A stretch of DNA of 48,399 nucleotides, taken from Candidatus Binatus sp. (GTDB lineage Bacteria; Desulfobacterota; Binatia; Binatales; Binataceae). A program made the position numbers and the translations under genes. The notes beneath the pieces were generated by a model. That model was not told the DNA's origin, ran no database searches, and was given only the letters and a program-made list of their open reading frames with translations. The stretch is from NCBI RefSeq assembly GCF_030646925.1, contig NZ_JAUSKL010000090.1:1-48399 (forward strand). Direction: 5' to 3'. Every line of letters starts with the position of its first letter. Position 1 is the stretch's first letter. Of the stretch, positions 1-48,399 are shown piece by piece.

Positions 1-473
1 GAGCGTCCGTCACGCTTCAGCGAGTAGCCGAGAATCACGAAGTCCTGCACGCATCCGCCGAGCACCGCGCCGAGGATGATCCAGATGGTCGAGGGCAGGT
101 AGCCGAATTGCGCGGCCAGCACTGTTCCGACCAGCGGACCGGGGCCGGCGATCGCGGCGAAATGATGGCCGAACGTGATCCACTTTTGCGTCGGCACGTA
201 GTCGCGGCCATTGTTCAGGCGCACCGCCGGCGTGACGTGCGAGTCGTCGAGTTCAAGCACGCGGTCGGCGATGAATTTCGAGTAGAAGCGGTAGCCGATC
301 GCGTAAACGCACACGGCCGCAACGATAAACCACAGCACGCTCGGCCGGTCCTCGCCGCGCGCGATCGCGAGCACGCCGAGCGCCGACGCTCCCAGCACGC
401 CGACTCCGATCCAGAGCACGATTCGAATGAATGGCGGGACGCGAAGCGGCTTCACGGCCAACGGATTTATCAC
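1..473 (-). CDS. cstA: Carbon starvation protein CstA, N-terminal part, cut by window edge
   Basis: Reading the minus strand from a GTG at 473 gives about 157 residues of an inner-membrane protein, continuing beyond base 1. The segment VLWFIVAAVCVYAIGYRFYS is followed by a conserved RVLELDD stretch, then FGHHFAAIAGPGPLVG, which is the hallmark of CstA-family pyruvate/peptide transporters. A TAG stop lies in frame just upstream of the GTG. A second in-frame GTG at 455 is an alternative start, and neither has a strong ribosome binding site. CstA family members import pyruvate or peptides during carbon limitation. Family assignment is firm; substrate is inferred. Confidence 0.87.
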   Translation of the reverse strand, partial: MINPLAVKPLRVPPFIRIVLWIGVGVLGASALGVLAIARGEDRPSVLWFIVAAVCVYAIGYRFYSKFIADRVLELDDSHVTPAVRLNNGRDYVPTQKWITFGHHFAAIAGPGPLVGTVLAAQFGYLPSTIWIILGAVLGGCVQDFVILGYSLKRDGR

Positions 474-580
474 AAAGACGCGCCGACCCTAAGCGGTCAG
501 ACGCGGCCAGGCCGGCCGGTCTATCCCGTCACCCGTGCACCGCGGCCGCAGTTCCCAATGCCTCGCCCACTCCTTATTTA

Positions 581-654
581 CCTCTCCCGCAAAAAAGCGG
601 GCGAGGAACAGGGACGGATCCCTTGGCTGCGGCGGCCTTCGCTCGGGATGACGG
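581..654. repeat. Dispersed palindromic repeat (family R1) plus remnant of R2
   Basis: Bases 581-606 form a near-perfect hairpin (CCTCTCCCGC, six A, GCGGGCGAGG). It is the reverse complement, with one mismatch, of the 26-base element at 38564-38589, and it matches 46292-46317 less closely. Bases 632-654 (GCGGCCTTCGCTCGGGATGA) resemble the right arm of the inverted-repeat element at 14945-14965. The stretch 474-757 holds no convincing gene apart from this repeat material. Confidence 0.6.
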
Positions 655-757
655 AACGGAGGTATCAGTGAAATAAGGCGGCCTCGCCAAGATGGTGCGG
701 TGAACGAGCGACTCGCATGCGCGGTCGCGTCGGGTGAGGGCGAGTTGTACGGGCGAG

Positions 758-967
758 CTACGCGATCTTGTCGGGCTTGACGACTTCGGGAGTCTTGGCT
801 TCGTCGGTTCCGGCGACCGTCTTCGTGTCGTCGTCGCTCATGGCCTTCTTGAAGTCGCGGATGGCCTTGCCCAACGCGCCGCCGACGTCGCCGAGTTTGC
901 TCGGCCCGAAGACGACCAGGATGATCAGCAAAATGATCAACAGATGGCTTGGCGCAAAGAGGTCCAT
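758..967 (-). CDS. tatA: Sec-independent protein translocase subunit TatA/E
   Basis: This 69-residue protein has the TatA layout: one N-terminal membrane helix (about residues 6-21, LLIILLIILVVFGPSKL), the FGP hinge, an amphipathic helix (LGKAIRDFKKAM) and a short charged tail. TatA oligomerises at the inner membrane to export folded twin-arginine proteins. No tatB or tatC is adjacent, so this is an isolated tatA copy. The gene lies downstream of the sigma-54 regulator on the same strand, separated by a 170-base spacer carrying two tandem palindromes, so cotranscription is uncertain. Confidence 0.92.
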   Translation of the reverse strand: MDLFAPSHLLIILLIILVVFGPSKLGDVGGALGKAIRDFKKAMSDDDTKTVAGTDEAKTPEVVKPDKIA

Positions 968-1038
968 ATTTGTCTCCGGCGCGGCCGCGCGGCCGTGCGC
1001 TCAAAAGTCTATCTCGTGGATTCGGGGATTGCCATCTT

Positions 1039-1122
1039 TATTTTTTGCGATTCGGCCCTCCGGCCCGACTCGGCTTCGCGTATTCTTTGCGATTCGGCCC
1101 GCCGGCCCGATTCGGCTTCGCG
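1039..1122. repeat. Tandem 42-base palindromic repeat, two copies (family R3)
   Basis: Bases 1039-1080 and 1081-1122 are two adjacent 42-base copies differing at three positions. Each contains the palindromic core GCGATTCGGCCC-CGGCCCGA-TC. A third, inverted copy of the 25-base core is at 24696-24720. The hairpins sit between the regulator stop (1139) and tatA start (967) and could act as a transcription terminator or RNA-stabilising structure. Confidence 0.7.
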
Positions 1123-1138
1123 CTTTTATTCCCGCCGC

Positions 1139-2569
1139 TCAGGCGCTACGGGCGGGCTGCGCTTCAACTGGCGCGCCGCCGTCGAGATGATACCGCTGCA
1201 CCTTGCGATAGAGCGTCGAGAGATGGATTCCCAACACCTGCGCCGCCTTCACCTTGTCGTTTTCGACCTTATCCAGCACGCGCTTGATATGTTCGCGTTC
1301 GAGTTCCTCGAGCGTCAGCCCGGGATTCTCGATACTCGCCATCACCGGCGACGTCGTGCGCAGCTTGTCGGGCAGATCGTGCGAATGGATCACGTCAGTC
1401 TCGGCGAGAATCGCGGCGCGCTCGATCGTATTCTCGAGTTCGCGGACGTTGCCCGGCCACGGATAATTGATCAGCACGCGCATCGCGCCCTTTGAAAATC
1501 GCATCCCGCCCGTTCGCGCGAGCGATTTCTCATACTTGCGCAGAAAATGATTCGCCAGCAGCGGGATGTCGTCCTTGCGTTCGCGCAGCGCCGGCAAATT
1601 GATGTTGATGACGTTGATTCGATAGAGCAGTTCCTCGCGGAAGCGCCCGGCCTTGACCTCGACCTCGAGATTGCGATTGGTCGCGCACAGCACTCGCACG
1701 TCGAACGCCACCGGATCGTTCGAGCCGAGCGGATAGGCCTCGCGCTCCTGCAGCGTGCGCAGCAGTTTGACTTGCAGCGCGAGTGGCAACTCGCCGATCT
1801 CGTCGAAGAAGATCGTGCCCTTGTCGGCGGCTTTGAGCAATCCGACTTTGTCCTGGCCCGCGCCGGTGAAGGCGCCGCGCTTGTAACCGAACAGTTCGCT
1901 CTCGAGCAGATTCTCAGGCAGCGCGCCGCAATTGATCGGCAGGAAGCGATTGTTGGCGCGCTCCGACGAAAAATGAATCGCGCGCGCGACCAGCTCCTTG
2001 CCGGTGCCCGATTCACCCGTGATCAGCACGCTCGAATCGGTGCGTGCAACTTTTTCCATCACGCGGAACGTGCTTTCGATCGCGTCGCTTTTCCCGATGA
2101 TGCTCTCGAAGCGATATTTCTCGCGCAGTTCCTGGCGCAGAAACCGATTCTCGCGAAACAGCGCCTTGCCCTCGAGCGCGTTGCGCATCACCTTTTTCAG
2201 ATGATCGTTGGCGAACGGCTTGGTGATGTAATCGTACGCGCCTTGATGCAGCGCCTCGACCGCCGATTCGACGCTCGCGTAGGCCGTCACGATGATACCC
2301 ATCACTTCGGGATCGAGCTCGCGCATCCGGCGCAGCAAATCGAGGCCGCTGCCGCCGCTGGTGAGATTCAGATCCAGAATCGCGAGATCGATTTTCTCTT
2401 TTTCGAAGATCCGAAAGCCGACTTCAGCCGCCGGCGCTTCCATCACTTCGTAGCCCTCGCTGCGCGCGAGTTGCACGATAATCGAGCGCATCAACGGCTC
2501 GTCTTCGACGACCAGGATCCGGTACGGTCCGCGCTCCTGCGCGGTCCACGATGCGTCGTTGGTGTTCAT
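1139..2569 (-). CDS. Sigma-54-dependent response regulator, NtrC family
   Basis: The 476-residue protein has the three NtrC-type domains. A receiver (about 16-130) carries acidic residues near 22-24, phospho-acceptor Asp66 in LAILDLNL, Thr95 and Lys117. An AAA+ sigma-54 activation domain (about 153-385) has Walker A GESGTGKE (185-192), GAFTGA (232-237) for sigma-54 contact and Walker B GTIFFDEIGE. A Fis-type helix-turn-helix ends the protein (about 430-465, KAAQVLGIHLSTLYRKVQRY). When phosphorylated it should drive open-complex formation at sigma-54 promoters. It starts two bases after the stop of the upstream histidine kinase, so the pair is cotranscribed and very probably cognate. Target genes are unknown. 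Confidence 0.95.
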   Translation of the reverse strand: MNTNDASWTAQERGPYRILVVEDEPLMRSIIVQLARSEGYEVMEAPAAEVGFRIFEKEKIDLAILDLNLTSGGSGLDLLRRMRELDPEVMGIIVTAYASVESAVEALHQGAYDYITKPFANDHLKKVMRNALEGKALFRENRFLRQELREKYRFESIIGKSDAIESTFRVMEKVARTDSSVLITGESGTGKELVARAIHFSSERANNRFLPINCGALPENLLESELFGYKRGAFTGAGQDKVGLLKAADKGTIFFDEIGELPLALQVKLLRTLQEREAYPLGSNDPVAFDVRVLCATNRNLEVEVKAGRFREELLYRINVININLPALRERKDDIPLLANHFLRKYEKSLARTGGMRFSKGAMRVLINYPWPGNVRELENTIERAAILAETDVIHSHDLPDKLRTTSPVMASIENPGLTLEELEREHIKRVLDKVENDKVKAAQVLGIHLSTLYRKVQRYHLDGGAPVEAQPARSA

Positions 2570-2571
2570 CG

Positions 2572-4278
2572 TCAGGCGGCGCTTTGCGTCTGAACCGCTT
2601 CCTCGTGCACTGGCAGCGTGATCGCAACCGAAGTGCCGCGCCCGACCTCGCTATCGACGCGGATGGTGCCGTGATTCGCGAGGATCATGCGCTGGCAGAG
2701 CGACAGTCCAAGGCCGACGCCCGCGCCGGCCGGCTTGGTGGTGAAAAACGGATCGAAGACCCGCTCGAGATGCTCCTTCGGGATGCCGATGCCATTATCG
2801 ACCACTCTGATTTTGATGCGATGCGATCTGTCGGAGCCCTGCCCGACTTTGTGATTCTCCGTGATCACCTTGATCACTCCGCCTTCCGCCGGCGACGCGT
2901 CCGCCGCGTTGAAGACCAGGTTCAGCAGCACCTGCTGGATCTCGTTGTCGTCGGCGAAAGCCGGCCGCAGGTCGGGCGCGAGGATCGGTTCGACGCGAAT
3001 CCCGCTGAAGCGCTTATTGTAGGTAACCAGCCGCAAAGTCTCGGACACCAGCGCGTTGACATCGACGTGCTTGCGCTGCGCGGTCGTCGGACGCGCGAAA
3101 TTGACCAGGTCTTTCAGCGTGCTCGAGATGCGCGTGATCTGCGACAGGATCGTATGCATCACGGTGCGTCGCTGCTCGTCCTGTTCGCCGCTCAGCAGCG
3201 ACTGCACTAGCGATGAAATCGACGCGAGCGGATTGTTCACCTCGTGCGCGACGCCCGCCGCGAACGTGCCCGCCGCCGCCAGCCGCTCCGCCTTCAGCAG
3301 CGAATCGAGCATCTCGTGGCGCTGCGTCACGTCGCGCAGGATCATCTGGATGAATTGCTTATTGCCGTAGGAAATCAACGCCATATTGACGTCGTAAAAA
3401 TACGGTCCCAGCGGCAGGTCGATCGCCTGCGCGGTGCCATCGCGCAGCACCTGCTCGAGCGACTTCGCCGTGTCGGGACGCATGTGCTGCGGTACAAAAT
3501 CGGTAAGTGGCCGGCCGACCAGCGGCATCTGCTCCTCGCCCGGCATCATCAGATGCATCTTTTCGGCCGCCGAATTTGCGCCGAGCACCGCCCACGTGTG
3601 CGGCTCGATCTCGTACATCGGATCGGGCGCGTGATTGACCGAGTTGCGGTACTTTTCTTCCGACTCGCGCAGCATCCGCTCGCGCCACTCGATATAGAAC
3701 TGCGAGACCATCAGGCGCCGTTCGTCGATTGCTGCGACCACGGCGTCGCGCACCTGTTCCATCCTGCGGCCGGTCATCGTCGATTTGACGTGCTTCAGGA
3801 TGACTTGCTTGAGCGCGATATGGATCGTGTTGAATTGCGACGGCTTCGCGCGCGCGATCATTCCCTCCTGACAATGGCGGCGCAGATGAACGTAGGTGCC
3901 AAGGTCCTCGGGATCGCGCAGATGATCGACCATGCGGATCAGCGCATTGAACATGTTGATTTTGAGCTTTGCGACTTGTTCCTCGCTCGAATACCAGGCC
4001 GGGAACATCATCAGGATGGTATCGGTCCATTGCTCGACGATACCCGCGAAGTGCCGATCGATCAGGTCGGCCGCTTCCGCGCGCAGTTCCAGCCCTTCCG
4101 GCGTGCGGCTCCAGATCGGGGCTCCCCACAAGCGCGAGAGCGATTCCTCGATCTCGAGCAACTGCGCCTTGATCAGCGCCAACTCCTCGGCCGTCGCATT
4201 GATTGGCGTGTCAGTCGCGTTATGGCGTTTCTTGGCTTTAGACGATCGGCAGCATCCGCAGGCAAGCGATAGTTTCAT
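2572..4278 (-). CDS. Sensor histidine kinase with RsbRD-like N-terminus and PAS domain
   Basis: The likely start is the ATG at 4278, giving 568 residues; an upstream ATG at 4353 would add 25 residues with no sign of conservation. A Cys-rich start ([10 protein letters not shown]) precedes an all-helical region (about 50-200) resembling the RsbRD/RsbR N-terminal sensor domain. A PAS-like domain follows (about 210-320), then HisKA with His345 in [12 protein letters not shown]. The HATPase_c domain shows N-box, [18 protein letters not shown] and [10 protein letters not shown]. There are no membrane helices, so it is a cytoplasmic sensor. It autophosphorylates and should signal to the sigma-54 regulator directly downstream. 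Confidence 0.92.
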
Positions 4279-4617
4279 GGCTAGAACCGACTCGAAGAGA
4301 TTAGGTTTTGGCCAACCATCTGACTTCTTAATTAATGGACAGCAGCCATGCAAATGGCGTCTGAATCACCTTCATCCTGATCGACCTATAACATTCGCAA
4401 AATAGTCAATCTAGCGAGCCGGTTTGATTCGCAGATGCCTAAATTTGCAGCCTGCGAATCTTTTCGACTGCTGGGCCCGCCCGCGCAAATCGTCGAGCGC
4501 TCAACCCAATTGGTCTGTCGCATCGAGCCAATGAGGTAAAAACCCTGCAAATCATTGCGATTTTCCGATGGCATGGCTTTGGCTCTCTGCTCTCCTACAT
4601 CGAGGATGCTGACACCG
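4279..4617. other. Intergenic region between divergent kinase and glycosyltransferase genes
   Basis: This 339-base stretch is visibly more AT-rich than the flanking genes and must hold the promoters for both divergent units. No reading frame in it looks like a protein. I could not place a convincing sigma-70 or sigma-54 promoter: a TTGACT on the minus strand near 4400 lacks a correctly spaced -10 partner. Confidence 0.5.
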
Positions 4618-7113
4618 ATGACCACCACTCAGGAACCGCCGCAGAACATCCAAGCCCATGGAAAATTCTTTTCTTGCAGAGGCCAGAAGTTCTTTTTCAA
4701 GGCGATGCGCCTGCCCGACGTCAGCGCCACCCTCGATTTCGGACAGAAACTCAAAGTTCGCAAACGCCTCGACGATCTCAAGGCCGCGCACACCACCGGC
4801 CTCGTGCTCACCGAATCGCAGGCGCAGCCGCTACTCGATCTCGCCGCGCAATCCGGTCTGTCCGCGATGCTCGAACTTTCGATCGCCCCCGAAGAATTGC
4901 TCCGCGCGCGCGGATGGAAGTCGATCGTTTCGCGGATCGCGCATACCGCGCACGTCTTCAGCCAGCATCCAGCACTGATCGGATACATCCTCGATTGTCC
5001 CGTGCGCCAGGATCAGTTGCGCGCCGGCGGCCTCGCGAATGCTCGCGCGCGTCTCCGCAGCATCATCAGGATCATCAAGGACCGCGCGCCCGCCGCGATC
5101 GCAGGAATCAAGCTGCGCCCCGAGACTCGCGCGCTGACCGTGCTCGAAGAAGATTTTCTCTACGGCGAAATCCCGGCTCTCGAGCCAATCGAAATTCGGG
5201 ATTTCGTCGTTGCCCTGCACAATCTCGCAGAGGCCCGTCCGGTGATTATCGAATTCGCGGATGCATCGCCGGGGCAGGACGAAGCGGTTGCGGTGGCGTT
5301 TGGTACGGGGGCGGCTGGGGTTGTGGCGCCGCCGGTTCCTGCTCCGGTTTCCAAAGATTGGCTCGGCGTGAAGCTGATGCGCGCGTCCGACCTGATGCCG
5401 TTCGTTACGCTCAACGGCACCTGCCCGCCGCCCGCCGCGCGGATGCCGATGGTGTCGGTCGTCATCTGCGCCTACAACGCCGAGCGCACGATGCGCCGGT
5501 GCCTCGAATCGCTGCGCAAGCTCGATTATCCAAACTACGAAGTCGTCATCGTCGATGACGGCTCGCGCGACAGCACCGCCGAAATCTCGATGGATTTTCC
5601 CGAGTTCCGCCTGATTCGACAATCGAATAAGGGACTCAGCGTCGCGCGCAATGTCGGCCTGCACGCCGCGCGCGGCGAGCTAATCGCCTACACCGATTCC
5701 GACTGCGTCGTCGATCCGCACTGGCTCACGCTCATGATGCGCTCGATGGTCGAAAACGATTTCGACGGATGCGGCGGACCGAACTACGCGCCGCATGAAG
5801 ACGGCTGGATCGAGGCGTGCTGCGCCGCGTCGCCCGGCGCTCCATGCCATGTGCTCGTCGGCCAGGATCGCGCCGAGCATCTCGCCGGATGCAACATGGT
5901 TTTCAGCAAGGCGGCGCTGCTCAAGATTGGCGCTTTCGATCCGCAGTACACCGCGGCTGGCGACGACGTCGATATCTGCTGGCGGCTAATCGACGCGGGC
6001 TACAAGCTCGGCTTTTGTCCCGCCGCGTTCGTCTGGCATTTCCGCCGCAACACCATCAAGGCCTACTACGGCCAGCAACGCGGCTACGGTCGCGCCGAAG
6101 CGATGCTCTATCCGCGCTATCCCGAGCGCTTCAACGTGATGCGCCAAATTGCATGGCGCGGCACCATCCCCGGAATCGCGCGCACGCTGCCGGGCGGGAA
6201 TCGCCAACGCGTGATGTGGAATACGGCCGCCGGCTCGCAGGCGCTGTTCGACCCGAGCCTGACGCTCGCCGGCGTGATACCGCAGACGCTCGAATACACG
6301 GTCTTCGCGGCGATCGCGCTGGTCATCTCGATCATCTTGGGATGGAGCGTGATTCCGGCCGCCGCGATGCTGGCGTTGGGACCCATTTGGGCGCTCTACT
6401 ATGGATGGCACGCGCCGCTCGAAAAATCTCACGAGAGCTTCCGGGCGCGCCTGCTGATCGCTTATCTCGCTTATACGGGGCCGATGATTCGAACCATCAC
6501 ACGCTACAAGACGCGCGCGAAAGCCAGTACCGGACTCGGCGCCGCGGAGACGATTCGGCAGAAGCCGTCGATCGATTGGGCGCGCCGCTCGGTCAACCTC
6601 GCGTACTGGAACGAGCAATACGTCACGCGCGACACCCTGCTCGATCGCGTCGTCAAGCTGTTCGCGCGCACCGGCCATCCCGCGATCGTCGACGCGGGAT
6701 GGAACGACTTCGACCTCGAAGTGCATCCGAGCCCCTGGACTCGCATCGAGCTCAAGACTGCTGACGAAGAGCACGGCGGGATGAAGCTCAAGAACATCGT
6801 AGTCGCGCGCATCAGGACGACACGCCTGACCGAGCTGGCGCTCGCAGCCGGCGCACTCAGCGCGGCGATCGCGGCGCTCGCGGGACTGCCGGAAATCGCA
6901 CTGGGCCTCGGCGCACTGACGATCGCGGGCGCGATCTGCGTAGGCGGCGCGATGATCGAAGCAGGGCGCATCGCGTATCGGGCAATCGAGGAATGCGCGA
7001 CCGAGCTGAATCTGTCTCCGCTGGGCAAGCCAGTGCGCGAGCGCTCGCGCGTCGCGGTCGAAGCCGCCGCCAACAACCCCGTCGCGGTACGGATCGACGC
7101 CCAAGAACGCTAG
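4618..7113 (+). CDS. Large multidomain family 2 glycosyltransferase with barrel-like N-terminus
   Basis: The chosen start is the ATG at 4618, preceded by GAGGA 11 bases upstream (831 residues); further ATGs lie upstream at 4555 and 4606. The N-terminal part (about 10-250) begins HGKFFSCRGQKFFFK and has a pattern like the glycoside-hydrolase-type barrel seen fused to GT2 enzymes, but it lacks obvious catalytic acids. Residues about 278-520 form a GT-A fold: SVVICAYNAERTM, VDDGSRDST, DSD (360-362) for the nucleotide-sugar metal, and AGDDVDICWRL in the acceptor/base region. Membrane helices follow at about 561-597. After a soluble stretch the C-terminus has another hydrophobic pair (LALAAGALSAAIAALAG and a second). 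It probably acts at the inner membrane in polysaccharide synthesis. Donor and acceptor cannot be read from the sequence. Confidence 0.88.
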   Translation: MTTTQEPPQNIQAHGKFFSCRGQKFFFKAMRLPDVSATLDFGQKLKVRKRLDDLKAAHTTGLVLTESQAQPLLDLAAQSGLSAMLELSIAPEELLRARGWKSIVSRIAHTAHVFSQHPALIGYILDCPVRQDQLRAGGLANARARLRSIIRIIKDRAPAAIAGIKLRPETRALTVLEEDFLYGEIPALEPIEIRDFVVALHNLAEARPVIIEFADASPGQDEAVAVAFGTGAAGVVAPPVPAPVSKDWLGVKLMRASDLMPFVTLNGTCPPPAARMPMVSVVICAYNAERTMRRCLESLRKLDYPNYEVVIVDDGSRDSTAEISMDFPEFRLIRQSNKGLSVARNVGLHAARGELIAYTDSDCVVDPHWLTLMMRSMVENDFDGCGGPNYAPHEDGWIEACCAASPGAPCHVLVGQDRAEHLAGCNMVFSKAALLKIGAFDPQYTAAGDDVDICWRLIDAGYKLGFCPAAFVWHFRRNTIKAYYGQQRGYGRAEAMLYPRYPERFNVMRQIAWRGTIPGIARTLPGGNRQRVMWNTAAGSQALFDPSLTLAGVIPQTLEYTVFAAIALVISIILGWSVIPAAAMLALGPIWALYYGWHAPLEKSHESFRARLLIAYLAYTGPMIRTITRYKTRAKASTGLGAAETIRQKPSIDWARRSVNLAYWNEQYVTRDTLLDRVVKLFARTGHPAIVDAGWNDFDLEVHPSPWTRIELKTADEEHGGMKLKNIVVARIRTTRLTELALAAGALSAAIAALAGLPEIALGLGALTIAGAICVGGAMIEAGRIAYRAIEECATELNLSPLGKPVRERSRVAVEAAANNPVAVRIDAQER

Positions 7114-7170
7114 CCGCGCCCCCGCCCAAATGGACCCCCATCAACGCTAAGATCTCGGTGGTCCAGCAAC

Positions 7171-7200
7171 GTGACGATCCGGCGCCATCGGCGGCGTCAC
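7171..7200 (+). terminator. Possible hairpin terminator after the glycosyltransferase
   Basis: GTGACG at 7171 pairs with CGTCAC at 7195-7200, with an inner CCG/CGG helix. No T-run follows, so a Rho-independent function is uncertain. Confidence 0.35.
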
Positions 7201-7290
7201 GTGGCGCAAGACTCGCCCGGCTTTAGTCCGAATCTGTCCGATAATCCTGACTGACTGATAGATTGATGCGTCCAGTCGGCAGCCACTCGA

Positions 7291-7332
7291 TCACGAGCCG
7301 CCGCGATTGAAGTGATCGGCGAGCAAGATAGC
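7291..7332 (-). repeat. Copy A of the M20 peptidase 3' tail
   Basis: Read on the minus strand this encodes AILLADHFNRGGS followed by a stop. It closely resembles the final residues NVLADHFKRRGSGS-stop of the M20 peptidase whose gene ends at 9980. The DNA shares the 14-base block TTGAAGTGATCGGC with that gene. Upstream of these codons the similarity to the peptidase stops. See copies at 8087-8122 and 9980-10024. Confidence 0.6.
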
Positions 7333-7480
7333 GATGCTCGCGCTGGCTGCGATGCTCGCGGCGCCGCCGGTGGTGGGAATCACGCTGCCGCTGGCGAGTG
7401 ACGGCAGATCGTCGCTGATCGCGATGATGGCGGCGATCGGAATCCTGATCAACATCAACGCCCGCCGCTTCCTGTTCTAG
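7316..7480 (+). pseudogene. FtsW/RodA family gene remnant, C-terminal end only
   Basis: In this frame the translation includes AAPPVVGITLPLASDGRSSL, then IAMMAAIGILININARRFLF and a TAG stop at 7478-7480. It matches the C-terminal signature of FtsW/RodA (SEDS) glycan polymerases, where PVVG-LPL-SYGGSSL is followed by a helix ending near the C-terminus. Only about 54 codons are open; an in-frame TGA at 7313-7315 closes the 5' side, and the usual S-Y-G-G reads S-D-G-R. No start signal is visible. It is a non-functional fragment left by rearrangement. The identification rests on pattern recognition in a short piece. The rest of 7114-7572 contains only the hairpin at 7171-7200 and peptidase-tail copy A. 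Confidence 0.55.
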
Positions 7481-7572
7481 ATTGAATCTTCGGCCTGCGT
7501 CGGTCACACTTGAGATCGGCCCTATTTGATCTCTTGAACAACGCCACGGGACAGTCTGTCTAGGTACTTTTC

Positions 7573-8064
7573 ATGGTAAAGAAGAGAGCAGTGTGTACGC
7601 ATTGCGGTGAAACAGCCTTGGAGGTCTACATATCGGTACCGGTCGAGACCGAGGGCACCGGTTTCCCATTTATTCGATCAATCCTGTGTCCCAACGGATT
7701 TGGCGAGATCACCGAAGACGGATTGCTCATCAACACTGAAGATACGCCGAAAAAGTATAGCTATGCGCTGGATGAACCAGAGGAGGGATCGAGCTACACT
7801 CTTTGCAAAGCGCCCGGCTTGAGAAAATCGGACCAGGGAAACGGGATACTACTAGCGGAATTTGACGGGGAGGTTCGACGAATATCTCGCAACACGGTCG
7901 ACATTACGTCAGCAAGGAAGATGCCCTGGAATTCGAAAGCCGCGCAAAGAAGGTTTCGGCAACTGTTGAGCGAATCGAACAACAAAACTACAGTTGGTCG
8001 AAGGCCGCACCGTCCGACAACCCTATCGGCATCATCGCTTTCTCTTGTGCCGCGCAAGGATTAG
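7573..8064 (+). CDS. Uncharacterised zinc-ribbon protein, short paralogue of the gene at 9028
   Basis: The 163-residue product is not from a family I recognise. It starts with CTHCGE (Cys8, Cys11); further on it has LCPNGFGEITEDGLL, and near residue 115 DITSARKMPWNSKAAQRRFR. The same three blocks occur in the same order in the 308-residue product at 9028-9954 (CPQCGA; CANGHGEVTEDGLL; DLLSAKKIQWNLKAAKRRFR), so the two are paralogues. After the shared SNN at about residue 137 this copy ends in 26 unrelated residues. It lacks the second protein's C-terminal helical domain, so it is either a natural short form or a truncated gene. Base composition is clearly lower in GC than the flanking genes, consistent with transfer. 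Confidence 0.65.
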   Translation: MVKKRAVCTHCGETALEVYISVPVETEGTGFPFIRSILCPNGFGEITEDGLLINTEDTPKKYSYALDEPEEGSSYTLCKAPGLRKSDQGNGILLAEFDGEVRRISRNTVDITSARKMPWNSKAAQRRFRQLLSESNNKTTVGRRPHRPTTLSASSLSLVPRKD

Positions 8065-8086
8065 ACCGTAGGTTCAGTTCAGTCGA

Positions 8087-8122
8087 TCACGAACTGCCGC
8101 GACCGCTATGATTCGCCAACAC
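8087..8122 (-). repeat. Copy C of the M20 peptidase 3' tail
   Basis: The minus strand reads VLANHSGRGSS then stop, against VLADHFKRRGSGS-stop for the intact peptidase and LLADHFNRGGS-stop for copy A. With preceding bases it shares TCGATCACGA and GCCGCGA with copy A. It lies just after the first zinc-ribbon gene, as the intact tail lies just after the second. Confidence 0.5.
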
Positions 8123-8148
8123 GCAGGAACAAGGGGAACACTCGGTCG

Positions 8149-9024
8149 ATGGGCTTCCTAAAGCTTTTACTTAATTCGTTTTCGCCCAATGCCGAAGGCG
8201 TTAGAGAGGCGATGCGAATCTCGTACGCCAAGCACCTCCGGTTGGCTAAAGCAGGCCGTATACCAGTCCCGGAGGGAACTACGCCCCATGAAGTGGCGCT
8301 ATACGGCTCTCTTGCTTCGAGGTATCGAGCACTAAGTCAGGACTGGACGGAGGTCGAACTCATGTCGGACTTAGCTCCCTTTCTTATGATGGATCAGAGT
8401 GACGCCGTAGAGGCGGTTGCGGAGTACGCGGCTATGAAGGAATACCCCACGCAGGCGCGGATTCGTTGGTTGAAGGAGCAGATAAATCAGACGATTAGAA
8501 ACTTGACTGGTGCCGAGAAAGAATCGGCTTTGTTTGTCCCTCTCTTTCCAGGCTTAACGAACAGGCAAATTGAGTGGTGGAAGCTTCTTGACGAGCCAGC
8601 GCGCCTGTTGGTCGAACGCCAGTTGGAAATGGTGCAGAAGAAGGAAGTGCAACCTGAAGAGAATGACGACGCTCTCGATTCGATTCTTCGAGAAGCTGGA
8701 TGGCAGAGCGAAGACGATGAAGAGCTCGTAAAAGAAGTGCGCGAATTACTCCAAAAGGCTAACTATCCGGACGACCTGGATAGATATTTCGACGTACTGC
8801 GCAGGCATGGGTGCGCGATGAATGTCGCGGGAACCTATGCGGATAACTCGGAGAGATGGGAGTTTTCGAAAGTTTCCGGGGGAAGGGAGATTAGCGTGAC
8901 GATCACTTTCTCGCGCGATAGTCGTAGCCTTAGCTGGAGAGGAACTCTCGGCCTCGTTTCTGGCGAGGTGACTACTGGTCAATCCGTCGCGCAACTGGAA
9001 GCCCAACTGGCCGAGTGGGCGTAA
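8149..9024 (+). CDS. Uncharacterised 291-residue soluble protein in the low-GC cassette
   Basis: I do not recognise this family. The protein is soluble, with no signal peptide or membrane segment. The first two thirds look helical and are rich in charged residues, including an acidic stretch around residues 165-190 (EENDDALDS, SEDDEELVKE). The last third looks beta-rich (WEFSKVSGGREISVTITFSRD, then LSWRGTLGLVSGEVTTG). It ends at 9024, four bases before the next ATG, so it forms an operon with the zinc-ribbon protein at 9028. Codon usage and GC content differ from the neighbouring high-GC genes. Confidence 0.75.
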   Translation: MGFLKLLLNSFSPNAEGVREAMRISYAKHLRLAKAGRIPVPEGTTPHEVALYGSLASRYRALSQDWTEVELMSDLAPFLMMDQSDAVEAVAEYAAMKEYPTQARIRWLKEQINQTIRNLTGAEKESALFVPLFPGLTNRQIEWWKLLDEPARLLVERQLEMVQKKEVQPEENDDALDSILREAGWQSEDDEELVKEVRELLQKANYPDDLDRYFDVLRRHGCAMNVAGTYADNSERWEFSKVSGGREISVTITFSRDSRSLSWRGTLGLVSGEVTTGQSVAQLEAQLAEWA

Positions 9025-9027
9025 ACA

Positions 9028-9954
9028 ATGAACGACAAAAGCCTTGTATGTCCGCAGTGTGGTGCAGACGCGCACAGGGGTTTGGTCGCGGACGGGGATG
9101 AAGTCGACTGGTCGGCCAGATGCGCCAACGGTCATGGCGAGGTTACTGAAGACGGGTTGCTCCTGACCACCGAAAAAGCGGCGGATGGCTATGAAGTTAC
9201 GCAGGAAGCCGGAAAGGATGGGCGGGTCATCTGTCGCTATGGCGGACCTTGGAAAATTGCCGACACTCTCCTGCAGAGCATTCTTGACTTGGAGAGGCAA
9301 CGTCTCGGGCCCGGCAAGACAGTCGATCTCTTGTCTGCAAAGAAAATACAATGGAATTTAAAGGCCGCGAAAAGGAGGTTTCGGAGACTATTGAACCGAT
9401 CGAATAACAACCTCCCTCCGATCGAAGATCAGAGCTTGCGGGAACTGGCAGCTGAATTACTCGACGAATACCGGAAGGGCATGTGGACAGGCGATGATGC
9501 CTGGTACTCCGATGACGACCTCATGAGATGGTCACAAGAAGGGTTCTTTCAGGAGTTAAAGGACTATGAGCTTCGCAAAAGCCGGGAGCCCATGCTGGTA
9601 TTGTCAAAGCTTCTGCCCGAGCCACTCTCGACAGCGTTTCATCAGGTAAGGGAGTGTTACCGAAACGGCCTTTTCGTCGGGACGGTGGGAATGAGCCGTG
9701 TAATCCTGGAGGATGTTGTCAAGCGCGCCTCCGGGGACTTGGAAGACGGATCTTCCTTTGTTCAAATGGTGTACAGACTTCCGGAAAGTCTACTACAGAC
9801 TCGAGATAAGCAAAAAGCTATCAGGCTTAAATTCGACAGCAACACAGTCCTCCACGCTGCCGGAGTTGGATTTAGCGAGAGCGAAGCGTTTCTGCATTTT
9901 TCAGGGGTAGCCGAAATTGTAAGTATCCTGGCGAACAAAGGCACCCTCAATTGA
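9028..9954 (+). CDS. Uncharacterised zinc-ribbon protein with DUF4145-like helical C-terminus
   Basis: The 308-residue protein begins with a CPQCGA knuckle (Cys9, Cys12) and a second block CANGHGEVTEDGLL, probably completing a zinc ribbon. A basic segment SAKKIQWNLKAAKRRFRR follows near 110-125. The last 110 residues (from LSTAFHQVRECYRNGLFVGT, through MSRVILEDVVKRA, to NTVLHAAGVGFSESEAFLHF) have the helical pattern of DUF4145-type domains, including a histidine near the expected place. DUF4145 proteins are often found in mobile and defence contexts; that this is a defence gene is inference. It sits immediately after the 291-residue gene. Low GC suggests it arrived with that gene. Confidence 0.75.
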   Translation: MNDKSLVCPQCGADAHRGLVADGDEVDWSARCANGHGEVTEDGLLLTTEKAADGYEVTQEAGKDGRVICRYGGPWKIADTLLQSILDLERQRLGPGKTVDLLSAKKIQWNLKAAKRRFRRLLNRSNNNLPPIEDQSLRELAAELLDEYRKGMWTGDDAWYSDDDLMRWSQEGFFQELKDYELRKSREPMLVLSKLLPEPLSTAFHQVRECYRNGLFVGTVGMSRVILEDVVKRASGDLEDGSSFVQMVYRLPESLLQTRDKQKAIRLKFDSNTVLHAAGVGFSESEAFLHFSGVAEIVSILANKGTLN

Positions 9955-9979
9955 TCCAACAGTCCGATAGTTGCTCGAA

Positions 9980-10024
9980 TCACGAACCGCTGCCGCGTCG
10001 TTTGAAGTGATCGGCCAGTACGTT
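9980..10024 (-). repeat. Copy B of the peptidase tail, inside the intact M20 gene
   Basis: These are the last 15 codons, stop included, of the intact M20 peptidase gene (NVLADHFKRRGSGS-stop). They are the reference for the degenerate copies at 7291-7332 and 8087-8122. All three are in the same orientation and immediately adjoin cassette sequence, like the boundaries of an element that uses a gene's 3' end as its insertion site. Confidence 0.6.
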
Positions 10025-11401
10025 GGCGACGCAGCAGGTCAGTTTCTTCGCAGTCGGGATATGCAGAAATTCGTTGGGGCCGTGCGCGTTCGCGTGCGGT
10101 CCAAGCACGCCGGTGATCAGGAACTGCGCTTCCGGAAAGCGCTCGCCGAGCATCGCCATGAACGGAATCGTGCCGCCCTCGCCCATGTACGCAGTCGGCT
10201 TGCCGAAGTAGTCATTCGACGCGGCGTCGAGGCTGCGCTCGAGCCACGGCGAAAGTTCCGGCGCGTTCCATCCGCTGGCGCCCCAGTTCGGCGCGAAACT
10301 GACCCTCGCATCGTGCGGCGGATTTTCTTCGAGCAATGATTTGAGCTTCTGCGTCGCGATTTTAGGATCGCAGGTCGGCGGCAATCGCAGCGACAGCGTC
10401 ACCGCGGTTTGCGGGCGCAGCACGTTGCCGGAATTGGCGGTCGGCGGCAGTCCGTCGGCGCCGATAATCGACAGCGCGGGACGCCAGGTGCGATTCAGCA
10501 CGAGTTCAGTGAGATCGCGGCTGACTGGCTGCGTCGCCCCTGCGAACGGAAATTTCTTGTAGATGTCGTCGCCCAGCACCGACGCCGTCGCCGACGCCTG
10601 CTTGAGGCGCGCCGCGGGAATCTCGACGTGAAACTCGCGCGCGAGCACTTCTCCGCTCGCCTCATCCTCGACGCGACTCAGCAGTTGCCTGACGATTCGA
10701 AAACTGTCCGGCACGACGCCGCCCGCATCGCCGGAATGCATCCCCTCCGTCAGCACCTCGACCGTTAGCCGGCCGCCGACCAGTCCGCGCAGCGAAGTGG
10801 TGCACCAAAGCTGCTCGTAATTGCCGCATCCCGAATCGAGCGCGATCACCAGGCTCGGCTGGCCGATGCGCGCCGCGAGATGCTCGATGTAATGCGGCAG
10901 GTCGAAGCTGCCGCTTTCTTCGCACGCCTCGATCACGACGACGCATCGCGCATGCGTGATGCTGTTCGCTTGCAGCGCGCCGATTGCCGCCATGCACGCG
11001 AACGTCGCGTAACCGTCGTCGGCCGCGCCGCGCCCGTACAATCGATCGCCCTCGAGCACCGGTTCCCACGGCCCAAGGCCGTCGCGCCATCCCGCCATCT
11101 CGGGCTGTTTATCCATATGCCCGTAGAGCAAAACGCAGTCGTCGGATTTACCGGGGATGTCGATGAACAGCAGCGGCGTGCGTCCTTCGAGGCGCGCGAC
11201 TTCGACCTTCATCCCCGCGATCGGCTGGCGCCGCACCCAATTCTCGAAGCGCGCGACGACGCGCTCCATGTGCCCGTGCGCCATCCATTCCTTGTCGAAC
11301 GCGACCGACTTGTTCGGGATGCGGATGTACTCAATCAGCTCGGAAACGATCGAGCTATCCCAGAGCTGTTCGACGTGACTGCGAATCGATGCCTTATCCA
11401 T
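9980..11401 (-). CDS. M20 family zinc metallopeptidase
   Basis: The 473-residue protein has the M20 co-catalytic zinc centre: His95 in LLYGHMDKQP, Asp128 in GRGAADDG, the Glu pair near 161 in EACEESGS, an Asp in ALDSGCGN, and a late His in GPHANAHGPNEF. A dimerisation domain interrupts the catalytic one (HSGDAGG region). Length is typical of M20 dipeptidases/carboxypeptidases acting in the cytoplasm, since no signal peptide is seen. The specific substrate is unknown. It is transcribed towards the low-GC cassette, and degenerate copies of its 3' end occur twice within that cassette. Confidence 0.92.
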   Translation of the reverse strand: MDKASIRSHVEQLWDSSIVSELIEYIRIPNKSVAFDKEWMAHGHMERVVARFENWVRRQPIAGMKVEVARLEGRTPLLFIDIPGKSDDCVLLYGHMDKQPEMAGWRDGLGPWEPVLEGDRLYGRGAADDGYATFACMAAIGALQANSITHARCVVVIEACEESGSFDLPHYIEHLAARIGQPSLVIALDSGCGNYEQLWCTTSLRGLVGGRLTVEVLTEGMHSGDAGGVVPDSFRIVRQLLSRVEDEASGEVLAREFHVEIPAARLKQASATASVLGDDIYKKFPFAGATQPVSRDLTELVLNRTWRPALSIIGADGLPPTANSGNVLRPQTAVTLSLRLPPTCDPKIATQKLKSLLEENPPHDARVSFAPNWGASGWNAPELSPWLERSLDAASNDYFGKPTAYMGEGGTIPFMAMLGERFPEAQFLITGVLGPHANAHGPNEFLHIPTAKKLTCCVANVLADHFKRRGSGS

Positions 11402-11552
11402 GACGACAGCCTACGCGACCAGCGCGCCGCTTGGCAAAATCTTTTGCAGCGCGTTCGCGCGCGCAATTTTTCGCACGAGTCGCCAGCTATCAACCGCTTG
11501 CGGATAATCGAAAGCTGTATTAGCGACAAAGTGTCGAATCGTTCTCGGGAGA

Positions 11553-12800
11553 ATGACTATGCAAAATGGCGGAATTCTGGCGGGTCTGCGCGTAATCGAT
11601 TGCGGCACTTATATCGCGGGGCCGGCCTCCACGACCATCATGTCGGACTTCGGCGCCGAGGTTTTCAAAATCGAACGGCCCGGCGGCGGCGATTTATGGC
11701 GCCTGTTCCCGCATCTGCCCGGCACCGCCAAATCGAAAATCAACTGGGGCTGGGTGCTCACCGGCCGCAACAAAAAAAGCGTCGCGCTCGATCTCTCGAA
11801 AGCCGAAGGCCGCGAAGTGCTGATTCGATTGGTCAAGAGCGCCGACGTCTTCGTCACCAACTATCAACCGCAACTGCTCGAAAAATTTCATCTCGCGTAC
11901 GAGGATCTGAACGCCGAAAATCCGCGACTCATCTATGCGCATCTCACCGGCTACGGCGACGCGGGCGACGACGTCGATGCGCCCGCGTTCGACGCGCTGG
12001 CATACTGGGCGCGCTCGGGCCTGATGATGGGCGTGGTCAGCGTCGACGGCAAACCGGGCGGCCCGCGCCCCGGTATCGGCGATCATCCGACCGCGATGTC
12101 GATGTTCGGCGCGATCATGCTGGGCCTCTACAATCGCGAACGCACCGGCCGCGGCTCGAAGGTAGGCACCTCGTTGCTCGCGAGCGGCGCGTGGGCCAAC
12201 GGATGCGATCTCCAGGCGAAATTTTGCAACGCCGAATTTCCGCAGCGCAGCGAGCCGGGGGCGCATCCGCCGAATCCGCTCGGCGCCGGCTATCTCAGCC
12301 GCGACGGCAAGCCGTTCATGATCGCGCTGCTCGACCCCGACGTCGAGTTTCCGCGGCTCGCGAATGCGCTGGGGTATCCCGATCTCGCAACCGATCCGAT
12401 GTTCAAGGACAACGACGGCAAGAAGGAAAATGCCGCCGCGCTACACGCGATCCTGCAATCGCAATTCGAGTCGCGCGACCTTTCCGAGTTGCGCGGGCTG
12501 TTCAAAAATTACGACATCAAGTGGGCGCCGTTCCCGACCCTCGACGACGTGGTGAAAGATCCGCAGATGCGCGCGTCGGGCGCGGTCGTGGACATGGATT
12601 ATCCCGGCCACGGCAATCTCGAAACGATTACCAGTCCGCTATTTGTTCGCGGGAGCGAAAAGCGCAAGCCGCAAGCTGCGCCGGACGTGGGCGCAAATAC
12701 GCGCGAGACTCTCCGCGAACTCGGCTACAGCGACGCCGCGATCGATAGGTTGATCGAGCGCAAGGTCGCCTCGACTTCGGATCAGGAAACGTCGCTGTGA
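11553..12800 (+). CDS. CaiB/BaiF (class III) CoA-transferase
   Basis: The 415-residue product opens with LAGLRVIDCGTYIAGPASTT and DFGAEVFKIERPGGGD, then GRNKKSVALDL, all characteristic of formyl-CoA transferase-type enzymes. Asp177 in GIGDHPTAM is in the position of the catalytic aspartate that carries the CoA thioester chemistry. The family moves CoA between carboxylic acids in the cytoplasm, for example on oxalate, carnitine, bile acid or aromatic acid routes. The acid used here cannot be deduced. It is followed after 135 bases by a D-aminoacylase-like hydrolase on the same strand. Confidence 0.93.
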   Translation: MTMQNGGILAGLRVIDCGTYIAGPASTTIMSDFGAEVFKIERPGGGDLWRLFPHLPGTAKSKINWGWVLTGRNKKSVALDLSKAEGREVLIRLVKSADVFVTNYQPQLLEKFHLAYEDLNAENPRLIYAHLTGYGDAGDDVDAPAFDALAYWARSGLMMGVVSVDGKPGGPRPGIGDHPTAMSMFGAIMLGLYNRERTGRGSKVGTSLLASGAWANGCDLQAKFCNAEFPQRSEPGAHPPNPLGAGYLSRDGKPFMIALLDPDVEFPRLANALGYPDLATDPMFKDNDGKKENAAALHAILQSQFESRDLSELRGLFKNYDIKWAPFPTLDDVVKDPQMRASGAVVDMDYPGHGNLETITSPLFVRGSEKRKPQAAPDVGANTRETLRELGYSDAAIDRLIERKVASTSDQETSL

Positions 12801-12935
12801 CTTTGGCAATGACCGCGCCGCGATGCGCGGTCATCAGAATGGTTTGCAGTGCGCATTAGCAATGCTGTAAGAGAAAAGGATACCCGCGCGCGCATCGAGC
12901 GCGCCGCTTCCAACTTGGCGCTTGGAGGAAAGCTC

Positions 12936-14669
12936 ATGGCCGATTTCGACATTCAAATCAAAGGCGGCACGATCGTCGATGGTACGCGGGTTCCGCGCTA
13001 CCGCGGCGACGTCTGGATCAAGGACGGGAAAGTTGCACAACTGGGCGGCCGCGCTCCCGGCTTTGCCAAAAAGGTGATCGACGCGGACGGCCTGATCGTC
13101 GCGCCGGGCTTCGTCGATCTGCATACACACTACGATGCGCAGATTCGCTGGGATCCCTATTGCACGATCTCCGGATGGCACGGCGTAACTTCGGTGGTGC
13201 TCGGCAACTGCGGCTTCGGCTTTGCCCCGTGCAAACCGGACTTCCGCGACCGCTCGATGCTGACGATGACGCGCACCGAAGCGATCCCGTACGCCTCCAT
13301 GAAGGCCGGTATCAACTGGGACTGGGAGACGATCCCGCAGTACCTGGATTCGCTCGACCGCGCCCCGAAGGGCGTCAATTGTATCCAGTACATGCCGACC
13401 GCGTCGCTGATGACCTACGTGATGGGTCTCGAAGCGGCCAAAACGCGACCCGCGACCGAGTCCGAACGGGCCGAGATGGCGCGGCTGCTGGATGAAGGCA
13501 TGGACGCGGGCCTATGTGGCTTTTCGATTCAACGCCTGGGACCGAACTCCGCGCAGGCTGACTTTGACGGCTCGCCGATGGTTACGGATACGATGTGCGA
13601 CGAGGACATCCTGAACCTCGCGCGCGTGCTCCGTAGGCGCGACGAAGGCTTCATGGAAATCACGCAGGGCACCGGCGACCCTCGAATCGACCTGACATTC
13701 GTTGAAACGCTCGCCGATGAATCGCAGCGCCCGATCCTGTGGCAGGTAATCGTTCCGACCCGCAACAATCCTGAAATCCACCGCCGCAGCTTGAGGTTCG
13801 TCGAACGCAATCGCGCGAAAGGGCGTCAGATCTTCGGCCAGGCGGGCACGGTCCGCAGCGGCTTTGCCTTCAGCCTCGAGAACTGGAACCTCTACGACAC
13901 GCTGCCCGAATGGCGCGTATTGACCACCGGTACCACGGAAGAGAAGCTCGCCAAGATGAAGGATCCGGCGCTGCGCGCGGCGGTAATCCACGCCAACGAT
14001 AATTGCGACATGAACTTCAAAGCGATTCAGGCGGGCGTCGGCGGCAACCCCAAGCATTTGATCGTGACGTGGGTCGAGAATATCGAGCCGCTCGAGAAAT
14101 ACGTCGGCAAATCGCTCGGCCAGATCGGCATGGAAGAGGGTAAGCATCCGATCGAAGCGATGCTCGATATCGCCGTAGCGAGCGGCCTCAAGGCGGAGTT
14201 CCTTGGCCCCAACCGTGGTTTCAATTCGGATTACATGGCTGAGATCATCAACAACTCGCAGTTCACCTTCCCCGGCGTGTCGGACGGCGGCGCGCACACC
14301 AAGTTCTTCACTGGCGGCGCTTTCACGACCGACTTCCTGCGCTGGCTGGTGCGCGACGAGCAAAAGATCACGCTGGAAGAGGCTCATTACCGCTTGTCGG
14401 CGTTGCCAGCGCATGCGGCGGGTTTCCGTGATCGCGGCGTGCTGCGCGAAGGCGCAGCCGCAGACGTCGTGGTCTACGACCTCAACCGTCTGGGGATCGA
14501 GCCGGATTGGGTCGGCGAGATCGTACATGACCTGCCGGGCGACGAATGGCGTCGCGTGCAGCGCCCGCAGGGGTACCGCTCGATCATCGTGAACGGGGTG
14601 GAAACCTTCGACGAGGGTAAATGCACAGGCGAGACGCCGGGCAAGCTGTTGCGTCACGGCCACGCCTGA
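12936..14669 (+). CDS. Amidohydrolase, N-acyl-D-amino-acid deacylase (D-aminoacylase) type
   Basis: The start is placed at the ATG 12936 because GGAGG lies eight bases upstream; an in-frame ATG at 12849 would add 29 unlikely residues. The 577-residue enzyme shows the amidohydrolase metal motif DLHTHYDAQ (His63, His65). It also has GNCGFG with Cys92, which in D-aminoacylases is a metal ligand, and the late SDGGAH aspartate. The N-terminal beta-sandwich strand pattern (IKGGTIVDGTRVPRYRGDV) and C-terminal return strand are typical. Related enzymes hydrolyse N-acyl-D-amino acids or cyclic amides. Pairing with the CoA-transferase suggests a catabolic route, but that is inference. Confidence 0.9.
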   Translation: MADFDIQIKGGTIVDGTRVPRYRGDVWIKDGKVAQLGGRAPGFAKKVIDADGLIVAPGFVDLHTHYDAQIRWDPYCTISGWHGVTSVVLGNCGFGFAPCKPDFRDRSMLTMTRTEAIPYASMKAGINWDWETIPQYLDSLDRAPKGVNCIQYMPTASLMTYVMGLEAAKTRPATESERAEMARLLDEGMDAGLCGFSIQRLGPNSAQADFDGSPMVTDTMCDEDILNLARVLRRRDEGFMEITQGTGDPRIDLTFVETLADESQRPILWQVIVPTRNNPEIHRRSLRFVERNRAKGRQIFGQAGTVRSGFAFSLENWNLYDTLPEWRVLTTGTTEEKLAKMKDPALRAAVIHANDNCDMNFKAIQAGVGGNPKHLIVTWVENIEPLEKYVGKSLGQIGMEEGKHPIEAMLDIAVASGLKAEFLGPNRGFNSDYMAEIINNSQFTFPGVSDGGAHTKFFTGGAFTTDFLRWLVRDEQKITLEEAHYRLSALPAHAAGFRDRGVLREGAAADVVVYDLNRLGIEPDWVGEIVHDLPGDEWRRVQRPQGYRSIIVNGVETFDEGKCTGETPGKLLRHGHA

Positions 14670-14698
14670 TCGCGCGAGCAATCTGAATCGGCAATGAA

Positions 14699-14732
14699 GG
14701 GGCGGTCCGCACGACCGCCCCTTTCATTTTTT
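14699..14732 (+). terminator. Rho-independent terminator after the amidohydrolase gene
   Basis: A perfect nine-base-pair stem, GGGGCGGTC (14699-14707) with GACCGCCCC (14713-14721), closes a five-base loop and is followed by TTTCATTTTTT. It lies about 30 bases after the amidohydrolase stop. Confidence 0.9.
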
Positions 14733-14763
14733 GCGACACTCTGACGGTTTCGTTTCTCCGTGG

Positions 14764-14781
14764 CACAGGCTTTAGCCTGTG
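14764..14781. repeat. Short perfect palindrome CACAGGCT-TT/AGCCTGTG type
   Basis: The 18 bases CACAGGCTTTAGCCTGTG form a hairpin with an eight-base stem and a minimal two-base loop. No function is visible. It lies between the terminator and the inverted-repeat element at 14861. Confidence 0.45.
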
Positions 14782-14860
14782 GAGAGCACATCGGATGTTC
14801 AGAGGCTGACCCACTTTTTGTCACCCTGAGCCGCCGCTGTAGCGTGAGCACCACCACTGT

Positions 14861-14965
14861 TGTCATTCTGAGGCGAAGGCTGCGCAGCCGAAGAATCCCG
14901 GATCTGTTTCTTCGTCGGGCGTCTTCCGGGTTCCTTCACTACGGCAGCCTTCGTTCAGGATGACA
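14861..14965. mobile_element. MITE-like element with about 21-base terminal inverted repeats (family R2)
   Basis: The left arm TGTCATTCTGAGGCGAAGGC (14861-14880) and the right arm, which read in reverse complement is TGTCATCCTGAACGAAGGCT, are imperfect inverted repeats bounding a 105-base non-coding unit. Bases 14882-14901 include GCGCAGCCGAAGAATCCCGG. Partial relatives occur at 632-654, 14820-14837 and 46261-46420. No transposase is encoded. The remainder of 14670-15060 contains no gene. Confidence 0.65.
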
Positions 14966-15060
14966 CGAGGAGGCTGCGCGCGTCACGATCCGAATTCCGA
15001 TCGCTTGCTCGCGCGCGCAAAAGGGAGCGAAATACGAATCGCAAGCGGAGGATTTTTTTA

Positions 15061-15750
15061 ATGATCGATCTCTACTATTGGCCGACGCCCAATGGGCACA
15101 AAATTACGATCTTTCTCGAAGAAACCGGGCTCGAATACAAAATCGTGCCGGTCAATATCCGCAAGGGCGAGCAATTCGCGCCCGAGTTTCTGAAGATCAG
15201 CCCGAACAACCGGATGCCCGCGATTGTCGATCACAACGGTCCCGGCGGAAAGCCGCTCGCGCTGTTCGAGTCGGGCGCGATCCTGATCTATCTCGGCGAG
15301 AAGACCGGCAAGTTCCTGTCGTCCGAGCCGCACGCAAAGTACACGACGATTCAATGGGTGATGTTCCAGATGGGTGGAATCGGCCCGATGTTCGGACAGC
15401 GCGGACATTTCCTGCGCGCCGCGCCGGAGAAGATTCCGTATGCGATCGATCGCTACACCAACGAATCGCGCCGCCTGCTGAACGTGATGGAGAAGCGCCT
15501 CGCCGAGGCCGAATACCTGGCCGGCGATTATTCGATCGCCGATATGGCGACCTATCCGTGGGTTGTAGGCACTCGTCGCGAGCCCGAGGAACTGCAAGCT
15601 CGGCCCAACTTCAAGCGCTGGCTCGACGCGATCTCCGAACGGCCTGCGGTCAAGCGCGGCCTCGCGGTGATGGCCGACTTGCCGCCGGAACCGCTCGACG
15701 AAGAAGCGCGCTCGATCCTCTATGGCAACAAGCAATTCGAAAAGCGCTGA
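15061..15750 (+). CDS. Glutathione S-transferase, YfcG/YghU (nu) type
   Basis: The 229-residue protein starts MIDLYYWPTPNGHKITIFLE, the N-terminal thioredoxin-fold signature of bacterial nu-class GSTs. It has NNRMPAIVDH with the cis-proline and FESGAILIYL for glutathione gamma-glutamyl binding. The helical C-terminal domain contains YLAGDYSIADMATYPWV. GCGGAGG lies nine bases upstream of the ATG. Nu-class enzymes show disulphide reductase or peroxidase activity with glutathione in the cytoplasm. It stands alone, between the repeat-filled gap and the SDR remnant. Confidence 0.94.
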   Translation: MIDLYYWPTPNGHKITIFLEETGLEYKIVPVNIRKGEQFAPEFLKISPNNRMPAIVDHNGPGGKPLALFESGAILIYLGEKTGKFLSSEPHAKYTTIQWVMFQMGGIGPMFGQRGHFLRAAPEKIPYAIDRYTNESRRLLNVMEKRLAEAEYLAGDYSIADMATYPWVVGTRREPEELQARPNFKRWLDAISERPAVKRGLAVMADLPPEPLDEEARSILYGNKQFEKR

Positions 15751-15774
15751 ACGCGCTCGACTACCGGTAGATCG

Positions 15775-15890
15775 TTACAGCGTCAGGCCGCCATCGACGA
15801 CGAGACTCCGCACCGGTGATGTAGCGCGTCTCCTCCGACGCGGGAAATAGTGCCGCCGGCGCTCGTACGGGTTCGGCAGTTCGTCGAACC
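15775..15890 (-). pseudogene. Short-chain dehydrogenase/reductase remnant, C-terminal tail with frameshift
   Basis: On the minus strand one frame reads PAALFPASEETRYITGA. After a single-base shift the next frame reads SLVVDGGLTL and stops at 15775-15777. Together these are the classic SDR C-terminus (AALFLASEE-YITGASLVVDGG). Everything upstream of about 15890 is missing; the tRNA-Sec 3' end is only 15 bases away. The gene is dead: truncated and frameshifted. Confidence 0.72.
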
Positions 15891-15904
15891 CGTCTCACAG
15901 TTGA

Positions 15905-16000
15905 TGGCGGAGGGGGGAGGGAGTCGAACCCTCCGGCGACAGTATTAGCCGCCAAGCCGGTTTTGAAGACCGGTGGGGCCACCGGGCCCCTTCCTCCTCC
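15905..16000 (-). tRNA. selC: tRNA-Sec (anticodon TCA)
   Basis: The minus strand from 16000 starts GGAGGAGGAAGGGG and ends with CCA encoded at 15907-15905. The anticodon arm is CCGGT-CTTCAAA-ACCGG, with anticodon TCA at 15966-15964. A long variable arm (GGCGGC...GTCGCC) and the T arm GAGGG-TTCGACT-CCCTC follow. The eight-base acceptor stem (with one A-C mismatch) and about 96 nucleotides overall fit bacterial selenocysteine tRNA. The organism should therefore decode UGA as selenocysteine; selA, selB and selD are not in this window. The gene borders a stress-type island and a broken SDR gene, as expected for a tRNA used as an integration site. Confidence 0.93.
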
Positions 16001-16147
16001 AGCCCTTGTTTCTTAGGGACTTACAGCGATTTGCACAACCCGACAGTCGGCAAATCCAATATGAGCTGTTTAGCTCTGCTTGCTACAAATCGAGATCTGC
16101 TGGTGAGACTTTTCGGAGGGAACGCTGGCCCGCCTGATGCCGACACC

Positions 16148-16624
16148 TCAACGCTTGCGCTGATAGGTTCCGATCAGCGTCGCCTGGGCCAGGATATGAC
16201 CTTTCATCGCGGTTTCAAGTTTTGCCTTCGTTGGCCGATTGAGGTCAGGCAGTATTTTGTCCAACGCATAGAGCTTGAAAAGATACCGGTGACGTCCGAT
16301 TGGGGGGCATGGCCCGCCATAACCGGTGCGCTTCCAGTCATTCACACCAGCCAGAGTACCGGCTGGCAATTTGGCGGAACCGGCCGCCTCCGGCAGGCCA
16401 TCGAGCGTGGGCGGAAGATTGTAAAGTACCCAGTGCACCCAGGTCATTTTTGGCGCAGCCGGATCGGGGGCGTCCGGGTCATCCGCGATTAGGGCGAGGC
16501 TTCGCGTTCCTTCAGGAACGTTCGACCAGGCCAGTGCGGGAGAGAGATCCTTTCCGTCGCAGGTGTGAACGGCAGGTATCTCGCCCTGATTCTTAAAGGC
16601 AGGAGAGATCAGCTTCAGTGCCAT
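16148..16624 (-). CDS. YbhB/YbcL family (PEBP, Raf kinase inhibitor-like) protein
   Basis: The 158-residue protein shows both PEBP signatures: DDPDAPDPAAPKMTWVHWVL (about 48-67) and TGYGGPCPPIGRHRYLFKLY (about 99-118), which line the anion-binding pocket. It starts MALKLISPAFKNQGEIPAVH, typical of the bacterial YbhB/YbcL branch, without a signal peptide. Biochemical function in bacteria is unsettled. It is the last gene of a minus-strand group with MTH938 and UspA-CBS genes. Confidence 0.93.
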   Translation of the reverse strand: MALKLISPAFKNQGEIPAVHTCDGKDLSPALAWSNVPEGTRSLALIADDPDAPDPAAPKMTWVHWVLYNLPPTLDGLPEAAGSAKLPAGTLAGVNDWKRTGYGGPCPPIGRHRYLFKLYALDKILPDLNRPTKAKLETAMKGHILAQATLIGTYQRKR

Positions 16625-16737
16625 TGCGAGAAAAGTCCTCGGACGACTAATCGCGGCGCGTCTGGAAACAACGACAACCGGCCAACGGCGTTGCCAACCG
16701 CGTCAGCGGACCCTGCCCGAGACAAAGCGTGGACCAT

Positions 16738-17088
16738 TCAGCACGTCACGTGGAGGATCGCATTCGTGTTCGCCGGATTCTTGCCAAGCTCCTTAATCGC
16801 CGCGCTCGTCGGCAGAATCATAATATCTACGTCGCGCCGGCGTGCCTCGAGTTTCACTTCGTCCATCACCGGGAGCGCGTCGTATTTTCCCGAGCCGACT
16901 ATCAGCCGCCGGCATTTCCAGGGTATTTCCTCTTCCAGCGAAAGAGGAGTATGCCCGAACTGCTCGCGGAATTTCCGCGAGACTTTTTTCTTGCGCTTGC
17001 GAATCCTTCCACGGTCGATTACCACATCATGTTCGTATGCTTCGCCGTCGATTTCAATCGAGCCAAAAGTAAATTTGCCAAAATCCAT
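16738..17088 (-). CDS. MTH938/NDUFAF3 family protein (DUF498)
   Basis: The 116-residue protein begins FTFGSIEIDGEAYEHDVVI and continues with CRRLIVGSGKYDAL and ILPTSAAIKELGK. This is the small beta/alpha fold of MTH938 proteins, whose eukaryotic relatives assist respiratory complex I assembly. AGAGGTGG lies upstream of the ATG. Its place between a UspA-CBS protein and a YbhB protein suggests a stress-related role; the bacterial function is not established. Confidence 0.9.
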   Translation of the reverse strand: MDFGKFTFGSIEIDGEAYEHDVVIDRGRIRKRKKKVSRKFREQFGHTPLSLEEEIPWKCRRLIVGSGKYDALPVMDEVKLEARRRDVDIMILPTSAAIKELGKNPANTNAILHVTC

Positions 17089-17133
17089 CGCGGGCCACCT
17101 CTGACGTCCGTACGCGATCTGCTCGCGACCGTT

Positions 17134-17955
17134 CTAAGGCGATGCGCCGCGATTGGCCACGTCGGCAAAAACCTTGAGGATGTCGGAAGTCGTGATGACG
17201 CCGACGAGTTTTCGATTGTCGACCACCGGTAGTCCGTCCACTTCGCATTCTAATAATAGACGTGCAGCTTCCTGAAGAGAGGTCCTCGGAGAAGCCGCAA
17301 TCACCTCGCGAGTCATCAGCAGTCCGATCGTGGTGTCAGGCGTCGCGTCGTTGAAGGCGATATCGCGATCGGTCACGATACCTATGACTTCGCTACCGTC
17401 CACCACGGGAACCCATCGAACGCGATTCCGAGCCATCACCTGGCGCACACCAGCGACGGTCGTATCTGCTGAGGTTGTCAGCGGCGCCACTGTCATATGC
17501 GTGCCGACCGCGTCTGGGTCGCCGCTCGCGCTCGGCCTTACGGTCACGACGGGGCAGATCGATTCGCGGACAACCCGTTCGGCCACACTGCCGGGAAATG
17601 CTTTCGGCTTGCTGCGGCTGACGTGAGTCGCGATAACGACGAGGTCGGCGTTGAGTTCCTCCTCGACACGGACAATGGCAATCGCCGGGTCGCCGGTTCG
17701 GGTAAGAACCTCATAGCGGAGGTCGCCGAGATGATCGTGGCAAATTCCCATCAGTCGTTCTTTGGCGACTTGCTCCTGAGCGACGGCTGCGTCGACCCCG
17801 GCCTGGGTCAGGCTCGAACTTACGGACGGGAGTACGTGCAGAACGTACACCGTGGCACCCGCGAGCCGAGCCAATTCGCCGGCCGTTAGCAGAGCCTTCA
17901 GCGAGTTTTCATCGAAATCGATCGGGCTGAGAACAATTCGAAATGACTGTGGCAT
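17134..17955 (-). CDS. Universal stress protein fused to a CBS domain pair
   Basis: The 273-residue protein joins an N-terminal UspA domain (about 1-145) to two CBS motifs (about 150-270). The UspA part has RIVLSPIDFDENSLKALLTA, VIATHVSRSKPKAFPGSVAE and CPVVTVRPS. The CBS part has VRWVPVVDGSEVIGIVTDRD and VDGLPVVDNRKLVGVITTSD. CBS pairs bind adenine nucleotides and UspA folds bind ATP, so this is a plausible energy-state sensor in the cytoplasm. It is divergent from the GYD/CBS/BCAM0308 gene group and heads the minus-strand set. Confidence 0.93.
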   Translation of the reverse strand: MPQSFRIVLSPIDFDENSLKALLTAGELARLAGATVYVLHVLPSVSSSLTQAGVDAAVAQEQVAKERLMGICHDHLGDLRYEVLTRTGDPAIAIVRVEEELNADLVVIATHVSRSKPKAFPGSVAERVVRESICPVVTVRPSASGDPDAVGTHMTVAPLTTSADTTVAGVRQVMARNRVRWVPVVDGSEVIGIVTDRDIAFNDATPDTTIGLLMTREVIAASPRTSLQEAARLLLECEVDGLPVVDNRKLVGVITTSDILKVFADVANRGASP

Positions 17956-18243
17956 TGTAGACTACCTTCTGCTTCTAATCTCAAGAACCATCCGGCGCGT
18001 GGCCGGCACTGTCCTCTTCTGTATCCGAATGTGACAGCCAAAAATGTTTGTTGGCTCGATCGGGAGCCGGCAATTTTGAACTCACGCGGCAGAAGTGGCT
18101 GTCTCACGTCCTGCTCTCACCTGAGCATCGCATGTGCCAATCAGGGGCTCAGGACTATCGACGATCTCTATGGGGAATAGCGGGCCCCGGCTTCGGCACA
18201 CCTGATGCTCTACTTGTTGCCAAATCCAACGGGAGACATCGCA

Positions 18244-18543
18244 ATGGCGACGTACATAATGCTTACGAGACTCTCACCAGAGGCGCTCAAAAGGCCGGAA
18301 TCTGTAGTTGAACTCAACAAGCAAGTTGCAGAGCGAATCAAACGCGAATGCCCCGACGTAAAATGGATAGCCAACTACGCGGTTCTCGGACCCGCGGATT
18401 ACGTCGATGTCTTCGAGGCCGATGATGCCGAGACCGCAACCAAGGTCTCGCTCCTGGTCCGCAGCGTCGGGCATGCAACCACCGAGACATGGATCGCAAC
18501 GCCGTGGGATCGTTTCGCCGCGCTTGCAAAGACGCTGAAGTAA
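18244..18543 (+). CDS. GYD domain protein
   Basis: Start chosen at the ATG 18244 after CGGGAGAC; an in-frame ATG at 18205 would add 13 residues. The 99-residue protein (MATYIMLTRLSPEALKRPES ... ANYAVLGPADYVDVFEADD ... TETWIATPW) matches the GYD family of small ferredoxin-like-fold proteins. Members often lie near stress genes. No enzymatic function is known to me. Bases 17956-18243 upstream contain no gene and should hold divergent promoters. Confidence 0.85.
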   Translation: MATYIMLTRLSPEALKRPESVVELNKQVAERIKRECPDVKWIANYAVLGPADYVDVFEADDAETATKVSLLVRSVGHATTETWIATPWDRFAALAKTLK

Positions 18544-18603
18544 CGGGCTTCGCGTGAACTCTGGATCGTCATGCGCTCGGCTACCTTGTCGAGGACATCA
18601 AAA

Positions 18604-19116
18604 ATGATTGAAAAACCCAAAGCCCGTCGTACGCTTACCGTAGCTCGTCCCAAGGCGACAGCGCAGCGCAGCCCCAAAGGCAGTATGCGTATCGAGAACT
18701 GGATGGCCAAGCCGGTAATCACTGTCCGTCCCCACGATAGCGTGGCGGATGCGAGGAGGACGCTGGAGCAGCACAGGGTAAATCAGCTTCCGGTGGTGGT
18801 TAATGGAAGGTTGGTGGGAATCGTCACCGATCGCGACTTGCGCAGTGCTTCGGACGGCATGCGCGAGAGTGGGATGGCTGCAAGGGCAAACTTGATTCAA
18901 GAAGATGTGATTCCGGAAAATATTACGGTCGAAACGGTGATGTCGGCCAAGGTGATGAAGTTGAAGCCGCAGGACGCTATTGAGCGAGCCGCTCGTCTGA
19001 TGCGCCGGGAGCGGATCGGCGGAATTCCGGTCGTGGATGGGAAGAAACTAGTGGGAATCATTACTCGCGCCGATATTCTCAAAGCGTTCATCGCGCTTAG
19101 TGGCAAAGCAAGTTAG
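18604..19116 (+). CDS. CBS domain pair protein
   Basis: The likely start is 18604 (170 residues), with an ATG at 18571 as alternative. A basic N-terminal extension (KPKARRTLTVARPKATAQR) precedes two CBS motifs: IENWMAKPVITVRPHDSVAD with VNQLPVVVNGRLVGIVTDRD, then VMSAKVMKLKPQDAI with IGGIPVVDGKKLVGIITRAD. Such stand-alone pairs bind AMP/ATP or S-adenosylmethionine and regulate partners; no partner domain is present. It is 15 bases upstream of the BCAM0308-like gene and probably cotranscribed with it. Confidence 0.92.
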   Translation: MIEKPKARRTLTVARPKATAQRSPKGSMRIENWMAKPVITVRPHDSVADARRTLEQHRVNQLPVVVNGRLVGIVTDRDLRSASDGMRESGMAARANLIQEDVIPENITVETVMSAKVMKLKPQDAIERAARLMRRERIGGIPVVDGKKLVGIITRADILKAFIALSGKAS

Positions 19117-19131
19117 CGGGGACTTCGTGCA

Positions 19132-19674
19132 ATGAAAGGCACCGATAGACCGAAAGGCAAAGGCCTGATTCGCAGTCTGAGTCGCAAAGGTACGAGCTTC
19201 GACAAGAGCCCTCCTGTGGCCCGCCGGCGAGGGCCTTTCAAAGACCCCTCGGTATGCGAGCGGTGCGGGGCTGTCTATGAGCGCAAAAGTTGGCATCGGG
19301 CGGGCCGCATTACCACCGATAAGCTTTCCGGCGCCGCCTGGGTCATATGCCCTGCGTGCGCGGAAGCAAAAAGTGGCATCGCCTACGGGAAGATCCTGGT
19401 AAGCGGCGACTTCGCACGCGACCATCTGGATCAGATTCGCCGCCGCATTGCCAACGTCGACAGTCGTGCGAGGGCTAATCAACCGGAGCGACGGATACTA
19501 TCCGCGGATTGGGATGGGGAGACGCTCGAGATACTGACAACCTCGCAAAAACTCGCTCATCGCATAGCCCGGGAGCTTGAGAAGGTCTTCGGCGGACGCG
19601 CGAAGTACCATTGGTCGGACGACGATGGCAGCTTGTTCGCGACCTGGAAGGGTGAGGCCGCTAGCAAACTCTGA
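19132..19674 (+). CDS. BCAM0308 family protein with zinc-binding cysteines
   Basis: The 180-residue protein carries CERCGAVYERKSW and, about 30 residues on, CPAC, a four-cysteine zinc site. GKILVSGDFARDHLDQI, PERRI and an EILTTSQKLAHRIARELEKV helix follow, ending in a beta hairpin (YHWSDDDGSLFATW). This layout matches the family named after BCAM0308, a gene of the low-oxygen-activated locus of Burkholderia cenocepacia. The molecular role is unknown. A basic N-terminus precedes the zinc site. Confidence 0.82.
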   Translation: MKGTDRPKGKGLIRSLSRKGTSFDKSPPVARRRGPFKDPSVCERCGAVYERKSWHRAGRITTDKLSGAAWVICPACAEAKSGIAYGKILVSGDFARDHLDQIRRRIANVDSRARANQPERRILSADWDGETLEILTTSQKLAHRIARELEKVFGGRAKYHWSDDDGSLFATWKGEAASKL

Positions 19675-19723
19675 AGTTGGCGGCCCTCCTCATCGCAACA
19701 ATCAAAATCGGGAGTGAAACCAA

Positions 19724-19918
19724 ATGCCTGAATTCGAGGGGAGATCCGAAATCGGCAGCTTCCAGGAAGCCATTGATGATGCTGTGGAGAAGGCCAGACA
19801 GTCAGAGCTCCGTGCGGAGATAACCGTTTCCTATCAGGTCACGAAGATCAGCGGGGCGCGTGGCGGAATTGCAGGCATCAACCGGATGTTCGTAGTGATC
19901 GAGGCAGAAGTGCATTGA
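19724..19918 (+). CDS. Small 64-residue protein, possibly dodecin-like
   Basis: GGGAGTG lies about ten bases before the ATG, supporting translation. The sequence SFQEAIDDAVEKARQSELRA followed by beta-type stretches (ITVSYQVTKIS, FVVIEAEVH) has the size and strand-helix-strand pattern of dodecins, small flavin-binding or coenzyme A-binding oligomers. The usual dodecin tryptophan is absent, so the assignment is weak. It belongs to the stress-gene group. Confidence 0.6.
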   Translation: MPEFEGRSEIGSFQEAIDDAVEKARQSELRAEITVSYQVTKISGARGGIAGINRMFVVIEAEVH

Positions 19919-20007
19919 TCATCAAGCACACCTAGTTCGGCTTAGCGGTTTTGTGCGGCGGCTTACCGCCGAAGCTGTGTCGTTTCGGCGACAGGAGATA
20001 AAGCCAG

Positions 20008-20988
20008 GTGCAACTGGTGATGGTCGGCGATGTGATGCTGGGACGGGGTGTCAATGAGGCACTCAGGCAAGTCTGTCCCGAATATCCATGGGGCGACACC
20101 TTGCGACACTTTCATGAAGCGGACTGGCGGTTGTGCAATCTCGAATGTGTGATATCGGACCGAGGAGTTCCCTGGCGCTCCACTCCGAAGGTGTTTCACT
20201 TCCGTTCAGACGCCAGGAACATCGCCGTACTGACGGCGGCCGGCATCGATGCGGTATCGTTGGCAAACAACCACATCCTGGATTTCGGCTACGACGCGAT
20301 GCGCGAGATGCTGGAACTGCTAGACGCCAACCACATCAAGCACGCAGGCGCGGGACTCAATCATTCGAGAGCTTTCGAGCCGGCGCTCTCGAACGTCGGA
20401 GGAATGACAATCGCGCTCATCGCTCTTACCGACAATGAGCCGCAATGGGAAGCGACGGCCGATAGGGCAGGGCTCGCCTACGTTCCGATCGATGTCGCAG
20501 ACCAACGTGCGCAGGAACTCTTCGCGATGATCGGAGCCGCCAAACAGCGGGACGCAGTCGTTATCATTTCGGCACATTGGGGACCGAACTGGGGTTACGA
20601 GCCCCCAAAAGATCATATCCGTTTCGCACATCGTATGATCGATGAAGGAGCCGACATCATCTTCGGCCACTCGGGTCATGTCTTCCGCGGAATCGAACTC
20701 TATCGCGAGCGGCCGATTATCTACTGCGCGGGAAATTTCATAGACGACTACGCGATCGACGAATTCGAGCGCAATGACGAGTCGTTCATTTACGCGATCG
20801 ACCTCGACGATCGCGTGCTCCCGCGAAGCATTCGTCTTTCGCCGACGATAATCGGGGACCGGCAGGCGCGAATGGCGGGAGTCCGCGCGCGAAGCATCGC
20901 GGCCAAGATGCAGGATCTTTGCACGAAGCTGAACACGTTCGCGAAATGGAACGACCGTGACCAACGCCTCGAAATACGAATCGGCTAG
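20008..20988 (+). CDS. CapA family protein (metallophosphatase fold)
   Basis: Starts with GTG at 20008 after AGGAGATAAAGCCAG. The 326 residues begin QLVMVGDVMLGRGV, continue with DWRLCNLECVISDRG, SLANNHILDFGYDAM, VIISAHWGPNWGYEP and IIFGHSGHVFRGIELY. These are the CapA/PGA_cap motifs, with Asp, Asn-His and His metal-ligand residues as in calcineurin-like folds. CapA homologues take part in poly-gamma-glutamate export in Bacillus. Here no capB/capC is nearby and there is no signal peptide or membrane helix, so that role is doubtful. Confidence 0.9.
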   Translation: MQLVMVGDVMLGRGVNEALRQVCPEYPWGDTLRHFHEADWRLCNLECVISDRGVPWRSTPKVFHFRSDARNIAVLTAAGIDAVSLANNHILDFGYDAMREMLELLDANHIKHAGAGLNHSRAFEPALSNVGGMTIALIALTDNEPQWEATADRAGLAYVPIDVADQRAQELFAMIGAAKQRDAVVIISAHWGPNWGYEPPKDHIRFAHRMIDEGADIIFGHSGHVFRGIELYRERPIIYCAGNFIDDYAIDEFERNDESFIYAIDLDDRVLPRSIRLSPTIIGDRQARMAGVRARSIAAKMQDLCTKLNTFAKWNDRDQRLEIRIG

Positions 20989-21192
20989 CCAAATCTCGAT
21001 GGAGTCATCGTATGTGGCTTGAGTTCGGATCGTCGCGGGGATGCAGGTTGGATAGCGCGGGCGCGCGTCCGAAAGCGAGAGTAACTTCGATGACGACCAG
21101 ACTGCGTGGTGCCAACGTCCTGCGTGATCGTCGTTTCCATCTGGACGATCTGGGGAATCAGTCTCGGCTGCTCGACTGACACGAGGGGAACG

Positions 21193-21497
21193 ACTGCGCG
21201 CATCCCGTTTCGCGTCCCGGACCGCGAAGAGCTCCGCGACCGCCCGTGGTCGCGATCAATCGCAGTTTGGCGATCGCGGAAACGCAAGGTGCCAGCGCCG
21301 CGCTCGAAGCTCTGCAGAAAATTGCCGACGATTCACGGCTGGTCGAATACCAGCCATACTGGGCCGCGCGCGCGGAGCTGCTGGTCCGGACCGCTCACGA
21401 CGAGGCGCGCGACGCGTATGAAATCGCGATCGGCCTCGAGCGCGACCCCGCGGTCCGCCGCTTCCTGCTCCGTCGCCAGTCAGCCGTGTCGATTTGA
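21193..21497 (+). pseudogene. ECF sigma factor (DUF6596 type) remnant with internal deletion
   Basis: Bases 21193-21243 encode TARIPFRVPDREELRDR, the start of the DUF6596 extension of large ECF sigma factors. In another frame 21241-21497 encode PVVAINRSLAIAETQGASAA, then YWAARAELLVRTAHDEARDA and DPAVRRFLLRRQ, the C-terminal TPR-like end of the same family. Roughly 150 residues between the two motifs are missing, and no sigma region 2 or 4 is present upstream. It is a dead gene. The remainder of 20989-21569 contains no other gene. Confidence 0.75.
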
Positions 21498-21569
21498 CTC
21501 GCCGGGCGATGACCGTCCCGCTCGGTTCTTTGTAGCCGTATCAGCGCGCCCTTCGGCTATTCGAAAGTA

Positions 21570-22112
21570 TTAGTGCCGCCGGCCCCTGCTCTTCGGGACG
21601 GTCACCGTCAGCACAGCGTCGTCCGTGCCCGTCGAATCGTCGCCGTCGCTGCAGGTCACGTCGATCGTGTACACGCGGGCGCCGTCGCGGGCGCATCGCT
21701 CAGCGCGAACGTCCACCGAGGTCGTCAGCGTCACCGTGTCATCTCCAGGAGGCCCCGAGATCACCGCTTTGCTGAAGCTAAAGTCCGGACCTTGCTTGCT
21801 GGTCCGCGCGCCGCATCCGTGGCCGCCTTCGTCGTCGTCACTCTGCTGATTCGAACTGATGTCGGTGACCTGCAATCCCAGCGTATCCCCATCACTCGTG
21901 GCCTCGCTTTCAGCAAACTTGATGCTGATGCTCTTCATCTTGTGATTCGGCGGCCACAGCGTAGTCGGAGTGTAAGTGATCACGCCGTCGCCGCAGGGCG
22001 CCGTCGCCGTCCCACCCGATTTCGGCGGCTTTGCAAACGCGCTGGAAGCGAACAACAGCACGATTACAGCCACTGCCGCGACTATGCCCGAACGATTCAT
22101 ATTTCCGATCAT
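21570..22112 (-). CDS. Secreted protein with LWPPNHKM motif, function unknown
   Basis: The start at 22112 has GGGGA nine bases upstream; a longer frame to 22181 exists but would precede the signal peptide oddly. The N-terminus (IVAAVAVIVLLFASSAFA) is a clear Sec signal peptide with cleavage near AFA-KP. The mature 150 residues contain TPTTLWPPNHKMKSISIKF, a motif common in extracellular beta-sandwich proteins, a SDDDEGGHGCGARTS acidic stretch, and VDVRAERCARDGARVYTIDV. It ends TVTVPKSRGRRH. It looks like a single exported beta-rich domain. Cysteines suggest a periplasmic or extracellular disulphide-bonded fold. Confidence 0.75.
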   Translation of the reverse strand: MIGNMNRSGIVAAVAVIVLLFASSAFAKPPKSGGTATAPCGDGVITYTPTTLWPPNHKMKSISIKFAESEATSDGDTLGLQVTDISSNQQSDDDEGGHGCGARTSKQGPDFSFSKAVISGPPGDDTVTLTTSVDVRAERCARDGARVYTIDVTCSDGDDSTGTDDAVLTVTVPKSRGRRH

Positions 22113-22389
22113 AATTTCCCCGACCATCCTCATCGCCGAAACGATTACGATTGAGCGATTGTAGCGTTTGCTTGAGACCATAATCCAGTTTAAGAAAACG
22201 CTCCCCTTGCGCGGCCAACAGGCAGCCGACGCAACAGTGGATATCGTAATCAGTGAGACTGCGAGGATTTAGCGAGATACGAGCGGCTTAATCGGCGCGA
22301 AGGCTCGGCGTGCTCGCGTAGCGCAACTTCAGCGCACACGTCCAGCGCACCGTCAGGCACGACGGTTTGCAGGCGCGGGAACCCGACCT

Positions 22390-22593
22390 CTACTCGACGA
22401 CGACTTCGTCGGGGAAGAGGAATGTGGTGGCTCCGTCGTCGAACTGAACCAGGAACATACGCCGATCGAGATTATTCATCTCGCGCAGGATGCGCGGTTG
22501 TTCGCTAAAGCGAATGCGGCCTTCGTGGTCGCGCACTGGTTTTTGCAGTCGGCACACCCGTCCCACCACCGCCTCATTGTTTTCGCTGATCAT
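22390..22593 (-). CDS. Small hypothetical protein, 67 residues
   Basis: The frame from ATG 22593 encodes a protein with a plausible compact beta fold (VGRVCRLQKPVRDHEGRIRF, MFLVQFDDGATTFLFPDEVV). A promoter-like sequence lies about 60 bases upstream (22652-22680). The composition is protein-like and differs from antisense shadow frames. No family is recognised. The spacer 22182-22389 shows nothing else. Confidence 0.55.
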   Translation of the reverse strand: MISENNEAVVGRVCRLQKPVRDHEGRIRFSEQPRILREMNNLDRRMFLVQFDDGATTFLFPDEVVVE

Positions 22594-22651
22594 CTTCTAA
22601 TTTTCCAACCCCTCTATTTCCGGCCAACCGGTCATCAGCAACCCATTGCGG

Positions 22652-22680
22652 ATATTAGCAAGCATCGGGCCACTTGTTTA
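22652..22680 (-). promoter_or_regulatory. Candidate sigma-70 promoter for the 67-residue gene
   Basis: On the minus strand, TAAACA (22680-22675), a 17-base spacer and TAATAT (22657-22652) with an upstream TG make a plausible extended -10 promoter. The region 22594-22912 is AT-richer than its surroundings, lies between divergent genes, and otherwise contains no supported gene. Confidence 0.35.
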
Positions 22681-22912
22681 GACCCCTGCGGAACAATCAA
22701 AAAGATTTGTCCAGAGGATGTGGAAAAAAGTTTTTTCGTCCGTTTCGCCATCGAAATCGCAAAATCTTCCAGCGCCGTCGCTCGCCCGCGCTTCCGATGC
22801 GATGCCATGCTGTGGTAACCGAATAGCGTCACTCGTCTCGCATTAAGTACACTGCAGTGGCTGGTTGAGGTACGCAGATCGCGAACAACACGCAATTCAG
22901 GAAGGTTCGCCT

Positions 22913-24682
22913 ATGTCCACGGTCTATCCGCTCCTGATGGGGCGTCGCGCGATGATCGCGACCGAGCACTACCTCTCGGCCGCCGCCGGCGCCCAGATAT
23001 TCGCTCATCACGGCAACGCTATCGACGCCGCGGTCGCCGCTACCTTCGTCGAAGGCGTCGTGAATCCGCATATGCACACGATCGGCGGCGAGGCGCCGAT
23101 GCTGATTTATTCGGCATCTGCTGGGCGGGTAGTCTCCATCAACGGCAACATGATGGCGCCGGCGCGCGCCACGATCGAGCACTTCAAGTCGCTCGGAATC
23201 GATCTGATCCCCGCGTCGGGCCTGCTGGCCGCCGGTGTTCCAGCCGCGCTCGACGCGCTCCTCACCGCGCTCAAAACTTTTGGCACCAAGTCGTTGGCCG
23301 ACGTCCTCGAGCCGGCCCTGGCGCTCGCCAGCGACGGCTTCCCGATGCACGTCGGGCTGTCGGGCGAAATCGCGGACGGAAGCGACGTTCCAGTCGGCGG
23401 AGCAGGCGCCTCGATCGCACAAAACGCCGCGCGCTATCTCAGGAACTGGCCCTCGACGGCGCGCGTTTACGTGCCCGACGGAAAAGTGCCGCGCCCCGGC
23501 GCAGTTATCAAAAATCCGGCGCTCGCGAATTTCTACATTCGGTTGCTCGAAGCCGAGGCTGGCGCGAACAAGAGCGGTCGCGAGGCGGGACTCGACGCCG
23601 CTCGCGATCGATTTTATCGCGGCGATATCGCGCGCGAGATCGTTGCATGGTCCGACGCGCAGGGCGGTCTGCTCGCCGATACCGATCTCGCCGGCTTCAC
23701 CACCGCGATCGAAACGCCGGTGCACGCGAACTATCGCGGTGTCACGATGTTCAAGTGCGGGCCATGGTCGCAGGGTCCGGTATTCATTCAGCAACTGAAA
23801 TTGCTCGAGGGATTCGACCTCGCCGCGATGGGCCACAACTCCGCCGACTACGTCCATACAATCGTCGAGGCCGCCAAACTTTCCTTTGCCGACCGCGAAG
23901 CATATTACGGCGATCCCAAGTTCACCGACGTGCCGATCGCAGCGCTGGTGAGCGATCGATACGCTGCGATCCGCCGCAACTTGATCGATCGCGAGCGCGC
24001 CTCGATCGAGCAAAGGCCCGGCGATCCGGCTGCGATGCGCGCGCTGCGCGATACGCCCGCGCAGGACGCGCGTCCGTGGGGCGGCGGCACGATTCACGTC
24101 ACTGCCGCAGATCGCGACGGCAACATGATCGCGGTGACCGCCAGCGGCGGATGGATTCCCAGCTCACCCGTGATCGATGCGCTCGGCTTTCCGCTCGGCA
24201 GCCGGATGCAAACGTTCTACCTCGACGAGCGCCACGCCAACGCGCTCAAGCCCGGCAAGCGTCCGCGCACGACGCTGTCGCCGTCGCTTGCGATGCGCGC
24301 TGACGAGCCGTATCTCGCATTCGGCACGCCCGGCGGCGATCAGCAGGATCAATGGACGCTGCAGTTCTTTCTGAACGTCGTCGAGTTCGGGATGGATTTG
24401 CAGCGGGCGATCGAAGCGCCCAAATTTTCCACCGCGCACGCCCCCAGCACGTTCTATCCGCACAACAATTTTCCGGGTTTGGTGCGGATCGAAGATCGGA
24501 TCGACGCCAAGGTGCGCGAGTCGCTCGCCGCGCGCGGACATCGTGTCGAAGTGCGGCCGCCGTGGTCCGAGGGCCACGTCCTCGCGGTGCAGTTCGATCG
24601 CACGACCGGCGTGCTGTCCGGCGGCGCCGATCCGCGCGGACAGGCGATACCCGTGATGCCGGCGCAGGTGATCGGCTGGTGA
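22913..24682 (+). CDS. Gamma-glutamyltransferase family protein
   Basis: Start at 22913 (AGGAAGG upstream), 589 residues; an ATG at 22865 is in frame. The precursor shows GNAIDAAVAATFVEGVVNPH and TIGGEAPMLIYSA near the N-terminus, as in Ntn-hydrolase gamma-glutamyltransferases. The autoprocessing threonine is most likely in GGGTIHVTAADRDGNMIA, and the oxyanion-hole region is near KRPRTTLSPSL followed by FGTPGGDQQDQW. No signal peptide is visible, so it may be cytoplasmic, unlike classical Ggt. Some relatives act as acylases rather than on glutathione. Confidence 0.88.
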   Translation: MSTVYPLLMGRRAMIATEHYLSAAAGAQIFAHHGNAIDAAVAATFVEGVVNPHMHTIGGEAPMLIYSASAGRVVSINGNMMAPARATIEHFKSLGIDLIPASGLLAAGVPAALDALLTALKTFGTKSLADVLEPALALASDGFPMHVGLSGEIADGSDVPVGGAGASIAQNAARYLRNWPSTARVYVPDGKVPRPGAVIKNPALANFYIRLLEAEAGANKSGREAGLDAARDRFYRGDIAREIVAWSDAQGGLLADTDLAGFTTAIETPVHANYRGVTMFKCGPWSQGPVFIQQLKLLEGFDLAAMGHNSADYVHTIVEAAKLSFADREAYYGDPKFTDVPIAALVSDRYAAIRRNLIDRERASIEQRPGDPAAMRALRDTPAQDARPWGGGTIHVTAADRDGNMIAVTASGGWIPSSPVIDALGFPLGSRMQTFYLDERHANALKPGKRPRTTLSPSLAMRADEPYLAFGTPGGDQQDQWTLQFFLNVVEFGMDLQRAIEAPKFSTAHAPSTFYPHNNFPGLVRIEDRIDAKVRESLAARGHRVEVRPPWSEGHVLAVQFDRTTGVLSGGADPRGQAIPVMPAQVIGW

Positions 24683-24695
24683 ACGCCGCGGAGCT

Positions 24696-24720
24696 GATTC
24701 GGGCCGCAGGGCCGAATCGC
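24696..24720. repeat. Dispersed palindromic repeat, inverted copy of R3
   Basis: GATTCGGGCCGCAGGGCCGA plus ATCGC is the reverse complement, with two or three mismatches, of the 25-base core found twice at 1047-1071 and 1089-1113. It lies 13 bases after the gamma-glutamyltransferase stop and could form a hairpin in either transcript. Confidence 0.65.
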
Positions 24721-24809
24721 ATTTGAATTGAGACCGCCGAGTCGCAAGTGAATGAAAGCCCCGAGTCCGAGCGAACGCGGAGGCGAGGGCAATATGGAGG
24801 AATCCACGC

Positions 24810-25595
24810 GTGAGATTAGCCGCACTCGCGATCGGTTTGATCGCCCTCGGCGCGACCCGGCTCGGCTATTCGGCGGAGTCGATCCATTCCTCGAAAATCG
24901 TGGACCTAACCTACACGTTCGACGACAAAACGATTTACTGGCCGACTGAGAAGGGCTTCGTGCACGAATTCGAAAAATACGGCGAGACCGCCGAGCACTA
25001 TTTTTACTCGTCCGCAAAGTACGTCGCGCCCGAGCACGGCGGCACTCACACCGACGCGCCGATTCATTTCAACGAACACGGCATCACGCTCGATCAGGTT
25101 CCGCTCGCCGACTGTATTGGTCCCGCCGCGGTGATCGATTTCTCCGCGCGCGCCGCCAGCAATCCCGACGCAACTCTGAGCGTCGATGACATTAAGGCAT
25201 ACGAGAGCGCGAACGGCGCGATTCCCGACGGCGCGATCGTCGTCGCGCGCTCCGGATGGGGCAAGTACTGGCCCGATCGCAAGCGCTACATGGGTACCGA
25301 CATCCCCGATGATGTCGCGGGCTTGCACTTTCCGGGCTTTTCGCCGGAAGCGGCGAATTATCTACTAACGAATCGTAAGGTTGCGGCGATCGCGATCGAC
25401 ACCGCGAGTATCGATCCCGGCACGGCCGCTGATTTCCCGGTTCATCGCATTTGGCTCGGCGCCAACAAGCCAGGCTTCGAAAACGTCGCGAATGCGGATC
25501 GATTGCCACCCAAGGGCGCGACGATTTTCTGCATCCCGATGAAAATCGGCAAAGGCACCGGCGGTCCGACCCGCATTTTCGCGGTGCTTCCGTGA
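24810..25595 (+). CDS. Secreted cyclase family protein (kynurenine formamidase-like)
   Basis: Starts with GTG at 24810, with GGAGG nine bases upstream. The 261-residue product has a signal peptide (RLAALAIGLIALGATRLGYSA). It then shows the cyclase-family metal motif HGGTHTDAPIHFNEHG, preceded by IVDLTYTFDDKTIYWPTEK and followed by PDGAIVVARSGWGKYW and IDTASIDPG. The fold hydrolyses amide or lactone bonds and includes bacterial arylformamidases. Export makes a kynurenine role unlikely. The substrate is unknown. Confidence 0.9.
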   Translation: MRLAALAIGLIALGATRLGYSAESIHSSKIVDLTYTFDDKTIYWPTEKGFVHEFEKYGETAEHYFYSSAKYVAPEHGGTHTDAPIHFNEHGITLDQVPLADCIGPAAVIDFSARAASNPDATLSVDDIKAYESANGAIPDGAIVVARSGWGKYWPDRKRYMGTDIPDDVAGLHFPGFSPEAANYLLTNRKVAAIAIDTASIDPGTAADFPVHRIWLGANKPGFENVANADRLPPKGATIFCIPMKIGKGTGGPTRIFAVLP

Positions 25596-25788
25596 CGATG
25601 CGCCGCGGCGAAAATCAGGCTGCGATCAAAATCGCGCGCGGATGCCGAACGTCTACACTAAATGGGTTGATCGTGTTCGCAGAAGGTAGAAAACTACGGA
25701 CTCGATAACAGGAACGTCCGCCTGGATGCGATCACATTCAGCTCATCTGTGCGGGCATGGAAACTGCTCATATTCGGAGGAGAAGCCT

Positions 25789-26142
25789 GTGCTAAATCGC
25801 GCAGCGTCGCTAACCAGGATCCTTTTCGTGGCAGCGGCAATTGTCACCGCCGTGGGATGTTCAGGGGAGCCGCTGTCGACGCGGGAAAAAGGCACCTTCC
25901 TTGGGACGGGCATTGGCGCTGCAACTGGCGCTATAATCGGAGCAGCGGTCGGCGCTCCGGGCGCGGGCGCAGCAATCGGAGCGGGCGTCGGCGCGCTTGG
26001 CGGATACGCTGTCGGCAACGAGATGCAGAATCGGGAAAAGCAGCAGGCGCAAACTCAGTCTCAGCTCAGTTCCCAGCAGCGTGAGATCCAGCAGCAGCAA
26101 CAGCAGATTCAACAACTCAAATCGCAGCAGGAGACCCAATAG
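25789..26142 (+). CDS. Glycine-zipper lipoprotein, copy 1 of 4
   Basis: A GTG at 25789 with CGGAGGAGAAG upstream begins a 117-residue protein with signal sequence ILFVAAAIVTAVGC; the Cys is the lipidation site. Next come PLSTREKGT, a glycine-zipper segment (GIGAATGAIIGAAVGAPGAG) and a C-terminal Q-rich coiled coil (QQREIQQQQQQIQQLKSQQE). The zipper is of the kind found in outer-membrane-associated YMGG/17-kDa-antigen proteins. It is the first of four tandem paralogues. Only this copy has FLGTG in place of LGGA after KGT. Confidence 0.9.
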   Translation: MLNRAASLTRILFVAAAIVTAVGCSGEPLSTREKGTFLGTGIGAATGAIIGAAVGAPGAGAAIGAGVGALGGYAVGNEMQNREKQQAQTQSQLSSQQREIQQQQQQIQQLKSQQETQ

Positions 26143-26158
26143 CCCGGAGTTAACGATC

Positions 26159-26506
26159 ATGCTGAGACACAAAATTGTGACGGCATCCTTCGCGCTTGCC
26201 GCCGTGTTTGTGATCGCAGGATGCTCGGGCTCTCCGCTTTCGACGCGCGAGAAAGGCACGCTCGGCGGCGCGGGCCTCGGCGCGGCGACCGGCGCGATCA
26301 TCGGCGCTGCGGTGGGCGCTCCCGGCGCGGGCGCGGCGATCGGCGCGGGCCTCGGCGGCGTCACCGGATTTGCAGTCGGCAACGAGATGCAGAATCGGGA
26401 ACAGCAGCAGGCGCAAACTCAGTCTCAGCTCAGTTCCCAGCAGCGTGAGATCCAGCAGCAGCAACAGCAGATTCAACAACTCAAATCGCAGCAGGAAACC
26501 GAATAA
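26159..26506 (+). CDS. Glycine-zipper lipoprotein, copy 2 of 4
   Basis: ATG at 26159, 17 bases after copy 1, with GGAG upstream. The 115-residue protein has signal LAAVFVIAGC, then SGSPLSTREKGTLGGAGLGA, the zipper and the Q-rich coiled coil ending QQETE. Its last 132 bases differ from those of copy 1 at only four positions, whereas the N-terminal coding parts are diverged. That points to recent gene conversion. Confidence 0.9.
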   Translation: MLRHKIVTASFALAAVFVIAGCSGSPLSTREKGTLGGAGLGAATGAIIGAAVGAPGAGAAIGAGLGGVTGFAVGNEMQNREQQQAQTQSQLSSQQREIQQQQQQIQQLKSQQETE

Positions 26507-26546
26507 CACATTGACTCGTACTTTTAGTAAGAACGCAGGAGGCAGC

Positions 26547-26894
26547 ATGTACACAACCAAAGGAATGATCGCGAGCATTGCGCTGGCGGCCGCTCTTTTC
26601 ATTACAGGATGTTCAGGTCAGCCGCTCTCGACTCGTGAAAAAGGCACGCTCGGCGGCGCGGCTCTCGGCGCAGGCGCGGGCGCAATCGTCGGCGCGGCGG
26701 TCGGATCGCCCGGCGCAGGCGCGGCGATCGGCGCGGGCCTCGGCGGCGTGACGGGCTACGCAGTCGGCAGCTCGATGCAGAATACCGAGAACGCCAACGC
26801 GCAGACGCAGTCGCAGGTCCAGCAGCAGCAGCAGCAACTCGAGCAGCAGCGACAGCAGATTCAGCAGCTAAAGTCGCAGCAGGAGACCGAGTAA
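26547..26894 (+). CDS. Glycine-zipper lipoprotein, copy 3 of 4
   Basis: ATG at 26547 directly after AGGAGGCAGC, a strong ribosome binding site. The 115 residues have signal LAAALFITGC, PLSTREKGTLGGAALGAGAG, a zipper with AAVGSPGAGAAIGAGLGG, VTGYAVGSSMQN and a Q-rich tail of a different sequence (SQVQQQQQQLEQQRQQIQQL). The SPGAG variant is shared with copy 4, splitting the array into pairs 1/2 and 3/4. Confidence 0.9.
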   Translation: MYTTKGMIASIALAAALFITGCSGQPLSTREKGTLGGAALGAGAGAIVGAAVGSPGAGAAIGAGLGGVTGYAVGSSMQNTENANAQTQSQVQQQQQQLEQQRQQIQQLKSQQETE

Positions 26895-26927
26895 CGGAAT
26901 TTCGTATCCTTGGGAGGGGATTCTTTT

Positions 26928-27275
26928 ATGCACAAATTCGATCGGATTATCGCAGCGATGGCGCTGGCGGGCGCCGTGATGATCGCCGGATGCTCCGGGA
27001 CTCCGCTTTCAACGCGTGAAAAGGGCACTCTCGGCGGCGCGGCGATCGGCGCGGGCACTGGCGCGATCATCGGTGCGGCGGTCGGCTCTCCCGGCGCGGG
27101 CGCCGCGATCGGCGGTGCGCTCGGCGGCGTGACGGGCTACGCGGTCGGCAACTCGATGCAGAACCAGGAGAACGTCAACGCGCAAACTCAGACACAAGTG
27201 TCCGAGCAGCAGCGCGAGATCGAACGCCAGCGCCAGCAGATCCGGCAATTGAAGTCGCAGCAGGAAACCGAATAG
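26928..27275 (+). CDS. Glycine-zipper lipoprotein, copy 4 of 4
   Basis: The start at 26928 follows GGGAGGGG by eight bases; an earlier in-frame ATG at 26910 lies before that site. The 115-residue product has lipobox MIAGC, PLSTREKGTLGGAAIGAGTG, a zipper, AVGNSMQNQENVNAQTQTQ and a coiled coil with fewer glutamines and more charge (EQQREIERQRQQIRQLKSQQ). A Rho-independent terminator follows at 27305, so the four genes probably form one transcript starting upstream of 25789. Confidence 0.9.
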   Translation: MHKFDRIIAAMALAGAVMIAGCSGTPLSTREKGTLGGAAIGAGTGAIIGAAVGSPGAGAAIGGALGGVTGYAVGNSMQNQENVNAQTQTQVSEQQREIERQRQQIRQLKSQQETE

Positions 27276-27304
27276 TCGACGCTCGCGGCGATGGGCACAA
27301 TTGG

Positions 27305-27336
27305 GGAGGCGCCGATCGCGGCGCCTCCTTTCTTTT
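27305..27336 (+). terminator. Rho-independent terminator of the lipoprotein array
   Basis: GGAGGCGCC (27305-27313) pairs perfectly with GGCGCCTCC (27320-27328) around a six-base loop, followed by TTTCTTTT. It lies 30 bases after the last lipoprotein stop and just before the convergent alkyltransferase gene. Confidence 0.9.
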
Positions 27337-27339
27337 CGC

Positions 27340-28152
27340 TCACGCCGGACGGCAAAGCTTGCACGGCCGAAGCCCCGCGTGCGACGCGCAGTCCGGATCG
27401 GCGAAGATCAGCATCCGCGACGGATTCGCGCGCTTCGCCGCCGAGCAATCCGGCCGGCAGAAAATGTGCGTCTGCGAATGCCCCAGCACAGCCTGCTGCG
27501 GCAATCTCAGATCGCGCCCGACTTTGAACCCTTCCGCGCGCAGCAACTTGATTTTATTGTCGACGCCGCCGCCGTAGTTGCCGATCGATCCGTCGGACTT
27601 CACCACCCGATGACACGGCACCACGATCGGAAGCGGATTCGACGCCATCGTGTTGCCGATCGCGCGCTGGCTGTCGGGCTTGCCCACCGCCGCGGCCAGG
27701 CCCTGGTACGTGATCACCGAACCGGCCGGCACCTTTTGTAACGCCGTCAGCGCGCGGCGCTGAAACTCGCTCTCGACCACGCTCAAATCCACGCGGCGTG
27801 ACATCACGCTCGCATCGCCGTCGAAGTAGCGCTTGATCTCGGCGCCAATTCGCTCAGTGCTGGCTTGATTTTCGATCAGGTCGAAACGCTTGCGGAGCAT
27901 CGCGAGCGGACGATCCGCGTCGCTGATGAACAAGTAATGAATAGTTGCCAAACCGCGATCGCTCTCCGCGATCAGCAGCTTGCCGAGCGGCGACGGCACC
28001 ACGCCGACGCGCGCCGCGGGCCGCCGGATATCCTTCATCGCGCGCGCGATTCCGCGATGCGCCGTGCTGATCATGTCGTCGAGCGCGCGAGCGTCGATCG
28101 CCGGCGCCGATGCGGATTTGTTGGTTGCTTGATTAGTACTCATCCTCGTCAC
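27340..28152 (-). CDS. DNA alkylation repair protein: MGMT domain followed by Ada zinc domain
   Basis: The 270-residue protein combines two methyl-acceptor modules. Residues about 45-215 are an O6-alkylguanine-DNA methyltransferase with a ribonuclease-like N-part and active-site Cys180 in VVPCHRVV, preceded by GNTMASNPLP. Residues 223-268 match the Ada phosphotriester domain: HTHIFCRPDCSAAKR, with Cys232 and Cys236, and PCKLC with Cys264 and Cys267. The spacing is nearly that of E. coli Ada (38, 42, 69, 72). In Ada the zinc domain is N-terminal and is followed by an AraC-type helix-turn-helix; here the order is reversed and no DNA-binding HTH is present. The gene overlaps the ECF sigma gene by four bases, suggesting coupled translation and a shared alkylation response. 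Confidence 0.92.
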   Translation of the reverse strand: MTRMSTNQATNKSASAPAIDARALDDMISTAHRGIARAMKDIRRPAARVGVVPSPLGKLLIAESDRGLATIHYLFISDADRPLAMLRKRFDLIENQASTERIGAEIKRYFDGDASVMSRRVDLSVVESEFQRRALTALQKVPAGSVITYQGLAAAVGKPDSQRAIGNTMASNPLPIVVPCHRVVKSDGSIGNYGGGVDNKIKLLRAEGFKVGRDLRLPQQAVLGHSQTHIFCRPDCSAAKRANPSRMLIFADPDCASHAGLRPCKLCRPA

Positions 28153-28661
28153 CCGTCGGTCTTCAGTTTTTTCAGTGCGAGATAGACGCTGGCGCGCGCA
28201 CTATCCGCCGAGCAATCCAGCGCCGCGCCGATTTCCTCGTATGCGAGCCCCGCGAATTTTCGCATCACCAGCGCTTTGCCCTGATTGCCCGGCAATTTCG
28301 CGATCGCTCGCTTCAGGTGCAGGACGCCGTCCGGTCCGCCGCGCGCCTCGAACGACGCCAGCTCCGCGAACGCATCCGCGTCGGCCAGTTCGTCGTCGAT
28401 CACGCGCTTGCGCCGTGTTTTGTCGCGCACGCGATTGCGGCAGAGATTCGACGCGATTCGAAAAATCCATGGCCGCAATCCGTCTTCCGACTGCAGCGTC
28501 GGATACGCCCGATACGCCCGCAGCCACGTCTCCTGGAACAGATCCAGCGCGTCGTCGCGATTGCCGGTCGAGCGCACCAGGAATCGCATAATCTCGCGCT
28601 CCATCGATCGCACCGCGTCGTCGAATGGCGGCGGAAGATTGAGCTTCTCGACAGCACCCAT
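28149..28661 (-). CDS. ECF RNA polymerase sigma factor
   Basis: ATG at 28661 is preferred; a GTG codon immediately precedes it. The 170-residue protein has sigma region 2 (NRDDALDLFQETWLRAYRAY, PWIFRIASNLCRNRVRD) and region 4 (LPGNQGKALVMRKFAGLAYE, SADSARASVYLALKKL). It ends in an ATGA overlap with the alkyltransferase gene, so the sigma factor may be dedicated to controlling it. No anti-sigma gene is adjacent, unlike most ECF systems. Confidence 0.92.
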   Translation of the reverse strand: MGAVEKLNLPPPFDDAVRSMEREIMRFLVRSTGNRDDALDLFQETWLRAYRAYPTLQSEDGLRPWIFRIASNLCRNRVRDKTRRKRVIDDELADADAFAELASFEARGGPDGVLHLKRAIAKLPGNQGKALVMRKFAGLAYEEIGAALDCSADSARASVYLALKKLKTDG

Positions 28662-28739
28662 CACAATATCTATAACCCCAGGCAGTCGAGTTCGTGAATT
28701 CAGCGGCGCCGTTTATGTCGCGAAGGAGGATTCCAGGCA

Positions 28740-29435
28740 ATGACCGCCAGCGCGTGGATTGCACTCTGGGCGATACTGTTCGTCTTAAGCCATCTAGTGA
28801 TTTCGTCGAGCCGCGTGCGCCCGCGACTCGTCGCCGCCGTCGGCGAGCAGCCGTATCGCGGAATTTATTCGCTGATCGCATTCGGCACGCTGGGGCCGCT
28901 CATTTACGAATTCTCGTATCACAAGCACGCGGGCCCGATGCTCTGGTATTTTCGCGACAGCGCATCGATGCGCACGCTCACGTGGATCCTGATGTTCATC
29001 GCGCTGATTCTTTTTGCCGCGAGCCTGATCAACCCAAATCCTGGCGGCCTCGGCGCTCCGACCACCAACGTCGAGCCGCACGGCGTGCTCAAAATCACGC
29101 GTCATCCGGGCTTCGTCGCGTTTAGCCTGTTCGGCCTCGCGCATCTGCCGATGAACGGATGGGCCGGCGATGTGATTTTCTTCGGGATGTTTCCGGTGAT
29201 TTCGATCGCCGGCGGACTCCATCAGGATCGCCGCAAGCTGCGCGAAATCGGCGACAGCTATCGCCAGTTCGTGGCGAAGACTTCGTTCATTCCGTTCGGC
29301 GCGCTCGCCACCGGCCGCCAACATTGGAATCGCGGCGATCTACCCTGGGTCGCGATCGCGATTGGCTTGGCACTCGGACTCGCGATCGTTTTCCTCCACC
29401 CGTTTATCTTCGGTGGCAATCCCGCCGCTTACTGA
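28740..29435 (+). CDS. NnrU family integral membrane protein
   Basis: ATG at 28740 after AAGGAGGATTCCAGGCA. The 231 residues contain about six hydrophobic helices and the NnrU features LSHLVISSSRVRPRLV, PYRGIYSLIAFGTL, GVLKITRHPGFVAFSLFGLA and YRQFVAKTSFIPFGAL. The RHP and downstream segments resemble isoprenylcysteine-methyltransferase-like membrane proteins. In denitrifiers nnrU is linked to nitrite/nitric oxide reduction, but nothing else here points to that. It is divergent from the ECF gene, and its 3' end overlaps the convergent tatD by seven bases. Confidence 0.9.
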   Translation: MTASAWIALWAILFVLSHLVISSSRVRPRLVAAVGEQPYRGIYSLIAFGTLGPLIYEFSYHKHAGPMLWYFRDSASMRTLTWILMFIALILFAASLINPNPGGLGAPTTNVEPHGVLKITRHPGFVAFSLFGLAHLPMNGWAGDVIFFGMFPVISIAGGLHQDRRKLREIGDSYRQFVAKTSFIPFGALATGRQHWNRGDLPWVAIAIGLALGLAIVFLHPFIFGGNPAAY

Positions 29436-30226
29436 TTTTCCGGAAACGCGCCGAGTCCGAACAGCAACGACGCATTCGCGATCACTTGCGCACCCATCGC
29501 CGCCACCTCGACCTTCCTCAGCTGCGCGAGCACTTCGAGCGTTCTCATCACATACGCCGGCTCGTTGCGCTGGCCGCGATACGGCTCCGGCGCAAGATAC
29601 GGTGCGTCGGTCTCAACCATCACGCGATCGTCGGGAATCGTCGGCGCAGCGGCGCGAATCGCGCGCGCATTTTTGAACGTGAGAATCCCCGAAAACGAAA
29701 TGTGGAACCCGAGCGCGACAAAATCTCGCGCAGCGTTCGTGTCGCCGGTGAAGCAATGAATCACGCCGCCGCGGCGCGGCATCCCGACCTCGCGCACGAT
29801 CTCGACTATTCGCGCCTCCGCGTCGCGGCAATGAATCACGATCGGCAGTTCGAGTTCGGCCGCCAATTCCAGATGCCGCCGCAGCGACGCTTCCTGCGCT
29901 TCCGCCGGCGAGTGCATGTAATGAAAATCGAGTCCGCTCTCGCCGATCGCGACGATTGTTTTCGACGATGCGAGCTCTCGCAGCGCCGCGATTCGCTCAC
30001 GTGTGCAGTCCTTCGCGTCGTGCGGATGCACTCCCACTGCCGCATACACGTTTGCGTGCCGCTCCGCGATCTCGACCGTCAGCCGATCGTTTTCGATTGC
30101 TCCGATCGCACCGACCGTGACGATCTGCGCGACGCCCGCCTCGTGAGCCCGCTCGATCGCCGCCTCCACGTCGCCGCAGAACTTCGCATCCGCAAGATGA
30201 CAATGCGTATCGATCACGGTCGTCAT
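29429..30226 (-). CDS. TatD family metal-dependent hydrolase
   Basis: The 265-residue protein has the TatD metal motifs: IDTHCHL at the N-terminus, GESGLDFHYM, IVIHCRDA, GGVIHCFTGD and VETDAPYLAPEP. TatD proteins are cytoplasmic metal-dependent nucleases (3'-5' DNase/RNase) or D-aminoacyl-tRNA-type hydrolases. The position directly after metG is a widely conserved neighbourhood. It is the last gene of the long minus-strand run. Confidence 0.95.
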   Translation of the reverse strand: MTTVIDTHCHLADAKFCGDVEAAIERAHEAGVAQIVTVGAIGAIENDRLTVEIAERHANVYAAVGVHPHDAKDCTRERIAALRELASSKTIVAIGESGLDFHYMHSPAEAQEASLRRHLELAAELELPIVIHCRDAEARIVEIVREVGMPRRGGVIHCFTGDTNAARDFVALGFHISFSGILTFKNARAIRAAAPTIPDDRVMVETDAPYLAPEPYRGQRNEPAYVMRTLEVLAQLRKVEVAAMGAQVIANASLLFGLGAFPENQ

Positions 30227-30259
30227 TATTGAATCCGCGTTCTTCGATTGTGCCGATGT

Positions 30260-31810
30260 CTAAGCGCGCGCTTTCTTGTCGATTCGCGGGAATAGCGGCG
30301 TCGTCGCCTTCACGCGATGCCCGCGCGGGATGCCTTTTCCATACGGCGCGCGCGCCATCTGCTCATCGACATTCAGCAGCTCGAGAATTTTCTTCGACGT
30401 CGCCGGCATGAACGGCTCGAGCGTATCTGCGATCACGCGCAACCCTTCGACCAGGTTCGCCAATATCTGCGCGACGCGCGGCAGGCTCGACGATTCCTTC
30501 GCCAGCGTGAACGGCGAAGTCGCCACGATATACTTGTTCGCGACATCAAGCGCCTGCCAGATCGTTTCGAGCGCGCGATTGAACGCCAGCTCTTCGACTT
30601 GCGGCGCGACGCGCGCGCCGAGCGACGCGAACGTCCCGGCTAGCGCGGCATCTTGCGCGTCGCCACCCGCACCCGGCGTCGCCGTGATATCTCCGTTGAA
30701 ATAGCGCGCCGCCATCGAAAGCACGCGGCTCGTCAAATTGCCGAGATCGTTGGCGAGGTCCGCGTTGAATCGATCGATCAACCGGTCTTCTGAAAAATCG
30801 CCGTCGAGTCCGTACACGAATTCGCGCAGCACGAAATAGCGCAGAACGTCCGCGCCGTACTTCTCAGCAAGTTCAACCGGGTCAATGATGTTGCCGGAAC
30901 TTTTCGAGAACCGCTCGCCGCCATAATTCAAAAATCCATGAACGTTGAGATGCCGAAAGAGCGGCAGCCCCAGCGCGAGCAGCATCGCCGGCCAGTACAC
31001 CGCGTGCGTCTTCAGGATGTCCTTGCCGATGAAATGCTCCGTCGCCGGAAGAATCTGTTTGAGCAATGCCTCATCGCCCGTTGGGGAGAGCGGACTTAGA
31101 TACGCCCAGAATGCGTCATACCAGACGTAGGTGACGAAATTGGCATCGAACGGCAGGTCGATTCCCCAGTCCAGGCGCGCTTTCGGCCGCGAGATACTGA
31201 GATCGCTCAGCGGCTCGTCGAGCATCCTGAGCGCCTCGTTGCGATAGCGGTCCGGCCGGATGAAGTCCGCATTCTGCTCGATGTGCGCACGAATGGCTTC
31301 GCGATACTTTTCGAGCTTGAGAAAATAGTTGCCCTCTTTGACCAGTTCGACTGGCCGATTGTGCGCAGGACAAATCTTCCCGTCGATAAGTTCCTTCTCG
31401 GTGTAGAAGCGCTCGCAGCCGACGCAGTAGAGCCCTTCGTAATCCTTGAAGTAGATGTCGCCGCGCTCATATGTGCGCCGCAGCATCTCCTGTACGAACG
31501 TCTCATGCGCCGGATCCGTCGTCCGCACGAAATAGTCGTACTCGATCGAAAGCTTGGCGTCGGCGTCGCGAAACAACGAACTGATCTTGTCGGCAAACGC
31601 CTTCGGGCTGAGGTTCTGCGCCGCCGCCGCGTCGCGATTTTTCTGCCCGTGCTCGTCGGTGCCGGTGACGAACGTCACATTCGCGCGGCCCAGCTTTCGC
31701 TTTTGATATCGGGCGAAAGTATCCGTCGCGAGGAACTCCCACGCGTGCCCGATATGCGGCGGTCCATTGCTGTAGAAAATCGCCGTGGTGATATGGATGC
31801 GGTCGGCCAT
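30260..31810 (-). CDS. metG: Methionyl-tRNA synthetase
   Basis: The 516-residue class I synthetase has the PPHIGHAWEFLATD signature, a zinc knuckle region (YCVGCERFYTEKEL, CPAHNRPVE), WPAMLLALGLPL and the KMSKS-type loop RFSKSSGN. A helical anticodon-binding domain completes it. It lacks the C-terminal EMAP-type tRNA-binding domain present in longer MetG proteins. It charges initiator and elongator tRNA-Met. It lies 41 bases after ricT. Confidence 0.96.
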   Translation of the reverse strand: MADRIHITTAIFYSNGPPHIGHAWEFLATDTFARYQKRKLGRANVTFVTGTDEHGQKNRDAAAAQNLSPKAFADKISSLFRDADAKLSIEYDYFVRTTDPAHETFVQEMLRRTYERGDIYFKDYEGLYCVGCERFYTEKELIDGKICPAHNRPVELVKEGNYFLKLEKYREAIRAHIEQNADFIRPDRYRNEALRMLDEPLSDLSISRPKARLDWGIDLPFDANFVTYVWYDAFWAYLSPLSPTGDEALLKQILPATEHFIGKDILKTHAVYWPAMLLALGLPLFRHLNVHGFLNYGGERFSKSSGNIIDPVELAEKYGADVLRYFVLREFVYGLDGDFSEDRLIDRFNADLANDLGNLTSRVLSMAARYFNGDITATPGAGGDAQDAALAGTFASLGARVAPQVEELAFNRALETIWQALDVANKYIVATSPFTLAKESSSLPRVAQILANLVEGLRVIADTLEPFMPATSKKILELLNVDEQMARAPYGKGIPRGHRVKATTPLFPRIDKKARA

Positions 31811-31850
31811 CTGATTTACGAGGATAGCGGGCCGTTGCGATTCAGGCGAA

Positions 31851-32696
31851 CTACTGCGGACGCGACGTCACCAGATCTTCGAGCGTCGCCTCGATCACGC
31901 CGCCGTCTTCTTCGCGCTGGATCAACACCGTCTGCTTGAGAATGTTCTGCCGGATGACTTTGCCGTCGCCCTTGACGCATTGCACGCGTTTGCCGAGGTT
32001 CGGCAGCGCGCGTTTCAGTTCGACGTAAGTCGCATACTCATAGCGCAGGCAGCATTTGAGGCGTCCGCACATCCCCGCGAGCCGCGACGGATTCAGCGCG
32101 AGCCCCTGGTCGCGCGCCATCTTGACCGTGACCGCTTCGAAATCGCGGAGCCACGACGAGCAGCAAAGCTCCCGCCCGCACGGCCCGAGCCCGCCGGTCA
32201 CCTTGGTTTCATCGCGCGCGCCGATCTGTTTCATCTCGACTCGCACCCGCAGCGCGTTGGCGAGGTCGCGCACCAGGTCGCGAAAATCGACGCGTCCTTC
32301 CGCGACGAAATAGAAAACCGCCTTGCGCCCGTCGAATGTATAGTCGGCATTTACCAGTTTCATCTGCAGCCGCCGTTCGCGAATCCGCTCGACGCACAGC
32401 CGCCGCGCGCGCGCCTCCCGCGCGATATTTTCCTGCTCGGCGCCATAGTCGCTGTCGGTGGCGGCGCGGATAATCGGACGCATCGACGACAGGTCGAGCG
32501 TCTGCGCCGGTTCGTGCGGCTCGATTTCGATCGTGCCGATTCTGACGCCCGCCTCGGTATCCACCAGCACGCGATCGCCGCGCTGCAAGCGCTCTTCGCC
32601 CGCGAGAAAATTGCACAGATGCCCGGTTTGCTGCAGGCTCACCGCGACGATTTTCGGCAGCGTTTGCCCGCCTTCAAATGGATCGATTTGCGCCAC
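31851..32696 (-). CDS. ricT: PSP1-domain protein RicT/YaaT
   Basis: The 281 residues contain the PSP1 domain: AEGRVDFRDLVRDLANALRV, GGLGPCGRELCCSSWL, KMARDQGLALNPSRLAGMCG, RLKCCLRYEYATYVEL. The conserved cysteines in GPCGRELCCSSW, MCGRLKCCL are those associated with Fe-S binding in the Bacillus RicA-RicF-RicT complex, which influences RNase Y activity. RicA/RicF homologues are not nearby. Its start overlaps the holB stop by one base, so translation is probably coupled. Confidence 0.93.
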   Translation of the reverse strand: MAQIDPFEGGQTLPKIVAVSLQQTGHLCNFLAGEERLQRGDRVLVDTEAGVRIGTIEIEPHEPAQTLDLSSMRPIIRAATDSDYGAEQENIAREARARRLCVERIRERRLQMKLVNADYTFDGRKAVFYFVAEGRVDFRDLVRDLANALRVRVEMKQIGARDETKVTGGLGPCGRELCCSSWLRDFEAVTVKMARDQGLALNPSRLAGMCGRLKCCLRYEYATYVELKRALPNLGKRVQCVKGDGKVIRQNILKQTVLIQREEDGGVIEATLEDLVTSRPQ

Positions 32697-33775
32697 TATT
32701 CACCCCGCATCGCCTCTCCGGCGAGCGTCCACCAATTCTCGGCTTGCAAGCGCGAATTCGCCATCTCGTCCACCGCCTGCGCGGCGCGCACCGCGGCGTC
32801 GATACATTTGACCACCGCTTCGACTTCGATACCGTCCGCCAGCTCCTTCATTTTTTTCGCTGATTCGGAGGAAAATGCCGCGAATTCGGACTTGAGCAGC
32901 TTGTAGCATAGAATATCTTCTAGCAGTCTGGCGAGTAGCTCGAAGTTGTCGGCGGCCTCGTCGCGATTGCCGAAAAATCCCTGCGCGATCGCGCTCGCCT
33001 TCGCAAAATCGATCGACTTCGCATTGCTGAGCGCGCCAAGCAGTTCCTTGACCGGCGGCTCGACGCCCGCCGCCAGCGCGATCGCGCGCTTCGCACTGCC
33101 GCGCGCGAGCCGTGCCAGCGCACCCGCCCTTGTCTTGTCCGCAATTCCGCGCGCCACGAGTATCGCTTCGATATCCGCCACCCCGAGCGCCGGAAAGCGC
33201 ACCGGCCGCATCCGCGATCGCACCGTATCGAGCAGCGCACGTTCGCTCGACGTGACGAGAAAAATGATCGCGTGCCCGGGCGGTTCCTCGAGCGTTTTTA
33301 GCAACGCGTTCTGCGCCGGGATATTCAGCGTTTCGGCGTCGTCGATAATCGCGATGCGCCTTTCCGCTCGCGACGGCCGGATACCCAGCTCGACGATCAG
33401 CTCGCGCACCTGCTCGATCAGCACGTCCACCCGATTCGGCGGACGCGTCACGTAGCTGAAATCAGGATGCACCCCGGTCGCCATCTGCACGCACGCCGAA
33501 CAGCATTCGCAGCGTTGCGCTTCCGCGTCCGCCGCGCGCGTGCGCGTACGTTCAGTTTGCGGCGACTCGCGCACGGGACATCGCTCGGGCGTGCAGCAGA
33601 AATTCTCGCCCGGCGATCGTTCGCACATCACGCTATGCGCAATTCCAGTCGCGACCAGCGCCTTGCCGACCCCGCGCGGCCCGGAAAAGAGGTATGCGTG
33701 CGACGGCCGGCTGCGCAGCTCCGCCAGCAGATTCTCCGCGATCCCGCGATGAGCGCGCAGTCCGTTCAGGGGCAT
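32696..33775 (-). CDS. holB: DNA polymerase III subunit delta prime
   Basis: The 359-residue clamp-loader subunit starts NGLRAHRGIAENLLAELRS, has the P-loop SGPRGVGKALVATGIAHSVM, a cysteine cluster (FCCTPERC ... CECCSAC), IAIIDDAETLNIPAQNALLK and LEEPPGHAIIFLVTSSERAL. The zinc module holds an insert of about 20 extra residues rich in Thr/Arg between the first and second cysteine pairs. It overlaps tmk by ten bases upstream and ricT by one base downstream. Confidence 0.94.
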   Translation of the reverse strand: MPLNGLRAHRGIAENLLAELRSRPSHAYLFSGPRGVGKALVATGIAHSVMCERSPGENFCCTPERCPVRESPQTERTRTRAADAEAQRCECCSACVQMATGVHPDFSYVTRPPNRVDVLIEQVRELIVELGIRPSRAERRIAIIDDAETLNIPAQNALLKTLEEPPGHAIIFLVTSSERALLDTVRSRMRPVRFPALGVADIEAILVARGIADKTRAGALARLARGSAKRAIALAAGVEPPVKELLGALSNAKSIDFAKASAIAQGFFGNRDEAADNFELLARLLEDILCYKLLKSEFAAFSSESAKKMKELADGIEVEAVVKCIDAAVRAAQAVDEMANSRLQAENWWTLAGEAMRGE

Positions 33776-34413
33776 AGTCGTTTGATCAAGTCATCGACCG
33801 CGCGCCGGATTTCCGCGCTGACAATTTCGATTGGGCGATCGGCGTCGAGCACAATCACTCGCTCCGGCTCTGCTTTCGCGATCGCGAGAAATCCGTCGCG
33901 CACCTTGCGATGAAATTCCGCCCGCTCGCCCTCGAATCGATCCGAGCCGCGGCCCGTCCCGCGCGCGCGAGCACGCGTGCGTTCGAGTCCCTTCTCGACC
34001 TGCAGGTCGAGCACGATCGTCAAGTCGGGCGTCATTCCATCGCTCGCGAGCCGGTTCAGTTCGCCGAGCAATTTAAGGTCGAAGCCGCGCCCGTATCCTT
34101 GATACGCCGTGGTTGAATCCGAGTATCGATCCGAGATTACGATCTCGCCGCGCGCGATCGCGGGGCGCAATTTTTCGCGCACGTGCTGCGCCCGATCCGC
34201 CAGCACCAGCAGCAGTTCCGCCGCGACGTCGAGCGACACCGCCGGATCGAGAAAGATCGCGCGGATCGTTTCACCCGCTCGGGTTCCGCCCGGTTCATGC
34301 GTGACGGTAACTCGCCGGCCGGTTTGCCGCAGCATGTCGCCGAGGATTGCGGCCTGCGTCGTCTTGCCCGATCCCTCGACCCCTTCGAGCGTGATGAAAA
34401 GTCCCTTCGCCAT
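33766..34413 (-). CDS. tmk: Thymidylate kinase
   Basis: The ATG at 34413 gives 215 residues, the normal length; the open frame continues upstream into the prepilin peptidase gene but that part is antisensical in composition. Motifs: ITLEGVEGSGKTTQ (P-loop), EPGGTRAGETIR, ISDRYSDSTTAYQGYGRG (DRY/substrate) and a lid with RARGTGRGSDRFE. It phosphorylates dTMP to dTDP. Start and upstream stop overlap as TGATG, so translation is likely coupled to the prepilin peptidase gene. Confidence 0.96.
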   Translation of the reverse strand: MAKGLFITLEGVEGSGKTTQAAILGDMLRQTGRRVTVTHEPGGTRAGETIRAIFLDPAVSLDVAAELLLVLADRAQHVREKLRPAIARGEIVISDRYSDSTTAYQGYGRGFDLKLLGELNRLASDGMTPDLTIVLDLQVEKGLERTRARARGTGRGSDRFEGERAEFHRKVRDGFLAIAKAEPERVIVLDADRPIEIVSAEIRRAVDDLIKRLCP

Positions 34414-35246
34414 CAGCCGCGAAGATACCAATGCGTGAGCTGCGTCTGGAACAGCGTGAAAATTCCCGCCGCCAGCGCGAGGAATGGACCGAATGGAACT
34501 TCGGTGCGAAGAATCGAAACGTCGGCCTGCTGCGGCTCGTTGGCCGGATCCGCGGGCGGCGTCGGCGTTTCCGCACCCGTAACCGCCGCCGCGATCCCGC
34601 CAATCGCACCGAGCATCGAGCCGAAAAACAGCGTGAAGAAAACGCCCACCCAGCCGATAAATCCGCCCACCATCGCGAGCAGCCACACGTCGCCCATGCC
34701 GACGCCCTCTTGCCCGCGCACCAGTTGATAGAAGTAGCCGGTCAGATACAGGACGCCGCCGCCCATGAGGATTCCGAGCACGGAATTTTTCCAGCCGATT
34801 TCGGGCATCAGCAGCGATGCCGCGAGAAATCCGATGATAGTTCCCGGCCACGTGATCAGGTTCGGAATCAGCCGCCAGTCGTAATCGATGACCGCGACGA
34901 TCCACAGCGCCGCGCAGAATGCGAAGCGCGCAATCGCGCTCGGCAGCGGAAACGACAGAAATAAGAATAGTGCGGTGACCGCGAGCCCCGCTTCTGACAG
35001 AAAATGCCGGAACGGAATCGCGCCGCCGCACATCACGCATCGTCCGCGCAGCCCGATATACGCGAGAATCGGGATGTTCGCCCACAACGGCAGCGTGCGC
35101 TCGCAGCTCTCGCAAAACGAGCGCGGCGCGACGATCGACAAATCGCGCGGCATCCGCCACGCCACCACGTTGACGAAACTGCCGACGCTCGCGCCAATCA
35201 GGAACGCCATTGCGCCGCCGATTCCGGTCGGCAAATCCAGCACCAT
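34413..35246 (-). CDS. Prepilin peptidase (A24 family)
   Basis: The 277-residue membrane protein has the N-terminal LIGASVGSFVNVVAWRMP signature and two zinc-binding CxxC pairs (CESC, CVMC) of PilD-type bifunctional leader peptidase/methylase. The aspartates of the active site are in AVIDYDWRLIPNLIT and GVGMGDVWLLA. A long hydrophilic loop (ETPTPPADPANEPQQADV) precedes the last helix. It processes type IV pilin or type II secretion pseudopilin precursors; those substrates are not in the window. Confidence 0.93.
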   Translation of the reverse strand: MVLDLPTGIGGAMAFLIGASVGSFVNVVAWRMPRDLSIVAPRSFCESCERTLPLWANIPILAYIGLRGRCVMCGGAIPFRHFLSEAGLAVTALFLFLSFPLPSAIARFAFCAALWIVAVIDYDWRLIPNLITWPGTIIGFLAASLLMPEIGWKNSVLGILMGGGVLYLTGYFYQLVRGQEGVGMGDVWLLAMVGGFIGWVGVFFTLFFGSMLGAIGGIAAAVTGAETPTPPADPANEPQQADVSILRTEVPFGPFLALAAGIFTLFQTQLTHWYLRG

Positions 35247-35301
35247 CGTCTCACCGCCTCCGCGCTTTCATCTACGCGCCGCCTCGATCGTACACGATCG
35301 C

Positions 35302-36747
35302 CTAATCCTTCGCTGCGCACAGATCGATCGCCAAATCGTAGGTCGTCCTGATTCCGCGATTCAGATTCTCGACCGAGAGCCGTTCATCGTCCCCGTGCAC
35401 GCGCGCTATCTCGCCCGACGCAAGAATCGTCGGCACGAATCCGTACGACGGCACTCCGCGCTCGCGCAGGAACCGCGAATCCGTCCCGCCGGTCGTCATC
35501 CACGGCACCACGAGCGCGCCCTTGAAATTCTTCTCGACCGCCCGCTTGATCGCGTCCCACGCCTCGCCCGAGCTCGGCGACGGCGGCGCCTCATCCGGAT
35601 GCTGCAAATAGTCGATCGTGAACCGCTCATCGCCGAGCAAATCGCGCATCCGCTTCAGAAACGCGTCCGCGTCGGTGCCCGGCAGCAGCCGGCAATCGAG
35701 ACTCGCCTCCGCCACCGTCGGCACGACATTCACCTTGACGCCCGCGTTCAGCATCGTCAGCGAAATCGTATCGCGCAGCAGCGCCTGGATATTATACGGA
35801 CTCAGCACGCCCGCAATCGCGAGCTTGTTCATTTCGGACAACTCGAGATGCGACAGTTCGAACGACGCCGGGAACGGCTCGAGCGGCGCGATCGTATCCA
35901 TCGCTTGCGCGATGATCGGCGTGATTCGAATCGGCGGCTGATTCTCGAGCAGCCGATGCAACGCGTTGACCAGGACCAGGTTCGGATTGTCGGGCTTCGG
36001 CACCGAGCCGTGGCCGCCCTTCCCGCGCAGCGTCAGATGCAGCCACATCACGCGCTTCTCCGACACCGCGATCTGAAACGACGTGCCCCGGAGCCCGAGC
36101 CAATCAGGCGCGCCGCCGCCGCCTTCGTTGAACGCGAACGCCGGATCGATTGCGTCCCAATGGGTTTTCACCATCCACTCGGCGCCGTTCGCGCCGCCCG
36201 CTTCCTCGTCCGGATTCACCATCAACTCGATTCCGCGCCGCAGCGGAACGTTGCCGCGCTTGAGCGCGATCATCGTCATCAGCGCCATGATCCCATGCGC
36301 CTTGTCGTCGATCGCGCCCCGCGCCCAGACGTAACCGTCGCTAAGATCCGCGCCGAATGGCGGATGCGTCCAGTTGGCGCCGACCGCCGGCACCACGTCG
36401 GCGTGCGACATCAGCAGCATGGGTTTTACGCCCGCCGGCCCCGGAATTTTCGCCACCAGAGACACCATGCCCGGCTTGCTTTCGAAGGTCTCCGTCGCGA
36501 TTCCTTCATGGTCGAGCAGCTTTTTCAGATAGTCGATCGCCACCGCGGTGTTGCTCGGCGGATTGGTCGTATCGAACTTCGCGAAGTCGCGAAAATATCC
36601 CAGCGCTTCGGAATTGAGCTTGTCCCAATCGATCGGCGCCGTCGTTTCAGCTTGGCCCGCAGTCGAAATCGCAATTGCCAGCGCCGCCGCCGCGAACACG
36701 ATCCCGCCGAATCGAAAACGCAATACTAAATTAACTAAACTACGCAT
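35302..36747 (-). CDS. Exported M20/M25/M40 family metallohydrolase
   Basis: The start at 36747 (481 residues) is preferred because it opens with a signal peptide (LRFRFGGIVFAAAALAIAIS, TAGQAE cleavage); a longer frame would run into mutM. Metal-site motifs are LLMSHADVVP, WARGAIDDK, VNPDEEAGG, AFNEGGGG and a late His in ARVHGDDERL; the dimerisation domain has GKGGHGS. FAKFDTTNPPSN is typical of the carboxypeptidase/PM20D1-like branch. It should act in the periplasm on N-acyl amino acids or peptides. Confidence 0.9.
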   Translation of the reverse strand: MRSLVNLVLRFRFGGIVFAAAALAIAISTAGQAETTAPIDWDKLNSEALGYFRDFAKFDTTNPPSNTAVAIDYLKKLLDHEGIATETFESKPGMVSLVAKIPGPAGVKPMLLMSHADVVPAVGANWTHPPFGADLSDGYVWARGAIDDKAHGIMALMTMIALKRGNVPLRRGIELMVNPDEEAGGANGAEWMVKTHWDAIDPAFAFNEGGGGAPDWLGLRGTSFQIAVSEKRVMWLHLTLRGKGGHGSVPKPDNPNLVLVNALHRLLENQPPIRITPIIAQAMDTIAPLEPFPASFELSHLELSEMNKLAIAGVLSPYNIQALLRDTISLTMLNAGVKVNVVPTVAEASLDCRLLPGTDADAFLKRMRDLLGDERFTIDYLQHPDEAPPSPSSGEAWDAIKRAVEKNFKGALVVPWMTTGGTDSRFLRERGVPSYGFVPTILASGEIARVHGDDERLSVENLNRGIRTTYDLAIDLCAAKD

Positions 36748-36806
36748 TCGATTTCTAATACTCACATCGATTCGAGCCGGATAGTCAAATCGCTCCGCCG
36801 AAATAG

Positions 36807-37640
36807 TCAGACCTGGCATTTCGGACAATAGAAACTCGCGCGCTGCCCAACTACTACATTCTTGATCGGGGTCGAGCATGCATAGCACGGCTCGTTCTCG
36901 CGGCCGTACACCCGAAGCTGCTCCGCGAAGCGTCCCGGCTGCCCGCGCGAATCGCGATAGCTCCGAAACGTAGTGCCGCGGCTGCCGATCGCCGCGCGCA
37001 GGATCACCGGCACTGCGCCCGCGATCTTTTCGATTTCCTTGCGCGTCACCCGCCCCGCGCGCCGCGTCGGCCGCACTCCCGCGCGATACAAAATTTCCGA
37101 CGCATAGATATTTCCAATCCCGGCGATGATCTTCTGATCCATGATCAGATTCTTGATCGCGACCTGCTTGCCGCGCGCCTTCCCTGCCAGGTAATCGGCG
37201 TTGAAGTCGCGCGACAACGGCTCGGGCCCAAGTCCCTTCAACTCCGGCGAATTCTCCAGCGCCGCGCGCGCGACCAGTCGCATCATGCCGAAACGCCGCG
37301 GATCGTTGTAAACCAGGCGCGACGAATCGTCGAGCGCAAATTCAACGTGATCGTGTTTGGGATCGAACTCCGCATCGCTGAAATCTTCCCCGCGATGGAT
37401 CAAGCTGCCGCTCATCCCGAGATGCACCAGCATCACGTGGTCGCCGTCGAGCTCGATAATCAGATATTTCGCGCGCCGCGACAGCTTGATGATTTGCCGT
37501 CCTGCGACCGCGGCCGCAAAGTCCGCGACGATTCGCCTTCTCAGCCGCGCCTCTCCGATTCGCGCGCTGACAATCGTTCTGCCGACCGCCGATCGCGCCA
37601 ATATTTGCCGCAGCGATTCGACTTCAGGTAGTTCCGGCAT
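36807..37640 (-). CDS. mutM: Formamidopyrimidine-DNA glycosylase (Fpg)
   Basis: The 277-residue protein starts MPELPEVESLRQIL, exposing the catalytic Pro after Met removal and Glu3, and has the conserved Lys in HLGMSGSLI region. The C-terminal zinc finger (CYACSTPIKNVVVGQRASFY, CPKC) binds DNA. NIYASEILYRAGVRP is the helix-two-turn-helix. It removes 8-oxoguanine and ring-opened purines. It is 33 bases downstream of rsmA. Confidence 0.97.
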   Translation of the reverse strand: MPELPEVESLRQILARSAVGRTIVSARIGEARLRRRIVADFAAAVAGRQIIKLSRRAKYLIIELDGDHVMLVHLGMSGSLIHRGEDFSDAEFDPKHDHVEFALDDSSRLVYNDPRRFGMMRLVARAALENSPELKGLGPEPLSRDFNADYLAGKARGKQVAIKNLIMDQKIIAGIGNIYASEILYRAGVRPTRRAGRVTRKEIEKIAGAVPVILRAAIGSRGTTFRSYRDSRGQPGRFAEQLRVYGRENEPCYACSTPIKNVVVGQRASFYCPKCQV

Positions 37641-37672
37641 CTCGGTTTTTCAGACTTTGATTTTTGAAAGAC

Positions 37673-38557
37673 TCACGCGCCCTGAATCAGGAACCTACTG
37701 CGTAGTTCACTTCCTAGCGCCCTCGCAAGCCTGACGAAATCGCCGACACCGAGCGTTTCCGCCCGCGCATCCGGCTTGATTCCCGCGGCTCCAAGCGCAG
37801 ACGCGATCTTCTCTGCGTCCAGTGCAAGCCCGTGTGCGAGTGAATTGCGGATCGTTTTGCGCGGCGCCGAAAAGGACGCGCGCACCACGCTCAGCACCGC
37901 CTGCTCCTCATCCGCCGCGAACAGTTTCGATTCAGCTCGACGAGGCCTGAAGCGCAGCACTTCGGCGTTCACCTTCGGCCGCGGATGAAAGCTGCCCGCC
38001 GCGACGACAAAGTGAAGGTCGATCTCCCAATACATCGCGGTGTACACGCTGAGCGCCGAATATTGATCGTCGCCCGCGCGCGCGCGAATCCGCGCCGCAA
38101 CCTCGCGCTGGAACATCAGCACCATCCGCGAAATCCGATTCGAAGTCTCCGACAGCCGGCGCAGAATCGCCGCTGCTACGTTGAACGGTAGATTGCCGAT
38201 CACCTTGGTCATCGGCGTTGCGAAAATTTCCGCGGCGTCAGCTTCGAGGAAATCAGCGTTGATCACGCGCACGCTGCCGTCGCCGGCAAACTTGTCTCGC
38301 AGCCGCGATGCGAGCCGCGCATCGAGTTCGATCAATGTGAGCTGGCGATGCGGCCTCGCGGCGATCCTCTCCGTAAGGATTCCGAGCCCGGGCCCAATTT
38401 CGATTACGTCGTCGCTTGCTTCGAGTTCCGCCGCCGCGACGATTCGCTCCGCCACCGCCGCGCTCGTCAGAAAATTCTGTCCGCGCGATTTCGACGGGCG
38501 CACGCCTGCGGCTTCCAGCGCCGGCCTTGGACGCGATGACGATTCGCTCGCTGCCAT
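37673..38557 (-). CDS. rsmA: 16S rRNA dimethyladenosine transferase RsmA/KsgA
   Basis: The start at 38557 gives 294 residues beginning MAASESSSRPRPALEAAGVR, followed by PSKSRGQNFL, the standard KsgA start. A frame extending to 38665 would add 36 residues, but that DNA is a dispersed repeat element (38564-38633), so I reject the longer start. Motifs: DDVIEIGPGLGILTERIA (SAM binding), LIELD, INADFLEAD and VIGNLPFNVAAAI (catalytic NLPF). It dimethylates two adenosines in the 3' hairpin of 16S rRNA. Confidence 0.95.
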   Translation of the reverse strand: MAASESSSRPRPALEAAGVRPSKSRGQNFLTSAAVAERIVAAAELEASDDVIEIGPGLGILTERIAARPHRQLTLIELDARLASRLRDKFAGDGSVRVINADFLEADAAEIFATPMTKVIGNLPFNVAAAILRRLSETSNRISRMVLMFQREVAARIRARAGDDQYSALSVYTAMYWEIDLHFVVAAGSFHPRPKVNAEVLRFRPRRAESKLFAADEEQAVLSVVRASFSAPRKTIRNSLAHGLALDAEKIASALGAAGIKPDARAETLGVGDFVRLARALGSELRSRFLIQGA

Positions 38558-38563
38558 CCGATA

Positions 38564-38633
38564 CCTCGCCCGCTTCTTTGCGGGAGAGGTCGGCAGCGGC
38601 GAACAGCCGATGCCGGGTGAGGGTGCATCCGTC
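38564..38633. repeat. Dispersed palindromic repeat R1 between tsaD and rsmA
   Basis: Bases 38564-38589 (CCTCGCCCGCTTCTTTGCGG, then GAGAGG) match, with one mismatch, the reverse complement of 581-606 and, with three, 46292-46317. The following TGCCGGGTGAGGGTGCA is shared with the 46350s copy (GGCGGGTGAGGGTGCA). It fills the gap between the tsaD stop and the rsmA start. Confidence 0.75.
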
Positions 38634-38675
38634 GCCTCGAGGCGCGATTTTTTCACCGTCGTCATCGAGGCCCTT

Positions 38676-39680
38676 TCACAGCGCCAGGTTCGCCTCCGCG
38701 TCGATCGTCAGCGCGTCGCGCTCGCCGCGCATCAATCGATAGCTCCCCGCGAGCGCGATCATCGCCGCGTTGTCGGTGCAATATTTGAGCGCCGGCGCCA
38801 CCAGCCGGCGGCCATCGGCGGACGCCGCCGCCGCCAGCTTTTCGCGCAGTCTCGAGTTGGCCGCGACTCCGCCCGTCAGCGCGATCGTGTCCGCGCCTAG
38901 CTCGCGCGCCGCCGCGATCGCCGGCTTCACCAGCATATCGACCACCGCCTCCTGAAAGCTCGCCGCGAGATCACAGGCTTGCTCCGCGCGGCCATTCTCC
39001 GTCGCGAGCAGTGTCGCGACCGCCGTCTTCACTCCGCTGAAACTGAAATCGAGCGGCGCGCCTTTGACGTGCGCGCGCGGGATTCGCACCCGCTTCCGAT
39101 TGCCCGTGCGCGACATCTCGTCTATCGCGCGCCCGCCGGGATACCCCAGCCCCATCAGCTTCGCGACCTTGTCGAATGCCTCGCCCGCGGCGTCGTCGCG
39201 CGTTCGGCCGAGCCGACGGTATCGTCCGAAATCTTCGACCGCGAACAGCGCCGTATGCCCGCCCGAAACGACCAGCGCGAGATACGGCATCGCAATTCGA
39301 TTCTCGAGTAGCGGCGCGAGCAGATGCCCCTCGATATGATTCACGCCGACCAGCGGGATTCCACTGCCTTGCGCCAGCCCCTTCGCGCACATCAGCCCGA
39401 CCAGCAGCGAGCCGACCAACCCGGGCCCGCGCGTCACTGCGATTCCACCGACGTCGCCGAGTGAGCATCGCGCAGTCGCGAGCGCGCGTTCGATCACCGG
39501 CATGATCGTGATCACGTGATTGCGCGACGCGAGTTCCGGCACGATTCCGCCGTACGCTCGATGAATATCGTCCTGGTTCACGACCGTGCTCGCGCGAACT
39601 TCCGCGACGCCCGCTTCGACCGTCTCGATCACCGCCGCCGCGGCGTCGTCGCATGATGATTCAATCCCGAGTATCAGCAT
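38676..39680 (-). CDS. tsaD: tRNA N6-threonylcarbamoyladenosine transferase TsaD
   Basis: The 334-residue ASKHA-fold protein has LILGIESSCDDAAAAVI, VNHIEGHLLAPLLEN (metal-binding HxxxH), LALVVSGGHTALF, LMGLGYPGGRAIDEM, LDFSFSGVKTAV and LTGGVAANSRLREKL. It catalyses the transfer step of t6A formation at A37 of ANN-decoding tRNAs, with TsaB/E and TsaC/C2, none of which are in the window. Confidence 0.97.
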   Translation of the reverse strand: MLILGIESSCDDAAAAVIETVEAGVAEVRASTVVNQDDIHRAYGGIVPELASRNHVITIMPVIERALATARCSLGDVGGIAVTRGPGLVGSLLVGLMCAKGLAQGSGIPLVGVNHIEGHLLAPLLENRIAMPYLALVVSGGHTALFAVEDFGRYRRLGRTRDDAAGEAFDKVAKLMGLGYPGGRAIDEMSRTGNRKRVRIPRAHVKGAPLDFSFSGVKTAVATLLATENGRAEQACDLAASFQEAVVDMLVKPAIAAARELGADTIALTGGVAANSRLREKLAAAASADGRRLVAPALKYCTDNAAMIALAGSYRLMRGERDALTIDAEANLAL

Positions 39681-39750
39681 CGTTCGTCAGCTCGTGCGAT
39701 CGTTGCCCGCAGAGCCTCAACATATCGGGCGGGAGCGCGTCCCGAAATGT

Positions 39751-40791
39751 TCAGTCATTGCCGGGGCTCGGGAGCGGTGGCGGCGCCGCAGGAGGCGGCG
39801 GCAAGCTCGGCGGTGGCGGAATCTCCGATCCGGTCGGCGGCGGTTGCGCAACGTCGGTTTCCGGCGACCCACCGGGCGCAGACGGTACGTAGGCCGAGAG
39901 CCGCGTGAAGCCGACTCGAGCCGTCAGATTGCCGGGCGTCGCCGCGAGCGCCTTTTGATACGCCGCCGCCGCCTCGAGCTGTTTGCCCGATTCCTCGTAG
40001 CTCAGCCCCTCGAACGCGTACGTCTCGCCGAGCCACGCCGGACTTTTGCGGACGCCGGTTTCCGCGCGCTTAAAAAACGTGATCGCCTGCGCGTAGTCTT
40101 TTTTCGCGGCGTACGCGCGCCCCAGGTAAAAGTATGCGTACGAATTGCTCGGATCGATCGAAACCGCGTACGCGAGATCGCGAATCGCATCATCGACGTG
40201 ACCTTCGCCGATTTCGACGCGCGCCTTCTCGGTGATTCGGAGCGATGCCGCCAGCGCGGGATTCGGCGCTTTTTCGATCATCAGCTTAAGCGACGAATCG
40301 CTCACCGCGCGCGTCGGCATCAGCGAGCCGATATCCATCGCGGGCGGGACGTCGGTGGCTTCAGCAGCCGGCTGGGATTCCGCTCCCGCCGTATCGCCCG
40401 CGCCCGGCGACGGCGTTCCAGCCGGAACATTCGTGCCTTCGGTCGATGCGGCTGTGGGCGCACTCGGCGCGCCAATGCTGCCGGCTGCTCCGGGCGTGGA
40501 CGACGCGCCCGGCGTCGATACCGACGCTTTCGTCGTCGCCCATCCCTGTGGATTAGGATTCTCCTCGGCTCCCGCCGCACCCGTCGCGCCAGGCGTTTGC
40601 ACCGCAGCCGGACTCGGCGGCGCCAAGTCCTGGCTGCCGATCGATTCCTCTTCGAGCGCGACGATCACGCGCCCCAAATTTTCTGAATTCGATGATTCGA
40701 CTCGGCCGCGCGCGCCAAATGCGACGCCGCCGATCGCCAACAGGCAAACTCCACAGGCGAGCGCGCCTGGCCGTATCAATTGATACATCAA
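39751..40791 (-). CDS. Membrane-anchored TPR protein with Pro/Ala/Gly-rich linker
   Basis: The 346-residue protein has an N-terminal hydrophobic segment (ALACGVCLLAIGGVAFGA), a low-complexity linker rich in Ala, Gly, Pro, Ser and Thr (about 55-155), TPR-like helices (about 185-285, including DAIRDLAYAVSIDPSNSYAY and LEAAAAYQKALAATPGNLTA), and a Pro-rich tail. It overlaps the end of the PBP1b gene by four bases (ATGA). Coupling suggests an envelope role alongside the peptidoglycan synthase, but that is inference. Confidence 0.75.
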   Translation of the reverse strand: MMYQLIRPGALACGVCLLAIGGVAFGARGRVESSNSENLGRVIVALEEESIGSQDLAPPSPAAVQTPGATGAAGAEENPNPQGWATTKASVSTPGASSTPGAAGSIGAPSAPTAASTEGTNVPAGTPSPGAGDTAGAESQPAAEATDVPPAMDIGSLMPTRAVSDSSLKLMIEKAPNPALAASLRITEKARVEIGEGHVDDAIRDLAYAVSIDPSNSYAYFYLGRAYAAKKDYAQAITFFKRAETGVRKSPAWLGETYAFEGLSYEESGKQLEAAAAYQKALAATPGNLTARVGFTRLSAYVPSAPGGSPETDVAQPPPTGSEIPPPPSLPPPPAAPPPLPSPGND

Positions 40792-43193
40792 TCGTTCGGA
40801 TCGGCAGCCAGATCAGGCGCCTCGGGAATCGAGTGATCGGACGCCCGGACCGCCGCCGCGCTCCCATGATAAAGGCAGTCCTGCGTTGGCGCCATCTCTT
40901 CCGGAAAAACTCCCATCATTGTTACGGGGGAGTCCGGTGTTGCCTTGCAACCTGTCGTGGGATCGACTTTCACTTCGACGATTCCCGGCGGCGGTGTGAA
41001 ATCGAGCGCTGGCCGTGACGCCGTCGCCGCTTTCATGAACGCGGTCCACGCCGGCAACGACGCCTGCGCACCCGTCAGTCCCAGGTCCTCTTTCTGATCG
41101 AATCCAGTCCACACCACCGTCAGCAGATTCGGCGTAAAGCCCGCGAACCACGCGTCCTTCGCATCGTTGGTGGTGCCGGTCTTGCCCGCCGCCGGCCGCT
41201 TGAACCCCATCGTGCGCGCGCCCGCGCCGGTGCCGTGATTGATCACGAACTCCAGCATGAACTGCATCATGTATGCGAGCTGCGGCGAGATTACCTGCTC
41301 CGCCTTCAAGTCGTGGCCCTCGATCACTTTGCCGCTCTCATCCACCACCGCGGTGACCGCGTAGGGCTGAATTCCCATCCCGTTGTTCGCGATCACCGCG
41401 TACGCGCGCGCTATCTGCATCGGTGAGACTTCGATTCCGCCGAGCACGATCGACGGATACTCCGGCAAATCGCCGAAGCCCAGCTTCGACGCCATCGCGC
41501 GCACGCGATCGAGTCCCACGCCATTGGCGAGGCGCGCGGTCGCCGAGTTGAGCGATTCGCCGAGTGCGAACTCGAGCGTGACGTGGCCGAAGAAGCGGTC
41601 GTGATAATTGTTCGGCGTCCAGCTCATATCGCCGTATTGCCACGTGAACGGCGCGTCCTCGATATACGTCGTGGGCAGAAATTTCTCCGCGCCGCCGTCG
41701 AGCGTTTCCGAAAACGCTGCGAGATACGTGACCGGCTTGAACACCGACCCGGGCTGCCGCCTCGATTGGCTCACTCGATTGAACTGGCTCGCGCGATAAT
41801 CGCGTCCGCCCACCATCGCGCGGATTCGCCCGCTCTGCGGCTCCAGCGCCACCAGGCACGACTCGAGCCGCTGCGTGGCCTCGCGCCGCAGCAGCTTCGG
41901 ATGCTTTTGCTCCAGCTCGGCCAGATTCTGCACGATCGCCTTCTCGCCGAGCTTCTCCATGTGCACGTCGAGCGACGTGAAAATTCTCAGCCCCTCGCCA
42001 TTCAGCACCTGCGGCGGATACCGCTCGGCGAGTTCTTTCTTCACGTAATCGACGAAATACGGCGCATCGCTGCTCTCCGAATAAACTTCGCGCGCGTGCA
42101 GCGGCTCGGCTAGCGCGACGTCATAGGCCGCCTTGCTGATGTACCCGTCCTGCAGCATGGCGCCGAGCACTCCGTCGCGCCGCGCGCGCGCCACCTCAGG
42201 ATGCCGCAATGGATTGATCCGGTTCGGCGAGCTGATCATGCCCGCAATCGTCGCCATCTCCGCGATCGTCAAATCGCGCGGATCCTTCGAGAAGTAGTAC
42301 TCCGAGGCCTCCCACACGCCGTAGATTCCTTCTTGCCCGCGCTGCCCGAGATAAATGTCGTTGATGTAATTTTCGAGGATCTCATCCTTCGAGTAGCTGC
42401 GCTCCGCGATGTACGCCATCAGCGCTTCTTTTATCTTGCGGTTGTAGCTGCGCTCGCGCGTGAGAAAAAAGTTCTTCATCAACTGCTGCGTCAGCGTCGA
42501 TCCGCCCTGCCGCACCTGATGCGTCGTCAGATCGATCCACGCGGCTTTGATGGTGCGAATCAGATCGATCCCATGATGCTCGTAAAAGCGATGGTCCTCC
42601 GCGGCCAGGATCGCATCGATCAGCAGTGGCGGAATCTGCCCCAGCCGCACCAGCCGGCGCTGCTCCCACGAGCCCTCGAAAATCCCGCTGATTAGCTCCG
42701 GCTCCAACTCGAACGAGTACACCGGCTGATGAGTCGCGACGTCGGTGATCGAGTCGATCGCATCGCCCTTGAGCGTTATATCGATCAGCTCGCCGGAGAA
42801 ACTGCGATACGGATAGGCAAAATTATGCAGGAAAATTTCGAGCTTGCCACCCGTTTTGTCGTAGCTGAATTCGCCCCGGGTATTAACCTTGCCGGGCTCA
42901 CTCGGATGATAGTTAAGGCGCGCGAGGCGCTCCAAAAATCCCAGGTCGTTCAGATTCTGGCCCGGATAAACCACCACCGAGTCCGAATAAATTCGCGACG
43001 GGATGTTCCAGCGCTTGCCCGAAAAACGCGTGACGACTTCGTTCTGGAGCTGATTGTAGTAGCTGGAAAATAGCCACAGGCTCGGCGGCGCCGCGAACAG
43101 GATGATCGCGGCCACCCCGAGCAGCACGAATTTGAACAATCGTTTGAAGGACATCACCGGTGATGCGAGCAAGGCGGCGATAGCCGCGCCCAT
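40788..43193 (-). CDS. Class A penicillin-binding protein, PBP1b type
   Basis: The 801-residue bifunctional enzyme has one N-terminal membrane helix (FVLLGVAAIILFAAPPSLWL), a UB2H-like region (about 50-150), a GT51 glycosyltransferase domain and a transpeptidase domain. GT51 motifs are ILAAEDHRFYEHHGID and GGSTLTQQLMKNFFLTRERS. Transpeptidase motifs are RRQPGSVFKPVTYLA with the active Ser in SVFK, ESLNSATARL for SxN, and AAGKTGTTNDAKDAWFAGF for KTG. It polymerises and cross-links peptidoglycan in the periplasm. The start could be the ATG 39 bases in (MSFKRLFKF). It overlaps the TPR gene. Confidence 0.95.
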   Translation of the reverse strand: MGAAIAALLASPVMSFKRLFKFVLLGVAAIILFAAPPSLWLFSSYYNQLQNEVVTRFSGKRWNIPSRIYSDSVVVYPGQNLNDLGFLERLARLNYHPSEPGKVNTRGEFSYDKTGGKLEIFLHNFAYPYRSFSGELIDITLKGDAIDSITDVATHQPVYSFELEPELISGIFEGSWEQRRLVRLGQIPPLLIDAILAAEDHRFYEHHGIDLIRTIKAAWIDLTTHQVRQGGSTLTQQLMKNFFLTRERSYNRKIKEALMAYIAERSYSKDEILENYINDIYLGQRGQEGIYGVWEASEYYFSKDPRDLTIAEMATIAGMISSPNRINPLRHPEVARARRDGVLGAMLQDGYISKAAYDVALAEPLHAREVYSESSDAPYFVDYVKKELAERYPPQVLNGEGLRIFTSLDVHMEKLGEKAIVQNLAELEQKHPKLLRREATQRLESCLVALEPQSGRIRAMVGGRDYRASQFNRVSQSRRQPGSVFKPVTYLAAFSETLDGGAEKFLPTTYIEDAPFTWQYGDMSWTPNNYHDRFFGHVTLEFALGESLNSATARLANGVGLDRVRAMASKLGFGDLPEYPSIVLGGIEVSPMQIARAYAVIANNGMGIQPYAVTAVVDESGKVIEGHDLKAEQVISPQLAYMMQFMLEFVINHGTGAGARTMGFKRPAAGKTGTTNDAKDAWFAGFTPNLLTVVWTGFDQKEDLGLTGAQASLPAWTAFMKAATASRPALDFTPPPGIVEVKVDPTTGCKATPDSPVTMMGVFPEEMAPTQDCLYHGSAAAVRASDHSIPEAPDLAADPND

Positions 43194-43207
43194 TGACTAT
43201 AGGTTGA

Positions 43208-44674
43208 TCACACTTCCGGCTTGAGAGCTACGTAAAGCGTATTGTCTCCGCGTTTGACCAGCAGCAAAACGATCTTGCTCTTCCCGCCACTCTTGAGCGC
43301 CCCCTGGTATGAATCGACGCTCTTCACCGTCTCGCGATTCACCTCCAGGATGACATCGCGCGCGCGCAACCCCGCTTGATCGGCGCGGCTCCCCGGCTGC
43401 ACCGACGAAATCACCACCCCTGCCTTCTGCTCGATCCCGAGCTCGCGCGCCAGGTCCGGACTCAGGTCCTTCACGCGGAGTCCGAACTGCGACGGCGCAC
43501 CGATATCCGGCTTCGGCTTGTTCGCCGCCTCGATCACTTGCGCCTCTTTCGATTCGGTGATCGTTACCGGCAGCTCGATCGTCTGCTTGTCGCGAACTAC
43601 TTTCAGCACTCCCCTATGCCCCAGCGGCGTGCGCCCGACCACCAGCGGCAATTCGCGCGAGTCGTTAATCGGCTGGTTGTCGAACGACACGATCACGTCG
43701 CCTTGCTTGACCCCCGCCAGCTTCGCCGGCCCGTCTTTCAGCACCTCCGCCACCAGCGCGCCGCGCGTATCTTCCAAGCCGAGCGATTCCGCCAGCTCCG
43801 GCGTCATCCGCTGGATCAACACGCCGAGCCATCCGCGCGTGACCTTGCCCGAGTTCTTGAGCTGCGGCAGTTCCTCTTTCACCATGTTGACCGGAATCGC
43901 GAATCCGATCCCCATGCTGCGGCCGGTCTCCGTGTAGATTGCCGAATTGACGCCGACCACCTGCCCGCGCTGATCGATCAGCGGCCCGCCCGAGTTGCCC
44001 GGATTGATCGACGCGTCGGTCTGGATGAAATCGTCGAAATTGCCGGGGATGAACCGTCCCTTCGCGCTTACGATTCCCACCGTCACCGAATGGTCGAAGC
44101 CAAACGGATTGCCGATCGCCATCACCCATTCGCCCACCCGGAGCCCGTCGGAATTGCCGAGCGGCGCAACCGGCAGCTCGCGCTTGGCCTCGATCTTCAG
44201 CAGCGCCACGTCGCTCTTCGCATCGTGCCCGATCACCTTCGCGGTATAATTGCGGCCATCCTGCGTCGTCACCGTAACCTTGCCCGGATTCTCGACCACG
44301 TGCTCGTTGGTCAGCACGTAACCGTCCTTGCTGATGATGAAACCCGAGCCGAGGCTGCGCGATCGATTGCTGCCGCCGCCGAAATCCTCGAGCGGCTTGC
44401 CCTTGCGGCGCGGACCCGGAAGCGGCTCCTCTCCCTCCGCCGAGCGCTCAGGCTCCTCGGTCGAAATATTTACCACGGCGGGACTCAGCTTCGCGGCGAG
44501 CTCGACGAAGTCCGGCATCGTCTGCACCTTGGCGACGCGACCCGGATCGGCCAGCTCAGTCCAGATACGTTCGGCTGGTGCTTCGCTCGCAACTATAACG
44601 GTCGGAGCCGCCGCCATCAGGGTCAGCGACACAACGCCCGCAATGGCGGCTGATCGAAAAAATTTGTACGGCAT
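43208..44674 (-). CDS. HtrA/DegP-type periplasmic serine protease with two PDZ domains
   Basis: The chosen start at 44674 puts a signal peptide first (AIAGVVSLTLMAAAPTVIVA); an upstream ATG at 44725 overlaps the DUF1844 gene. Catalytic triad motifs: TNEHVVENPG (His), KSDVALLKIEA (Asp) and NPGNSGGPLID (Ser). Two PDZ domains follow (GWLGVLIQRMTPELAESLGL; GLRVKDLSPDLARELGI). A loop rich in charged residues (EEPERSAEGEEPLPGPRRKG) lies before the protease core. It degrades or refolds misfolded envelope proteins. Confidence 0.95.
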   Translation of the reverse strand: MPYKFFRSAAIAGVVSLTLMAAAPTVIVASEAPAERIWTELADPGRVAKVQTMPDFVELAAKLSPAVVNISTEEPERSAEGEEPLPGPRRKGKPLEDFGGGSNRSRSLGSGFIISKDGYVLTNEHVVENPGKVTVTTQDGRNYTAKVIGHDAKSDVALLKIEAKRELPVAPLGNSDGLRVGEWVMAIGNPFGFDHSVTVGIVSAKGRFIPGNFDDFIQTDASINPGNSGGPLIDQRGQVVGVNSAIYTETGRSMGIGFAIPVNMVKEELPQLKNSGKVTRGWLGVLIQRMTPELAESLGLEDTRGALVAEVLKDGPAKLAGVKQGDVIVSFDNQPINDSRELPLVVGRTPLGHRGVLKVVRDKQTIELPVTITESKEAQVIEAANKPKPDIGAPSQFGLRVKDLSPDLARELGIEQKAGVVISSVQPGSRADQAGLRARDVILEVNRETVKSVDSYQGALKSGGKSKIVLLLVKRGDNTLYVALKPEV

Positions 44675-44696
44675 TCGAAAGATCGCGGCAGTGCGC

Positions 44697-45182
44697 CTAA
44701 TGGGCCGACTGTCTCGCCAGTTCAACGTATTTCATTCGCAAATCAAATAGAACCGCGTCGATTAAACTCTGCTCGGTCGCATCCAGATTGCCGCGAGTCT
44801 TGTCGCGCAACATCCCGATTATATCGATCAATTGCTGCGCCGCCTGCAAATCGCGCCGCGGCTGCCCGCTCGCAGGATCGGGCAACTCGCCGAGCGCCCC
44901 GAGCGCCTCCGACGAGAGCCCCACCAAAAACGTCGCAAACGTGATCTCCGGCTCCGGCGATTGATTCCGGCTCGGTTGCGGATTCGCCGCGGCTGCGCCC
45001 GCGCCTGCATCGATGTGCTCGCCCGCGTGCGACCCAGCCTCCGCGCCGATTATCGTCGCCGGCTTTTCCGCCGCGGGTTTTTCCGGCACATCTTCGGCTT
45101 CGGACTTGGCCTCGCCCTCGGCCGAAAATCGACGCCGATCCTGGACCTTGAAACCGCGCTCCTTTTCGTCCTCTTCCTTCAT
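44697..45182 (-). CDS. DUF1844 domain protein
   Basis: The 161-residue protein has a low-complexity charged N-terminal half and the DUF1844 domain: ITFATFLVGLSSEALGALGE, DLQAAQQLIDIIGMLRDKTR and GNLDATEQSLIDAVLFDLRM, typical of this delta/acidobacterial family. Function is unknown. It lies between htpX and the HtrA protease, which suggests a link to envelope protein quality control. Confidence 0.9.
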   Translation of the reverse strand: MKEEDEKERGFKVQDRRRFSAEGEAKSEAEDVPEKPAAEKPATIIGAEAGSHAGEHIDAGAGAAAANPQPSRNQSPEPEITFATFLVGLSSEALGALGELPDPASGQPRRDLQAAQQLIDIIGMLRDKTRGNLDATEQSLIDAVLFDLRMKYVELARQSAH

Positions 45183-45206
45183 CGCGTTACCATCGCGCGC
45201 TCGCGA

Positions 45207-46064
45207 TCAGGCCTCGCCGTGCGACGCCATCTGCTCGAGCCGGTGAATTCTCTCGTCAATCGGTGGATGAGTTGAGAACAGGCGCGCGATTCCCGCCGCG
45301 CTCAGCGGATTCACGATAAACAGATGCGCCGTCGCCGGACTCGCGTCGAGCGGCATCCGCTCGTTCGCCGCCTCGAGCTTGCGGAGCGCACTCGCCAGAT
45401 AGAGCGGGTTGTGCGTCAGCTTCGCGCCGCTCGCGTCGGCCTGGTATTCGCGCGTCCGCGAAATCGCCATCTGGATCAGCGACGCCGCAATTGGCGCGAG
45501 AATCCCCGCGATCAGCAGGCCGCCGATTCCGCCCCGCTCGTCGTCCTCGCGGCTCCCCATCCCGAAGAACGCGCCCCAGCGAATCATCGTGCCGACCATC
45601 ATGATCGCGCCCGCCAGCGTCGCCGCTATCGAACTGGTCAGGATGTCGCGATTCAGCACGTGCGACAGCTCGTGCCCAATCACGCCCTTCAATTCTTCGC
45701 GATCGCAGATGCGCATGATGCCCCGCGTCACGGCCACGGCCGCATGATGCGGATTGCGCCCGGTCGCGAATGCGTTGGGCGTGTCCGAATCGATCATGTA
45801 CAGGCGCGGCATCGGAATCGACGCCGAATGCGCCAGCTCGTTGACGACCGAATACAACTCCGGCGCCGATTGCGCGTCGAGTTCCTGCGCCCCGTAAGCG
45901 CGCAGCACAATCTTGTCGGAAAACCAGTAGCTGACGAAGTTCATCACGGCCGCGAGCACGAACGCGATCTCGAGGCCGCCCCGCCCGCCGAGCAGTCCGC
46001 CGATTACCATCAGCAGCCCCGTCATCGCGCCGAGCAGCAGAGTTGTTTTGAAGAGGCTCGACAT
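45207..46064 (-). CDS. htpX: M48 family membrane zinc protease HtpX
   Basis: The 285-residue protein has two N-terminal membrane helices ([19 protein letters not shown] and the next), [20 protein letters not shown], the zinc site HELSH (His131, Glu132, His135) and later glutamate in [14 protein letters not shown]. It ends in [15 protein letters not shown]. HtpX degrades misfolded inner-membrane proteins and is commonly stress-induced. It leads the run of envelope genes. Confidence 0.96.
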
Positions 46065-46464
46065 TTCACCTTCCTGGCACGAGTAAATCGTTCGCGCTTC
46101 GGCTACTTGCGGCTCGACGAACGGAAACTCGACCGTATTTTGAAGCTACGCCACGCGATTTTTACAGTCAACGCGCCCCCCCCCGAAACCGCCCGATTCT
46201 TGGGCGAATCTCTTACCTGCAGAGCCCGCCCATTCCTTCATCTTGAGCTGACCGCCAATTCCGTCATCTTGAGCGCAGGCTCCCTCCTATACCTCGCCCG
46301 CTTCGTTGCAGGAAAGGTCGCCGAAACCGAACACAGTGAGGGATCGGCGGGTGAGGGTGCAGGATCGTCTTGGGCCGCGCGATGCGCTGCTGAAGAATCC
46401 CCGCTCTTTATCTCTTCAATTCCCGTAATCTGCCTGCAATCATCTGCGGTTCCAAATCTTTCGG
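46065..46464. repeat. Intergenic region with composite repeats (R1 and R2)
   Basis: No gene is supported in this 400-base gap. CCGTCATCTTGAGCGCAGGC at 46261-46280 and GAAGAATCCCC near 46392 resemble the arms of the R2 element at 14861-14965. CCTCGCCCGCTTCGTTGCAG at 46292-46311 is a copy of R1 and is followed by GGCGGGTGAGGGTGCA. A run of nine C lies at 46176-46184. The region should also contain promoters for htpX. Confidence 0.6.
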
Positions 46465-47412
46465 TCACGCGACCGCGCACGTTCGCATCACCGCCGCTTC
46501 GACTTCATTCACCGCGATCGATTCGATCGGCTCGCCTCGGATAATCTCCACGCATCCGAGCGGCCGCCATCGCGCCGGATCGGTCGGGCCGAACAGCACG
46601 ACTCCGCGAGCGCCCGCTGTCGCCGCCAGATGCGATACGCCCGAATCATTGCCGACGAAGCACGCCGCGATCTTTGCGATCGCCGCCACCGTGCCCAACT
46701 CGGCATTCTCGATCGCCGGCAATCCCGCCTCGTGAAAGATCTCGCTCAGATTTTCTTCGGCCGGCCCCAACACGACGACCGCTCGCGCATCGATTTCGCC
46801 GCTCAGCTTGCGCGCGAGTTGGACGAAATTTTCCGCCGGCCAATTTTTCTTTTGACTGCCGCTGCCAGGAAATATCGCGATCGTCTTCGATGCGTCGCAT
46901 CCGGCCGATTCGAGCGCCGCTTTCGCCTCGGCGATGTCCTCCTGACTCGGCTCGAGCAGGTTGGTCGCGTCGAGAAATTCGTCTGATTCCTCAATGTCCC
47001 GCAGATACGCCGCCGCGATATGTCCCTCGCCGACGGGCCGAAATCGATGAAACGACACCGTGCCGTCGGTACTCGACGCGAGCGCCGCCCGAAATCGCGC
47101 GTCATCGAACGCAAAGAACGAATAGATTCTGCCGAACCGGCCGAAAAATTCGCGCGACGCCGATCCTTCACTGCCCGATTCGTGGAACAGCGCCGTCACT
47201 TCGCGCCGATCGATCGAATGCCCTCGCGCGACGACGCTGTGCCCCTGTGCGAGCCGCGCCAACTCGCCGCGCGCCATCAGCTCGATCGAGACTCCCCGAT
47301 TTTGCCGTGCGATCGCCGCTATCGCCGGCATCGCCAGCATCAGATCGCCGAGCGCACCCGGAAAAACCACCAGCATCCGCCGCTCGGCAGTATCGCAACC
47401 GCTCACATCCAA
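46465..47412 (-). CDS. Glycosyltransferase family 9 (LPS heptosyltransferase type)
   Basis: The 315-residue protein has [20 protein letters not shown] near the N-terminus, [20 protein letters not shown] and [20 protein letters not shown] with [12 protein letters not shown]. These are the GT9 features for ADP-heptose binding. A start at 47376 (MLVVFPG) is also possible. It adds sugars, probably heptose, to the LPS inner core at the cytoplasmic face. No other LPS genes are adjacent. Confidence 0.93.
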
Positions 47413-47476
47413 AATGTATCATTTCGCGCGCCGCGACATTCGCCAACTGCCATCTTTTCCGGATAGAATCCTCGCC

Positions 47477-48399
47477 ATGCCAATCAGCGTCGCCCACTCG
47501 GCCCTCGAGCTTATCGGCAACACGCCAGTCGTCCGCCTGAATCGGCTTCCCGGCGCGAACGACGCCGAGGTCTGGGCCAAACTCGAAAATTTCAACCCCG
47601 GCGGCAGCGTCAAGGACCGCATCTGCGTCGCGATGATCGACGCGGCCGAAAAGGCCGGCCGCATCAAGCCGGGCGATACGATCGTCGAGCCGACTTCCGG
47701 CAACACCGGCATCGGCCTCGCGCTGGTCTCCGCCGTCAAGGGTTACAAGCTGATCCTCACGATGCCCGATACGATGAGCGAGGAGCGCCGCTCGCTGCTG
47801 GTCGCGTATGGCGCGCAACTCGTGCTCACGCCCGATACCCGCGGGATGCACGGTGCGATCGCCAAGGCCGAAGAACTATGCCGCGAGAACCCCAGCTACT
47901 TCATGCCTCAGCAGTTCAGCAACGCGGCGAATCCCGACATCCATTACAGCAGCACCGGCCCTGAACTGCTCGAGCAATTCCCACGGATGGACGCGTTCGT
48001 CGCGGGTGTCGGCACCGGCGGAACGATCACCGGCGCGGGCCACTATCTGCGCGAGCATCTGAATCATCACCTGCAGGTCGTCGCCGTCGAGCCAAAAAAT
48101 TCTCCGGTCCTGAGCGGCGGCGAGGCGGGCTTCCACAAGATCCAGGGCATAGGCGCGGGCTTCGTGCCGAGCAATCTCGACACCAAGGTGTACGACGAAA
48201 TTATCGCGGTGAGCGACGAAGACGCGACGATGTACTCGCGCCGCCTCGCGCGCGAGGAAGGTCTCCTGGTCGGCATCTCGTCCGGCGCGAATTGCTTCGC
48301 CGCGTTGCAGATCGCGCGGCGCCTCGGCAAAGGCAAAATCGTGGTCGTGATTTTTTGCGATACCGGCGAGCGCTATCTCACCACCGATCTCTTCCAGGC
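47477..48399 (+). CDS. cysK: Cysteine synthase A, C-terminal part beyond window edge
   Basis: The frame is open from ATG 47477 to the window end (307 codons). It has [30 protein letters not shown] with PLP lysine Lys46, [13 protein letters not shown] and a C-terminal [12 protein letters not shown], all O-acetylserine sulfhydrylase signatures. [20 protein letters not shown] forms the phosphate-binding loop. It makes cysteine from O-acetylserine and sulfide. Missing residues are few, as the family is about 310-320 residues. Confidence 0.96.

Follow-up and report, generated by a model that had tools for sequence, protein, structure and literature searches.

Microhomology-mediated tandem duplications and gene remnants occur at bacterial rearrangement breakpoints, and template-switching repair can give short inserts with shared bases at their edges. 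Some integrative elements have their attachment site at the 3' end of protein-coding genes, and staggered breaks leave duplicated ends at inversion breakpoints. Inversions in Drosophila are the subject of two papers (PMC5080602, PMC6861252). Here, we describe a locus of an uncultured soil bacterium in which a degenerate copy of the 3' end of an M20 peptidase gene, and possibly a second one, lies near low-GC accessory genes. A literature search found no title or abstract opening naming this M20/rodA/zinc-ribbon locus.

The window, by which we mean the whole stretch of 48,399 nucleotides that was analysed, lies on contig C90 of a genome labeled G000. All genus genomes used are drafts of 50 to 530 contigs, and the closest relative among the genomes compared, G003, has an M20 gene 92 to 93% identical to that of the window. 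A glycosyltransferase family 2 gene (GT; 4555..7113, plus strand; Pfam PF00535, E 6.3e-33) forms the left flank of the proposed breakpoint, and the intact M20 family metallopeptidase gene occupies 9980..11401 on the minus strand (PF01546, E 3.4e-19). GT, tail1, tail2, ZR1, ORF2, ZR3 and, below, X are labels of our own. A selenocysteine tRNA gene was also identified at 15905-16000 (ARAGORN). The tails look like scars of ordinary local duplication and chromosome rearrangement, not like the docking site of a mobile element, and we consider it probable that they are debris of a duplication followed by an exchange of neighboring regions.

A first-pass annotation had described three copies of the M20 gene tail, two of them degenerate, and its coordinates and minus-strand peptides are correct at all three places (7291-7332, 8087-8122 and 9980-10024). 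When the blocks were aligned as DNA against shuffled controls, tail1 (7261..7326, minus strand) beat shuffled sequence clearly and tail2 (8071..8121, minus strand) much less so. Tail1 reached a local score of 28.0 against the M20 end, which none of 3000 dinucleotide-shuffled pairs attained (maximum 21.0), and a stricter scoring gave 41 against a shuffle maximum of 29. The match has 78% identity in an ungapped alignment of 41 bases. When 5088 overlapping blocks from both strands of the window were scored against the M20 end, values above 19 came exclusively from blocks covering tail1 or M20. Outside the gene itself, tail1 is the window's best blastn match to M20, at an E value of only 0.005, with the next, unrelated match at 0.016. 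It may include about 26 bp of the intergenic flank 3' of M20, an extension that raises the score from 28 to 31, a weak gain of only 3 units. In tail1, the M20 3' end has a genuine, though degenerate, copy.

Tail2 scored 16.0 against M20, which was reached in 4 of 3000 shuffles (7 of 3000 under the stricter scoring), and it is absent from the blastn matches of the M20 gene within the window. Against M20, blocks of the window with no relation to it reach 19, above tail2. Its score against tail1 is 18.0 (0 of 3000 shuffles, maximum 17.5), and its joint score against M20 and tail1 was equalled or beaten by 4 of 8418 overlapping control blocks, at three places. A set of 21 comparisons among intergenic pieces gave two low counts, between the pieces before and after ZR1 (6 of 500 shuffles) and between those after ZR1 and after ZR3 (7 of 500), the latter being the tail2 signal again. 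From these alignments, tail2 is suggestive, a probable copy of the M20 3' end at best and strongly degenerate if so, and its similarity may be chance.

The most informative feature of the locus is a remnant of rodA beside tail1. It consists of two plus-strand pieces, an internal one at 7323..7367 (87% identical over 45 bp to positions 8321-8365 of L049, the rodA locus on contig C46 of the same genome) and a 3' end at 7363..7479 (90% over 117 bp to L049 8757-8873), with about 390 bp of rodA absent between them. The remnant therefore separates tail1 from ZR1, and GT is the other neighbor of tail1, so that the claim that the degenerate tails directly adjoin cassette genes fails for tail1. An intact rodA is present at L049 7768-8874, as the last gene of a run that we take, from the protein sequences, to be mreB, mreC, mreD, mrdA and rodA; the run through the rodA stop is also conserved in G001, G004, G005 and G006. 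The remnant is nearest to its own genome's rodA (distance 0.111 over 153 columns), followed by the rodA genes of five other genus members (0.144-0.176) and of G016 (0.294); G002, with a partial rodA, was left out of this comparison. The grouping of the remnant with its own rodA is weak (FastTree 0.721 and 0.788, IQ-TREE 67), and the remnant branch is longer. The remnant encodes SDGRSS in place of the SYGGSS found in RodA of G000 and G003, a change expected of decay. The two parts of the debris differ in divergence, with tail1 at 78% identity to M20 (41 bases) versus about 89% for the remnant to rodA.

At about 7323-7330, M20-like sequence turns into rodA sequence. Here, the sequence is GCACGATGGCGA in the genome's own rodA, GCACGTTTGCGA at the M20 end of G003 and GCAAGATAGCGA in the window. 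RodA and the G003 M20 have GCACG in common at this position, then GCGA a few bases on, and beyond GCACG, there is no significant similarity between M20 and rodA at the join. The genome's own M20 end has GTACGTTGGCGA, that is, GTACG. Judged on these short strings, microhomology at GCACG is plausible, not proven, since the five bases are found with the M20 of G003 alone and the genome's own M20 differs.

The first-pass annotation had proposed looking for a relative with an empty site, and G003 provides one, with convergent rodA and M20 genes, 27 bp between their stops and no cassette, on a single 5.6 kb contig. The empty site does not discriminate between explanations, as both insertion between rodA and M20 and tandem duplication fit it. 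The neighbors change reciprocally between the two draft genomes. G003 has GT next to X, a segment with a small gene and then further genes that we take to be permeases, and rodA next to M20; G000 has GT next to M20 and rodA next to X. This reciprocal swap indicates that the window spans a rearrangement breakpoint. Because a fragment of rodA remains beside M20 in G000, we infer that the rodA-M20 order is older than the GT-M20 order. The polarity depends on this fragment, since neither rodA-M20 nor GT-X was found in the stretches read of the other five genus members (less than 700 bp past GT in G004 and G006). Downstream of the intact rodA, there is no convincing M20 tail; the scores there were reached by 62 of 2000 shuffles for M20, 38 of 2000 for tail1, 254 of 2000 for tail2 and 1183 of 2000 for the M20 end of G003. 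The sequence before tail1 (7114-7260) shows no remains of the cassette, GT or C46 genes, no comparison falling at or below 6 of 200 shuffles.

Between the rodA remnant and M20 lie three plus-strand genes, the zinc-ribbon-like ZR1 (7573..8064), ORF2 (8149..9024) and ZR3 (9028..9954), which has a zinc-ribbon-like N-terminus and a longer C-terminal part. Their GC3 values of 0.56-0.59, compared with 0.77-0.82 for GT, M20, CaiB and rodA, fit a foreign origin of the cassette. None of the three had a Pfam match above the cut-off, a PADLOC match or a PHROG match better than E 0.017. Among the other genomes, 2 of 144 in the class have relatives of ORF2 and 1 of 394 in the phylum has a relative of ZR3. 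G012 has a zinc-ribbon-like relative where one of its contigs ends (L055 120-794). Searches of genome contigs, plasmids, phages and viral contigs gave no relative of ZR3, and its predicted structure (mean pLDDT 44.8) is too poor for use. The zinc-ribbon-like family of ZR1 and ZR3 is thus very rare. In G003, a low-GC ORF with a CHAT domain (L021:3136-4827, in the M20 locus; GC3 0.54; Pfam E 2.4e-8) separates the CaiB gene from the 5' end of M20. It is absent from the window and, together with the window's cassette, indicates that both sides of M20 have taken in low-GC genes.

We propose the following history. In an ancestor, rodA and M20 would have been convergent neighbors, an arrangement kept in G003. 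A tandem duplication that began within rodA and ended within the M20 tail, with its junction at a short run of common bases, would have produced a partial M20 tail (tail1), a partial rodA directly after it and then the full M20; duplication from the G003 order predicts the order observed, namely M20 tail, rodA interior, rodA 3' end and M20. In the window, the end of this unit is joined straight to its beginning with the original orientations kept. Of the two full flanking copies that a tandem duplication leaves, M20 is in place, and the full rodA is on C46 beside X. Its absence from the debris is explained solely by the proposed exchange between the rodA-M20 and GT-X regions, which would have placed GT beside the debris and the intact rodA operon beside X. 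This exchange may have been an inversion or a translocation. The rodA fragment would then have lost its internal piece and decayed, and the low-GC genes would have come in between the rodA debris and M20. Tail2 may be a further small copy made at their entry, or chance.

The first-pass annotation had instead favored tandem duplication of a unit made of a zinc-ribbon gene plus the M20 tail, which would yield ZR1-tail2 and ZR3-M20. Duplication as such fits the locus, and the tail after each zinc-ribbon gene is borne out in part, as ZR1 and ZR3 are paralogous and co-oriented with a tail-like block after each, and tail2 resembles tail1 and, less so, M20. Tail1, however, falls outside this pattern and is left unexplained, with no zinc-ribbon gene before it; its unit is the rodA end plus the M20 tail. 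The two proteins are only 40% identical, and their genes have a dS of about 1.07 (Nei-Gojobori, 126 codons), well above that between G000 and G003 for M20 (0.60) and rodA (0.52), which makes the unit unlikely as a local event. ZR1 resembles the N-terminal part of ZR3 and lacks its C-terminal part, and no copy of ORF2 was seen before ZR1. By these values, the split of ZR1 and ZR3 looks older than that of G000 and G003, so the two probably arrived already diverged. Their divergence exceeds what occupancy of the site would allow if G003 was always empty, and the zinc-ribbon genes may have been lost from G003. Overall, we regard duplication of this unit within the cassette as unlikely. We give similarly little weight to the idea that tail1 arose as a short filler when the break was repaired with the nearby M20 end as template, without tandem duplication. 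A short insert with common bases at its edge agrees with template switching, and the sequence to the left of tail1 otherwise lacks an explanation. Filler would nevertheless require a separate joining of tail1 with the rodA fragment, in just the order and orientation that follow directly from a single tandem duplication.

The same annotation had also considered site-specific insertion at the M20 3' end, with the gene end rebuilt at each insertion and the old ends left as attL and att copies. Up to three same-orientation copies of this end do surround low-GC accessory genes, and the site is empty in G003. Tail1 and tail2 also have 18 bases in common over 20 positions, a pattern that both match by construction, and its six other matches in the genome each carry 2 mismatches. 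We searched for this pattern as a dispersed repeat or att motif in seven genus genomes, allowing at most 2 mismatches, and rejected it, as every other listed match has 2 mismatches. Against insertion, tail1 borders on its inner side the interior of rodA instead of element sequence, so that the attL/att/attR reading fails there, and no direct gene-end repeat flanks an element at both boundaries. The tail copies are also too diverged to hold a conserved core. The remark that no integrase is visible holds, as Pfam matches none in the cassette ORFs and a genome-wide recombinase search, covering the PF00589 phage-integrase family only, gave four matches (on C3, C24, C102 and C114) and none on C90. 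Nor does the repeat recur. Of 25 relatives with an M20 match, we obtained the locus in 19, of which 18 had enough flank (903 to 3000 bp), and none of these 18 had an M20 tail repeat downstream of M20 above shuffles (lowest counts 6 of 60 and 9 of 60). Taken together, an integrative element using this gene end seems very improbable. It is harder still to credit that the rare zinc-ribbon family moves as small integrase-free cassettes, each copying the 3' terminus of whatever gene it lands beside; were this true, a copied gene tail would mark each arrival, with tail1 and tail2 as two of these scars and the rodA piece as one from a second target.

We also tested the best 80 of 582 confirmed M20 stretches in genome contigs, whose genomes partly overlap the 18 relatives. 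Two of these 80 scored above 24 (L109 and L125), and opposite-strand controls reach 28. L125 was rejected as a tail repeat, being a gapped GC-rich match. The sole clear case among the 80 is L109, from a proteobacterial bin, where a second M20-like gene end follows M20 in the same orientation at about 7494 to 9550; from the C-terminal part seen, we read it as a complete tandem copy of the M20 gene.

The reach of these observations past the M20/rodA locus is small. They suggest that gene-end repeats resembling attachment sites can be rearrangement scars, which calls for caution in naming integration sites from tails alone, and that an overlooked fragment of a former neighbor, here rodA, can reveal an older gene order.

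Compared with integrative elements that use gene 3' ends, the locus has partial gene-end copies beside accessory genes and an empty site in a relative. It differs in that rodA sequence bounds tail1 on the inside, C90 carries no match to a tyrosine integrase, the repeat does not recur in the relatives examined and a conserved core is lacking. The staggered-break inversions are similar in that part of the broken region, namely the end of rodA, occurs at both new places, but such breaks alone give no M20 tail directly before a rodA fragment. As for microhomology-mediated tandem duplications, the full rodA is gone from the debris and unrelated low-GC genes adjoin it, which sets the locus apart from them. 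It shares with them and with the remnants at bacterial breakpoints a partial gene end set head-to-tail with the interior of its convergent neighbor at a few common bases, followed by decay and internal deletion.
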